From Pochonia chlamydosporia 170 (Eukaryota > Ascomycota > Sordariomycetes > Hypocreales > Clavicipitaceae), in the NCBI RefSeq assembly GCF_001653235.2, contig NC_035794.1, forward strand, positions 3,596,001-3,660,000: a stretch of DNA of 64,000 nt, read 5' to 3'. A program made the position numbers and the translations under genes. Under the pieces are notes generated by a model. That model saw nothing but the letters and a program-made list of their open reading frames with translations. It was not told the DNA's origin and ran no database searches. Shown one piece after another: positions 1 to 64,000 of this stretch. Position 1 is the stretch's first letter. Each line of letters starts with the position of its first letter.

Positions 1-173
1 TGAGATTATATTACTTGATGGAAAATGCTTCACTAACAGTCTCCTGTGTTGTCTGGTAAAATCTGATAACTATTTAACTGCTTGATATTCGCTTCATATC
101 AACGTCCAGATCATTACCATCAACTCTCAACACAAACAAGTCACTTATTCCTCCAATATCCATCACTTTCAAA

Positions 174-958
174 ATGCACGTCACTGTTGCTACCGCTGTT
201 ATTCTTCTCGCTGGCTCAGCTGCGGCCAAGGGTGTCGTTTACGACTGCGAGAAGACTCCAGAAATCTGCCTCAACACCTGCTGGGCAATCAAATGCCAGG
301 GCAACACTGCGACTCTCCATGGCGGAGGTCAGAGCAAAGCCACTGCTAAGAAGTATGGCGATGACAACCGCAAGAAATGGAGCTACGACAAGGATCCTTG
401 CAAGAAGAAGGGCTGGGCTTGGAAGGGAGGCAACTCCCCTGACGAGTATCCCTATGCTTCTTCCAAGGAAGGCGGTCAGAGTGACTTTGCTAAGAAAGTT
501 GCACTTCGATGTGTTCCTGGCAAGGAACAGCAACGTAAGTCTCCTTCTCCACTCACTTCTGGCTGTCAACTTTATAGCTAACAACATTTACAGGACAAGG
601 ACGCAAGGTTAGAGGCATTGCGACCAGCAAGAAGGGAGAACAATGGAACACCAAGTGGGACAAGATTAGCAAGCTTTCCCAAGACTGGTGCGGCCCTAAG
701 CCGAAGTGCAAGAATGATGGTCACCAGTTTGTTTCTGGCGGTCCTAATGGTCCTTGGAAACTGGCTTCTAACCCTAAGGTGGCTCGTGACGTGTTCAATT
801 ACTCTGAGGATGGCGACAGCGCTTGGGTTGAGAGCCGTGACCTCCCTGAAGATGTTGATATTCCAGAGGACTTTGAAGAAGATGACGGTGATGACGGCGA
901 AGTGGAAACTCGAGAAGTCGAGGAAGAGAATGATGTTGAGCTCGAAGCTGATGAATAA
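174..958 (+). CDS. Secreted NucA/NucB-type deoxyribonuclease-like protein
   Basis: Two exons, 174-534 and 594-958, joined over a 59-nt intron (donor GTAAGT, acceptor TTTACAG), giving 241 aa. Residues 1-18 form a signal peptide ending in an Ala run, so the product should be secreted. The segment DEYPYASSKEGG (about residues 90-101) matches the DEYPFAS-type core of the NucA/NucB DNase family (known from Bacillus competence nucleases and secreted fungal relatives), where the Asp/Glu pair is thought to be catalytic. Several cysteines before and after it suggest disulfides. The last 30 or so residues are very acidic (Asp/Glu runs), unlike the basic body. Family assignment is by motif memory; an extracellular DNA-degrading role is inferred. 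Confidence 0.8.
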
Positions 959-1950
959 ATACGAAACGCTGCCGGCGTTTGTTGAATAGCAACAATCACT
1001 TTGTTGGAGTGATAGAGGGTAGATGTGGATAGAGGATTACTACTGCACTTGGAAGTCTCAAGAGCCGGAGAGATCTATGTACACTTTCATTCTTTAGATT
1101 GCCATGGTTTTACTTTCAAATTGAACTCTTTCATCCATTAAGTCGTCTGTCATTGAACTATCAGAAATATAATGTCACAATGATTCAAACTACTATTGCA
1201 GGTCTTAGGTGAACGTCTACTTATGACCCAAGTTTAGTGACATAGCAAGCAGACTATTCTTCTTTCTTTTTCCTTACTAGAGGAACAGCTCTTAACACTA
1301 AATGCCGTTCAATCAGCGGACCGTTCCATAGAAAAAACAGGGGCAGCAGGCTATGCTTTGACTATCCAAGGGCCATATCGCCGATCTGCTCTCCTTCTAG
1401 GGTTGCGTGTTGTTAATGTGGAAAAAGTGTCCCATTGTTGCTTACAGGAGTCAGCATGTGCTCCAGTGTACATCACAATGGTCCATGTAAGATTCATTGG
1501 GGCAGTGCACTAGAGATTTGCCATGTTGCAGATCGATCTGAGTCGCCCATCCAACTTGAAGAGCGTGAACGAGGGCTTGCCGTCTTTCACGCTCCGCATG
1601 GAGGCGGAATGTACAGTAACTTGGCAATATCAAGTTTCTCATTCTCTTCTCATCTTGGTGATGCACATATTTGCTCCACATTTGTTCAATGTTCTATTTC
1701 AGATGGGCAAATGCATGTAAGATGACGTGTTGAATTGGCTTGCATGAATATAACGTAATGTATGGATGGTCCACTCGGTGGTTAAAAGTTGCCTATAATA
1801 ATGCTGTTGCACTGTGGCTTGGCTTTGCGCTCACAACTTCTCCAAAAGGCAGCACGACCAACACCGCAGAGATTCTACACACACATATCCAGTCTTTCAT
1901 CAAATTCTAACAAACTTCATCAATACGCTCCACTATTTTCATCTCCTACC
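959..1950. other. Intergenic, no gene seen
   Basis: 3' flank of the nuclease gene and promoter region of the next gene. Short open frames near 1435-1725 have no family features or convincing starts. CT-rich and CAA-rich leader sequence precedes the ATG at 1951. Confidence 0.5.
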
Positions 1951-3172
1951 ATGGGTGTTACGCTGCGTAGCGAGTCTACCAAGACCGTCAAGTTCCCAAT
2001 CGTGTGCACGGTAGACATAGATGTCCAGGTTTGTTGCAACGCGCCGTCTCCAAAGAACCTGAACTTAACCACGACTAGATCTTGAAACCCCTTCTGTCCC
2101 ACAACGAGCTCGTACTAGCGGCCAGGAAGGATCTCTCAGAATTGATAACAGACGAAAATGACGAAAGGCTCGACTCGTTTCAGACTCCCTTCACAGAAGA
2201 TCCTCCGGAGACCTATGACGCGCTGGGGACATTGATGGATGCACTCAAATCTGGACGCCAAGGTGAAGTTAGTCAGAAAGCCTTTGTGATTCTCGACGAA
2301 AGAACTGCAGGAGACGGAAACACGTGCCAAGTCGCAGTTGACGGACGAAATGAAGAGGATGGTAACGAGATCCAAGTCGCTTTTCGTTGCGAACTATCAT
2401 CAGCCACTCACGGCCTTGCAGCTGTTGAAGGATCTACAAACAGCCAGTTAACCAAAGTCATACGCGATCTACGCAACGAAGCTGCCATGGTCGGCGGGTT
2501 ATGGAACAAGCAGCGCGTAGATGAATTGAGAGCCAGACCCAAACGTATTGATGTCGGCGACTACCCTCCCCATGAAAACTGGGATGATGCTTGTGGGCCA
2601 GAAGACCCAGACACAGATATCCCATATTATCCCATCTTTAGGACCGCAGACATTAGTCTCAAGGTAAGTTCCAGAGCTGTATTAGGACAACACGAGCTAA
2701 CACGATAATCCCCCAGACGATCAACCAATTTCTCCAAGAGAGCTACGACCAGGACTGGGGCGATGAGGAGATCGCCGGACCGTCTATGGCATTTGTAACT
2801 TCTATTGACAAGGCTCCATTCCATTCTGGAAAGGCTGGGAAACAGCTTGATTCGGTGCCGCATGTGCCGTCTGTCTTGATTGGCGCCTCTGCAATTGAAT
2901 GCGATGCGATTGTGCGCAGCCGCTTTCCTGTAAACGGGGCTGATTCTGAGATGAATTACAACTTGTTTATTGTCCTGGACGAACTTACTGAGAAGGACAA
3001 GACGGTTCTTGTTGCGGCTAATAACGAATTGGGTGGCCAGTTGCTGTTGGGCAGGACTGACTTCAAGTCAGCCTTGACAGTCTTGGTGGCACCTTCGGAT
3101 ACGAGTTTGACGGTGGACAGCCAGATCAATAGTGCTACCACTGAGGGATCGGGGATTGTATATGACGATTGA
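1951..3172 (+). CDS. Hypothetical protein, three exons
   Basis: Exons 1951-2028, 2079-2663 and 2717-3172 join in frame (both introns phase 0) to 372 aa. The introns are 50 and 53 nt with GTTTGT/CTAG and GTAAGT/CCCAG borders. No signal peptide or membrane segment is visible. Two halves look related: each has a stretch around FVILDER/FIVLDEL followed by a hydrophobic beta-like strand (about residues 90-125 and 290-330), suggesting an internal duplication. I do not recognise the family. A fungal two-domain protein of the DUF6924 kind is a weak guess only. The exon structure is well supported; the function is unknown. Confidence 0.7.
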
Positions 3173-3659
3173 GTTTTGGCATCAGAGATAGATTAGTCAT
3201 ATACTCGACAAACTTTGACAGTCACAAGTGTGTACAGCAAAATTAAACTGCCATGGAAAGAAACTCTACTCCACTTGCATTAATAACCACATCGTGCTAA
3301 ATTGGCCCATAACAATAAGCACTTCATTGCTATTTACATTGTGTTGTTGGTTATCAGATACGTTAGTTGTCCCAATTGGGAGTGGCCTTACTGATTGCAT
3401 AACTAGTTCCATGTCTTAACTCAAACAAGGATTAACCGTAACTAGCACTTACTCCTTCCCAAATTAGCTCCCCGGATGAGTCTTTCATTCAACTAATTTT
3501 ATCGAGCAACAATAGTGCTGGTTTTGTCTTTCTACCCTTGATGTTTCCCACATCTTAAGTATTAATACAGTTGTCGAATACCGTCCCATCATCAGAAACT
3601 GGCATTTCCGTCCTTCAGCTACCGGCAACCTCTTTTCCCATCCCAGACGCCTCAACCAA
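3173..3659. other. Intergenic, no gene seen
   Basis: About 490 bp of AT-rich 3' flank and promoter between two co-directional genes. No RNA gene, repeat or ORF with coding signs is visible. Confidence 0.5.
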
Positions 3660-6618
3660 ATGTCAACATGCGTAGTGACGTACCCCCCACTCGGGCAAGT
3701 AACCAGAATTACAACCCCGAGTCTTGAGTTTAGCTGCATCTTGCAGCTTGAGTCCCAGCACAGAAACAAGCCGTGGGAGGTGGTGCTTCGCTATGCCCCA
3801 GTCCATTCCGACACATGTAACGAAGTCGTGTTGACTCGCTCTCAACGGGCTGTCTTGCACGCACATAAACAACCAGACACGACAGATGAGATATTATACG
3901 AGACAGAGATAGAGTTTACTACTGCTCTTCAGTTTGAGATTATGTACAGAATCGGTCACACAGAGCCGTGGACGACAGCAGAGCAGGAAGCAAAAGCCAA
4001 TAGCATCATCGTACTAGCACCGCAAGTCAGTGATCTTGGCAAGAAGTCCGCCAGTCTAAATGACTATCTCGAAGATTTGAATCGCGATCTTAAAGTACGA
4101 CTTCTGTCCGACAGCGCAAATGCAGAAGTCACATCATGGCTGGTAGAAACTCCAGTTGCACCAGCGCCCGGAGAATTTCCACACATGGAGCAAGTCATGT
4201 TGGGGCAACCGTTTGGCGGCAAGTTTCTGAGGTAAGCTTGGCATGTAGGCTGTATTGAAGAGTTGACATGTACGCGAGAGTATCTTTGGATCACATTTCA
4301 AATGTTTTATTTGTATCATTGACTTATATTTCTATAGGTGGTTTGGTATTTCTCGGAACAAGAAGTCCTGGATGGCTCCTCGACAAGGCAAAAGTTACTT
4401 CAAGATTGATGTTTCAGCAATATTTTGCTCGTTCCTAAATGCCCGTGGTCAGCATCTTCAAGTTCTTGGACTTAGTGGCCTTGAGAATGTTATGACCGTT
4501 TTCGGTGACAATAATGAGGGTGCACTGATGATAAAGGTTCGTGAGCCTTCTCAGTTATAGCTGACAGACCTCGCCTGAGAATCTTACTGATAACCTTAGA
4601 TTCGCAATGAACGCCCCTTTCCAGGTTACGGAAGAGTCATTGTCAGTGTTGGAGATGACTTTGACAGAGCTCTAGAGAGCACTATGCAACAAGCAAGGGC
4701 AATATTTAGATCCGTGGAGCTGCCAAATCCTGAGGCTGGGGATCGGATGAGCTCAGGTGTCGAGCGAAGCTGGGCTGACCAGTGGCTTAACGGGCTGCTT
4801 TACAGTATGTTTTGCCATGGAGTTTAACAGTTTCACTCAGACCACTAATCCGTTTCAAGGACCCCCAGTTAATGACGGCAAGCTGCTCACCGCAGAAGGG
4901 ATTGCGGCATCTTTGGATACTCTGACATCTAAAGGAATCAATCTCAGTGGCGTCATACTACCCGACGCCTGGCAAAACGTCGATCATAGTAAACCCAGTC
5001 GCTACCATGCCGGTCTGGTAGATTTTGAGGCCGACACTACCTCGCTCAAGTTAGGGCTGAAAGATATCATCAGCAATATCAAAACAAAACACCAATCCAT
5101 TCGACAAGTTATCCTCAGCCACCCGATTTTCGGACACTGGGGCGGCATATCGTCAAATGGGCGCCTCACGGAAAATTATGCAACCATACCGGTGGAGAGA
5201 TCGGAGGCTATTCAGCCAGGAGAGAATATCAACCTCACCATCCCACTGATCGCCCCGGAAGATATTAAAAGGTTCTATCACGACTATTATAGGTAAGCTG
5301 CCCACAGGCCCAGGCCCCCCATTACGCTTAAACTAAACGTCTGCAGCTTCCTATCTTCCTGCAACATTACATCCGTCCAAGCCGATGCAGTCTATTTGCT
5401 AGAGACTCTTTCCTCAGCAAGTTCGCGTTGCTCCATAGCAGACCGATACCTTGATGCTCAACATGCTGCTGCACAAGTCAACTTTAATGAGCACAGCCTG
5501 GTCAGCATGTCCTTGGCACCTTGCGCTCTGTTTCATACACTCAAGGTCTCCGAGACAGACAGAAAGCAAGTCGTTCGAAATAGTGCCGCGTTTCCGAATC
5601 ACAAGGAGTACATTTTTGTCAACGCACACAACGCAATCCTTTCCGCGGCCGTCGGCAATATCCCAGATTGGGGTCCAATAGAAAGTACTAGCGAGCTCGG
5701 TGCCTTCCACATAGCTGCGAGGAATATTTCCGGTGGTCCATTGCAAATCAGTTCATTTGATGGCTCAGATGAAGATGACATGCGGCTAGTGCAACAAGTA
5801 TCGGGATCAACAGGGTTGAACAAAACCGTAGTCCTTCGACCTACTGGGTTGGGCAGAGCGATCAATCCGTACATCGCCCGTGAGGATAATGCGCTTCTGA
5901 AAATTGGAAACACACATGGTAGCTATTAGCCACTGCCTTACTCTGTAATCAATTTACTGACAATTACTCAGACACAGAATTCTCAACTATTTCTTTTCTT
6001 GGGCTCTTTAATACTGCAGACCAGACGGCGACAGAGCTCATCAGGCTCCAGGATTTCCCAAGAGTGAACCCCCAACAGAAGTATATCATCAAAACATCGT
6101 CTTCAGGTGTCATCAGCAACTTCGAGAATGGCGATAGTTCATCCTCGCTGCTGGTGCATCTTCAGCCCTCAAAATTTGAAGTTTTGTCCGCCTGTCCATT
6201 GAAAGAAATCTCTCAGGCAGGCGCTAAAAGCAATTTCCAAGTCGCTGTCCTCGGCCTCCAGGGGAAGTTGATTGGTGCTACCGCAATAATGAGTAGCGCC
6301 TACGAGCTCGAAGACGGCCAACTCTGCGTCAAAGCTGTGCTGAAAAGCCTCGGCATATTAGGTACAGGAGGCCCAAAGATTGCCCATGGTAGCTAAAAAC
6401 TGACAAGGCTTGACATAGAATTTTACATTTCAAACCTTTCGCAACGAACAATCGACGAAAGCAAGATGAAACTTCGAATTCAAGGCAAGAAACTCTCTTC
6501 ATGTCCATTCGTCGTCGACGTGACACGGCGAGTGCTCAGCGTAGACTTGGAGTACATTTGGAAGACGGAGAAGATTGAGAGCAAAACAGATGAGATATAT
6601 GTAGAGTTACTTATCTAA
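3660..6618 (+). CDS. GH36 raffinose-synthase/SIP1-like protein, probably catalytically impaired
   Basis: Seven exons (3660-4231, 4338-4536, 4600-4804, 4860-5292, 5347-5918, 5972-6361, 6419-6618) join without a stop into 856 aa, the usual size for fungal raffinose-synthase/seed-imbibition-like proteins. Recognisable blocks include DQWLNGLLY, the GINLSG..LPDAWQNVD segment, HPIFGHWGGIS, NAHNAILSA, NIPDWGP, GAFHIAARNISGGP and VVLRPTGLGR. Family members usually carry DDNWQS, a K-x-D nucleophile block and an RNSDDF acid/base block. Here these read LPDAWQN, SVQAD (about residue 482, Asp kept but Lys lost) and RNSAAF (about residue 548, the Asp pair lost). The 55-nt third intron is inferred from frame need, a CTAAT branch site and GTATGT/CAAG borders. 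It may be a non-catalytic paralogue. Family call is firm; loss of activity is inferred. Confidence 0.8.
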
Positions 6619-7064
6619 ATTCTCTATATGCTCTCTCTGGCGTTCGGGGTATAAAATGTCCAGTTTAATATTATTGGAACACAATCCCAAACGACTTTGC
6701 CTGGAGACGGGGTGAAAGGGCTGGTTGTTGGATTGAGGGTTAGGGTTAGCAACACCGCGCGGGACAAAACATTTCCGATTGCGTTTCAACTCATAAATAC
6801 TTGCCCCACGAGGCATATTCGTGCAATTGATCTCTCATCGATTAAAGCTGCCTATCTAGGTCCCTAGATAGGTATTTCACTCCCCTTTCCCCCCATTGCC
6901 TCTGAATCGCGCGCTCTCAAAAAAGTTGAAATCGCCAACCAAGCACCCCGGTAGGCCCCTACACCCGGCACGTGACCTCAAAAAACCGCCATCTCTTCGC
7001 ATTTTCAAGCATCGCCAGACCGTCCATCCACGACAACCATCTCCAAACACCCAATCCTCACATC
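6619..7064. other. Promoter region of the mL57 gene
   Basis: 446 bp without a gene. It contains AGGGTTAGGGTTAG at 6736-6749 (two telomere-type repeats, a telo-box-like element often seen before ribosomal-protein genes) and C-rich leader sequence just before the ATG. Confidence 0.45.
6736..6749. promoter_or_regulatory. Telo-box-like TTAGGG motif
   Basis: AGGGTTAGGGTTAG lies 316 bp before the start codon of mitochondrial ribosomal protein mL57. TTAGGG/CCCTAA elements in ribosomal-protein promoters are known in fungi and plants. The regulatory role is inferred from position only; chance or a tiny interstitial telomere scar are alternatives. Confidence 0.3.
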
Positions 7065-7916
7065 ATGGCCCTCCAACCCTGTCGCGCGCACCTCCCACGA
7101 GCGCGTCACACCCTCCGCGCCCTCACGCCCACACTACGCACCTACGCCACCGAATCAACACCCGAATCCTTCAAAGCCCCATCGCAAGAATCTTCAGTCC
7201 CAAGATGGAGCCAAACGCCCGCAGGCATGAAAGCCCCCATGCAGCTCGATTTCGCGAAATCAGTCAAAAACAAAATCTGGAGCGTCAACAACGACCCCGC
7301 GAAGCTGGACGACATGTATAACCGACTACTTGGGCCGGGGGGCAGCAAGATGCTGCCAGAGGAGTTGAAGTGGCTGGCTGTCACGCACAAGAGCTTCGAT
7401 CAGGGCAGACGAGGGTTTAATGATAAGTTGGCGTTGATGGGTAGGTTGCCTGTAGTTCTCGGGTAGGGAGGATGTACTGACTGGTGCAGGTCGATTGACG
7501 CTCATTATGGAAGCGACCAAGGAAATCGTGAGCAAGGCCCCTATGAAGGGGTCACGGCAGACGGACGCGTTTGGGAGAACTCCTTTTGAGCATGAACAGC
7601 TTGCTTCGGTGGATAACTTGAATGTTGAGGGGCCAAAGGACGTGGTTGGTAAGGAGAAGCTGTATGAGCTGGCCTCGACGGTGGGCATTTTGGATGTCGT
7701 GCGGTGGAAGCCGAGATTGGTAAGTTTTTCTGTTGCGACTATGGACCTTTGTCTGACATAGTGTAGCCCCAAAATCTTGAATCATCGGGTGTTGAAGTCG
7801 TCCTCAACGGAGCGATACTGGCGATTATCGGTGCGATTACGCTGCAGCACGGGTCGGTCGTTGCGTCCAAGGTTGTGCGGGAGAGAATATTGGCGAGACT
7901 GCCGAAGAACGAATAA
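7065..7916 (+). CDS. MRPL15: Mitochondrial large-subunit ribosomal protein mL57 (RNase III fold)
   Basis: Exons 7065-7440, 7490-7719 and 7767-7916 join to 251 aa. Introns are 49 and 47 nt with GTAGGT/GTGCAG and GTAAGT/TGTAG borders. The N-terminus (about 30 residues) is rich in Arg, Ala, Leu and Thr without acidic residues, a mitochondrial targeting signal. The body follows the RNase III-like pattern of yeast MrpL15/mL57: LPEELKWLAVTHKSFDQGRRGFNDKL at about residues 108-133 corresponds to the signature helix. The protein is structural in the mitoribosome and in this family normally lacks nuclease activity. A longer upstream frame exists, but the ATG at 7065 is the first that gives a clean presequence. 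Confidence 0.87.
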
Positions 7917-8307
7917 CGCATAAAAGTTGGACATCTGTTTCTGCCAACATATCCAGCACGACCAATTGAGACGTGAAGATTAGCATTGCGAGCGGCAATT
8001 CGCCGGTTTATGCCTACAAGCTCGAAGCCGGAAGAATATGCAGCTTGTTGAAGCGCCTGGCATGGGCTGGATCCGGTCTCGCCAGACCAATAATGCGTCT
8101 TTACATTTGGAACAGACCATGACAACCTGTAATCATACCATGTATTTTATATTCTAAAAGGAGGGACAACGCTAGACTCTGTATAAATTACGCTACCAAG
8201 AGCTTATTAGAAACTGTACTCTGCCATGTGAAATGCCAAAAATGCCCATCAAAAAGAACTCTGCCAAATCTGGTTCATGCTCAATATCGCCCTCAGCGTC
8301 TCAAGAC
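7917..8307. other. Convergent 3' region, no gene seen
   Basis: About 390 bp between the convergent mL57 gene and the membrane-protein gene. It probably holds both 3' untranslated regions. Nothing else visible. Confidence 0.5.
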
Positions 8308-9459
8308 TCACTGAATAAGGGGTGTCTCTTCGTCGGGATCCCCACCACGCTCCTCGTCGTTAACTTGAGTTAGCAACTGCATGATTAAATCGGAGGTAAT
8401 CAACTTCTCGCGATACAGCCACCCTAGTGCGGTACCTGCTCCCGGCCCCAGGAAAATGGACGTGATGACAATAGCCAGCGGAGCCCTCCAACCAACTTCT
8501 GTGAACACCCAGTATAGAATCGTCAGTCCGATAAACTGCGAGTCAATCTCGATAAATTTGACCGCCGAACGGGTCATTTCCTTCCGATCATCAGATTTGG
8601 TCAAGTTGCCAATGATGAAGCCGTGCGAGAGCAGAGAGCACAGAATAGGAACAGCATAAACAGCAATAAAAGCCTTGGTGTTTGCCTCCATGTGAATCAT
8701 CGGTCCATCCTGGAATCTCCGCAATTTATTCAGCACATACCGAACCCCTTGCCTGATGAGAGATACATAAGCCGGGAAGAAGAGCCATGTCCCAATAGTA
8801 ACGGGGTTGTTGAGCGAAACCATCAAAGTTGTTGGAACATAATAGCCCAACGCGACAGCAATAGGAATGGCAATGACTTCCACAAGCTTAACCTGTCTTC
8901 CCTTATCCATCTGCACAGGGTCGCGCTCCTCATCGCCGTCCCTCTGCACAGGCTCATCCACATGACCAGTGTCAGTGATCAGGCGTCCAGTACCGGGAAA
9001 CGGCCAGGCCTTGGCTCCCAAGATAAACGCAGGCACATAAACGAGCTGCCAAACGAGCGCTCCGCCCGCCAAGTTAAACACCAACCACGGCAGGGTTGGT
9101 CTCGAAACAACGACGTTCTTCTCGTTCACTTTGCGGGCCGACTCGACCGTGGAGACTGTCAAGAGTGAGCCTACGAATGACAGGATGACGGACATGACAG
9201 CCTTGCTGCGGAAGGAGTCAAGCGCTGCGTAAAAGAAGCTGACGAGGAAGCAGGCTGGTGTGCCTAGAATAGGGATACGACTGAGGGTGGGGAGGAGTGC
9301 GTGCGAGTGGCATTGCGACCAGAGGAGGGCGGCGTTGACGTCGGAGTGGACGAAGAGGGCGATGGCGGTTGCGATGGCAAGAATGGCCGGAACGACGGCG
9401 AGATGGGGGAATAGGGGAAAGTTTTGGGCTGGACGTCGCCAGCGAGATGGCTCTGGCAT
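8308..9459 (-). CDS. Multipass integral membrane protein, unknown function
   Basis: A single uninterrupted exon of 383 aa, ATG at 9459. Seven or eight hydrophobic segments can be seen: roughly residues 20-37, 62-82, 88-105, 124-145, 190-210, 222-240, 265-285 and 310-335. A charged Asp/Glu/Arg-rich loop lies near residues 160-185 and an acidic tail ends in DEETPLIQ; such acidic dileucine-like ends can act as sorting signals for the vacuole or endosome. I do not recognise a family; a fungus-conserved membrane protein related to terpenoid-cluster membrane proteins is possible but unproved. It is convergent with mL57 and has a 1-kb gene-free upstream region. Confidence 0.75.
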   Translation of the reverse strand: MPEPSRWRRPAQNFPLFPHLAVVPAILAIATAIALFVHSDVNAALLWSQCHSHALLPTLSRIPILGTPACFLVSFFYAALDSFRSKAVMSVILSFVGSLLTVSTVESARKVNEKNVVVSRPTLPWLVFNLAGGALVWQLVYVPAFILGAKAWPFPGTGRLITDTGHVDEPVQRDGDEERDPVQMDKGRQVKLVEVIAIPIAVALGYYVPTTLMVSLNNPVTIGTWLFFPAYVSLIRQGVRYVLNKLRRFQDGPMIHMEANTKAFIAVYAVPILCSLLSHGFIIGNLTKSDDRKEMTRSAVKFIEIDSQFIGLTILYWVFTEVGWRAPLAIVITSIFLGPGAGTALGWLYREKLITSDLIMQLLTQVNDEERGGDPDEETPLIQ

Positions 9460-10550
9460 CTTGTTGTGACTTGGGAGTTTGGTGATGTGGGAAGTTCTGC
9501 GTTGGAAAACGAGAGGTTGGATGTTGAAATGAGACCAGACTGATAAGGTGAGTTGAGATGAAATGAAATATTGATATTAAAGTGGCACAAGTCGCACTTG
9601 ACCTGCGCCTGGCTGAATTGGGACCCTGCAGCGGCCAAGATGGCGCTAGCCCCTGCCGAGCGTAGTGGCTGTTCCGCCTGGAGTTGAGTGTCTGACAGCT
9701 GCCAGTTGGAGTGGCCGTTTGGAGGGTCAAGCAACCAGTAGGAAGGAGCGATGGTCAAACTGCCCCTCAGTCGAGACCACGAGACTGACTCTGGGTGAAC
9801 AGATGATCTACTTGTGAGCTGCGTCAGGCGACGTGTTGCCGAGTATGGAATGAGGCAGACGTTATTTAACCAAGGGCATAAAGTAAGACGTAATGAAGGT
9901 GTTCAAGACAAAACACGGAAGAAATAATTCGGGTCTCGATGCATGCAACTTGGCCGGCCTACCCGACATTCCCAATGATAACGAAAAGTGATATTGATGA
10001 GATCCCAGCCCAAACAATGCAAGCTCGCCATGCTCTGATACAACGTAAGGTTGAGCTCTGTGCTTTTGGTTTGCTATTTAATTCTTCAAACAATAGATGC
10101 CGGCGGCAACAGCTAGAAGCTGAGGTGGTTGCACCTAGTTACACACCGGTGCAGGGGCCTCGAATCATTCCGCTCACATCTATGACGATTATCGTCACAA
10201 ACTCTTGCTACGCGTATACAGGTATTTACATTCAAAAGAATGGGTGGGGATTACATACTTTACGGAGCCCTTCACTCGTCTGATACTAGGGGCTTCCTCT
10301 CACTGTGCAATATCACTCCCGGACAAAAGCAACATGGCGAGATGCTAGACTTGCGAAAGCATAAATTCCTCACTACCAGGATAACTAGCTACTCTGCGGC
10401 ACAACTTGGCAAGGGTGAACTCTATGGAAACCTGAATGCTATTTGGACGGCAGCAAATACTCGTACTTCCTAAGACAGACATGGCGAGCAAGCTTCCCCA
10501 GTGTAGCTCATAAAGAGATCACCGATTCCTTCGCCTTGGTACTTTCCCAC
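9460..10550. other. Intergenic, no gene seen
   Basis: 1.1 kb holding the promoter of the minus-strand membrane-protein gene (a long CT-rich leader lies just upstream of its ATG) and the 3' flank of the small secreted protein. Short ORFs near 9939-10473 show no coding signs. Confidence 0.45.
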
Positions 10551-10890
10551 TTATTTCTCAATAACTGCAGTCTTATGGGGGATACAGTGCTTGCACTCGT
10601 CAAACTTTGCCGCAGTGCTAGCAGCAGAACCAATGCAGCTGAGGTCGGCAGCTGGATTGGCACCAAGCTCGATAACGGCAGCGCCACAAGAGGCAGTGGT
10701 ACCAATTAAGTGAAGTGCGCACTCTGTATAACTATTAAATATTGTTTCTATTCATGAGAATAGGTCAAGACTTACTGGTAAGGTCGCCTTTGCTGCAACC
10801 TGGAGGAAGAGAGATCTCGACCTGGTTCTCAACGGGAACGGCGAAGGCCATGGTGGCCAAAGCAAGAGTGGTGATTGCTGTGAAGTGCAT
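10551..10890 (-). CDS. Small secreted cysteine-rich protein (effector-like)
   Basis: Two exons, 10776-10890 and 10551-10723 (complement), joined over a 52-nt intron (GTAAGT donor, TATACAG acceptor) to 95 aa. Residues 1-17 (MHFTAITTLALATMAFA) are a signal peptide with a cleavage site before VPVENQ. The mature chain of about 78 residues has six cysteines, with two in a C-K-H-C pair near the C-terminus, a number that suits three disulfides. Size, secretion signal and Cys content match fungal small secreted proteins, a class that includes host-interaction effectors. No named family is recognised. It stands alone between two gene-free stretches. Confidence 0.72.
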
Positions 10891-12173
10891 ATTGAGGAGG
10901 ATTGGGTTTATTGAGGAGGATTGGGTTTGTTTTGCTGATTTAGAGTTGTAGTAAAATGGTCGTTTATTGATGAGCTGTTGGTGGTTGAAATATTGAACTT
11001 GAGGAAGAAAGTGCCCATTTTATACTTCGACATCGTTACTAGATATTTGAAAAACTTACTTAAATGGTCTCCGACATGTAAGCTGTGCATAATCAAGCTC
11101 CTCATGAATCCTTCTAGACGTGATTGTCTGGGAGTCGTATACCAGCTGCAGCTAGAAGACGCTATTACTACACGCCTTGATACTCTCCTCCCCTCTGAGT
11201 ATACGAATTCAAGGAAATGGTTCGGATTCGGACCGTTCTTGGATTTCGATCCTTCACGATCGGCGTCAGATAGATCCTGAAGGAAGCCAGCAACACTAGC
11301 CGCGAGCGCAATAATTCCCAGTCTACTTTCAGCGAGTGCCTTGGTGTTTCTAAGCGAGGTGATGGCTGTGAGGCTGTCACCACCATTCGTATAGCCGTTC
11401 TTGCTTCCACAGCTTCTCCCTTCATAACAACGTTCGTCTATCGGTCAAATTAATTCACGCGGTGATATGTACAGGTTCTACTAAGTTAAAGACGACTGGT
11501 AAAAGTTCATCTAGGCAGAATATGTATACGGTGATAAAGGATGAAGCCACACCAGGCCTAATGTAATTTATCCCGATACTCTTGCTGACTGCCTTATGAC
11601 TCGATAAGACCAAAAACAACATAGAGCATATACAGGAATAGGTATCACCAACATGATACGCCACGAACAACGCGCGAAGAAAGCCACCAAATCAAGGAAA
11701 AAGCGAACGATACGTACGTTCACGCCGCAGAGTGGGATCAGACATTCGGATATATTCCGATGCAAGTAATTAGCGGGTTGTGCGTCGTGCTTACAGGATT
11801 GATATCCATGTCACCTTTGCATTTTCTCTCACAAACTTCGGATGCTACTGCCGGGACGTGCTAAAATGTAACCCTATATGCCCAATAAGCTGCTTTGTTA
11901 AAAGGAGGAATTCTTTTAGTGGTGCCGATGAACCGAGTTGCAACGACCCGTGTAGATGATCATCGTAATTGACGTAACAATCTTCATTGCGAGGAAGAGC
12001 CGTGAGATGACGGCATAGGAACTCGCTTAACCTCACTTTCGTCTTAAATATTTATTATCTTCTGGAAAAGCGAGCTTTCGGCCATCAGTGGCCGCTCTCA
12101 TCCACAAAAAGCGCAATACCTCACTCCCCTACAACTATTATCGCACAACCAGAACAATACAAATCTTATCATT
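10891..12173. other. Intergenic, no gene seen
   Basis: 1.28 kb. A minus-strand frame at 11168-11425 is open but has no convincing start or family signs. No repeat or RNA gene is visible. Confidence 0.45.
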
Positions 12174-12365
12174 ATGGGATGCGGCGGATCTAAACCTACC
12201 TATGATAAGGGTAACGCATATGCCCAACCTATGGCCAACGGCACACCAAATCCACAAACTGGCTACAGCGTTGCCCCTCAGGCTCAACAGCAACCCAACA
12301 GGAAGAAAGAAAAGGCAGTGAAGGCAGGCACTGCTGCTGGATTTCTAAGCATGCTAGCTGGGTAG
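12174..12365 (+). CDS. 63-aa protein with N-terminal myristoylation/palmitoylation motif
   Basis: A single exon of 63 aa beginning MGCGGSKP. Gly2 and Ser6 fit the N-myristoyltransferase rule and Cys3 could be palmitoylated, so the product is probably held on the inner face of the plasma membrane or endomembranes. The middle is rich in Gln, Pro and Asn and looks disordered. A Lys/Arg-rich segment (RKKEKAVK, about residues 43-50) near the C-terminus could add electrostatic binding to lipid. The leader just upstream of the ATG is CAA-rich with ACAA, a good fungal start context. No family is recognised. Small size leaves some doubt, but the acylation motif argues for a real gene. Confidence 0.6.
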   Translation: MGCGGSKPTYDKGNAYAQPMANGTPNPQTGYSVAPQAQQQPNRKKEKAVKAGTAAGFLSMLAG

Positions 12366-13935
12366 CAGACACGAGTCAGACTGAGATTCAGCCGGAAGTG
12401 AAGGAGTAGTGAAGGATGGATTTTGAAGATATCTTATGCGCATACGATTATACAATGTATTTGATAAGATTTGAGCTGAGATTATGAGGTTGGGTACATG
12501 TATTCTAGCTTAAACGCCAACCGATAAGCACATTAAAGCGAATCATACTGGAGTGACAGTGACAGAGTACATAGAATCAAGGTCAACGGCCCACAAGCTT
12601 GTCAGATAGCTGATGCAATATCCGAGGACAAAACGCATACCACAGGATACCTAACGGAAGCATTAACCCGAAATCCTTGCCGGCCGTGATTGATGGGCTT
12701 CTTTTCGAAAGCATACGCCATATACCAATAATGTAGGAAGCTAGCGCCCCCTAGTCTTGCGAGGCACTAACGCTCCTTCGCATGAAGCACCCTGCTGGAC
12801 ATGCTTCTGCGGTCATAGCATCTTCCCGAATGATCTGAGCCTAAGCCCTATCCGAGTAGTTTGACCCTGCTAAGGAAGATCGACGGTAGATCGAACGGCA
12901 CGCACGCGCCGAGTGCGATCCTTCCAAACGGAATCTTTCCGAAATACATACTCCCGAACCTGCATCCTAATCCGCAACCACGCCAGAATTGCCGCTGACA
13001 TCAAACTTTCCGAGTCTGTAACGCGGTATGTGCAACCTTGATCGTCACCTGCCAGCTTCTTCGATCGCGCAAGAAGATCCCGTCCCTGAAGGAGTAGTAT
13101 GAGTAAGCCGGCACTACTTACTCAGCCTTCGTAGCTTTTTATATCCATGAAAGACGTCATCGCGATATACAATGCGCTGGGCGGAATCTTCCTCATGCAT
13201 ACGCAAGTCCTGATCTTGTTGACACGTACTGCCTTTGGTGTACTTCTCAAGAGCCGTGTAGAACGTTAGCTTCGTAGGAGATTCTGCAAGCCCACTGGTT
13301 GTAAAATGAAGTGATAAATGGCGAAAGCTTCTTGTTAGCGAAGAAACCAAAACCCTAGGAACTATGATAAGGCAAGTAGTCACTGGCATATTGGGCTCGT
13401 GATCAAGCACTTGATGCTCAGGCGCTTATATTGTAATCGTCAATTCTTTATAGTCTCAGCACCTGATGATGCTTAAATGCATTTCATGGCAAATTCTTCT
13501 TGTTTTATTAGTTGTCTCGCCCACATAACTTGGCTTGGTGCCTCGTCTCACAAACGACAACTGTGGCGCGCCACAATGCATATTCGCGGCCCCCAAGGCT
13601 CACTTCCACATCATGTGTGCCAAGCTGAGCAACAATCTAGTCACACCAACATCCGTTGGATTACCTTTTTGAAGCTGAGAGCCCATCTAGAAATGGTGTT
13701 GCGCATTAGCTGATACACTCGGCCTTGACAACTGCCATGCCGCGACTAATATAAATGTATAAGCTTAGTACAACTAGTCCAATTGCACTTCCAGGTACAA
13801 AGCTAACAGACCGACCAAACGCATGAGTCCATATTCACATTATAAGGAGCGGAAGATAATATCTACCGACATTCCCCTCACCGCAAAAGGAAACCTCAGC
13901 CACGATGCACACTCAAATAGTGCTCCCCACCTCGC
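12366..13935. other. Intergenic, no gene seen
   Basis: 1.57 kb with mixed composition. Open frames at 13114-13410 and 13477-13713 have no domain or splice support. No repeats noticed. Confidence 0.45.
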
Positions 13936-15122
13936 CTAAGAGTTGCTGGGCATCTCCTGTATTTGTCTTTCCTGTCTCAAGATGGGCATTTCATATGCGA
14001 CGGACTGCTCATGGCCCATGTTGTAACCTGGAGAATTCATCGCCGCAGGTGTGGACGTCTGACTTCCGTCAAAAGTGGCCTGGTGCTGGTATCCGGGGGG
14101 ACTTGACATTGGCATGCCAGATACCGTGTTTACCGGCGATTTGGCCACACTAGATCGATTCATACGGTCGTAATTCGGATCGTAACCCTGCATTTGGTCC
14201 AGAGGGGGTGGATGGTATTCGGTGACAACGGCCCGTTGAGCATTGGCATTGTTTTTCCGTTGGCGAAGGATGAGGAAAGCGACTAAGGCTAACATAGCCA
14301 ATGCCCCTAGTTTTGGAAATTAAGGGTCAGTCCAATACGCTCAGTGCAGTTCGATTCATGGTCTTACCAATTCCCCCTACTACGCCGCCAACAATAGCAC
14401 CGACCGGTGTGGACGACGACGACGACGGAGAGGTTGTTGCGACGACAGGCGGGCCGGGAGGCATTGTAGTTGTTCGACTGCCGATGGTAGTCTTTATACC
14501 CGTCTTGTTTAAATAGTAGTAGATGGGCAATGTTTCCGCGGCTGTGCCGCACACTGGCCGAGTGAATCCATGGTACAAGGACCCTGCATATGAGAGAACA
14601 GCACAGGAAGGTAATTGCGGATCGGTACTACTGCCATTGGTATAGTTTCATCATGATGGGTGTCTTTCAGAGCTGGCTTACCAAAACGTCGTGCTATCTG
14701 CACTGGCTACTGAGGCCGGCGACTGGGAGTTATATGGTTGACACGACGTGGCGAGATCACAAACGCCTGTTCCACAACAACCAAGGACCGAGTAAATGGA
14801 ATCGAAGTGACAAGTGTCGCCGCCGAGGCATGACGACCAAGCTGACGACGTTAGTTCCGCTCTAGATGTAGCAGCGGTAGCGTTCCAACGCAGAGTATGA
14901 CTTACGGACGGTGCCAAAGACATATCCGCATAATGTAGAGCCATCACGCTTCATGAGCTCGGGAACGGGAGATCCCGTCAGAGGCGGTGCTGTCACCGCA
15001 GCCGGTAATGGCGGGGCATCGCTCGTACGAGTCTGGTAGATAAGGTTGGCGTTTGCGAGGGTTATTGTATATGTAATGAAAAGCACCGTGGTGCTATAAG
15101 GTTGATGTAGCAGCATATTCAT
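13936..15122 (-). CDS. Mid2-like single-pass membrane glycoprotein
   Basis: Four exons on the complement (14906-15122, 14682-14841, 14368-14630, 13936-14306) join to 336 aa. Introns are 64, 51 and 61 nt. The N-terminus (MNMLLHQPYSTTVLFITY..) is a signal peptide. A Cys-rich ectodomain follows with CGYVFGT, SSCLGGDTCHF and GCCGTGVCD, then a Thr/Ser/Pro-rich stalk, one membrane segment (GAIVGGVVGGIGALAMLALV..., about residues 194-222) and a basic RQRK stop-transfer. The cytoplasmic tail of about 110 residues is rich in Tyr, Pro, Ser, Met and Gln. This layout is typical of fungal Mid2/Wsc-like surface sensors and uncharacterised membrane glycoproteins. The acceptor of intron 2 was chosen because it alone keeps the frame into the transmembrane exon. 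Confidence 0.75.
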
Positions 15123-16232
15123 CACCGTCTTGCCGTCAACTGTAGTTGGGTTATTTACAAGCAGGTTCGGGTCAATGCAGCAGTGCTTGGGTTGGGTACC
15201 AAGAGCACATACTTGTAGGTTCTTGCTGTCTGTGTTTTTGCTTTGTTGGCCGCCTTCCCCAAGGAATAAGGCTTCGTCACAAGTACCGAATGAGGTCCTC
15301 GGCTGAAGTTGGGCACTTTTGGCGTTCAATAACTTGTGTGCTGAGACACAACTTCCAGCTATTATATCGTTCAGCGTGGCTGTTCGGCACTTCATCTGCA
15401 GCCGCCATCCCACGCCACAATGTACATGACTCCCGCCAACATAAGGAACCATCCCCGACGCGGGGACCATAAATATCGTTGCCGAGGCTCATAGACTTTA
15501 TCGTTCACTGTATATTCTCGAGTCTCAAGCTACGTTATCGTTGCCATTCGCCGGCCATGTTGTGTTGTTGAATGTAAACATAGACCACAACTCACTTTGC
15601 GTGATATAGCCAAGGTTGACCATCATATTTATGAACCAAGTCAACCGTTTCCGGCTTGAAAACTAGAGCTAGAGTCCTGCGGCTCGCAAGTACATATGGA
15701 CAACGTGAATGCGAACAAAAACCTGAATTCGCCAACTGCCCTCAAGGCCCCAATCACCAGTAGCAAGGATGAATTTGATGGACTGCAATGGAAACCACTT
15801 TCAGTTATAGTGCATGAATATAAAGGTCAATCGTCAAGATGTCTCGGCAAGAGGTATGTACGAACGGGAGCAAACCAAACCCCACAGCAGCGACTAGGTC
15901 ATTGTGTTGTTATTCTTCCAAGTGGACGGGTTACAAACCTTTACGGCAGTGATTGGAGCAAAGTTCATTGGACACACGAAAGGCATTCTTATTTTGTAAC
16001 AAAGCACAAGGATAGTTTTGATCTCGGGTACAAATGAGCTCTGTTACCGTCAAAAATTGTTGAATGTGCAAAACCCGCCACCTTTGAGTGGTAAGCAAGC
16101 AAATACAACTTGTCTTTCCCTCAGATCCTTCCGCAACGGTGAACATCATTCCATCTCAGTTTCCATGGCACGGCTGATTTTCTGATGCCTTTTGGTCCCC
16201 ATACAGCCAAGGCACTGAAACGTCACACATAT
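15123..16232. other. Intergenic, no gene seen
   Basis: 1.1 kb. Contains the upstream region of the Mid2-like gene. A 113-codon plus-strand frame (15696-16037) is open but shows no recognisable protein features. Confidence 0.4.
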
Positions 16233-16849
16233 TCAAATCTTGATTTCAGTAATCCCTACCGCTCGCAATGCCGTCAAACGATCCTGCGACGAGCCAACCT
16301 GCTGAATCTTGCCTGTGCAACGATCCAGATACAGCCAATCCGTGCCATTGTAGGTAACAGGCGTTCCCTCTGGTACATTCCTACATTTGAAGTATCAAAA
16401 CACGTCAGCGTTAACCGTTTCGAAAGTTCAACAGCCTCCAGCTTGGGCGTCACTTACACTGGGATGGTCATCTTGTCAGGTGGCCCAGTAATTGCATTCA
16501 AAGCCCACCGAAATACAACATTATACCCGTCACCGGCAGTGTTCCGGACATCAATTTGGTATTGATTCCATCCTTCGCGCGCCCTCTTCATAAATCTTAT
16601 AAATTGAGTGGAATTTGTGATGCTGATGGCTATGGTACCTTTGGGCGAAGGCAGTCGGTCTTGGTAAAAGGTGACATCGGGAGTGAAGGTTTTGTTTTCA
16701 AGACTAAAGTCTCCATTCCAAGTGTCAATGTAGTTCTTTGCAGCTTGATATAGAACTTGAGGGGAGACAACGTCGCATGGTAGAGCCGCGGAAGCAGATG
16801 TGGCAAAGGTTGCAATGGTCGCTGCCAAGAGGAAGTTGAGTCCGAGCAT
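16233..16849 (-). CDS. Secreted SnoaL/NTF2-like fold protein
   Basis: Exons 16458-16849 and 16233-16380 (complement) join over a 77-nt intron (GTAAGT/ATGTAG) to 179 aa. Residues 1-21 are a signal peptide (MLGLNFLLAATIATFATSASA). The mature part shows the NTF2/SnoaL pattern: an initial helix (YQAAKNYIDTWNGDF), the F-T-P-D-V-T-F-Y strand, a middle helix and FRW...G strands. Fungal secreted members of this fold are common and mostly uncharacterised; some are cyclases or ligand binders in secondary metabolism, others are host-induced. The motif view supports the fold only, so no substrate can be named. Confidence 0.7.
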
Positions 16850-17402
16850 TGTGTTGGTTGAAGTGGTGGTGGCTTTAAATTTGTGAGAAGTAACAATATC
16901 TAGTTGAAGATGCTTCGAAATAGGTTCGTCGGATACAGATCAAAGGACACGGCTACCACAGAGAGGGTAGACACCGTTTATGTACACAATATCGCAATAG
17001 TGCTAATCATTTGGAGTTAAATCGTCTCTACCTAACTCGAAGGCTGCACCATAACGTGCTGCTAACCCAGACGGACAGTCCAGAAAGCAAGTTGACAAAA
17101 AGAATTGTGAAGTCTCAGTCCGGGTTGCACAACCCGTGGACTAGAAATCGTCACTCGTGACGGGTCAACATGCGCAGAGAACTGTATTTGGAATAACGGG
17201 ATGGCGCACTGCTTCCTATCTGCCTTGATGAACCAACACTCCTGTGGCACCGTATTATCATGATGTCTTACACGGTGGTTTTGGCCATATTCCTAAAGAT
17301 TCAGTAGTCCGCTACATAGTTCACACCTATGAATAATAAAAGTTGACACACAAGTAACACACTGGGAAGTTAGCTCAACTCATTTATACTTGTCATGCCA
17401 CT
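16850..17402. other. Divergent promoter region, no gene seen
   Basis: 553 bp between the start of the SnoaL-like gene and the small secreted protein on the other strand. It should carry both promoters. No clear element is identifiable. Confidence 0.4.
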
Positions 17403-17761
17403 ATGGCTAAACTTTTGCTAGTATTGGCGGCGTGGATTATCTCTGCCGGTAAGCTTCGGAATGAGCTTAACTTCCCACGGTCTGTATCCATTCATGAGCC
17501 AGTTTAGAAGACCTTCAGCAAGCAAACAGGTCGGTGACGTTCACCGTTGGCAGGCAACGTGTCTCACTCATTTGTACGACTCATTGTACGACTCACTGTG
17601 CTGACGTCTCAGGAATGTTGCCGCCGTTGGTCTACGTAGCCTGCTGTGATGACGGCGATGACGGTGACGTGACTCCAGGCCAACGACGTTGCAGCGCCAG
17701 GCGGGGGTTCTCAGACCTGTTTCAGTATCATAAACCAGATCTGGCCTTCGATGAGGAATAA
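17403..17761 (+). CDS. Small secreted cysteine-rich protein with TTHC repeat
   Basis: Exons 17403-17448 and 17508-17761 join over a 59-nt intron (GTAAGC donor, AGTTTAG acceptor) to 99 aa. The short first exon encodes almost exactly a signal peptide (MAKLLLVLAAWIISAG). The mature chain contains a direct repeat, C-TTHC-TTHC, then a C-C pair, an Asp/Gly run (DDGDDGD) and one more Cys: six cysteines in all. His/Cys clustering of this kind can bind metal, which is inference. An exon break just after the signal peptide is common in fungal secreted-effector genes. Unrecognised family; the splice and secretion signals together make the gene believable. Confidence 0.6.
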
Positions 17762-18481
17762 GGATAGATAATTGAAGTAAGTAATTGAAGTATCACCAAG
17801 CTCGTCGTTGTGTGGTAAGTTGTCTCAAGTTCTTGACATTGAGATATGTCATCACTGTGGTACGCGATGCAGCCAACTGCTTCTCTACATGAGCATATAT
17901 CACGTAATTTACGACTCCTCATATCCAACTTGTCGAAGTTCATGTTCGAAGTATTCACCGACTGCACATTACATTGAGCGTATGGCTGACAAGGCCCGTA
18001 TGTAATTTCAGGAATCATCACACCCTGCATCTGATAACTACCGTGCGAAGTAATAAAAGTTTTGCTCTTATTCATTAAATCAATCATCAACACGCCATTA
18101 GTAGTGTTTCCCTAACGATTTTTAACCATACCACAACTCACATTTGGCAGAACAGTATCAACATACAAGATATGCGAAAACAAGTATGGGTTTTTGAGAA
18201 CTATCCAGATCTCATTTATTACGATGACGATTAGCATGGACTGACGTCCACCAGTAACTTCCTTTGCGCCGTTTACTTCCCTTTTGCACACACTAACTAT
18301 TTTTAGATGGCTCGCAAATTGCAGACGCAAGAAGCTAATGCTGCAGCCACAACCGATCCGATCCATAATCATGATCCCGCAGCGGGGAACAACACCACAC
18401 ATGGACATCTCCATCTCACTTCACCCTCTCCAAAACAACGAACACCGTCACAACATACCCAACTTTCCCATCAATCACAAA
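17762..18481. other. Intergenic, no gene seen
   Basis: 720 bp. The upstream part of the next reading frame (18284-18481) is open and in frame, but its translation lacks conservation signs, so it is treated as leader. Confidence 0.4.
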
Positions 18482-19838
18482 ATGCCAGACCAACCGACCT
18501 TTTACGATCCCACCTCTCCCAACGAACAAGCTCCTCCCCTCCCATCCGCCCCCCTCCAACAACTCACACCCCAAACCGTCCTCCAACCACCACTCTCCCG
18601 CCGCGGCACGGGCCCAGGTCTCATCCTCCTTCTCCCTCCAAATATAGACCCAAGCACACGCCCTGAAAAGCCACTAGATCCGGAACCCGTTCAAAAATGG
18701 GCAGAAGAGGGCTTCACAGTCGTTGGCATCACAGGCACATCTGACATGGTCCCTCTCATCACAGACGCAGTGGACATTATTAAAACGCACGAGAACGTCA
18801 ACATTAAGGATAAAATCGGGATTATAGCGTATGAATGCCCCAAGGATCTGTCCACATCTCAATTACCGCCTGAAATTGTCTGCGTGGCTGCATTCACAGA
18901 ACCAACCACTGTGCACCTCCCGACATACTTCCACACATCTACACAGGATTATAACAAGACACGCAATGTAACAGTGTCAACATACCCAAATGTTAAACAG
19001 CACTTCGTACTGCCTAACTCGAGCAGTTATGATCCGCCCTCTGCCAACATCGCACATACCCGGAATCTCGTATTTCTCAAGAAACACATTGGCGGACCAG
19101 AGTTTGACATTGAAGCTATATGGGAAGAACACACATATTGGGAATTTGAGAGAAGAAGCGTAGCACAAACCATGGCTACAATGGTTGTAAGTATGTCTCT
19201 GACAATTCAACAACAACAACTGCTGAACCCTTAGGCCGAGCCATATGTGAACCATGTCCCAACAGTAAGTTACACTCTTCCAAGATAAGCAGCCGCTAAT
19301 TCCACAGATGACGGGCGGCATGGGACGCAAAGCCCTCACAAAATTTTACAGAGACCACTTTATTTTCTGGTATTTACGCTCTCACATACCCCCATGAACA
19401 ATCTCTAACAACACAGTAATCCACCCGATACGGCTCTACAACCCATTTCCCGAACCGTAGGCCAAGACAGAGTCGTCGGTAAGTCTTTCCCTCACGTCAC
19501 ACTCACCACATACTAATAATGTAGATGAATTCATCTTCTCGTGTACTCACACGTCTCACATACCGTGGCTACTGCCCAATATCCCCCCCACAAACGTCAA
19601 GCTCGCCATTCCTATGCTGGGCGTCATCAACGTCCGTGGGGATAGACTGTATCACGAGCATATCTGGTGGGACCAGGGGACTGCGCTTCGGCAGGCGGGT
19701 TTGCTACCTACGCATTTACCTGGACCTGATGGGCGGATGTTGCGACTTCCTGTTGCGGGGGTAGAGTGTGCGAGACTGTTGGTAGATGAGACGGATGGGA
19801 AGAGTAACGAGATGATTGAGGGGGAGATTGGCTATTGA
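18482..19838 (+). CDS. Dienelactone hydrolase-like / SnoaL-like two-domain protein
   Basis: Five exons (18482-19186, 19235-19264, 19308-19369, 19417-19478, 19525-19838) join to 390 aa; the three short central exons each keep the frame. The N-terminal part (about 40-235) resembles the dienelactone-hydrolase alpha/beta fold (GPGLILLLP, WAEEGFTVVGIT, DKIGIIAYECP), although the usual nucleophile elbow with Cys is modified here (AYECP in place of GFCxG). The C-terminal part (about 245-390), with a KFYRDHFIF helix, ISRTVGQDRVVDEFIF and HEHIWWDQGTALRQAGLLP, is a SnoaL-like carboxymethylenebutenolidase-associated domain. This fusion is widespread in ascomycetes and is thought to act in aromatic or lactone catabolism. 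It ends 147 bp from the convergent CorA-like gene. Confidence 0.78.
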
Positions 19839-19985
19839 AACTGATCCTTATGAAGCTTCAGTGCTTGAACATCCATCATCCTGAGTGGAAGTCGGCATGC
19901 TTCACCAGATCTGTCATCCCCAGCCATAATTCCGCAAAAACAATGTCATATTCAACCAAGGACACGCTCGCTCCATGCACATCCA

Positions 19986-22900
19986 TCAGCCCTTGCTCTT
20001 CCTCTCCCTCCCACTCACCGTCCCCGTCTCACCAACCCAAACCCTCCGCCTATTCACCACCGGAATCCTATACCCCCTATCCCTCTCTGGCCGATTCCTC
20101 TCCCAGAAATCACTCGCCTCCGTCTCCAACCTCCTCCTCCTCCTCGTGCCCTCCCTCTCCTCCCCACCCCTCCGCCACCTCATCCTGCCCCCCAAATCAA
20201 CCGCCTTGATGACCACGGGCGCACAAACCTCAAAGTACATCCACCGCGCGACATGTCTATACCGCTTGTCCAACCACCTGAAGAACCGACGAGCACTCGT
20301 ACTAAACGCAATCACCAGACTCGCAAGCACCAAAAACGCACTAGAAGGAAGGGCAATAGACCCTATCGTTTTCAGGGACAGGTTATTCTCGCCGCCCCAT
20401 TCCTGGGTATTCATCCCAAACAGACCCGTGAAGAAGGTCAGCGGCAGGAAAATCACCGTAAAGGTCGTGAAGATCATGACGCTGCGCGACTGGGCGCTAG
20501 CCAGATCAGCATGCAGTCTGCTCAGACGGACCTCGTCGACTTGGGCTTGCCGCTGGACCATTTGCAGTAGTTTGTCGTAGTCGTCCCGTGTAGACCGTAC
20601 ACGTTGAATCATTTCATTCGCTTGCTGTGCGTATTCGCGGAGGCGTTTCAGCGCTTCGGAGAGAAAGGAGCGTCCATTGACGGTTTGTTCACGCAGTTCC
20701 GGGCGATTGTAGATGGAGTGCATTGATATAATTACTTTGGACTGCCTTTCAAAGAGGTGTAACAGTGTCTGCAGCTCGTCTTCAATGTCGCGCAGTTCAA
20801 GGAGTGCGGATGTGTTGTCGCGGTTTTCGCGTTCGGCGCGTTGACCTTCTTCCTTGTGGCGCTTGCGGATGTTGCGGGCGCCGTTTTCGACGGGCTCATA
20901 GTCGAATGCTTTGTCGCGAAAGCCTTCTGAGCGGAATTCTTTGAGTGATGAGGTCAGGCGTTCGGTCTGGACGGTTAGTACTGACTGTCTTGAGGGAGGG
21001 CGGTGGACTTACAAGCACGCTGATGGCTTCTTCAAAGATTCGGAATACTTCGAGATCTGGGTGCGATGATCGATCGAGCAGCACGCTGATTGCGTGTAGG
21101 GCAGCAAGGGCAGCTAGATCAAGCGCATTCTCGCACTGCCGTGTGAGATCAACATTGACTTCGTTGAAGATACTATCTCGCAGATCGGCCTGCTGATACA
21201 ACGGTCCTTCAATGGGGTCACTCTCCCGTTTAGGGAAGAAAGATATCACCGTATCTAGAAATATTAGCATCTCAACAACTTAAAAGATCAGGAAACTCAC
21301 GAGACTGAATCACCCACAGCCACAACTGGTCCACCATCAAAACATTCCCATTCAACACCCTGTCCTCCTCATCGCCAGGATCTCGCCCCAAAAGTCGTTC
21401 CCTCCAACTACTCCCCGAACTGCGCTCACTCCCACCACTCTCAGAAGCAGCCACATTACTCGAGCCTTGCTTGCTGAGCACAAACCCCTTGGGGTCAATA
21501 GCAGGCGTTCGTTCCTTGGTGAGCTTGTACAGCATCTGATCGTCATCGCGCGACCGTGTATCACGCAAAGACGGGTACCTATACTGATCGAGTGTACGAC
21601 GACAATTAATGGGTGGATCGTGCCCGAGATACTCCCAGACGACTTGAAGCTCCAGTGAGTCCGACTTCGCAACCACTTCCGGAACGGGATGCGCTCTGCC
21701 CTGAGAGAGTCGTTGGATGATAGTATCCCGGCGTCGAATCAGGCGCTTGTACGAGTCAAAGTGCAGATATGGCAGAAATAAGCATGTATATGTAGAATCG
21801 GCGCTTCGAATAGGCGGAGATAGCGACTGGTGTCCAACAGACCGGTTTCGCGGAGACACTACCACATCAGCACCCGTTTATATCACAACATTAATCAACT
21901 TACAAGTCCTAGGAGCAGAAAAGTAGCATCCCGGTTTCGCATAATACGCATAATGCTGCGCATGCCTCCCCCTCGTATGCTTCGTCATCCAAAAGTCCTG
22001 CCCGTATAACGACGAATAATCCTTCTTATACGACACCTCGAGCGTCTGCAGCACACTCTGCGAAACATCAGTCAAAATATACTCATTTTCCGCAACGCAC
22101 ATTAGACTCACCTTGACCCAAGTCGGATTATTAAACGGCACATGCACCCACACAAACTTCCTACTCTTCACATCCGGCTTCACAAACGCCATGGGCACCT
22201 CATCCACGATAACCGTCTCACTCACCCCCTTCTCATCCTTGACTGCCCGTCGGATAGCCACCACCGCGTCCGGCAGCCTCGGCGACTCGAGATCCTCGCC
22301 ATCACTGCCAAGAACGTCTCCCATCGCGCTACGACTGCGCTGCGAAAACGGCGGAAAATCTCTATACTCGAAGCGAGATCCGTCGCTGCCCAGACTAAAC
22401 GAACGGCTTATAGAGCGACCCATGCGGCCGCGGAGCGGTGGCGAGAGTCGATCAACCGCGAGGTCTTGTTCGAAATCGGCACGTACCAACGGCGACGCAT
22501 GACGCATAGGACTCGACTTTGGTGATAGTGCGCGTGAGGGCGGCGTAATTGGACCAAGGGGCGTAGTCACCGGTGCAGAATGCGGCACCTGTCTATGAGA
22601 ATCAACAGGTCGAAATACCGGCGACGCAGGGGACGTTATAAACCCAGCACTAGACAACGTATCCTGTATGCCGAGGGCGTTCTTGACCGTCAATGGATCC
22701 GGCGCCGTGACGGGTAAAGGCGTAGGCGCAGCATTGCTCTTCGACATGAGGGACGTCCTGCCGCGATGCCTCAGAAACCTGCCCTCGTCCGGACTCCCCT
22801 CCACCTCGTTCAACCGCTCACTCAAACACTCATCAGGCCCTTTATTCAGAAACTCCCTCAGCGGTAATCTCGTGCTCCACGCCCGCACGGTCGGACACTC

Positions 22901-24161
22901 ATTCTCCTCCCCTTCCTGGTGCTGGCTCACCGGCGGATCGTCAAAGAACCCATGAACCTCGACATTAACCTTCTGATCGAGCCCCAGCTTCCACGGGCCG
23001 GTGACTGCCCCCTCCGTAACATTCACATCGGCATGGTGAATCTGATGAGACAGCTGTTTCAGGAATAAATGCAATGTGTGTACATTATGTCGTCCAAAGG
23101 ACGCAATGTTCGCATGGTCGCTCTGCAGGGGGAAGATGCGCTCCTGTCGCATCCCCAGGATAGCAGACTTGATGGACGTCAGGGGCGCCGTGAAATACAC
23201 GTCCCGAGCGTCGGAGGAATTTGTGCTTCCCCCCGAGAGACGCGAGTCGATGGTTTCGTAAAACGTCCATACCTGCAGGTCGTTGGATACTGCTTTGAAG
23301 TCCTCGTCAATATGGATGAGAAAGCTGTTGCCCACGCGCAGGTCATCCGTTACAGAACTGGGCAGCGGTGCAGAGAGCTGTAGCAAAGACTGGATACTAC
23401 ATGCGAGACTGGGCATGGAAAAGTAACTGGACCCCTGGTGAGGCGTTCCTAATTCCAGTTAGCAATATAAACACAAGTCGAACAGATTCAAACTCACCGA
23501 AAAACGCAATGCCATAACACTCCCTCAAGATATTCTCATACCTCGCATCCCTACCGGCCTTTACAAGCGCCAATTTCACCACCATCCCCCCAACACTATG
23601 CCCAATAAACACCACCGGCCTCTCCTGATCCTCCAGCTCCCTCAAATGCTGTAAGTCCTGTAACAGCGCATCGGCAAGCGTGCTCAGCGTCGTGCCATCC
23701 TCCACGCCAGGATGCTCATACAGCAATATACGCGCCTTGTCTGCCTCCCGTCGTATTCCCTGCCTCACCCACGACGGTGACGGCCGCTCACTCTCATCCT
23801 TCACCTCCGCATCTCTCATGGACAGCGCGCCGTAGTAACGACTCATAAGCCCATCGCGGTTCCAGCTGCGTAACGGATGCCCACCGGGACACGGCACGGC
23901 GACAATATCCACCGTGGTCTTGTCATGAGTGAGTTGGCCGGGGGGGTCGATTGTGAAGCGCGGCTGCGGATCATTCTGCACGAGTGGTTCGTGTTTGAGG
24001 TCCGAATCAGAAGTAGATGAGGTTTGGGAGGGCGGCGACAACGGCTGCGGCGATTGTAAGGATGCTCCATCACGGGTAAGATTCGGCGGACTTCCAGGGT
24101 TGACGGCGAGAGATGAAGAGTCTCGAGCGATGGTGGGAGAAGTCGCTGAGCGGGAGAGCAT
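19986..24161 (-). CDS. Serine-esterase-like / CorA-like Mg2+ transporter fusion protein
   Basis: Five exons on the complement (23498-24161, 21904-23448, 21301-21858, 21013-21254, 19986-20966) join to 1,329 aa. Residues about 80-290 form a DUF676/PGAP1-type alpha/beta hydrolase with GHSVGG (nucleophile Ser189) followed by FFGTPHQG. A long Ser/Pro-rich disordered region (about 400-620) follows. The C-terminal third has the CorA layout: a long helical region, then FTVIFLPLTFFTGLFGMN (GMN at about 1187-1189) and a second membrane segment. In CorA the GMN loop selects Mg2+. Fungi have many CorA-like proteins with extra N-terminal domains, often NACHT or ankyrin. The second intron is only 45 nt. 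A membrane channel with a lipase-like or protein-contact head is the likely design. Confidence 0.83.
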
Positions 24162-24927
24162 TTTGCTTGCGTGTGATGCTCATAGTCCGCAGGTGAGTGT
24201 TTTTAAAAATTCAATCAAACAAAATAAAGTATAATGAGAAGAAGCTCTAAAATTATGTCAGTAAATATATCACCGACTCTTACAACCTCGCTTCCATTCA
24301 TCATCACCTGCCTACAGCTCCATCACGCATCAAGTCACGACCCTCCATTTCACTCTCACAGCGGAACCCCAAATCACCTCCCTAACCACGACGACCTTGG
24401 TTCATGCATATTTCACCTCCGAAAGCAACCCCAAATAGCCCGTGATTTAAACCAAGTCCATCGTATTTTGAAAAGAGTCCCGCTGTAAGCCCTGTTCGTC
24501 GGCCGTCTACCTTGTTGCAGCGGTGCAGAGAGCTCATGTGAGATGTGGTCGCCACCGCGTGATGCTCGTGATGGGGGGCGCGTGGCCTCCAACCCTGTGA
24601 CCTGGGCTAGGTACTACCACCACGGAAACTGCAATTTATATTGCAAATATATTTAGGCTCCCTTTTAGTCGTATTTATTTACAGCCAATGCATCTGTTGA
24701 ATCTATAGACTTTCGCAAATGTGACTGCCAAAGCACCCACTGCCACAATAGATTCCCAAGCCGCTCAAGTCTGCATTCAAATATCCGCCCCAAGTTGACC
24801 AGTACTCCGTAATTCCTGTGCAAATAGGCATAATAACAGTATGCATCAAACACCCAGGTCTGCCGCCAAAGATCGCAATGCTCGTGCACCCTACCATGTC
24901 CCAAATGATTCCCAAGTGTCCCTAACC
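24162..24927. other. Intergenic, no gene seen
   Basis: 766 bp: promoter of the CorA-like gene (AT- and A-rich just upstream of its ATG) and 3' flank of the next minus-strand gene. No other feature. Confidence 0.45.
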
Positions 24928-27513
24928 CTATGCCAACTCATAATCCTTCACCGTCGTGCAGTGAACCATCGCCTCAAAGTAAACCCTATTCTCGATAATA
25001 CATGTCTCGCCCGGTCGCACTGGGAAAGCCCCGTTGGGACCCAACTGCACCGTTTTGCCACCCGTCGTAACTCTCACTTTACCTGATGCCACCGAAAACA
25101 CCTGCATCTTGTCCTTTTTTACATCCACGTTGAAGATCTGTCCGGGTCGTATGGTGAGAACATGGAAGCAAATATCCGGCGAAATAGTAATAGGTGTGGA
25201 TGAGGTAAGAAACGCGCCGGAATATGCTACGTCTATCAGGTGGTTAGTTTCGTGCGAGCTATCACAGTCACAGAACGTGCAATACGTACTTCGAGAAGCA
25301 TCTTCACTCGTTACACGACCAGGCGCAATTTCCCAGTCTTCCATCTCATAATCTGGCGTCCCAAACTGCCCCGGCTGCACGCCTGTTACGCGCTCCGACC
25401 CCGACTCCTTGTTAGGTTGCACACTCGGTGACTTTGTCTGCGTTCGTCGTTTCGCTACGATACGTTCCGGCTCAGCACTACTTCGTAAACTCGGGGACGC
25501 TGCTTGCGCTTGTCCTCGACTTCCAATATTCTCCTTATCCATCTGCAATCGGTTCAGGACACTTTGTCTCACCGGCCGTCGACTAGCCAGCGTCAAATCC
25601 TGTTCCTTAGGAGAATCGATAAGGGATCCAGGCGGTGGCTGCTGTGGAGCTGGTTGCGAAGACCGAACCACGGGCATCGGTCGTACTGATAATGGCCGGA
25701 CCCCAACCGGTTGTCCATCATCAACACGTGTCTCGCTCCTTTGGACGTTCAGTGAACAATGATCCGGTTCACCCGTGGCGTGAGATAAGTATGCACATCC
25801 TACACAGATGTGATGCTTGCAAAACTTGTTCCTCTGCTCCTGATCCAGGCGTGGTAATACAATGCATTTCTCGGACAGCCGTGCCAGAAAGCCAGTGGCT
25901 GCATGGCAAGCCAACGGGCCAGAAAGCTCCACGCCAGTTATGTAGGCAACAGCACACGCATACGTCTGGTGATCCATCATTGTTCCTTGGTGATGTTCTA
26001 TAAATGAAGTTGGCAAATTCCTCAGCTGGGGCATCTTAGCCATGGCGCTGATGTCCGGTCGAACAGGGTGGGTGTGCCCTTGATAGTTAATCCGACCCAC
26101 GTATGTCAAAACATTCATATCCTCGGGCTTTGACGTTTCAAAATGCAAGCCAAGATGGTCCGCCAACCGGAAACGGCGTTTAATCGCCGCAGGCTCAGCC
26201 GGTTCTTGGAACTGACGCTTATATGCAATCCCTTTCATCTCAGTGTCTGAAAGACGGGGAACAGCAAGACCTAAAGTCTTATCGGATAGAGGATTTTGTG
26301 ATATAACAATAGCAGGCGAGCTTCCCGCAGGATTTTTGTAAGTCCCAACCTGCGAAAGGGTGCCATCGCCATTATCGTTAAGCGTTAGATTCTTATGGCC
26401 GGCACCAAAGTGGCCACCCAGAGCCATCAATGTCTTCAGTGTGCGTCGACAGCTTCGTATGGGGCAGATGAAAGGATAAACAGGGTCATCGTGTAACTCA
26501 TAACCAGCCGGAATTAACGCTCCTCTCGCTGAGGTCAACTCTCCATCAGGTTCTACAATACCAAGTTAGCAATTTTAGTCCCTGTGTTACAGTCCGTACT
26601 GGCATTTACATACGACAATACACCGAATACGGCCTTCCATCACTAGCAAACTCCACTGCCATGGCAATATTCGGCCGTGAGAGTGCCGCAGTAATTGCCT
26701 GAAACGAGTTTGCAGATAGCTTCCCGCTCGGTGGTCCGCTCCGCCAGGTGTCCTGGTTCCCAACACTTGAGGGTGGCGCTCTCAAGTCAGGCAAATTAGC
26801 CTTGGGCGGTCCTGAGCTCGGTATCGTGTGGCCGTTAACAAACGACGCAGAAGCACTTCGACCTATTGCTGGCGGGAGCGGAACAGGTGTAGGAGTAAAA
26901 GAAGGACCCTTTGCGACAGGTGCAGGAGGTAGGCTTGCTCGTCCTGATGGATCGAGGGCCGGAGTTGATGGAGTGCCAGCCGTCGCAGCATTAGCAACTG
27001 TAGGTGGCAGCGGAACAGGTGCTTGAATAAAGTCAGCCACGTGCAGTGAATCACAACACTTGCTCAGGGTCAAGTTCACTCACTCTCCTTGGGTTGAGCC
27101 GCAATGGCAGGGATGGAAGCCAACGAGCTATCAGAGTCGGTACTCTCCCGTCTAACAGGTGTCAGGCTGCTCTGTTCTCCTGTAGGTGTAAACCGCCCAG
27201 AATTCATGTGGTCATCCATCCACCGCTTCTGCTCTTGAACAATTCTTGCGAGTTCCGAAAGCCTCACTCGTGGTGGTGCTGGTGGCTCACTCTGAGCTGG
27301 TCCCGCACTGCCATCAAACTGCGGAATAACATCGCTCACCACTGGAGGAGGAATAATCTCATCAACATCCATCCCCGACTCCTCTTCGTCATCATCTGTA
27401 CTGCTTGACCAGTTTTCGATGGCGTCCTCGTTCCACGTCGGATCGCGCTCCTCCTCCTCCTGCACGGGACGCTGATGCACAAAACCCCCCAGCTTCAGTT
27501 GCGGTTCTGCCAT
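24928..27513 (-). CDS. C2H2 zinc-finger protein with CENP-C/Mif2-type cupin domain
   Basis: Four exons on the complement (27084-27513, 26614-27021, 25290-26552, 24928-25232) join to 801 aa. The N-terminal third is disordered, acidic then Pro-rich. A C2H2-like element (ICPIRSCRRTLKTLMALGGHFGAGH) lies near residue 300 and a second Cys/His group (CKHHICVGC) near residue 510. The C-terminal 90 residues form a cupin (FHVLTIRPGQ, SVASGKVRVTTGG, LGPNGAFPVRPGETC, NRVYFEAMVHCTT) that strongly resembles the homodimerising cupin of CENP-C/Mif2. I see no CENP-C motif, so it may be a relative and not the kinetochore protein itself. The third intron is 57 nt, in frame and stop-free; it is called spliced because of GTACGT, AACTAAC and CTGATAG. 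Confidence 0.65.
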
Positions 27514-28174
27514 TTGGGGGGGCGAGGCACGTCGAAAAGCATACCACCTGTAGTCTAGGGACAATACGAATGGGCAAATAAGAGACTATAAACACCCGCG
27601 AGTCCAGATGAGATGGTGGACCATTGTCCTGCGATGTGAGGTGGATTGCGGCCAGGGCTTGACTCAAACGGGAGGCTCTGATGGTGAATCAACCTACCAG
27701 GAGGTGAAAGCTGCGGTGCGCCAAGTGCCTCAGTGATTAATACACTTGACCGTTTGAAGGTAAGCTGTGTCGGAATCTGGAGCCTGGCTTGTGCCAAGCG
27801 ATGTGGTGAAGTGAATGCACTCGACCAAGATGAAGTTGAGTGTGACGCGCCGTCAGCCAAGTCGCGCTCCGCTTCAATGTTCCTAAAGTGGCTGCCAGCC
27901 CCTGGAGTGGATCTGGGGTCGGCGAACTCATGCACCAGGGAAGTGCGTGATACGAAATAGCAAAATCACACTTTCATCCCAGTTAATAACCATATTTCTA
28001 CGGAGTACCATGACCCAAAGACCCATAACTTGACCATTCGAGACGAAACGTGCACATGTTGCAACATCACCCACACCATCAGTCTTATGAATAAAACAGC
28101 ACAGTGAATTGTCTAATGTAGTACACATCGCTATAGTACAAGGCCCTACACCCCCATCACAGCCCATCTTCCCT
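27514..28174. other. Intergenic, no gene seen
   Basis: 661 bp. Open frames on both strands near 27555-27960 lack starts in good context and domain signs. Contains the promoter of the C2H2-cupin gene. Confidence 0.4.
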
Positions 28175-29080
28175 CTATTTACTCTTCTTACCAGCCTTCT
28201 TGGCCGCCTTCTTCGCAGCCTTCTTACTAATAACCTTCACGCTCTTCACCTCCCCGCTCTCCGCCCTCATCTTCTCCGCCTTCCTCTGCCCCTCCAGCTC
28301 CCTCTCCCTCCTCCACCGCCGATGCCTGAACCACTGCTTCCGCGTCCTGAACCGCTTGGTCCGCAGGCCCGTCGTCTTGACCAGCCGTCCGATGCGCCAG
28401 TTATCCTCGCGGTAGCTGTAGTCCGACCGCAGCTTCAGCAGGCGATCCGGCTCGCCAGCCTCCACGCGAGTCACTTCAAAGGGGATGCCCGAGGGCGACA
28501 GGGTCGGCTTTTCGGCCGCTGCTCGGATGGGGAAGGCAGTCATGTTGAGGCGGCGCTTGCGTTCTGCGTTCTGCGGGTAGGGCAGGGAGTCGGCCTTGTC
28601 GAAGACGACGCCGATGTATTTGCGGTCGGGGTGGAGGGACGGGTCGCGGTAGTATTTGACGTAGCCGGTGGCCATGGAGTGGATGGTGTGGTCGCGGCCC
28701 ATGATGCAGTTTTCACCGGGCCACCAGTGCGTGCCGCGTTGTTTGTAGATGATGTTGCCGGGGATGACATATTGGTCTGATGGGAATGTGTTAGCTGCTT
28801 TCAGGAACAATTGGGGTGTGTTGCTAGTCAATTGCAGCCTTTCAATGGAAGTGAATGACTTACCTCCCGTCCTCTTGGCTCCCAGTTTGTTGGGAATCCC
28901 CCTCTTACTCTTCTTCTTGTACGCTCCCTGTGCCTTGACCGAGGCGTGTCGTCGTCCCAAAGCCAGCACATTCGCCAATTGTGCGCAGTTCGAAGCAACA
29001 CCAGTAACAGTCGGTCTACCAATGCCAACGCAATTGGCAGCAGCAGTCAGCAACGGCCGCTGCATCGTCAGAAACCGCAT
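28175..29080 (-). CDS. MRP7: Mitochondrial large-subunit ribosomal protein bL27m
   Basis: Exons 28864-29080 and 28175-28776 (complement) join over an 87-nt intron to 272 aa. A presequence rich in Arg, Ala and Ser ends near [19 protein letters not shown]. The bL27 signature follows ([39 protein letters not shown]), interrupted by the intron exactly after the first Gly of RTGG. bL27 sits at the peptidyl-transferase centre. Like other fungal versions, it has a long C-terminal extension (from about residue 130), here ending in a Lys/Ala-rich run ([16 protein letters not shown]). The ATG at 29080 was chosen over an upstream in-frame frame because it starts the presequence. Divergent from LCL2 with 217 bp between the start codons. 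Confidence 0.9.
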   Translation of the reverse strand: [301 protein letters not shown]

Positions 29081-29297
29081 CGTGGCGTGCGATTCTCCGT
29101 CGGTCGTCGAGATGCCCCAGATAAAGATTGCACAGAGCTCCCCCAGCAATGACCAGTCGGAGTTTTCTGCTGAGTCAGCCCGTCCCCTGCCCGCTGCACC
29201 TATCGATAAGAAATGTGGACAGCTCATCCTCTCTACCTACAGCACGACCAACTCTCAACCAACTTTCCATAAGAACAGTTTCTGCAAAATCGACAAG

Positions 29298-29733
29298 ATG
29301 CAGCTCTTAATTATATTCATGTCCTTCCTCTCCCTGGCCACCGCACAGTTCGGCTTCTTCGACCAAATGTTCGGCGGTGACGACGGCCACCAGCACCAGC
29401 ATCACCAACACCAGCCGCAAAATAACCCCAGCGACGCAGGACACTACAAAGCACAATACGAACAATGTATGTTGGATGCGGCAAATCTAGAGCCGGTACA
29501 ATTAAATAAATGTTGCGATGTCATGCTGACTCCTTCTAGCTCACTGCGATAAATACCTCTGTCCCGATACCCTTGCCTGCGTCCACTTCCCGCACCACTG
29601 TCCCTGCGCATGGGATGCCAACGAGGAGAAATTCGAGCTGGGCGAGGGGAAGAGGTTGTGTATTTCGAAGGGTGGGTTTAAGGCTGGTGAGGCGGCGCGA
29701 AAGGTTGAGCTTGCGCGGAAGGGGTTGCTGTAG
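29298..29733 (+). CDS. LCL2: Long chronological lifespan protein 2 homologue
   Basis: Exons 29298-29466 and 29540-29733 join over a 73-nt intron (GTATGT/TTCTAG) to 120 aa, the usual LCL2 size. Residues 1-16 are a signal peptide ([16 protein letters not shown]). After a His/Gln-rich run come the conserved Cys block [21 protein letters not shown] and the end block [14 protein letters not shown]2 is a small ER/secretory protein linked to ER-associated degradation and lifespan in yeast. It shares a short bidirectional promoter with bL27m. Confidence 0.92.
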
Positions 29734-30027
29734 ATGACTTGGAGGGTGAATGCATACACTGGAGAGGGCATGATAGACATTTTAACGGGTACATAAATCA
29801 ATAAAGACGATAATGAAAGGGTCACTCTGGGCAGTGAGCCATAAACGGAATGTATACACGGTAACATAACGACATGACATGCGTTGAGCACACAGAATGT
29901 TGTTCAGAAATATATGCTAGCTACTTCCACCCAAATACGTCATACAAAGGAACTCGAAACGAGTGCAAAAACGCCAATAACTTCTATAGATACATATCTG
30001 TCATGTTCCACCACGCTTCACCCTAAT

Positions 30028-30738
30028 TCAGGCACTTCGTAACCCAAGCCCGAACAAAAAGCTCCTCCGTTTTGGAGATGCATCCACCGGAGGAAGAGGA
30101 TCAGTCTGTGTCCCAACATCCACCATGATACGTCGGCGCTTAATAACGATAGGAAAGATGTAAATCAGGTACCGGTTGCGTTTTCTCTTGGTTCCAGGTC
30201 TGCGTTTTTGTAACCTGTTGCGTTTTCGCGCCGATCCAGATGAGCCAGATGTCGACGGCGGGATAATTGCGATATCTGGAGATTGCATTTCGACTTCTTC
30301 TTGGCGACTTAGAGAGGCGAGGCTGCGTAGTGAGGGGAGTGACAAGAAGCTTAGTCCTGGAGACGCTGGTTCCGGTACTGGCGGTGAGGTCTTGGGCGAC
30401 ACTTCTACTTCTTCGGGTGGGCGGTTGAGAGAAATGACGCTGGGTATGGAGGATAACGATAATCGGCGCAGAAAGGTTGGGGAAGATGGCGGTGCTGTTG
30501 GTAATGGCGGCGATGTCTCTGCAGGCTTTGGGGACTGGATTTCTTCTGGCTGTGCGCCAAAGGAAACGTACGAGCCCAGCGACGGCAACGACATCCAGCT
30601 CAAGCTGCGTGCTGTTGCCGACAAAATTGGTGACAAACCACCAGGAGCGGGTTCCTTCTCTTCAACAATAACATTGGCGGCACCCTTGGACTTGCGCCTC
30701 ATCAGCTTTCGCAATCTACGGCTCTTAATGTGAGCCAT
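30028..30738 (-). CDS. Putative 236-aa protein with SLPSL repeats, overlapping the GLC8 3' end
   Basis: An open frame from ATG 30738 to TGA 30028, same strand as GLC8 but in another frame. It overlaps the end of the GLC8 coding region by 14 nt. The product starts very basic (MAHIKSRRLRKLMRRKSKG) and then has three spaced copies of a pattern close to SLPSLxS followed by Pro/Glu-rich text (SLPSLGS, SSIPSVIS, SLPSLRS). It ends with VDVGTQTDPLPP and a short hydrophobic segment. Repeats at the protein level and the long open frame argue for coding, but no family is recognised and there is no transcript evidence. It could instead be 3' UTR or a C-terminal extension of GLC8 by unseen splicing. Confidence 0.42.
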   Translation of the reverse strand: MAHIKSRRLRKLMRRKSKGAANVIVEEKEPAPGGLSPILSATARSLSWMSLPSLGSYVSFGAQPEEIQSPKPAETSPPLPTAPPSSPTFLRRLSLSSIPSVISLNRPPEEVEVSPKTSPPVPEPASPGLSFLSLPSLRSLASLSRQEEVEMQSPDIAIIPPSTSGSSGSARKRNRLQKRRPGTKRKRNRYLIYIFPIVIKRRRIMVDVGTQTDPLPPVDASPKRRSFLFGLGLRSA

Positions 30739-31629
30739 TCGGCAGTGGAGGCATTGGGGGCACCTCTTGGTCGTCTTCCTCGTCGTCCGGGATGGATTCT
30801 GGGTTGCCAAGGAGTTGCGCGACGTTGTGCATATCGTAGTGCTTCTTGCGGGCGGCTTCGAACTGACGGTGCTTTTCTCGTTCCTCTGGGGAGATGCCCA
30901 CCAGCTCCTCTTCGGCGGAGGGGGTGGCGTCTTGATCATCCACATGAACCGTCTTTTCGGAGGGTTGGCGCGCATGCGCCGGAACGTCTGCTTCTGCAAT
31001 CTCTTCCTCCGGATCGCCCAGGCTAAGGCCCGGAATGTCATCCTCACCGCCCGGACCTGAAGCTTTACGCCGAAGACTACCACCCTCCAAACTATCCTCG
31101 TCGTCTGATGGGTCCTCGGCGGGGTCGTAGTGTTTCGCATAGGGAGTCTTGGGTTCAGTAATCTTCATAGTAGAGGTACGCTCCTGTTCCGTCAGGTACA
31201 GGTTGGCCTCGTCCCACTTGAGGCGCTGTGACGACTCGGCTTGGCCGTCGGGATCGTGGGTTGAGGAGCGGCGCGAGCCGGGAGGTCTGGTAGCCGAGGA
31301 GGAAGAGCGTCGATGGCCAGCGTTGATTTGCGTATTGGCGAGAGTGAGCTCCTTGCCCGACATGGACCGCTCGCGGCCTTTTGGGGGAGACGTGGATGGG
31401 GCCGCGGCCGGCGGCGGGGATGTGTGAGAACGAGAGGTGCTGGAAGAGTGCTTCAAGATTCCTGAGTCGAAATAGTTAGCTAGTCTGCATTGTGAGGCAT
31501 TTCTTCAGGCAATATCGCCAGCAAAGGTCAAGTCGTCTTGGTGATACCCCGCACCGACGTACCTCTTGGACGTTTCGCATCATGTCCCGGAGGAGAATGC
31601 GCTGGAGATCGATCTACTGTTGAAGCCAT
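30725..31629 (-). CDS. GLC8: Protein phosphatase 1 regulatory inhibitor-2 homologue (Glc8)
   Basis: Exons 31563-31629 and 30725-31461 (complement) join over a 99-nt intron (GTACGT/CTCAG) to 267 aa. The exon junction rebuilds RPRGILKHSS, the KGILK block by which inhibitor-2 proteins bind PP1. LKWDEANLYLTEQER and MKITEPKTPYAKHYDP (about residues 100-135) are the second signature; the Thr in the KTPY segment is the known phospho-switch site in this family. HYDMHNVAQLL near residue 235 is the C-terminal conserved helix. The rest is acidic and disordered, as usual. Glc8 activates or restrains PP1 (Glc7) and affects glycogen metabolism and mitosis. Confidence 0.88.
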
Positions 31630-33738
31630 GGCGACGGATCCTTTAGTAGTTGAAAATGGTGTTTTATCAACCCTATCGTGACGGCTAGCGGCCTCTTGAA
31701 GAGATGGGAGTATGATGGCAGGTTCCCACGTCAAGTCTGGTGGTCTGGTACAAGCTCCGCCGCCAGGTGACTTGGACGAAGCTCGGAGCGTGAGGCGACA
31801 GCGCACGAGGTGAAGGAGAAGTAAGCCTTGGAGATATGTGCTGTACTCGTGATAGACCAGTGTTAAGAGTGAAGCTGCGGTATGTGTAGGCGCAGGAGGC
31901 GATTGACGTAGAAGTGAGATGAGCAAGCTCTGGTGATGTGAGGTGATGTGATGTGATGGAGGTGCCGATGATGTCTTGGATTGTCAAAGGAACAGGGCAC
32001 ACGAGGTAAATGTTCTGGGCTGGAAACGAGACATGTGGGGTGATGGAAGCGGGGCACCGCCAGATGCAGTCAATTTGTGGCACAGACATCAATGTTGGGC
32101 AGGATGAGCCAGGCGTTTGAGACTGGAGGAATGACAGCTCGATCTTCAGCGGGGTCAGGAACTGCCACGGGCGCTATGAGCGTCAGAGAGCGCTGGAGCA
32201 TCCGAGATTGATTTGATGGCCAACATTGAATGCTGCTGCATCTGTTCATGCATCCAGTCATGGCTGGGCCAACTGGACATAACACGCCATACATGTACTA
32301 TGTTGTCATCCCCAAATTTCACAATCATCAAATCCACGTCTAAAAGTTATCCTACCAGTCCAAACCAGAACCTCCCTCATTCAAATACCGCATAATCTTG
32401 ATTTAACATCCCACCTCCCGTGGCTTGCAACCGTGGCGCGTGGCACAATTCCGTGGCGTGGCGTGAGATCCGACTCTCCATGTGCCAGGTGGTGTGAACA
32501 TCATGTCACCAGACTCCCTCTCACATCCACAAGTCACAGACCACGATCATGCAGGAACATGTCACCACCTGTGAGGCCACAACTCTATCTTGCCGGGTCA
32601 CTTTGGAATATTTTTCTGCTTTTATTGAAAATTCCTGAGGGATGCAGACTCCCAGCCTGACATTGGACCTTTCTTAAAATAGAAATTCCAGGGTTCAGCC
32701 ACCCTATACGTCTGCGAGTCCATAAAATTCAGCCAACTTCAGCTGCAGCCTTGTCTCAATGCTGGAATGGTAATGTTCAAATGTAGATGATTCCTTTTGT
32801 ACTGAGTGCTAGACTCCTGGCTCGTCAAACAATTCCTATTGAGCTATTATGTAGTCTGGCTACACTGCCTGGCACCCTTATGGCATAAATCTCGCATGTG
32901 TCTCAGCAGGTCCTAGTTAGCTGCCATCTCACAACCTCGTCGGCCCGTGACCTACGGAGTACAAATGTCAATATTTGCCAATCACAACTCCTAGTATTCT
33001 TCAGCTACCTCGTTCCTCAACGTCTGCAATCCCACATTCCGAGCAGCAAGACAAGCCTCTATCCCCGTTCAGCCCTCATCCCCAAAGCTTAATCTTAGAC
33101 TTCCATCAGCAGCGCCTCATCCTTGCTTTGCGACAATCAACACAATTCCCAATAACTTTAAAACAAGCGCCGCCTACGTCGTTTAAGTTTCCGTTGAAAT
33201 TTAACCCTGGTATCTGATTCTACACCAACAGCTTAAACGCGGTGCTGTGTCGTAGTCCGAGTTTCCGTTACACCAAGCGATGTTCATAAACCGGCAATTT
33301 GTGCAAAGACCATGGCGTCAGAGTATGTAACGTCGATATTGCGTCAAAGTCGTACATTCCTGGCGCTGCTCCCAGTGTCACGACATAATATGTTTATGAA
33401 AAAAAGTTGTGAACCACAATATATAGAACCAGACCTCGCGGTGTAGTACTCGCGGAAAGAAAGCCACCATGGTATCGTTTAGAATCAAATTGTAACCCGC
33501 CTTGCCCATATTTACCCCAGGCATAATATCGCTACCAAATAACAGAAGTCGTTGTCGCAACACCAGATAATACCACATTCAAGGCAGCACAACAGCCTCA
33601 AATTTGCGAAAATAGACAGTCTATCCATAGCTTCATCATCATGTGGCTTCATGTCATCACAGACCCTACCATCCATATACTCTTGTCTTTCGAATCAAAT
33701 AGCACACCACAAGATTAGTCAACGAATCCCAAATTTGT
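31630..33738. other. Long intergenic stretch, no gene seen
   Basis: 2.1 kb. Upstream of GLC8 it is rich in GGTGATGTGA-like short direct repeats near 31925-31965. The remainder is AT-rich with stops in all frames. It also holds the 3' flank of the Zn2Cys6 regulator. Confidence 0.45.
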
Positions 33739-35992
33739 TCAAGTGTCATCCGACTGAGCTGCTCGTGCTCCAGGGGCATCCAAAATCACCATGAGAGCCT
33801 GCAAGATGTGATACCCCGTGCGCCAGCATACGCTCTTCTCCTGCTCCCCTGCCCAAATGTCAACACAGCTGACGAGCGTCTCGAGGATAAGTTGACGCGG
33901 AGGTATTAGACATCCCGTTGCGGCTGCTTCACTTAGCGGCGCATCCTGACGTAGCATGTGTACGCAAGTGGTCAAAGTCGCCGAAAAGATATCGAGAACG
34001 AATGGCCTACCGACCAAGTCAAGTGCTTGCGTGGTGTCTGGGTCCCAAAGCTCACGGTAATGAAATAACAATGCCAGTGAGCACTCCAAAGATGACCAGT
34101 ACGATTCTGGGAACATGGTAGGACCGTCTGCATGAAGTGCAAACGGCCGATGCATGACCATGAGACATCGCCTTAAGAAGATGTCGATGGTGATGCGCTG
34201 CAGCGGCGCTTGACAAACGCGCTTCGCATGTCCCATCAGTTCTCGAAGCTGCGCACTGTACCGCAGGACATCGGGGTAGGATATTGGGTCTCGCTTCGAG
34301 TTCATCTGTGCGAGAATGTTCAGAACAATCGGCAAGGCTTGGTAGAGTACCATCTGGAGACTGTCAGGGGCTCGCCAATGAGGCATGTCTCGTAGACCGC
34401 CGAGTTCTTCTGGTCTTGTCAGCGGCGGCATCCCTGTACACATGGACACTTTGATGTCGAGATACAAAATCGTCAGCCACAATTTCCGCCTCGTCTCCTT
34501 TTCCTCGGGGTCGCGCAGCTCTTCATCGTTGTCGTTACGTTCCTGCGGCAAGCCGAGGATAAATGCCAGGCGGACCAAGTGTCCCATGAGGGTGTAGGAT
34601 GAGTCCATAGCCCAACACGTAGCGTTGCATATTTGTTTGGCCACAACCATCAGCGTGAACGTTCGGACAGTACTGATTGTGGGCCGGAACATGAATGGTG
34701 TTTGCATAATGCATGCCTCAGCGGCCATCATGAACTCTATGGCGACAGCCGGGTCGTCTCCAGACGTGAAACTGCCGAGACCTAGGACCATTAGGAATTG
34801 TGCAAGCCAGCATAAACCGACGGTGTTTGGTTCCTGCCAGTATCGCTCAATTTCTTCTCTGAACGTGGGCATCTCCACGACGGGATTGACAACCTCTAGC
34901 ATGTCCTGGTATCGGCCAAGGTAATCCTCGACGTTATCCCTCTCGCCAGCTATGAGCCTGGTGATGGTATCTCGAGCATAATATTTCGTGGCCCCGGGCG
35001 TGCCAAAGGGGAAGTTGCCTGGCAAAGAGAAGTTCGCCAAGCAAGCATTTGTGGCCACACCTTCTAGGATTTTGGCAAGAGGAGATTGTGCCATTGGCGT
35101 AAGTGATCCAATCTAGAACAAGAAAGAGTCAGCAGTGTGCTTGGTTGGCACGTCTTGTGAAACAATATTTCTGTTCAGAGAGTTGACGTTATAGTTTATG
35201 ACATACCTTGGCCATCAGCTCTCGCCAATGACTCGATCCTCGGACTTTATGGGTTATCTGCCACGGTGCTAACTGAGGCTTCTTGCTATCTGGGTCCATT
35301 GGACCTCCGGATGGCGCAGTAGGGCAGGGAAATTTTCCGCCGTTAGGCCCTTTGTTGTAGCTGTAGTAGCACTCCCTTCCATTACCACTGGACTTGCATC
35401 GCCCGCAGGGAAGCTCTTTGTCACATTTGACTTTGAGGCGATGGCAGCGCAAGCAACTTAGGCAATTCCGTTTCCGCTTTCGCACAATGCGTTGACCTTG
35501 CTGATTACTGGAGTCAGCTCCGTTTTGGGCTGCCAAGGAGTCGGAAGAGACGACCCGGCTCGGCTCCGGGCTTTCGACCGTTGTCGTGGGTGAAATTAGG
35601 CCGTTTGCTGCGGGATCGCCTTTGGTGTTCTGTGTCGTCGACGATGGCGGTGAACGACCACTAGTAAGTGAGCTGCCTGATGCTCGTCGTGGCAGAGGTG
35701 CAGAGCCTGATTTTGGAATGGTCGACTCGGATGAAGAGGCTAGAGCAGTAATTGACCCCGAAACTGGCACTGACGCATATCCTGCGGTGTTGTATGGCAA
35801 TACGGATGATGAAGCTGTTGGCGAAACATTTGTCGTGAACTCATGAGATGCAGCTGCTGTAGTGCTTGGGACATCGAAACTGCAGCGAACTCCGGCCTGG
35901 ATACATCGGGTACACGAAGGTTTGACAAGATCGCATCGCCTCTTGAAATGGCGACATCTGTCGCAAGTCTTGACTTCCCGCATGTGTGGCAT
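33739..35992 (-). CDS. Fungal transcription factor with two Zn2Cys6 clusters
   Basis: Exons 35207-35992 and 33739-35112 (complement) join over a 94-nt phase-0 intron to 719 aa. Cluster 1 has cysteines at residues 10, 13, 20, 27, 30 and 37. Cluster 2 has cysteines at 180, 183, 190, 196, 199 and 208, preceded by the basic stretch VRKRKRN. Both satisfy CX2CX6C..CX2C..C spacing. They are separated by about 140 residues of Ser/Thr/Pro-rich linker. The rest is the fungal-specific transcription-factor homology domain (middle homology region), with features such as RKLWLTILYLDIKVSMCTGMPPL and FLRRCLMVMHRPFAL. Most fungal Zn2Cys6 regulators have one cluster. A long divergent upstream region (2 kb) suggests complex control. 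Confidence 0.88.
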
Positions 35993-38098
35993 TGCTCCCC
36001 GAAATGGACCTCAAGTGGATGAAGGACGAGTAGTCAATCAACCTGCGCTGTGCCTAATAAATGGTCGACAATATGAAAGATGAGGCACAAAATAAAACCC
36101 ACAGTGGTCCACTGAAGCTGTCAAGAAATTGTCGTCACCGTCGTTAGCAAGCAAGACTGAATGCGCCAGGCTGTTGAATCAAGCTTCCGAACCGCCAGCG
36201 AAGCCCATCGGTCGATAACAGTGCGCCAGTGGGCGGGTGCCCAATTCCAAAACTCTTCAAACCAAGTCAGCGCTCTCACGGTGAAAGTCTCGGCGAGACC
36301 CTGGCTCTGCGCTTGCCCGGCGCTACGACGTCAATATACACACAATCCGAGAAAGTTTGGTGGATGGATGAAGAAGCCAGCTGAGTAAGAAAAGGTGGAT
36401 GGGCGGTTGACAATGGCGTGGTCCACCAACGATTTGGGTGCGGGCGGCAGAAGTGACTTCTGTGTAAAGCTAGATGGAGAGAGCTGAGACCGCTGATGAA
36501 GGATTCAATGAACCAGGGATGTGAGTGGCCAGGACAAGACCGCCGTCCCTTCGTGAGAAAACTTAAAGCTTCCAGTCTCAAAGCAGTCCGTTGTGGATGC
36601 TTGTGTGTAAGCATGCGAAAGAGTTAGCTGTTGGACCAGGGGTTCAGTCCCTGTCAGGTCGTACAACAAGGACAGGGCTGACGAAACTTACGGCCAAGCT
36701 AGCCCAACATTCTTCATCCCTCACATAATATATAAGGAGTACTGTTCGCCTCTTCAGTGGCTGTAGTTTTGAAGCTCAACTCTGAGCAAAGTCTGGTTCG
36801 TTTTGAATCATTAGTTCACAACTACGACTGCGGGACGGGGTGTTTCCGACAAGTGAACTAGCTTCGCGCGAACCCACCTCACACAAGTTGTTTGCCCGTC
36901 GAGCCTCTTTAGGTGGCCCGTTCCTGTACGGTGGTAGACACGGAGGTTGGGCTGCTCAGCGCCGTTGAAAAGAGTTGGTGACAATGTTCCATCGAGGGTT
37001 GCAATGAGGCTGGAGGTTGTACATACATGGAGGTGTGAGTGTGGAGACGAAAAACTTGACTCAAGCAACGCGAGATTTCACAGGCCAACAGGCCAACAGG
37101 CCAAATGCCTGAACGAGGAGATGGGGAGTCATCCAAGAGTGGAACAGCCAAACCAAACTCACTCCAAACAAAAGCACCACAATCCATAATAACCGCAACA
37201 TCTGCTGAACTGATTGACGTAAAGTTTGAGGAACCCCTGAAAGTACGGAGTAAGTCGAACCATGTTTGGCGATAATACCACTTCATTCGTTGTTTTTTAC
37301 GGGCACTGGCCAATGTGTTGCCTGCAGCTCCCCAGCTTGGTGTGCTGTTAGTTATTGGGGAGTAAAAAACAAAGGAGGCTGACTGAGGCTGATCCTCGAC
37401 AGTAAGTCCACAAACTTTTATAGTGAGGGAAAGTGAATTTGCAAAATGTAACGCAATACGTAATCGAGTACATTCCGTCATTGTCTCGTACTCGTGGCTG
37501 CAAGTTTACCATAACTCGAATGCATGTTCTGCCATTTGAGTAGTTGGTTCCAGAAGGCAAATGTTTCTTGAATTGTCTGTTCCCCACTGGGAACGTGGAG
37601 AGGTCAACTGGTTTATTCCGTTTCTTCGTGCCATACATACAGGTTACTGCGTCGAACATGGTACTGTAAGACAACACACGGGTCTCGGGATAGACTGTAC
37701 CCATGGAATGGTGACATTTGGCCTTAGTAGATATGTTCCCTTCTCCTGCGATGGTAGGCACATAGTTGCGAAAGTTTGAACTGTCTCGAATCAGAGTGGC
37801 CACTCTCGGCCGAGTCGAAGGCTGGACTGCCACACGGCTTGTGTTTGTGGCGGCGGCAACGCAAGGTCCAGGTCCTGGTGCATGCTCCCTATGCCACAGT
37901 GGCGCCACTACAGTCTCTCCATTTGTACGGAAGTGGGTGCAGGTGACTTCATTAGTTGTGAGGATTCGACGCAGAACTCACCTCAGCATTTACCTGAAAC
38001 ACTTATAAATCCTAGTTTGCTTACTACCATCACAGACGTCGAGAACCAGAAGTCATCATCGGACCAGAAACCTTAACCAGATTACACGCAGGGTCAGA
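35993..38098. other. Long divergent upstream region, no gene seen
   Basis: 2.1 kb between the divergent Zn2Cys6 regulator and the hemerythrin-like gene. It includes three perfect tandem copies of an 8-mer at 37081-37104. Several medium ORFs on both strands lack features. Confidence 0.45.
37081..37104. repeat. Three tandem copies of CAGGCCAA
   Basis: Three perfect 8-bp units in a non-coding upstream region. It may be a minisatellite or a cluster of binding sites; nothing else supports a function. Confidence 0.7.
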
Positions 38099-38720
38099 AT
38101 GTCAAATAGTGCTCTTCTAAGGATATCCGAAGTTATCAAGCTTAACCATCGCGAACTAGAGCAGTATTACGACAACATTGTCAACAGTGGAGATAAGAGT
38201 GTGCAAGAACGTTACCAAAATATCTTTATCTGGGAGCTTGCACGCCACTGTATTGGTGAGGAGATCATTCTGTACCCCGCCATAGAGTCATATGTCAAGA
38301 ATGGTCAGCTTGTAGTCGCGAGACATCGCTTAGAGAACCAACAAGTGAGAATCCTATTCAGGCAGTAACTCATCGTACGCATGGGACAACTGACTTCTCT
38401 TCTAGTTAATGGATACACTTCGCCTTTTCCAGAGCATTAGACCCGGAGATGCTGAGTTTCTTCTATGCATTCAATCGCTGTTTAAGGACCTAGGGAAGCG
38501 GATCAAAGAAGAAGAGGCACAAGATCTTATTCCCTTAGAAAAGGCTCTGGAGAATCAAGACTCATACACCTTGGCAAGCAATTTCCAGCGAACTAAAGGC
38601 TTTGTACCAACGCGGAGTCATCCAATGTCTTCTAAGAAGCCACCTTTCGACACTCTGGACGCCTTCCTGGCAACCCCAGTTGATAAGTTGGCCAATCTAC
38701 TCCCTTTAACTCTAAACTGA
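38099..38720 (+). CDS. Hemerythrin-like (HHE) domain protein
   Basis: Exons 38099-38344 and 38406-38720 join over a 61-nt phase-0 intron (GTGAGA/CTTCTAG) to 186 aa. The four-helix hemerythrin pattern is visible: KLNHRELEQYYDNI (helix 1 His, about residue 17), WELARHCIGEEIILYPAIE (helix 2 H-x(4)-E), VARHRLENQQLMDTL (helix 3) and a later amphipathic helix with KRIKEEEAQDL, where the usual H-x(3)-E has become Glu-rich. HHE proteins bind a di-iron centre and sense or buffer oxygen, NO or iron. The altered fourth helix may weaken metal binding. Many fungi carry several small HHE proteins. Confidence 0.78.
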
Positions 38721-39259
38721 TAGTCCACAAGGATTCCCCTCTTCGTGCTTGACAGCGAACTCATATGGTCTACGGATTCAGCCATTCCTTGTCAGGTATA
38801 TTAATTGCGGGTAAACCCAGAAACTGGATCAACAGAGTAGCGGGGGGAGCGAAGATTGGATTGGAGTTCGTGTGGGGAGCAACGCATGCTCACTCCTCTC
38901 AGTCTCATTCTGCCACATCTTTTTTACGCATACATGACGTCAGGCGTCTGGGTCATTACACTTTCCTGATGATAAAACTAGGGGCACATGTACACAGACT
39001 GCAATTTTTAGTTCTCAACCCTTCATTTTTGGCTTACAATTAGTTTCTGCCTTATTATATACTGCCGTCGTGATTATGAGTCCATTAGCCCGTCTTTGAA
39101 GCACCTGTCACTATCATCATTGCAATATGTCCAACGCAAGGTACGACGACTTTCTTCTTCTGAGAGCAAATACAATCAATACACCATCTATTCTATTCAT
39201 TCAGTAAGCAAGTAGCCGCTACTAAGACACGTTCGAGGGGGCCGTCTAATAACCATCAG
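38721..39259. other. Intergenic, no gene seen
   Basis: About 540 bp, AT-rich towards the end, ahead of a transcription-factor relic. Confidence 0.4.
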
Positions 39260-39667
39260 TTGTATTATCAATTCTGCCTCTTGGTACTATTTCGGCCTTT
39301 TGTCCGGCTTGTGCCAGATAATTCACTGATTCAGCCAAGCGAGATATGCGCCCAGTCTGCGCAATGTATATTGTCACTCGCGCAATCATATGATAGCCTT
39401 TTCACTCTACGACGGATATCGGGATTTGCCTCGTATTTTGTATTAGCCGCAGGCTTATATGGCCGGGATATGGCAGGCAGCAGCTCGCCTATGGATTCTA
39501 CGTACGTATATCAACCAAAACTGAAAGGATACCTAGAGAGAGCGTATAGGGCTACGCAAGAGCAAGATCGCTTGCGTGAAGAACTTACGCTACGGGAAAA
39601 CGTTAATTCAGTTAATGCTAAGCAAAGAGTCAGATATATGTCTGCGAGGTGTCATATTCTCCTCTAA
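39260..39667 (+). pseudogene. C-terminal relic of a Zn2Cys6-type transcription factor
   Basis: An open stretch of 135 codons whose translation begins YYQFCLLVLFRPFVRL and continues with EICAQSAQCILSLAQSYDSLFTLRR and FASYFVLAAGLYG. These are the C-terminal landmarks of one large class of fungal Zn2Cys6 regulators, where the same helix order follows the transcription-factor homology domain. No zinc cluster or middle homology region is present upstream and there is no ATG at the start, so this is a truncated remnant and not a whole gene. The neighbouring sequence on both sides does not continue the homology. Confidence 0.6.
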
Positions 39668-41096
39668 TGCCAGCTTCCAAATCGTGCAGAATGGGTTAGG
39701 CTTGTGATGGATGTGACGGAGAGGGTTGTGTCTGCCATCGACGGCCACGTCAGGAAAACGTGCAACTGCCCGTCCTACCAACTGGTTGGGGTTCCCAACC
39801 AGGTCCACAAGGAGTTTAACGCCGTCATAGACAGCTGCGATTTCTACACATGGAGGGTCGTTGCTATTGCTCGTTTCGATATGTCTATGTCGCCAGCATA
39901 AAGCGAATTCACCTCCCCAACCAAGGTGCCCGTTCGCGATATTGGTCTGGTAGAGCCTTATCTACAGACTAGGGATTGACACTATAGCAGCATTGTACTA
40001 AGTAACTCAATATTGTATATCTGTGTCAGGGCGGGATGAACGCTCTTCTACTTCCCTTCCCCGGGACCACCCAATGTCTCAGGCAGGGGGACGAAATGCT
40101 GATGGAATCATCCTGGGAACACCATGCCCAAACATTCCGTAAGGTACCGTATTGGCGGAATTTGAGGCTGGTGGCGGAACTTGACCGGCCTGAGGTGCTC
40201 GACAACGGTCGGGATTCCGCCAGTGTAGAGTGATTGGTTGGGCTGATTGGGCCTCCTCGGCGGCGTATATTGGCGGCATTCGTATTTGGCGAAGGTGAAT
40301 TGTGCTTGGAGCAGAAACAACGCGACAGGAACCAGCGGTTGTTGAAGTTGTGGTAGCTTCAAATTTCCAGCGGGTCAGAGGCGGCAGAATTCTGGTGCGT
40401 ACCATAGGCAGTAACAGCTGTGGCAGGAGCGCTAAAAGTGCGGCGTCGCCAAGGATGCGGCCCCCGTATCAAAGTGGTGCGGCGTCCCAATCAGTTGCCA
40501 TTTAGTTAGTACCATGACAAATTTGATGGGAACTGCTGTGCCCGATCTACCCGTTAATCGGATGCTAATCACGGCAACCGGCAACCCTCAGAATGCCCGG
40601 GGTCCATCCAAGAGGCCAAGTTCCAGCCAATCAAACCGACCACAATAATGACAAAAACGATGCCAACACCACAATCTGATCTGATAGCCGACCTATGTGC
40701 CGGGCGGAGTTCCTTGGAAGCTGAAAACAATCTCAAATTATCGATCAATCCCGACATAAATGCAACTGGGTATGTCGGTGAGATGAGGATCCTTCCTGTC
40801 CCCGTCCTTGAATATTCATCCTAGTGAAAGAGTGGAATCTCATTATTCCAAATCTCAGCGGCCTCGCCAGTGACACGATGCCGCGCGACTGTGATGCGGG
40901 CGGTTCTCGACCGTTGATTATGAACTTTAATACAAGGTAGAGAAAAGTTTATGTGCGGCAGATACCTAGGTACACGTTTTGATCAACATGTATTTAAGGA
41001 CGGCAGATGCCCACCTTCAATGGACGCGTATAGTCAACAGCAACAGCTTTCCTCCCAATTCTTCAGACACAGAGTCACCAACATTTGATCTACACA
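39668..41096. other. Intergenic, no gene seen
   Basis: 1.4 kb. Several overlapping frames near 40036-40505 are open on both strands, but the apparently secreted minus-strand frame has no ATG. Contains the promoter of the alpha/beta hydrolase. Confidence 0.4.
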
Positions 41097-41789
41097 ATGA
41101 CCAAGCCAACAATCATCCTCGTCCACGGCTTCTGGGGCGACTCCGCACACTGGGCCGAGGTTATTGTCCTTCTCAACGCCAAGGGCTACAAGCAACAGGC
41201 CATCGAAATCCCATTGACCTCCCTTGCAGACGATGCTGAACGGGTGCAAAAGGCCGTAAAGCAAGTCCAAGACGACGTTATTCTCGTTGGCCACTCATAC
41301 GGCGGGGCTGTCATCACGGAAGCTGGTAACCTCCCCAATGTCGTTGGCCTGGTATACATAGCCGCCTTTGCACCAGATAAGGGTGAAAGCGCAGCAAGTA
41401 TTTCCGCTCAGTATCCTGCTTTTGCGGCGACAGAGAATCGTCTACAGCCCGATAGCGACGGATACTTGTGGATCAAGACAGATGGATTCCACGAGACCTT
41501 CTGCCAGGATGTGGCCAAGGACAAGGCATTGGTTATGGCTGTGACGCAAAAGGCTCCTGTGGCTAGTACCTTTGGCGATACCATTACCGATCCGGCGTGG
41601 AAGGCGAAGCCATCGTGGTATCAAATTTCCAAGGATGACAGGTGTATTAATCCTGAGGCTCAGAAGTTCATGTCGTCGAGAATCAAGGCGAAGAAGGTGA
41701 TCGAGTTGAACACTGGGCATGCGTCCCTGGCTTCGCAGCCTGAAGCTGTTACCAATTTGATCGACGAGGCTGCAGGTACGGCGCGATGA
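41097..41789 (+). CDS. Alpha/beta hydrolase family protein
   Basis: A single exon of 230 aa. The start ATG (41097) is followed directly by TKPTIILVHGFWGDSAHW, the first strand and oxyanion HG loop. The nucleophile elbow is VGHSYGG (Ser about residue 70). The late Asp of the triad probably lies in SKDDRCINPEAQ (about residue 183) and the His in LNTGHASLASQP (about residue 206). The closest group known to me is the AB-hydrolase-6/EstC-like set of small intracellular hydrolases acting on esters or as methyl-esterase-like enzymes; the actual substrate cannot be read from sequence. No signal peptide. It stands alone, with a gene-free region on each side. Confidence 0.87.
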   Translation: MTKPTIILVHGFWGDSAHWAEVIVLLNAKGYKQQAIEIPLTSLADDAERVQKAVKQVQDDVILVGHSYGGAVITEAGNLPNVVGLVYIAAFAPDKGESAASISAQYPAFAATENRLQPDSDGYLWIKTDGFHETFCQDVAKDKALVMAVTQKAPVASTFGDTITDPAWKAKPSWYQISKDDRCINPEAQKFMSSRIKAKKVIELNTGHASLASQPEAVTNLIDEAAGTAR

Positions 41790-43217
41790 TGGATGTGTGG
41801 TCTATCGTACTGATCTTCTTCGGACTCAGACCGTTGCTTTTCTGAATGTATTCGCTCGCTATGTGTTTGGCTGTTGTATAGTTGTTAGCTTTATAAGACA
41901 AGTTCGGAAGACAAGGCTTACCTTAGATGACTGACATGAAGTAGACAGAGCCACAATGTATAGCACGCGGTTGATTTATGGCCAAAAAGATTCATCTTTA
42001 CAGCCCTTAAAGAGGATAACGCCCTGGGCATCGTTGGAACGTCAGCCAAGTCAGCAACGCAGGACGTTCTGCAGTGTCGCAACTCTACTCTCGTGATACT
42101 CATAGGTCTCTTACATCATTCAACGCAGTCTGAAACTCAATCTCATTTGGTGAGTAGCCTTTCAAGCAGACCTATATGCCACTACCATAGTTTGTTTGTA
42201 ACCCAAGAAGTTAGAGTATGAGCTGGTTTGATATCTTCGCGGGCAGTTGTGACAAAAGCAGAGCGCAGTCTACCTAACTCATAAAGTCTCCCACTCGCTC
42301 CAACACCACCGGCCCTCTCAGTTGCCCCCCGCCAACGGACGATGAAATCGATGATTGTAACCTACACAGCATGGAGCAAGGCTATCGGATTCTGCTCCCT
42401 AGATCTACTCCAAAACCTTGGGCGCAGGCTGCAGAAAGGACAGCAATTATGGTCAGACGCCGCTATCGTGGGCCGTCATGAGGGGCCACGAGACCGTCGT
42501 GCGGCTCCTGTTGCCACCATATCCCATGCGAATGGTGTAGAATTGATTCCAACACGTAAGTGACAAGTACGTCAGCCTTGAGCGCCAGAACCGGCCGTTG
42601 AATCGGCTTCAAATGATGGCATTTTGACAACGGTAATTCTTCATGTTGCATCCGAAAGATTATGCGATCTAGCCAATCAAGGTGTTTGAAAGCGTCAAGT
42701 GACAAAAACGCCACGATCTGATCCGGTAACCGAGTCTCCATGCCGGTGTATCGCCCAAAAGCAGGGTGTTATCAGGCTGGTTGTAGACTTGTGGCGGAGG
42801 TGGCATGTGCGGGGACTGGACTGTAGTCTGAGAAAATAAACCGGTCCAGGGTCATTGGGAACCCTGCCCCGTGGCTCGTACCTCCATACACACTCAGTCT
42901 GGGCAACCAAAGAAGCATGTATTCACGGTAACCGTTGTACGAGTGCACATTCATTTTAAACCCGCTTGGGAAAAAGAAAAAATCTAGAAGCAAGCCAAAC
43001 ATTTGTCACCAAGGCGTGATAACCACCACAGCCATTAAGAAGGTTACCCTTAACCCTGGAAGTTCTCTCGCGAGGCTTCTATAAAGTAGCATAGTCGCTC
43101 CCATATCCACTCTTCTGGTGAACGATTGGGAAATGCCAACAATGACGGCAGCTTTCTGTAAGGAAGCCAATAGTTCTATAAACCTTTCTCTCTATACGCC
43201 TTGCCATAGCCTTTAAG
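41790..43217. other. Intergenic with an ankyrin relic
   Basis: 1.4 kb without an intact gene. Includes one ankyrin-repeat fragment (listed separately) and the bZIP promoter. Confidence 0.45.
42439..42513 (+). pseudogene. Ankyrin-repeat fragment
   Basis: In the plus frame starting at 42439 about 25 codons read DSNYGQTPLSWAVMRGHE then TVVRLLL, one ankyrin repeat of the type found in fungal NACHT/ankyrin proteins. The frame stops about 20 codons later and nothing upstream continues it. A scrap of a lost gene. Confidence 0.6.
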
Positions 43218-44033
43218 ATGTCTAGCTTGCAGTCAGGTTCCTCAACGAAGGACACACGTCGAAGGGGTTAGTTCGTTTAGGAAGCGGGGCCTTCCCCCGG
43301 ACATGGACGTGCAAGTCATACTGACCCTTTCGCAGTCCTTAACTTAGCATCCCGGACTGCATCCACCATGAGTCCGGCTCAACTTGCGCGGAAGCGTGCA
43401 CAAGATCGCGAGGCACAGAGGATGGCGCGCGCTAGAACCAAAGAGCGAATAGAGAGTTTGGAGCAAGAGGTGAAGGAGCTTAGACAGAAAGCATTAAGTC
43501 ACAACAACGGTGACGCAAATACGATCCAGAGGCTTCTCCAGCGCAACAAATTACTTGAGGACGAGTTAGCCTGCTGGAGAGATTACGTGCTTCCCGTCAG
43601 CGGAGCCACATCTCCTTTCCAGGCATCAGCTGCTCCTACACAATTAGCAGGCGACACAGCTTCTATGGTTTATCCCTTCAATTGCCAGCCGGAACCCGAT
43701 CTATGGGCACAGAATAATAGCCTCATGACGGGGGGCGGCGTCATGGCTTGGCAAGCAAACTCTCCCGTGCCAAACGAACGGAGCTCACATTGCTCTAATG
43801 CACACGCGGATCTCGCCCCACCTTTCAATGATGGTGCAGACAAAAGCTTCAATGCCTCTGGAACTAGAGCCCTCGCAATACTGCCTCACATAACGTCACG
43901 ATTGTATGCTGCGCCACCACCCATCTCTGCGAGCGCACTCGGCTTATTGCCAGCGTCAACAGAAGATTCTTGGCACGTCCAAAGCAGGACAGTAGGAGAC
44001 GAATACACCGGTAATTCGTCACAGCAGAAATGA
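43218..44033 (+). CDS. bZIP transcription factor
   Basis: Exons 43218-43266 and 43336-44033 join over a 69-nt intron (GTTAGT donor, TTTCGCAG acceptor) to 248 aa. The join restores DTRRRVLNLASRTASTMSP, which leads into the basic region ARKRAQDREAQRMARARTKERIESLE (about residues 32-58), as is typical of a large group of fungal bZIP regulators. A leucine-zipper-like coiled coil follows (LEQEVKELRQKA ... RLLQRNKLLEDELACW). The remaining 150 residues are low-complexity and rich in Ser, Ala, Pro and Asn; the DUF3425 domain often present in this group is not seen. A start at 43368 (inside exon 2) would lose the conserved lead-in, so the two-exon model is preferred. Confidence 0.8.
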
Positions 44034-44671
44034 AATAGATAGTACGCTATTGTTGTCACGTTATGAGATTCATGGTTAACTAAGCCTTCCTAATAAAGTC
44101 ATTGTTCTTGCTTGTCCTGTTTCTAACCTGCCAGACGGGTTCATGTCATTTATCTTAGTTGGCGCACGTGTCCCAGCACCTGATGAAATCCGGGTGGCTG
44201 GCCAGCCTTTCAAACTTCTATCTATAATTTTATGACATCTAGCAATTACGTCAAAGTCGGCTTGTTCAATCAACTGTCACGTTATGAGACTCATAATTAG
44301 ACGTCACTTTATGTTATGGCCCACAGGTAGGCTCTGTCGTTAATCCGTTGTTCTTGATGGTCCCTCTTTAGACACCATTTTCTGCAGCCGTTTTGCCTTG
44401 AGGAACGAAGAGACGAGAGGTTCTTCCTTCCGGGCCCTCTTACACACGGATCGCATAGCGCCCCGAGCCCTTCCAGCCACGACCGTGCCACCTTCCCTCC
44501 ATCCATCCCTCCGGCCAAGCCATGCCAAGCCAGTGCCGGTCAGCCACACTTCCTCTTGTGTGTTCTGAACCCTTCTTCCGTCCCCGTCCCGTCCTCGTCC
44601 CGTCTTGCCCGCCAGCAAACAAAAAGCCCGACCGTTGAAGGTCCGCTCCGGCCCCGGCAAGACGCAGGGCT
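44034..44671. other. Intergenic, no gene seen
   Basis: About 640 bp. The repeated phrase GTCA(C)GTTATGAGA appears at about 44057 and 44276. Otherwise nothing. Confidence 0.4.
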
Positions 44672-44917
44672 ATGAAGGACGCCCAAGCGGACGAGTTGGC
44701 CGTGCACAGTCGCTCAAGCCAACGGAGTTCAAGTGCACATTCACGTCGATCGATCAGTGACAGTGACGTTGAAAGAGATCAACAGATTCAAGATTTGGAG
44801 TCGAAAGTGCTCGACCTGACTGAGACAGTAAGCAGCTTGAATAAAACAGTGAGCGTACTGGCAGACATGTTCAAGGAGTTTATGAAGACTTTAGTATCAG
44901 CTCCTGCACCAAAATAA
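44672..44917 (+). CDS. Small coiled-coil protein (81 aa)
   Basis: A single exon of 81 aa. The first third is Ser/Arg-rich and disordered. From about residue 33 there is a heptad-type coiled coil (VERDQQIQDLESKVLDLTET then VSSLNKTVSVLADMFKEFMK). No domain is recognised. Such short coiled-coil ORFs occur beside repeats and in transposon-linked genes, and this one sits at the edge of the AT-rich block. It may be a remnant of a longer protein. Confidence 0.4.
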   Translation: MKDAQADELAVHSRSSQRSSSAHSRRSISDSDVERDQQIQDLESKVLDLTETVSSLNKTVSVLADMFKEFMKTLVSAPAPK

Positions 44918-46250
44918 ATCAGAGTGTGGCATTTGGTTGACTTTTGTCGCTCGTTTCGGCTACACACTGTTGCTTTCGCTCATGTTGGAATAGCGTCACC
45001 AAATTTCTCTTGTTACTATTAAGGTTGTTCTTAAGTACCAAGCTCCACAGAGGGGGCCACTGCAATTATGGGCCTTGTACAGTGTGCTCCGTGTAATTCC
45101 GAGTTTTTTGTAGCTAGTTACACCGAATTTTAAGCTGAGATATCTGGCTGTTCTTGAGTCCTGTTGCTTCTGCTCTTATTCCAGGAGTGTAATTGGCGAG
45201 GCGCGACAGCAGGGACATTGAAACCCAAACAAGTCTCACTGTAGAATGGTGTTCCAGGAGCGGGCTGGCCATAGGTGTGAAGCTCCGCCTACCTCCTTCC
45301 GCTTGAGTGATGCCAACACTAACATTCGAGTTGGGTGGTACACACTATAGTGCCTGAAAACTGCACAGCTCATCATTTAACTAGTCGAACCTATGTAGCA
45401 ACTTCGCGGAATTTAATTACATCTCCGTCAGAGTTTTTCGAGCCTATAGCTTCCAGCCTTAAATCCCTATTATTATAGTCTAATGTAGTCTTTCTAGTTA
45501 CTAGCGGGTACAGTTTCTCCTATAGGTTAATGGTAAGTATAGGGTAGGAGTTATAAGACGAGCTAACTCACCAGGTTAGAAGACAAGACGGGAAATAACG
45601 GATTATCTGTAGACTTATAGTTATAATGTTTCTGTTTCCGCCGCATAAGTAGGTAAATATCCGCATTATAACGTTGGCTTAATTGGTTGCACCTTTTCAT
45701 AAAACGAAAAGTTACTCTGATAAAATTGTTATTCGTCCTATCTTGTTTACTGACAGAAGGCAGATCTATTTGTAGATAAGGCATGGAAAGCTATAGTTGC
45801 CTCATCCTAAATCTCACCCTACCACCAATCTAGAGGGTGGCTTTATGGTTAGTTATTTCTGTGTTATGCGGCTATTATTGGATTAAAGTTCTTTGGTTGG
45901 AACCTATACTCTTACATATGATCTAGTTTAAGCTTTTTTGGTCCATATTAACGTGCTACTTAGATACCGCGATAGTGACTGCAATAGCTTTTATGATTTG
46001 TTATAAAACCGAGGTGTTGTGAAGCTATTATTGGCTGGTAGTGTATGCTTTAGATCGAAAGTGCATAATGCGGCTGTGGGCGGTTAAGATCAGCGCTAGT
46101 TCACGGAGAACGCAGGCTCGCATATACATGAAGAATGGTCTAATCTATTACACGCACCGAACCTTCCATTGCCTGGTCAGACAGAAACAAACCTAAGATG
46201 TGCGGTCCTCGCATTCGTTCCTGGTCCAGTAGCTTAATGCGATGCATTTT

Positions 46251-46280
46251 AGCCACCTAAAAGTGGTCTTTCAGGTGGCT
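46251..46280. repeat. 30-bp hairpin, copy 1
   Basis: AGCCACCTAAAAG, a 4-nt loop and CTTTCAGGTGGCT form a 13-bp stem with one mismatch. The palindrome extends by TTT/AAA on each side (46248-46283). A near-identical hairpin is at 47605. Confidence 0.75.
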
Positions 46281-47448
46281 AAACAATATGGCTAGTGCCT
46301 GTCTTACAAAACAGGATCTCCGATGTAAGGAAAAGAGTGATAGTAGTCCAGCCAGCAAAGCTACATAGCATAATGCCACCAAAAGTGCTACTACAGTACT
46401 TCAAGCAATCATAGTGGTAGATTGGCACACAGGAAAACCTTTACAGCTAATTTGCGCGTCCCTACTGTATTATATCCGTGACTGCTGCCCTTACTATTTG
46501 GCGTTAATTTAAACTATTATGACCGCCAGATGTGGCGGGAAAAAGTCTGCGAGACGCTTACGTTAATACCCTAAGCAGTTAAAGCTTTTACTGCTAGTTT
46601 AAGCGTATTTTTTGTCTCTAAAAGCCCGTTTTGGCTATGTATCTTGAGGCTGATCGTTTGCGTGTTTTTCCTAATATCCGCCGAGAATTGCAGCTATGGT
46701 CGCTATAGTGGAAGTAAGTGTCTACAGCGAGTCCCACAAATAAAGTTTTACCTGTAGCGCAACCCCTAGCACCTTAGCTTGCGCTAGAACAGGCTCTATT
46801 ATGTGTGAGCGGGAGTTCTCAAATCACATCTTTAATGTTTTGATTGCCTACATCGGCTGCAAAACAAGGCGACAGCTCCACCGCAATTACACTTCCAGCT
46901 AATAGCTTCGTAAATCCGTAGGTTAATGACGAACCATGAAAGCCATTGCAGTCACAATCGGGACATCTATGTAGTAAATACGTTACAAGGATGGGAACAA
47001 AAAAGGCTTAAACTGAATTTATAGGAGCATGGATTCCGACCAAATAACCTTAATCTAATAATAGCTGCACAACACGGCAATAACTTACGGCACATAAAAT
47101 CTAAGTCGGACGTCTGGCGCCGCAATGCTAACATGCTGTCTTAAAGCGCCACGATAGTTAGCCCTCCCCACAACTTAAAGGCTAATTAGACGTCGTCCCT
47201 GTGAGGTAGACGTAAGAGCAAAGATGGGCTACGCATGTTAGGTGGGTGCGGCTATAAGATTTGTAACACGATTCCCTTGGATGGCAGCTTGTTAAAGTTG
47301 GGAGGGGGAGATTATTAGTTAATCTTTTGCGTCATGAACGCGTCCCAGGGACAGCAGGGAAAGGAGGCAGTAGATTCAATCAGCGAGGCGCTGTACAGAC
47401 CTTGATTGGGGTATACGGTATGCAAGACGGGAGAGCACTGTCTCACCC

Positions 47449-47473
<25 letters not shown>
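47449..47473 (+). repeat. 25-nt poly-A tract
   Basis: An uninterrupted run of 25 A in otherwise mixed sequence. It may be a microsatellite or the tail of an old retroposed sequence, but no matching body is recognised upstream. Confidence 0.7.
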
Positions 47474-47479
<6 letters not shown>

Positions 47480-47604
47480 TACCAGCCCGCAACGAATCTA
47501 TGCTTTCCGGTCTTGTAGTTTTTGAGAAGATTCGAGCCCGTGAATAAGTTTATACCCAAACTCCGTTCGCAGCTCTAGTTGTAGAGTCCGCTGACTGCCT
47601 GTTT

Positions 47605-47634
47605 AGCCACCTAGAAGCAAACTTTCAGGTGGCT
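47605..47634. repeat. 30-bp hairpin, copy 2
   Basis: AGCCACCTAGAAG, loop CAAA and CTTTCAGGTGGCT: same arms as the copy at 46251, with differences mainly next to the loop. The words GGTGGCTGAC are partly repeated just after it. Confidence 0.75.
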
Positions 47635-48149
47635 GACAATGGTGGCTGACTCTATGATCTTCAGCCTTAGGCTTGTGACCTGGGGCCTGGGGTGGAAGGT
47701 TCTAGAAACATATTGACACAACGTATTAATATACATTTCACTTACTGAGTCTAGAAGAAGGAAATGCACAGAGTAGACAACAGTAATAGACGCAATTTAA
47801 GCTTTAGCAACGCAAGTGATGTGCGAGTTTTTGAAACACTGCGATATAAGTGATCATAGTCTCGAGCCTTTTAATCAAGCTATTCTCGATATTGCTACCT
47901 AGTGACATGGCATTTGGCTCATGACATCTCAACCCATTGTCTGAACTATGAGACTGCAACCACAGACTTGTGGTTCTATGTTTATGGACGATAGTTCAAG
48001 ATTAATATCGCGATGGCTGCCAGCAGCTATTATACCAGCACTTGCCCCTCTAGGCTCTTCTGCCGCAGCTGAGTTCCTCTCCCATGTGTCATCCTGCGGC
48101 GTTGCCCTTATTTCAAGCGTCTCCAGTTCACCTGCTCTATTATTCTCAA

Positions 48150-48728
48150 TGAAACTTTATGGACAGATTGGACATAATTCTGAAAATAATCCAAGTGCTA
48201 AAAAACCTCGTCCCTGCATTTGGGATGATAGCATGCCAACGCGACACCTTAAGCCATAGCGGCCTCCCGTTCTGTCAGATGCTGGTCGTTAAAGTGGTTA
48301 TTTTGTATTGTTGGATAACACCACTAAAATGTGCGCTTAGCAGTTATTAGCCGCTTGTCGCTAATACAATTAGGGCACTAGCTGGCGTTCATAAGAAGAG
48401 GAAATAGATTAGCTTTACACCACGCTTTAAACGCTGGAGACTCTTCCTTAACAAATTGGTGGACAGGAACTTGCACGGGAGGTATTAGTTAAGACTGATG
48501 GGGCTTGCTGGTGTCCCTTTTGTCGCAAAGTGCAACCATAAGGTTAACCACCTTGACTCTTAAGCGGCAAATTTGTTTATCCGTCAAGTCTTTAGGCTAA
48601 AAGCAGAGTATCTTAGCTAGTCTAGCGCGTTTAGGGATAATAAGGTTAATAGCAAGCTCTTTATACTGCTCTTCTACCTTCCTGCAGGCTTGCGCTTTAA
48701 TGTCCCAGGTCGGATAATAGTAGAAATA
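48150..48728 (-). pseudogene. DUF3435 recombinase-family relic, C-terminal part
   Basis: Read on the minus strand from 48728 down, one frame gives PTWDIKAQACRKVEEQY, LIIPKRARLAKILCF, DLTDKQICRLRV, VNLMVALCDKRDTSKP and then a zinc-finger-like tail (CPNCISDKRL, NNHFNDQHL, YHPKCRDEVF, VQSVHK). This is the C-terminal half of fungal DUF3435 proteins, the tyrosine-recombinase family that includes Starship captains. About five internal TAG/TAA stops stand where the family has Gln, Arg or Trp, consistent with RIP. It continues directly from the inverted middle part (48957-49429) once one 5-bp duplication is removed. Confidence 0.85.
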
Positions 48729-48956
48729 TGTAACGGTCCAAGCGAGTATATTGACAACTGGCTAGGTGACTAGAACAAGTATCCAAAGCTAAGGAGAAAA
48801 GGAAAAGGAGAACAAGAAGAAAAGAGCTTGCAGAGCTCTTATAGGCCTATAAGCTTGCTTCTGCTAATCTCGCTTATTGCTGGGGGTTACTAGCGACAAG
48901 GCTGGGGACGAAGGCGAGAGTGTAAGCCGAGCCACCATCGGGCTCAGCCCGTTACA
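48729..48956. repeat. Solo-LTR-like repeat, copy A (228 bp)
   Basis: Begins TGTAACGGTCC and ends GCCCGTTACA, i.e. TG...CA ends with short inverted termini, as in LTRs. It is about 96% identical to the reverse complement of 49430-49658; most differences are C/T or G/A transitions. Flanks are AAATA (left) and AATTA (right). No internal retrotransposon domain lies next to it, hence solo. Confidence 0.8.
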
Positions 48957-49429
48957 AATTATACTATTCTCCCTTTATTCCTCTGTGTATTCTTATAGTA
49001 CTTATATGCTAAGTAGATTAGCTTGCTAGGCGATACGCCTAATTTAGTTTGCGACCAGATAATGCGGCATAATCCTAGGTTTTCCACCTTCTTTAGTGCG
49101 TACCTAAATAAGATTATAAGGTTTAACCTCTAAAATGCCTTCCTAGAAGAGGAGAAATAGAATTAGTTATTTTAGATGTTCGCACATATTAGCCTCACCT
49201 AAGACCCCTAAGCAACCTGCAATATAGTGCTAGATAAAGTATAGGCTTAGGTGCTACCTAATCTAGATATTACAGAACTAGAAGAGGAGCGTGCGCAATT
49301 AAAGCAGGGCTAGTATTAAATTGCCAGCTATAAAAATAAAGAGAAAATACAGGAGCTTACAGACAAAATTAGAACGAAAAAGGCAGAGCAAGAGAAGCGG
49401 ATTGTTAAGAACTATTACGAGTATTATTT
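48957..49429 (+). pseudogene. DUF3435 recombinase-family relic, inverted middle part
   Basis: Here the family reads on the plus strand: DQIMRHNPRFSTFFSAYLNK, IIRFNL-NAFLEEEK, MFAHISLT-DP, LPNLDITELEEERAQLKQG and KIQELTDKIRTKKAEQEKRIV up to YYEYYF at the edge of repeat copy B. The MRH...AYLN segment is the part expected to carry the recombinase His/Tyr motif (inference). The first 70 bp look like an intron (GTAAG lies at the original junction) or decayed coding sequence. This block is flipped relative to the parts on either side. Confidence 0.87.
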
Positions 49430-49658
49430 TGTAACGGGCTAAGCCCGATGGTGGCTCGGCTTACACTCTCGCCTTCGTCCCCAGCCTTGTCGCTGGTAAC
49501 CCCCAGCAACAAGCGAGATTAGCAGAAGCAAGCTTACAGGCCTATAAGAGCTCTGCAAGCTCTTTTCTTCTTGTTCTCCTTTTCCTTTTCTCCTTAGCTT
49601 TGGATACTCGTTCTAGTCGTTCTAGCCAGTTGTCAATATACTCGCTTGGACCGTTACA
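49430..49658. repeat. Solo-LTR-like repeat, copy B (229 bp, opposite orientation)
   Basis: Begins TGTAACGGGCTAAGCCCG and ends GGACCGTTACA, the reverse complement of copy A with one length difference and a few transitions. Flanks are TATTT (left) and TAATT (right). Together with copy A it forms a large inverted repeat around 473 bp. Confidence 0.8.
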
Positions 49659-49890
49659 TAATTAGCTTACTATTAGCAGTATTAGCAGCGCCTCTACGAG
49701 CAAATCTTAGCGTCTAAGCCTTCTTATGCCTGGAATTAAGACTTTACTGCCCTGTATTGTAACTAAGTTTTAAGTATTATATTGCCTTATTAGTAGAGAG
49801 GTTACAGCCTTAAACGCGGCGGAAAACTGGCACCTTAAGCATCTTCTCTTTCCACCGCAGCAGAGTGCACTTAGTTAGACCCTAGACCTG
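49659..49890 (-). pseudogene. DUF3435 recombinase-family relic, upstream part
   Basis: On the minus strand, from about 49890 down to the repeat, one frame gives CTLLRWKEKMLKVPVFRRV, NLSTNKAI, LKLSYNTGQ, SLNSRHKKA and LRFARRGAANTAN, with RIP-type stops. RFARRGAAN is the Arg-containing motif of the family. The frame leads toward the start of the middle segment (48957), now on the other strand. Sequence further upstream (49890-50470) is too decayed or unrelated to follow. Confidence 0.8.
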
Positions 49891-50477
49891 TGATTTAAAC
49901 ACACAGGATGCGTTGGTTAGGCTTGCCTGTCGCGTGCTTCATTTCCCTTCTTTGAGTTGCATGAGATATTTCTCCACTTGGCCTTGCACATGTTTTCACC
50001 GTCCGTGCAGGCCAGATTTTAAGTTTTGGCGGCGACATGGGCCCTAGCAACTCATGGGCCCCTTCAGGCGGAGCCCAGACCCGAGGCCCGAAACTAACTA
50101 ACTACGGACAGCGGACCCCTCCCATCATCGGTGGTGAGCAATCGGAATTAGTGCCTTGCAGCGCCACGGCCGGGTAACATACAATGTGATGTGGGTGCTG
50201 TGGCCGCTGAGCATTCGGCCAATTACTCGGAGCGGATTCGAAGCCGATCAGCGGCGAATGATGGAAGGTGATATGAGCCAACTGTTCGTCAGTGCTTAAA
50301 CCTCTTTGCCGTCTGCGCCACACCCCAATCACCCGACCCCATCTTGTCTTGCCGTACGCCAAGAAGGCTTGGTGGAGTCCTGCTCCCGCCTCGTGCGGTA
50401 GGCCCACAACGCCCAATTTCTACGTGCGCCAAGAACCGCCCCACATACGTCCTGAACTCTGGGGTAAACAGCTGTGA
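49891..50477. other. Intergenic between recombinase relic and LysM relic
   Basis: About 590 bp; base composition changes from AT-rich to GC-rich near 49980-50050. No gene seen. Confidence 0.4.
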
Positions 50478-51725
50478 GCCAATTACGGTGTAGCTGAACG
50501 ATCTCGTTATGCATCAACTTTCGTCACGCCCGCTCCCACGCAGCCCGACATGATTAAGTCGTGCCGCAAGTTCCACTTTGTGGAGTCGGGGCAGAGCTGC
50601 GAGGATATTGCCCTCTCGCAACGGCATCACCGTCTCGGACCTCACCTCTTGGAACCCCAAGGCGGGCAGCGACTGCTCGCGCATCTACGGCCAGACCTGG
50701 GCCTGCGTGGATCCCATCCGCAGCTTCAACTTTGATGACGGCTCATCGCAGCAGTGGAAGACGGCCTCTGGCTCTTTCGATGCCTCCTCCAAGAGCCTGG
50801 CCGCCAGGTCATTCTCCAACAAGACTTACTACGACGTCGTCTTCAACGACGCCGCCTTTGAAGCCCAACTCAAGCTACCCTCTGGCCGCGGCGGCAACGC
50901 CGGCCTCATGTTCCGCGCCTCCGACATTGGTTCCGGCGGCGACGCCTACCAGGGCTACTTCGCTGTCATCAGCGCTTCTGGAGATCTTATCTTGGGCCGC
51001 GTCAACAACGACTGGCGCGAGATTGGCCGTGCCAAGGTCCGCGACGTCGCTGCGGATCGTCCCTTTGCCATCAAGGTCGTGGCCAAGGGCGACTACCTTT
51101 CCGTGTACGTCAACGATATGGACAGGCCTGCGCTGTCGGTCCGAGACGGCACTTACAAGTCTGGTCGATTCGGCGTGCGCACGCACGAGACCGAGGCTGT
51201 CTTTGACAACTTTGCTGTGTCGACGGTCGTCTTTGACGATTTTGAGAGGAACCTGGTCAACTGGAAGATTTACGACGGCGGCTTCGACGCGCGCACAAAG
51301 GAGATGGTGGCTGCCAACGTCCAGAGCGGCCAGATTGCCTACCAGGCTGAGTTTGAGGATGTGGTAGTCGAGGCGGATGTAGCCATCAACAACAACGGCA
51401 ATGGCGGCTTCATCATTCGCGCGTCCAACATTGGCAATGGTCCTGACGCGTACAGGGGGTACTACATTGGCCTGGACTCGAGCAGCAACGTCGTGCTGGG
51501 CAGAGCAGATGGCGGATGGCGACAGCTTGCGTCGGGCAGTTTGACATTTGCAGCAACATCAAGTACCATCTGCGCGTCAAGGCGCAGGGCGACTACATCC
51601 AGGTCTGGGTGGACGAGAATCTGGTGATTCAGCACCGCGACGGCAGCTACAGTAAGGGCATGACGGGTGTCAAGGTGTTTTCGACGGGTGCGGTAGTGGA
51701 CAACTTTACTATTCAGAAGCTGTGA
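50478..51725 (+). pseudogene. LysM plus two concanavalin-like domains, frameshifted
   Basis: Homology runs through three frame segments. The first (50478 to about 50612) gives a Thr/Pro linker and the first half of a LysM domain (MIKSCRKFHFVESGQSCEDIA). The second (about 50614-51534) gives the rest of the LysM (RNGITVSDLTSWNPKAG..CSRIYGQTWACV) and one and a half DUF1080/concanavalin-like repeats. The third (51537-51725) completes the second repeat (SNIKYHLRVKAQGDYIQVW to DNFTIQKL). One extra C in the CCC at 50611-50613 and one missing base near 51532-51537 explain both shifts. No signal peptide remains; the N-terminus is lost. Intact relatives are secreted chitin- or glycan-binding proteins. 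Assembly error is the alternative. Confidence 0.75.
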
Positions 51726-51822
51726 GCGGTATTCGCTTGTCCAAGATGTATTACTAGTAGAATAAAATTAATTGATTATGCTTCTGACATAAGGTCTAAT
51801 ATACAGGAACATATAACTCTGT

Positions 51823-52842
51823 TCATGATCTTACAGGAACCAGCACACCTACGTCTCCCCTCCTCTCATACCTCACATTAGTCGCACCCTTCTCTAAGAG
51901 CGCCTTAAGCGCTTCAGCATACTCTGGATTATCATGTAAAAGTGCCACTATAGGCCATCCATTCGACGCCGACTCGGTATTGTCCGGCTCCGCCCCTGCA
52001 TCTACAAGCCATCGTATTACATCTGCTAGCTCTCGGCGTCTCGCTTCTGTACTCTTGTCGCAGCACTCAATCTCGAAGTCATCTTCGCGATCGACGTCGC
52101 ACGCATAGCTCAGCGCATTCTGGATCGCCTTTTGCGAATATATATGCCCTCTTGCCAGTGCCTTGATCGTCTCATAGTGCCAATTGTACGCTGCCTACGA
52201 CAGAGCGCAATCGTAGTCCCAGTCGGTACTCCATCCCAGCATGTCCTCGACCATGTCGGCGTGTCCACACTCAGCAGCGACGGCGAGCCACCAGTTGCGA
52301 CGAATTCCACCGTTACCGGGTCTTGGATCAGGGACATCCTCTGTAACCTCCCACATCCTCCTGACCAGCTCCATCATGTGCTTGTGGATAGCGCGGTACG
52401 GAGCCGCAGCCCGTCCTCCGCCATGATAGCCATACATCTGCGCCATATCCGCTCCAGCGCTCATAAAAAGCGCAGCAGCGGCTTCATTTCCGGCTTCAAT
52501 AGCGAGATGAAGCCAGAGCGTCATCTCCCTCTCGTCTTCTGGGATAGCAGCGATAGTATTTCTTAGTTTCTCAAGATCTCCTTGTAGAATACCCTGCCAG
52601 ATAGCTGGGTGGACTTGCTCCGGGTCTGCCCCAATGTAGAGGAAGCGACATTCCGTCTCCTCGTCCCAGCACTCCTCTTGGATAGCCCCAATAGGTAGAG
52701 GCCCTCGGTACATAACAGGCAAGTGGTGAAAGGCGACCTGCCGTTGGATAGTACCAGCGCGGAAAGGCAAGCGTCTGCTCGGCACCGGCGATCGGAAAAC
52801 AAAAACACCTCTGCCGAGACGCCGCAGTAGCCGAGTCGACAT
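51823..52842 (-). pseudogene. Ankyrin-repeat protein with an in-frame TAG
   Basis: One frame runs from ATG 52842 to TGA 51823 (339 codons) with a single stop, TAG at 52195-52197. Before it come a basic N-terminus (MSTRLLRRLGRG) and ankyrin-like helices (HLAIEAGNEAAAALFMSAGAD, WLAVAAECGHADMVEDMLGW). After it the repeats continue in the same frame (AAYNWHYETIKALARGHI, LADVIRWLVDAGAEPD, YAEALKALLEKGATN). The stop follows CTGTCG; CAG to TAG is a single C-to-T change of RIP type. The upstream 215 codons could still make a shortened protein. Ankyrin proteins of this sort are common accessory genes in fungi. Confidence 0.75.
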
Positions 52843-53331
52843 TTTTTGTTTGCTAAGGCTCACGTTGGCAATTTCAGCGAACGAGCGAAAAGATAAAATT
52901 GAAATAGACGCGAATCAAAGTGCCGTCGCCAAGGCTGTGCAGGGAGCAAAGATCGCTACCAAGAGTTAGCAAATGGCCCCGTAACAATTACTCAATAAAG
53001 CCCAAATTACAACCACAAAAAAAAAAAGAAAGGAAAGGAGCGAAAAACTTTCCTTGGTTCTCCGATGGATGCTTCAGCAAGTGGAGATACCTTCAACGTC
53101 AATTAACTTTGAGGCTTGGCAGGCAGGGTACCCGTGCAGCCTTAGGCGCTAACACGACCTGATGTGTTAAAACGACCTTGGCGGGAAGCTTAAACTAACC
53201 CCCAGTGAAAGCAAGTAATAATTTTACAAATTGTAGCTCGTTTTCATGATTTTGAGTTGTTCTGTAGTGTAAATGGAATTATATTTCTCTAGGCTAGAAG
53301 ACCTGCAGCAAACTCGTGCATAGTCACTTGA
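52843..53331. other. Intergenic, no gene seen
   Basis: About 490 bp with a short A-rich run near 53017-53029. Nothing else. Confidence 0.4.
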
Positions 53332-53621
53332 CAAGTAGCCTACGCTGCTACGGGACCGCAGAACCAGTGGCTCGATGACCTGCGCCTTTGGGGTCAAGAT
53401 TTGCATCAGCAGGGTTATGTCTCCCGTCCCGCTCTCAACCTGATCCTTAACCGACCCAATCCCAGCGCTGAGCTGGGACCGGAAGACAACAGGAGACTGG
53501 TGCTGAACAACGCCATGAATCGCTAGAAGTTGAGCCCTATCACTGGAACTTTAGAGTCGAAAATGGTCGCATTGTATTTGACACGGACAAGAATCCGCCT
53601 CGAACAAAGGACGAGCTGTAA
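53332..53621 (+). pseudogene. Frameshifted ORF remnant ending in KDEL
   Basis: An open frame from 53332 reads QNQWLDDLRLWGQDLHQQGY and on to a stop at 53524. In the neighbouring frame (from 53523) the sequence continues coherently and ends in the four residues KDEL at 53619-53621 (stop TAA). One missing base near 53520-53525 would join them. KDEL is the ER-retrieval signal, so the ancestral product was either an ER-resident protein or a secreted protein that exploits retrieval. I do not recognise the family, and no upstream part with a signal peptide is found. Confidence 0.45.
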
Positions 53622-53755
53622 AAAGAGTAGAATAGAAAAGGACAGGTCGATAGAAGAGAAACTTTAAATGGCTCAACATGTAAGGAGCTTAGTTTGTTTG
53701 GCGCGCAACTCCCAGACCCCGGTTTCTTTGATCCAAATTCAGCTTGATCGCTCCC

Positions 53756-54124
53756 TCACAGCACGGATTGCCAATTCATCCAACTCCAACCAATCCTTGC
53801 TGTGAAAGTTTCCAATCGATCCAATCTGGGGGTCGAGTTGGTCGAGTTGGTTGGAAGGACACCCTGGCCCGCAGGGTGCCCTTTCACAGCATTTCGACGA
53901 CTATGATAACCGCACCAGCACTGAGGGTTACTTGGAGAGGTGCTTAGCGTATCATCCCAAGTTATAAATACTTGTTTGTGGCCTGAACAACAAAAGCAGC
54001 AGGGCCGACCAGCATTGCCATTGCGGTTGATGTCCCCGGTAATCTTTATAGTAGCCGCTTTGTTGCAAGATGAACAGGTTGGAAGCACACGAAGGGGAAA
54101 CCCCCCATTTATTGTAAGAGCCAA
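53756..54124 (-). pseudogene. GRF-type zinc-finger fragment
   Basis: On the minus strand the frame reads CSSCNKAATIKITG, INRNGNAGRPCCFC, VFITWDDTLSTSPSNPQCWCGYHSRRNAV. NxNGNAGRP-(Y/C)-x-C ... W-D-D ... NP-x-C-x-CG is the pattern of fungal GRF-like zinc-ribbon proteins. There is no ATG at the beginning of the frame and no obvious upstream exon; the C-terminal tail of 45 residues is unremarkable. It is most likely the surviving zinc-binding core of a lost gene, although an unseen first exon cannot be excluded. Confidence 0.55.
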
Positions 54125-55431
54125 CGGAAATCGGAAACAAGATAGTAATGAAGTACCGAGGCCGTATGTGCCTGCAATGACGAGTTGGGAACGAGTTTGG
54201 CTCCCAATACTGATTCATAATGATACTGTTGGATACGTGTAAATGCAATTTGACGAAACATATACGGCCTAGCCGGTTCAAACACAAAGAAATCTGCCTT
54301 GCCGGTGTACAATGATTGTGGCAGTGGACTTGCACGACCCCGGATATAACCGCATACATGTTTTCGGTCTTTGCATGCAAGCTATATCGATACCACGACA
54401 CGGATACACAGTGGGAACTCAATCAGCCTCGGCATGAACATAGCCTGCAATAGTATGACCGAAGCCCTGCCCCATGGGCCATCCGGTGGGTGGGTTAAAA
54501 AGTTCCAGTCAACTGCTGTATTCTGGCCCGCAAGCCTGATTGGCTGGCACAATACTTGGCAAGACATGCTTCTGGAGTGAACCGAGAAGGTAACTTACAG
54601 TTCGGGTTACCCCTACTGCGGTCTGTCCCCTGGGGCACACCGGCTATCCTAAGGTTCTCGGAGACTCCCTACCCAAGGGAGCATAATGTGGGCTAAGAGG
54701 GAAACCGAACGTTATGGCCAATTCCCATTTTTCTAATCTCTAAGGATTAGTTACATATAAGACCCTTCGGTGTGTTCCCTGCTTAGAACCCTCAATTCAT
54801 GCAACATATACCTAGCCTTAGTTTACTATTTTGGATCTGGTATTCCAGTCACAGATTAGGCTGCACTTAGGGACAGCATGTTAAATAAACTTGCTAAGTA
54901 GCATTATGCGCGCTTATATACAAGATTAGCATAGTATACTAGGGGATATAAACTAATAGCCTTAGTTGTGCAGCTAAATAAGTAGCATATATTATGCGTA
55001 AGATCTTTAATAATATTAGCAATATTCTAGAATAGCAATAGAATAGACTTTACATAGATCTGCTAGAAAATCTTATTATGCACAATATAATAGTAATATA
55101 AGCGTGTAGTTCTCTAAAATATAGCGTATACCTGTAGAAAGAAATCCTAGCTCTACACTTTAGTTACCCTATAGTTAATAGTGCTAGGTGTTACAAACCA
55201 ACTAGGACTCAAAGAGATAGGGAAGCTACAGCTGCAAGGCAGCCCAGTAGGGGCAGACAACTAGGCGCTTAAGGAACCATTAGTAGAGGTATCACGTGAT
55301 TAGGCGCGTGACAGATAGAAGCACTAGAATTACCTTAGTAATCTAAGTGAGTTAGAATGCTAGAAGTATTAGGCGCTCTAGAGCGCTCTAAGGGATTAAT
55401 AAAGAGATAAAATAAATATATAACGTAAATG

Positions 55432-55464
55432 CATAGCGAGTGCGCCAACATAGCGAGTGCGCCA
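55432..55464. repeat. Tandem duplication of CATAGCGAGTGCGCCA
   Basis: Two perfect 16-bp copies (55432-55447 and 55449-55464) separated by one base, inside RIP-like DNA. Confidence 0.8.
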
Positions 55465-55466
55465 CC

Positions 55467-55495
55467 TAAAAACCCCATACAAAGGGGGGTTTTTA
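55467..55495. repeat. 10-bp inverted repeat with 9-nt loop
   Basis: TAAAAACCCC (55467-55476) pairs with GGGGTTTTTA (55486-55495). It directly follows the tandem duplication and may be a transposon end. Confidence 0.7.
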
Positions 55496-56867
55496 TATCC
55501 CTGCAAAAAAACCGCATTTATATTTAGAAATAGCTATAAATTTCACATAGAGTATTTAACTACTAAAAACACCTAATTCTAGATTTTCCAAGCCCTTATT
55601 AGGCCCCTAAGTGTGAGCAATTCCGCCCACATACTATATAATGTAAATTAATGTAATATTATAAATATTATAGCTTGTAGTTTTATGTTATTGTAAAATT
55701 AATTTAGCAGCAAGTTGCGGAGCTTAGCTAATGTGCCACCGTATTAGCTTCCTGCCTGGGCCAAAATAAAGTACTGGGACCCATGGCAACATCCACAGAC
55801 TCAACTTATCACTTTCGCACCGCGGCGAATCATCCAAGCTCTAAATTTAGTTGTAGACAATGGATCACAAACAAGGAGAAACTTACAAGGCTAGTACACT
55901 ATGCAAGAGCACAAACGAGCTTTGAAAGTCAATATCAATAGCACAGACAATGCTCACAGACCCAAGTTTGCGGGTGTATGGGGAGATAGGGCTCAAGTCT
56001 GGGGAAGTCAGTTGCTCTGCGTTCGACAAACGGAAGGAGCGAGCAACCAACAACTTGCTCAATCTCCGACATAGAAAGCTCATGCAACACATGCAACATT
56101 GAATCTGCATCATTGATGACTCGCCCACGCCCGTGGAAATCGTCTAAATGTGGAGTTTAAATGCAAGAAAGTACTTTCGCCATGGTCTCCTTGCTGTCGT
56201 CTCACCTTGACCGATGGAACTGAGGTACCACCGTAGTGAGCGTTCACAGTGGGGAGGGGAAGGCATACAAACACGTTCAGGGTATCGTATACCGCATTAT
56301 ATAAGGTATAATAAGGTGTTTTGGTGTATACATAGATGTTCTAAATAGTGCTTTTTTAGACTGTAAAAAGCTAGCTGGTTCTGAGTGTCTGGTGGTCGCT
56401 TGAGCCTTGGTAAGGGTCTGGCACGGGAAGTTTTGTATGTAGAAAAAGGTCTACATTGACGATAACAAGCGAGGGACATTCATGCAGAACAAATGAAGCC
56501 ACCATTGGAACACGATATCTAACCACTCATTTTTATTTAAAGGCAACCTTATATCATCGCCGATGTTTTCTACTTGTACTAAACGACTTGTACGGTGCAT
56601 TTCACCACCACGCCATGCAAAAAGAATGCGGCAGTCCCGACTAGCAACAACAAACTCACCTTTTCCGCTAAACCTACTTGGCCATTCTCTCATGTAAAAC
56701 ATTTCAGAGCTCACACAAAACTCTCTCTTACCATGCATAAGTGCCTTCACACACACTAATTTTGTGTCATTCAGTGAGCGATGGGCATCCAATGTCGCCT
56801 GCAACAACATGACACGACAAACGAAACGCACGACAATCACGATGGACCTTCCCGGTCCTTCCTCATG

Positions 56868-59800
56868 TCATTGAGCTTCCTTTTCCCCGTTGGCGCCCGT
56901 AGAACGATCCCTCTTCTCAGAGTTGGCTTCACTGTCCACATTGGAACCATCTTCATCCTCGCCACTAGCATTGCCACTCTTAAAATAATGGCCAAAGGTG
57001 CGAGTCTCCAGATCAGTCTGATGATTGGTCCTCTTTCTCGCCTGTCGCCGGAAGTAGACTCGCTTAGCCCACTTCCAGGCTTCAATGCCCAAGAAGAAGA
57101 GGACGGCTTCGACAAAAACAATGCCCCATTCCCAGCTGATGCTGGCGTGCTTAAACACAACCGTGTTCAGACCAGGGATGTAAATAATTGGGAACATGGT
57201 GACAAAGCCTGCGACAATAGCCCAGAAGAGGAACTTGTTGCGCCAGACATCGATGATCCATTGCGTAAAGTAGCGCTTGCTCTTGGGCTGCATGCGGAAG
57301 AAGGATCGGCGCATGTTGACCATTTCCCACGCCAGGAAGAGAGCAAACCAGGTGAGGCATGCGAATGTCGTGGCACGAGCGCGGAATACAACCTTACACT
57401 CCTCAGAGTACTCGTTGTTGCAGTTGTCACCGAGGTCAGCAGCGCCGTTGCCAAAACCATATAAGACGAGGACGAAGGACGCCAGGCAGAGGCCTGACAT
57501 CCAGAGGCCGTAGACCACCATGTCAACCAAAAGTTCCGGGGTAAAGACACCTTGCTTCAACTGAAGTCGTGTTGTTAGTAAATGTAACTCCTGTTTGAGA
57601 TGATTCATAGGATGACTTACGTTCTGAGGTGGTCGTTGCATGATATCCGGAGCAGCAATCTCAAACCCGAGACCCATATCAGGCATACCAGAGGTAATCA
57701 TGATAATCCAAAGAATTTCCACAGGAGCCAGAGGGAACACGGAAATGCCGCGCTTGTCCTTAAAGACGAGACCAATCAAAAGAGTACAGGCCTGGGCGAT
57801 GTTTTCCGCCAAGACGTGAAGAATGAATTTTTGGATGTTGTCAAACATACGACGGCCTTCTTCAACGGCGTTGAGAATAGAAGCAAAATTGTCATCCGTA
57901 AGCACAATATCGGAAGCCTCTTTGGCGACATCGGATCCAGCTTGTCCCATAGCAATGCCAACGTCAGCGCGCTTCAAGCTAGGCGAGTCGTTGACACCGT
58001 CACCCGTCATGGCGACAAAGCACTTTCGACGATGGAGAGCTTCAATCATGCGAACTTTGGTCTGAGGGGCGCATCGGGCGACGACAAGGGGGAGCAGAGG
58101 AAGCTCGTCAATTTCCTGGTCAGTTAGTTTGTCGAAATCTGATGCAGCCATTACCATGGTCTTGGCCACATCAGCGGCAATCTCATTCATCCTGGTTGGT
58201 AGGATTCCAACCTCCAAGGCAATAGCACGGGCGGTCTCTGGATGGTCACCAGTCAACATATGAACGCTGACACCGGCTTCATGGCACTTCCGCACGGACG
58301 GCGCGGATTCGGGACGAGGGGGGTCATAGAGGCCAATGAGACCGCGAAAGACTAAATCCTGTTCGAAATCGCCACGCTCCAACTCGGCCTCGTTCTCCTT
58401 GACATGGGGAATATCCGTTCGGCTAGCCAGGGCAAGCACACGAAGGCCGAGGCGAGCCATGGCCTCCATGTTCTTGAGCACATCTTCCTGAATATCCTCA
58501 GTCAGATCTTGGATTTCGTCACCCACAGCATATTGAGGGCAGGAGTGAAGGAGGCGCTCAACAGCACCCTTGGTGAAGAGCCACTGCTTCTTGGTTTCCT
58601 TGTTTTCGAAAATGACAGACATCTTTTTCACATCAGAATCAAAAGGGAACTCGGCAACCTGCTGCCATTGGGCGTTTTCACCGGCGGATAGGCGGAGACG
58701 ATTCCAGTTGAATCGTGACGCGAACACTTGGATGGCGATCTCGGTTGGGTCACCTCGTCCATGCCACTCATCATCCACCTTGTGTACGGAGGCAAGGTTG
58801 GCAAGCGAGGCAATGTTAAGATACTCCCTGAGCGTGGCATCCGAGGTAGCAGCATCAGCACCATCAATAGGCTCACCATCGGCATCGTCGCCGCGGAAAT
58901 TGATATCCTTGGGTTGGGCAGTCTTGAGGCCGAGTTGACCAACCGTTGGGTTGAAGGGCTCGCTGGTAGTCCCGACGGAGTATGTACCACGCCCTGGAAC
59001 CCAGGCTTTTTTGACAATCATGTTACCCTGGGTAAGGGTACCAGTCTTGTCGGAGCAGATATCTAAGGGCAAGTTAAGCGATTGACAGGGTATAAGGGGG
59101 TGCGACGCTTACTAGAAACTGCACCGAGAGCTTCAAGACTCTTCAAGTTGCGAACAATGACGTGACGCTGGACCATGCGCTTCGTACCTGCGGCCATGGT
59201 GATGGTAAGAACGACAATAAGCGACGCAGGAATCATGGACAGGCCTGTAGCAACTGCATAAATGATAACCTCTTGTTTGGTGTCAAATTTGTTGGCGCCA
59301 AGGACAATGATGGCGCATACAATAGCCGTGCCTAGCAGGAGCAGGGCGAGCTTGGATAGTTTCTTTTGAAGAGGGGTGCCAACATTCACACCGAGGAAGC
59401 GGCCAACAGCGTCTGAAAATGTGAGAGACCACGCTTGAAGCCAGCGGCCGAAGCTAGTAGTGCCATCATCTCGACGCTTGGGCTCACGTCGTCGCGAGCT
59501 TTTGCCACGGAGCGCAGCAGCAATCTGACCGATTTCAGTATAAAGCCCAGTAGCAAATACTACGCCTCGTGCTCGGCCTTTGGTGACAGTGGAAGAGCTG
59601 TAAGCAACATTGAGACGGTCGCCTGGTCCAGTATCATCTGCATATGTCGGAACAGGTTCCTTTCGAACGGGGAGAGATTCCCCGGTCAGCAGCGCTTCGT
59701 TGGTCTCAAAGTTGACTGCTTCGACCAGACGGATATCAGCAGGAATTGTGTCTCCGGTCTTGAGCTCAACCATGTCACCAGGGACGATTTCTGCCGTGAC

Positions 59801-60247
59801 AACAGTCTCATTGTTGCCATTTCGAATCGCTTGTGCAGTAGGAGAGCTGAGGGATCGAAGGGAATCCATGGTTTTGGCAGCCTTGAACTCTTGAAAGAAA
59901 CCGACAACGATGTTGAGAATAATAACAGCACTAATGACACCACCTTCGATCCAGGACTGAATGCCAAAAGAGGCGCCCATAGCCAGAATAAGCACAAGTG
60001 TCAGGGCATTCGCGATTTGTCCAATGAAGATCTTGAGCGGCTGGACACCCTCTTGCTCGCCAAATTCGTTGCGGCCATACTCTTCCAGCCGTTTCTTGGC
60101 CTCATCGGTGCTAAGACCAACTTCAACGTTGGCCTGGAGCTGATCAACAACATCGTCGATCTTCAATGCGTGTGCAGGAGCAGTCATGGGCTTGTTTGCC
60201 TGCCCACTGACATGCGCCTGCACCTCATCACCTTCTTTGCCGGCCAT
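56868..60247 (-). CDS. ENA1: ENA-type P-type Na+/Li+(K+) efflux ATPase
   Basis: Exons 59113-60247, 57621-59062 and 56868-57560 (complement) join to 1,089 aa, normal for fungal type IID ATPases. Landmarks in order: cation-ATPase N-domain (LSTDEAKKRLEEYGRNEF), two membrane helices, the TGES loop (LLTGESLPVRK), the IPASL helix 4, DKTGT with phosphorylated Asp383, KGAVERLL for nucleotide binding, LTGDHPETA, TGDGVNDSPSLKRADVGIAMG and six C-terminal membrane helices. These enzymes expel Na+ and Li+ and give salt and alkali tolerance. Intron 1 (50 nt) falls just before DKTGT. Intron 2 (60 nt) is in frame and stop-free, but has GTAAGT, TACTAAC and TTCAG. The C-terminal tail is charged and disordered. 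ATG 60247 is the first in frame. Confidence 0.93.
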
Positions 60248-62488
60248 TACTGCCGTTCGCAAATCAGATAACAGGCGTTGTGTATTTTCCTTATCACACG
60301 GATTCCGTTGTTGTTTATAAACGTAGTTGTATAAAGACTCCGCTTGGGCACGTAGGATGAGTTGTTGAATCAACCAGCAAGGTGCTTCGGATACCCCAAA
60401 GAGCTCCGAGTTACGACGACCAAAATGAGTGGCACACGGAATGAAGTTGAGAAGCCAAAGGTTGAGGGAGCAGAGAGCTTTTTAGGTTGTCCGGGGAGGC
60501 GTCATGGTGGGTAGGCAGATAGAGCACATTGGCGAATTGACGATGAGAAGAAATATGAATGCCAATGTCAATACTGGGATACCCAGGCAATAAGCCCCAT
60601 CCTCGATTTCATCACGCCGCAAGTTTCCATGGTGAGATGGGGACTTTCATTGTTAGTTACAGGATAGTGCCAATTCGCCAGTCTTGGCAGCTGGGCCATG
60701 GTGATGGTGAGGTATGGAGTCAATACAGTGCCGCACAGTCTGAGAAGTTGATGGCGTGTATGTGGATGCATAAAACTCCATCTGCACCAAGATGGGGTCA
60801 CTGCCGTTTTTCTCGTAGGGAAGTCTTGTTGGAATGGATAAAGCAGTTTGTTCGAGGCCATTAGCATGAAAGGGGATATTGTCGTTGTTTTGTTATTATG
60901 TTGTTGAGGTACTTGTCCTCACCTGTTGGAGTTGTCTTGAGATGTCTTGCATTCGGCATCTGAGATACCTGAGACCAAGTCAGACAATCGGACCAGATTG
61001 CATGGTCGTCCCACTTGTGTCGCAGCATGTTGGCCAATGGCGGGAATACTATGACTGGCATCGAGGCTAGGGCTGTATCGTGATGATAGCGAACGGACAT
61101 CTCCAGCTTCACCTGTCAAGCAAGGCTGACATTTCACACAGCCGAATTGCTACCAAAAAACAAACGCAATTCTGAGCTTAGGGAGTTGATCCTCGTGGGT
61201 CATACACACGGCGCTCTTTTAGCAGTCTGTTACGCAGGTTAGCACTATAGAATACTTCATAGAGCTGCCTGCTCAAGTTGTCTGGAGAGTCAACCGGGCC
61301 TCAGGGCTGCCTACAATACGAGCGGACAATCCACAATTTCAAATCTGCACAACGAAGGCGTAGTGAAGACTGCAAGATTCTTCAGATGCCGACGATAGCA
61401 AGATGATCCAGTCCGTGAGAGACTATATCAGTTTGTACGACGGTGATTCGCAATAACTCGCACTTTGCCCGAATGGTGAGACCCATTGCATCTGCCATTC
61501 GCGTCGACCGTCAAACCAGGCAACTTCCGCTTCACAAAACAAGCCTCGCAAGATGACAACCACAGCAGGTTTGCAGACACTGTGTACCGGGACGGGTTGC
61601 ACACACGTATCCAACCGCCATGTCTCGTACAGGCTTGGCGGACCATGGATTAACGAATAAGCATACCAAGGCGGTCGAGATTTTTCGCCACGATGTTCGG
61701 CGCCAAGCGATAAGGTTGGAAGATTACTGACGGTTAAGACCGTGGAGGCGAGAATTCTGGTGCTTATGGGCCAACATGATGCGGGTCCAGCAACCAAAGT
61801 TTGGTCAAGGTGGGAATTGGGGCTTGGCTTGCATTGGCTTTGCTTTCGTCCTCAACTGTTGGCTGTTGTGGAATGTAATCATTGTCAAGTGTGCCCTGCC
61901 AACTCCGACATCGACCAGCCAAGGCCAGTCTTGTGTCAGTGTCAACGGGGGTGGACCACACTAACTTGGCTTGCCGTTGCAAATTGAGGTCTTCGTCGAA
62001 GCCCGAGAGAAGCAGCCCAGCTCAATCTGGCAAAGTAGGAGCCAAGCGTCGTCACCGACAGAAACCATCCGTCTCCGTCATAACTGACCGTAGTGCAATT
62101 GCATCATCACATGCAGCATCTCCATATCTCAGTACCGATTGGATTGTCGCTAGTTACCGCTTCATCAAACCCATCATGGCACAGACATTCTGCCTTCGGC
62201 ATACGGAGTATGGGGAAGGAAATATTCTGTCGCATCTTTCTCCACTGCACGTGCGCGAGTCAGCATTGCCGATGCTCCAGGCGGTCATTGCCTGTCCCTG
62301 CCACAGTAATAACTCGATAACAAGTGGCGGTAATTGACGGTTCGTTATGACGCGTGCGGAGGTGTTTTTGAGACAGCGGGGTGTATGAGCGTGTAAATAG
62401 TGCAAGACGTATACAGTCTGTGGCTAAAGTATTTGCCTACCTAGTATATACTAAACATTAATATATCATAGTATCTATTGGTATTCAA

Positions 62489-62605
62489 TGCGAGAGAGAG
62501 ACCGCAAGAGAGAGAAAATGAGAGAAAAGCAGGGCAAGAAAGGAAAAGACAGGGAGGGGATGCAATTCAATAATAGAGATGGAGAGAGACAGAGACAGAA
62601 GGAGC
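62489..62605 (+). repeat. Purine-rich GAGA/GAAA tract
   Basis: More than 100 bp made mostly of G and A with many GAGA words. Low-complexity DNA; may affect chromatin or be simple slippage. Confidence 0.65.
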
Positions 62606-62727
62606 ACGAAATGCCAAAGTTGAATCATATGACTCCATAGAGAACTTGACCATCAAACGAGGGAGGAGGACTCAAGTCACTGGTGATTCTAGAGCAACGT
62701 CTATCACCCGCCTTCCTAAGTTGAAAC

Positions 62728-62788
62728 TGTTGGCAGCTGGCGAGTCTCTCTCTTCTAAAGTTCTGTCAGACTTTGCCAGCTGCCAACA
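62728..62788. repeat. Perfect 14-bp inverted repeat, 33-nt loop
   Basis: TGTTGGCAGCTGGC (62728-62741) is exactly complementary to GCCAGCTGCCAACA (62775-62788). It could form a hairpin in RNA or be a paired binding site. No gene is attached to it. Confidence 0.75.
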
Positions 62789-63352
62789 TTCACGAAACAT
62801 TGATCTCTTCGCCGACAACACCAAGGGTACCCTGAGTCCCTACACGCTCGTTACTACATTACTATTGCCCTCGGGAAACTCATATTCTCATTACTTACGT
62901 ACTATTCTCGAATCTTATGCTCCAACATGTCCGACATTCTCCGTATCTTCGCAACCGTTCGACACGACCTGCATGTGGCTGCCCAAGTCATGGTTGGCTA
63001 TCTTGTGGCAGTTCTGGTAGCGGTCCTATGGTATGGCTTCCACCACGTGCAATTAGTCTTTGGGAATCCATTGGGCTAATCAATTGTCGGGGCAGCCTGT
63101 TCTTTGCCAACACGCTGTATCGCCTATAGGGTCGGCGCCGACGTCGACAGGAATGGTTGCATGCACAAACGCGAGCCACAAGTCTCCTGGTCGCTCGACG
63201 TAACCTTCGAGAATCGGTGCGGCGTATTGCTATTGACAGATCCGTTGGCCGGCGCAGTGTTTATGCTCGCACATTTGGTGAATTGACGGGTGGGAGTTGG
63301 TGAGTCAAAGCCCCCGATGGTCCATATTGCCCTCCTGACTGATAACTAATCA

Positions 63353-63776
63353 TGGGATCTGTCTCCGAATACAAAGCAAGCTATGTCGCAAACCTCTTGT
63401 GCTTGAATCTCACTACGGAGATCGAAACAGTCTATGGCGCCGGGCTATGCAAAGAATATCGCCGTTCCAATTATCCGATCGTCACACAGATACGGGGTCT
63501 TTTGACAAAGAGCAATCGGCAGTAGCTGATCTTGTAGCCATGAATTACGACTGTGAAGTATCACAACTACTTGTGTGTGGACACTTCTTACATTCTAAAT
63601 GCTTAGCCAAGTGGTGGTTGGGGCATGAAACGTGGTGTCCTGTCTGTGGAAGGGTATACTGGGAACCGTACGATCCTGACACCGAGACAAGTACCCAAAT
63701 GACTGATCAAGATGGCAGCGAGTTTGACCAGCAGTCTGTCATTGAGTCGCTACCGGCATCATTGTGTCAAGTCTGA
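63353..63776 (+). pseudogene. RING-like zinc-finger fragment
   Basis: A frame ending at 63776 contains CGHFLHSKCLAKWW then CPVCGRVYWEPYDP, the second half of a RING-H2 finger (C-x-H..H-x2-C..C-x2-C). The first CxxC pair is not in the same frame; upstream the frame has only one Cys. ATG 63353 opens a different frame (MGSVSEYKASYVANLLCLNL) that stops at 63523, so a shift or an unseen intron separates the two. Intact RING proteins act as ubiquitin ligases. The piece is either a broken gene or an incompletely modelled one. Confidence 0.4.
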
Positions 63777-64000
63777 AATCGGGCGGTGAACCATCCCGCG
63801 CCTGCATTTTAAGTTGGACATCTGCCGTAAAGCGCTAGGTTGTAAAGCATCGTCTTAGCCCACAAGCATCATCTCAGCGATAGAAAAATACGAAAAGATG
63901 AGCGCTATTCCACAAGTCCGGAGCAGAATGCGAGAAGTTCGCTCCCCCAGATGAAATTTGCCCATTTTGGTGAAATTCGGATGCAATTCCGGCTCTCAAT

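Follow-up and report, generated by a model that had tools for sequence, protein, structure and literature searches.

A 473-bp segment of a decayed DUF3435 gene in Pochonia chlamydosporia strain 170 lies reversed between two oppositely oriented solo long terminal repeats (LTRs), and the 5-bp target duplications of these repeats are exchanged between them. We conclude, with a probability of roughly 0.88, that two LTR elements inserted into a decayed DUF3435 copy and that recombination between the inverted elements then reversed the middle. The window, meaning the whole stretch of DNA analyzed (64,000 nucleotides, C5:3596001-3660000), was compared with a genome of 44,215,803 bases in 49 contigs.

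Layout of the locus

The features of the locus, in window coordinates, are as follows.

47896-48728, minus strand: left flank, the 3′ part of the decayed DUF3435 gene; its closest paralogue is on contig C3
48724-48728, unstranded: AAATA, outer half of target duplication 1; it pairs with TATTT on the opposite strand at 49425-49429, and the 5-bp overlap is found in 3 of 3 paralogues
48729-48956, plus strand: solo LTR copy A, with ends TGTAACGG..CCCGTTACA; the parent element would be coded on the window minus strand
48957-48961, unstranded: AATTA, displaced inner half of target duplication 2; its counterpart, TAATT, is on the opposite strand at 49659-49663
48957-49429, plus strand: inverted middle segment of the DUF3435 gene, 473 bp; the gene flanks are on minus
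49425-49429, unstranded: TATTT (read directly), displaced inner half of target duplication 1
49430-49658, minus strand: solo LTR copy B, 96.5% identical to copy A, with 8 differing alignment columns
49659-49663, unstranded: TAATT, outer half of target duplication 2; the 5-bp overlap is found in the C1 and C14 paralogues and is not placeable in C3
49659-49925, minus strand: right flank, in which the decayed DUF3435 gene continues upstream; an apparent intron donor adjoins junction B

As an inverted repeat, copies A and B form arms of 194 nt at 97% complementarity and 42 nt at 98%. The whole affected gene remnant spans approximately 47896-49925 and is thus longer than the interval of 48724-49663 singled out by the sequence-only reading.

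Orientation of the middle segment

The left flank, the middle segment, and the right flank were each compared separately with the genome, and three LTR-free paralogous DUF3435 loci, on contigs C14, C1, and C3, matched all three pieces. In every one of them the middle segment matched on the strand opposite to both flanks. Counts of shared 11-mers on the gene strand and the other strand were 85 and 9 for C14, 37 and 3 for C1, and 43 and 1 for C3. The proposal that the reversed interval 48957-49429 should align with DUF3435 genes was thereby borne out. These un-inverted references are paralogues, not alleles of the locus, and their identity ranges from 66 to 85% by piece: the left flank matched C3 at 83.4% over 833 bp (blastn), and the right flank was 83% identical to C14, 79% to C1, and 77% to C3.

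Adjacent pieces overlapped by exactly 5 bp at junction A in all three paralogues and at junction B in two (C14 and C1). In C3 the intron at junction B is too diverged to place, and the match to the middle piece ends at position 423 of 473. Strand in three of three paralogues and 5-bp overlaps at five of six junctions thus uphold the central claim that the middle was inverted between opposite LTRs.

The C1 paralogue has an open frame spanning junction A (a 366-amino-acid open reading frame [ORF]) with a DUF3435 match of 84.9 bits against a PF11917 cutoff of 25.8, and we therefore take the uninterrupted order to be the ancestral one. Both C1 and C3 read EYYFYHRPTWDI unbroken in the EYYF/YYYPTWDI region. 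It had been claimed that flipping the middle restores the reading frame exactly. Codon phase is indeed restored through EYYF/YYYPTWDI, but the restored frame is not open: there are 12 stops in the middle frame, of which the first two may fall in an intron, and at least 6 in the left frame. By eye, C1 has GTAAGT at the site of junction B, which appears to lie within an intron.

Exchange of the target duplications

Read in LTR orientation, the flanks are AAATA/AATTA for copy A and AATTA/AAATA for copy B, an exact exchange with 5 of 5 bases matching for both duplications. A base-for-base recount confirmed that the flanks are unequal within each copy and become perfect 5-bp duplications once the middle is flipped. 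Since the two 5-mers are one base apart and the own flanks of each copy agree at 4 of 5 positions, the flanks of A and B taken alone could be misread as two imperfect duplications. The strand of the middle in the paralogues and the junction overlaps provide independent evidence and decide for exchange.

The genome contains at least 44 copies of this LTR; the searches scored the best 40 of 118 to 137 first-look candidates each. Among the 44 copies listed, exact 5-bp flanks were kept in 20 and were unequal in 24, of which 6 (A, B, and 4 others) matched at 4 of 5 positions. At least two of the 44 (L083 and L122) are truncated, so their flanks are uninformative. Unlike the 20 copies with matching flanks, A and B exchanged theirs: they formed the only fully exchanged pair among 276 pairs of unequal-flank copies, and no other exchanged-duplication pair was found among the 44. 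One further one-sided match among unequal copies involved a full-length element on contig C7. Overall, the left flank of one copy equaled the right flank of another in 6 of 1,892 ordered pairs (0.0032); five of these reflect real relations (A/B twice, the C7 element, and L085/L086 twice) and one is chance. The rate expected from base composition is 0.0014. At these one-sided rates, both A/B flanks would match by chance with a probability of ~1e-5 or less.

L085 (C36:17068-17289) and L086 (C8:1154478-1154699) are identical LTR copies with the same target duplication, ATATG, which points to segmental duplication rather than two insertions.

Identity of the repeats

Copies of the family have TG..CA ends and 5-bp target duplications. 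A 5.7-kb full-length relative on contig C7 (C7:3022374-3028096) carries two direct terminal copies and the duplication TAAGG. Its interior of ~5.26 kb is 28.5% G+C, carries a repeat-induced point mutation (RIP) signature (TpA/ApT of 1.83; [CpA+TpG]/[ApC+GpT] of 0.30), and contains no open frame of 80 amino acids. Between the LTRs of this element is a decayed RVT_1 match containing 14 stops, and the rve profile alone gave no match on the decayed C7 copy. By tblastn, the element is collinear at 34% with residues 196 to 1193 of L120, an intact 1,271-amino-acid ORF elsewhere in the genome that encodes reverse transcriptase (RT) followed by integrase (rve). That order, together with the collinearity, identifies the repeat as Ty3/gypsy type. 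A DNA element with terminal inverted repeats, considered because the LTR ends are nearly palindromic, was set aside in view of the direct termini, TAAGG duplication, and decayed RT of the C7 copy. Solo LTRs dominate the family, with one full-length pair recognized by flanks among the 44 copies listed. The assignment of A and B as solo LTRs of opposite insertion, originally made from the window alone, agrees with the C7 relative, the TG..CA ends, the 5-bp duplications, and the inverted arms.

Ty3/gypsy solo LTRs are a known class in filamentous ascomycetes, and those LTRs share with A and B the TG..CA ends, 5-bp duplications, and a decayed full-length relative.

Decay of the DUF3435 gene

DUF3435 proteins are presumably Starship captain-like. 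The copy in the window gave no PF11917 match of its own and was compared by DNA only. It differs at 174 sites where C1 and C3 agree, and C>T or G>A accounts for 151 of these differences (right flank, 32 of 39; middle, 59 of 64; left flank, 60 of 71). CpA is the classical RIP target; of the 151 changes, 57 were in CpA (or TpG), 74 in CpG, and 20 elsewhere. The decay is thus RIP-like but extends beyond CpA, and ordinary CpG deamination may have played a part. RIP is reported in Metarhizium, a related genus (PMC4133081). C>T and G>A changes were nearly equal in all three pieces, and strand bias was consequently uninformative for dating the inversion.

Both copies of duplication 1 read TATTT, where C1 and C3 have TACTT, and both copies of duplication 2 read AATTA, where C1 has AATCG (C14 also ends in TTA). 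Since the derived-looking bases recur in both copies of each duplication, the first change at least (TATTT) preceded insertion and is therefore part of a gene decay that began earlier than the LTRs.

Sites at which a transversion distinguishes C1 from C3 show a change of affinity along the window copy. Of the 12 such sites in the right flank, 8 were C1-like, as were 12 of the first 17 sites of the middle. From middle position 345 (gene strand) onward, 5 of 6 sites were C3-like, as were 51 of the 54 left-flank sites. The C3-like signature is continuous from near the gene-strand end of the middle into the left flank, which indicates that those two pieces were once joined. The decayed copy at 47896-49925 is itself a mosaic, C1/C14-like upstream and through most of the middle and C3-like downstream, which suggests recombination or conversion between DUF3435 paralogues. 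We considered whether the LTR junction could be the join of two different genes and rejected this; the switch from C1/C14 to C3 occurs within the middle segment rather than at the junction.

Two further DUF3435 matches (G000 C7:251-1744 and C14:321699-323192) have equal scores of 206.9 bits and one TAA each. The former is at the start of its contig and the latter ~30 kb from a contig end, and the two are possibly a recent duplication of a captain-like gene.

Sequence of events and alternatives

In the favored reading, two Ty3/gypsy-type elements of the same family inserted in opposite directions, ~470 bp apart, into a partly decayed DUF3435 gene. Each insertion made a 5-bp target duplication, as the paralogues and the 5-mers show. 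Recombination between these inverted LTR-bearing elements, both of which are now solo LTRs, reversed the intervening DNA and swapped the inner halves of the duplications. Strand and 5-mers establish the reversal and the exchange, and homologous crossover is the probable route. The locus is a scar, and no function is implied.

A plausible variant, to which we give somewhat less than even odds, places the inversion between full-length elements, with each chimeric element reduced to a solo LTR afterwards. Two full-length elements of ~5.7 kb would present a much longer stretch of homology than the 228 bp of an LTR, and this route ends in the same final sequence; against it, no trace of internal element sequence remains at A or B, and solo LTRs prevail in the family. 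The earlier claim that the order of events can be read from the locus did not hold: an inversion with later LTR-LTR deletion and a deletion with later inversion both end in one and the same sequence, so the order of these two steps cannot be told.

Replication template switching, or breakage with annealing where the inverted LTRs fold back on each other, is a less likely but tenable route to the inversion in place of reciprocal crossover. Inverted repeats less than 1 kb apart favor fold-back, and among the 44 copies listed no pair other than A and B lies inverted within 10 kb. Two states are common to A and B and occur in none of 38 other copies (in an alignment made without four later-found copies); such private states fit nonreciprocal copying. 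More generally, they suggest either gene conversion with the exchange or a common source. Template switching and crossover, however, both leave exchanged duplications, and the data do not separate them.

Comparisons among LTR copies bear on where an exchange could have occurred. Copy B showed 0 differences from L056 over the first 86 columns and 9 over the remaining 143, whereas A and B differed by 4 and 4 over the same two blocks. This pattern fits conversion beside an exchange somewhere in LTR positions 49 to 92, although it is only suggestive. A mosaic of A involving L065 was equaled in 103 of 200,000 shuffles, the best of 76 comparisons and ~0.04 after correction. For B, a mosaic of L056 and A was equaled in 17,183 of 200,000 shuffles and one involving L079 in 12,392 of 200,000; the best of its 76 comparisons gave 0.0455 uncorrected, and chimerism of B is not significant. 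The A/B differences at positions 121, 148, 163, and 217 are C>T or G>A in CpA context and may be later than the exchange. Because CpA-context changes recur in decayed copies, an exchange between 163 and 217 was set aside.

A small invertible unit, with repeated flipping and conversion in the population that would preserve the likeness of A and B, is improbable; the two private states of A and B are the observation that would fit it.

An assembly artifact, in which the true order is un-inverted and the middle was joined the wrong way between similar inverted repeats, is very improbable, even though an orientation error would yield identical exchanged 5-mers. Exact identity between A and B extends over at most 71 bp, which is less than an ordinary Illumina read or the Allpaths-LG graph word of 96; given this limit, the copies should be separable and an orientation error is unlikely. 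PMC5773674 describes an assembly of strain 170 begun from Illumina reads with Allpaths-LG, a point in favor of such an error, and the later use of PacBio long reads for scaffolding and gap filling, a point against it. No N occurred in the 336,629 bases fetched from the assembly.

Finally, two separate insertions without inversion, each with a slightly mutated duplication (AAATA/AATTA), would agree with the 4-of-5 match of own flanks in A, B, and 4 other copies, but this account is refuted by the opposite-strand middle in all three paralogues and by the perfect match on exchange.

Relation to known inversions

The closest parallel to recombination between inverted LTRs in this gene is inversion 2z3 of Drosophila buzzatii, for which PMC2775673 describes opposite Galileo copies that are chimeric, exchanged duplications, and a single target in the standard arrangement. 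The A/B locus shares with it the opposite copies, the exchanged duplications, the single uninverted target, and no loss or gain at the breakpoints. Galileo is a DNA transposon with 7-bp duplications, inversion 2z3 is a polymorphic chromosomal one, and the copies are clearly chimeric; the A/B locus differs in its solo LTRs, 5-bp duplications, 473-bp segment, and weak evidence of chimerism. PMC2603318 catalogues inversions between human and chimpanzee that, as proposed here, are ascribed to recombination between retrotransposon copies; those involved L1 and Alu, not LTRs, and were found by two-species comparison. Ectopic recombination that causes an inversion is already known to leave exchanged duplications as its signature, as with Galileo in Drosophila, and the locus adds an example of a known process. 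A literature search on solo-LTR inversions with duplications found no title on exactly this case among the papers listed, and we claim no priority. In the main text of PMC5773674 (the strain 170 genome), the terms "inversion," "LTR," and "RIP" have 0 occurrences; that paper also describes a sister strain, 123, with 96.45% identity over matching parts.

The locus is a compact, single-genome fungal case of LTR-LTR inversion in which both duplications are intact and paralogues serve as the reference. It alters no view of mechanism. It cautions against taking every LTR copy whose flanks differ to be old or truncated, and it suggests that exchanged duplications could be used to screen one assembly for inversions without a second genome.

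Elsewhere in the window, two overlapping frames (56868-60481, minus strand) make up what appears to be a P-type Na/K-efflux ATPase gene, an ordinary neighbor.
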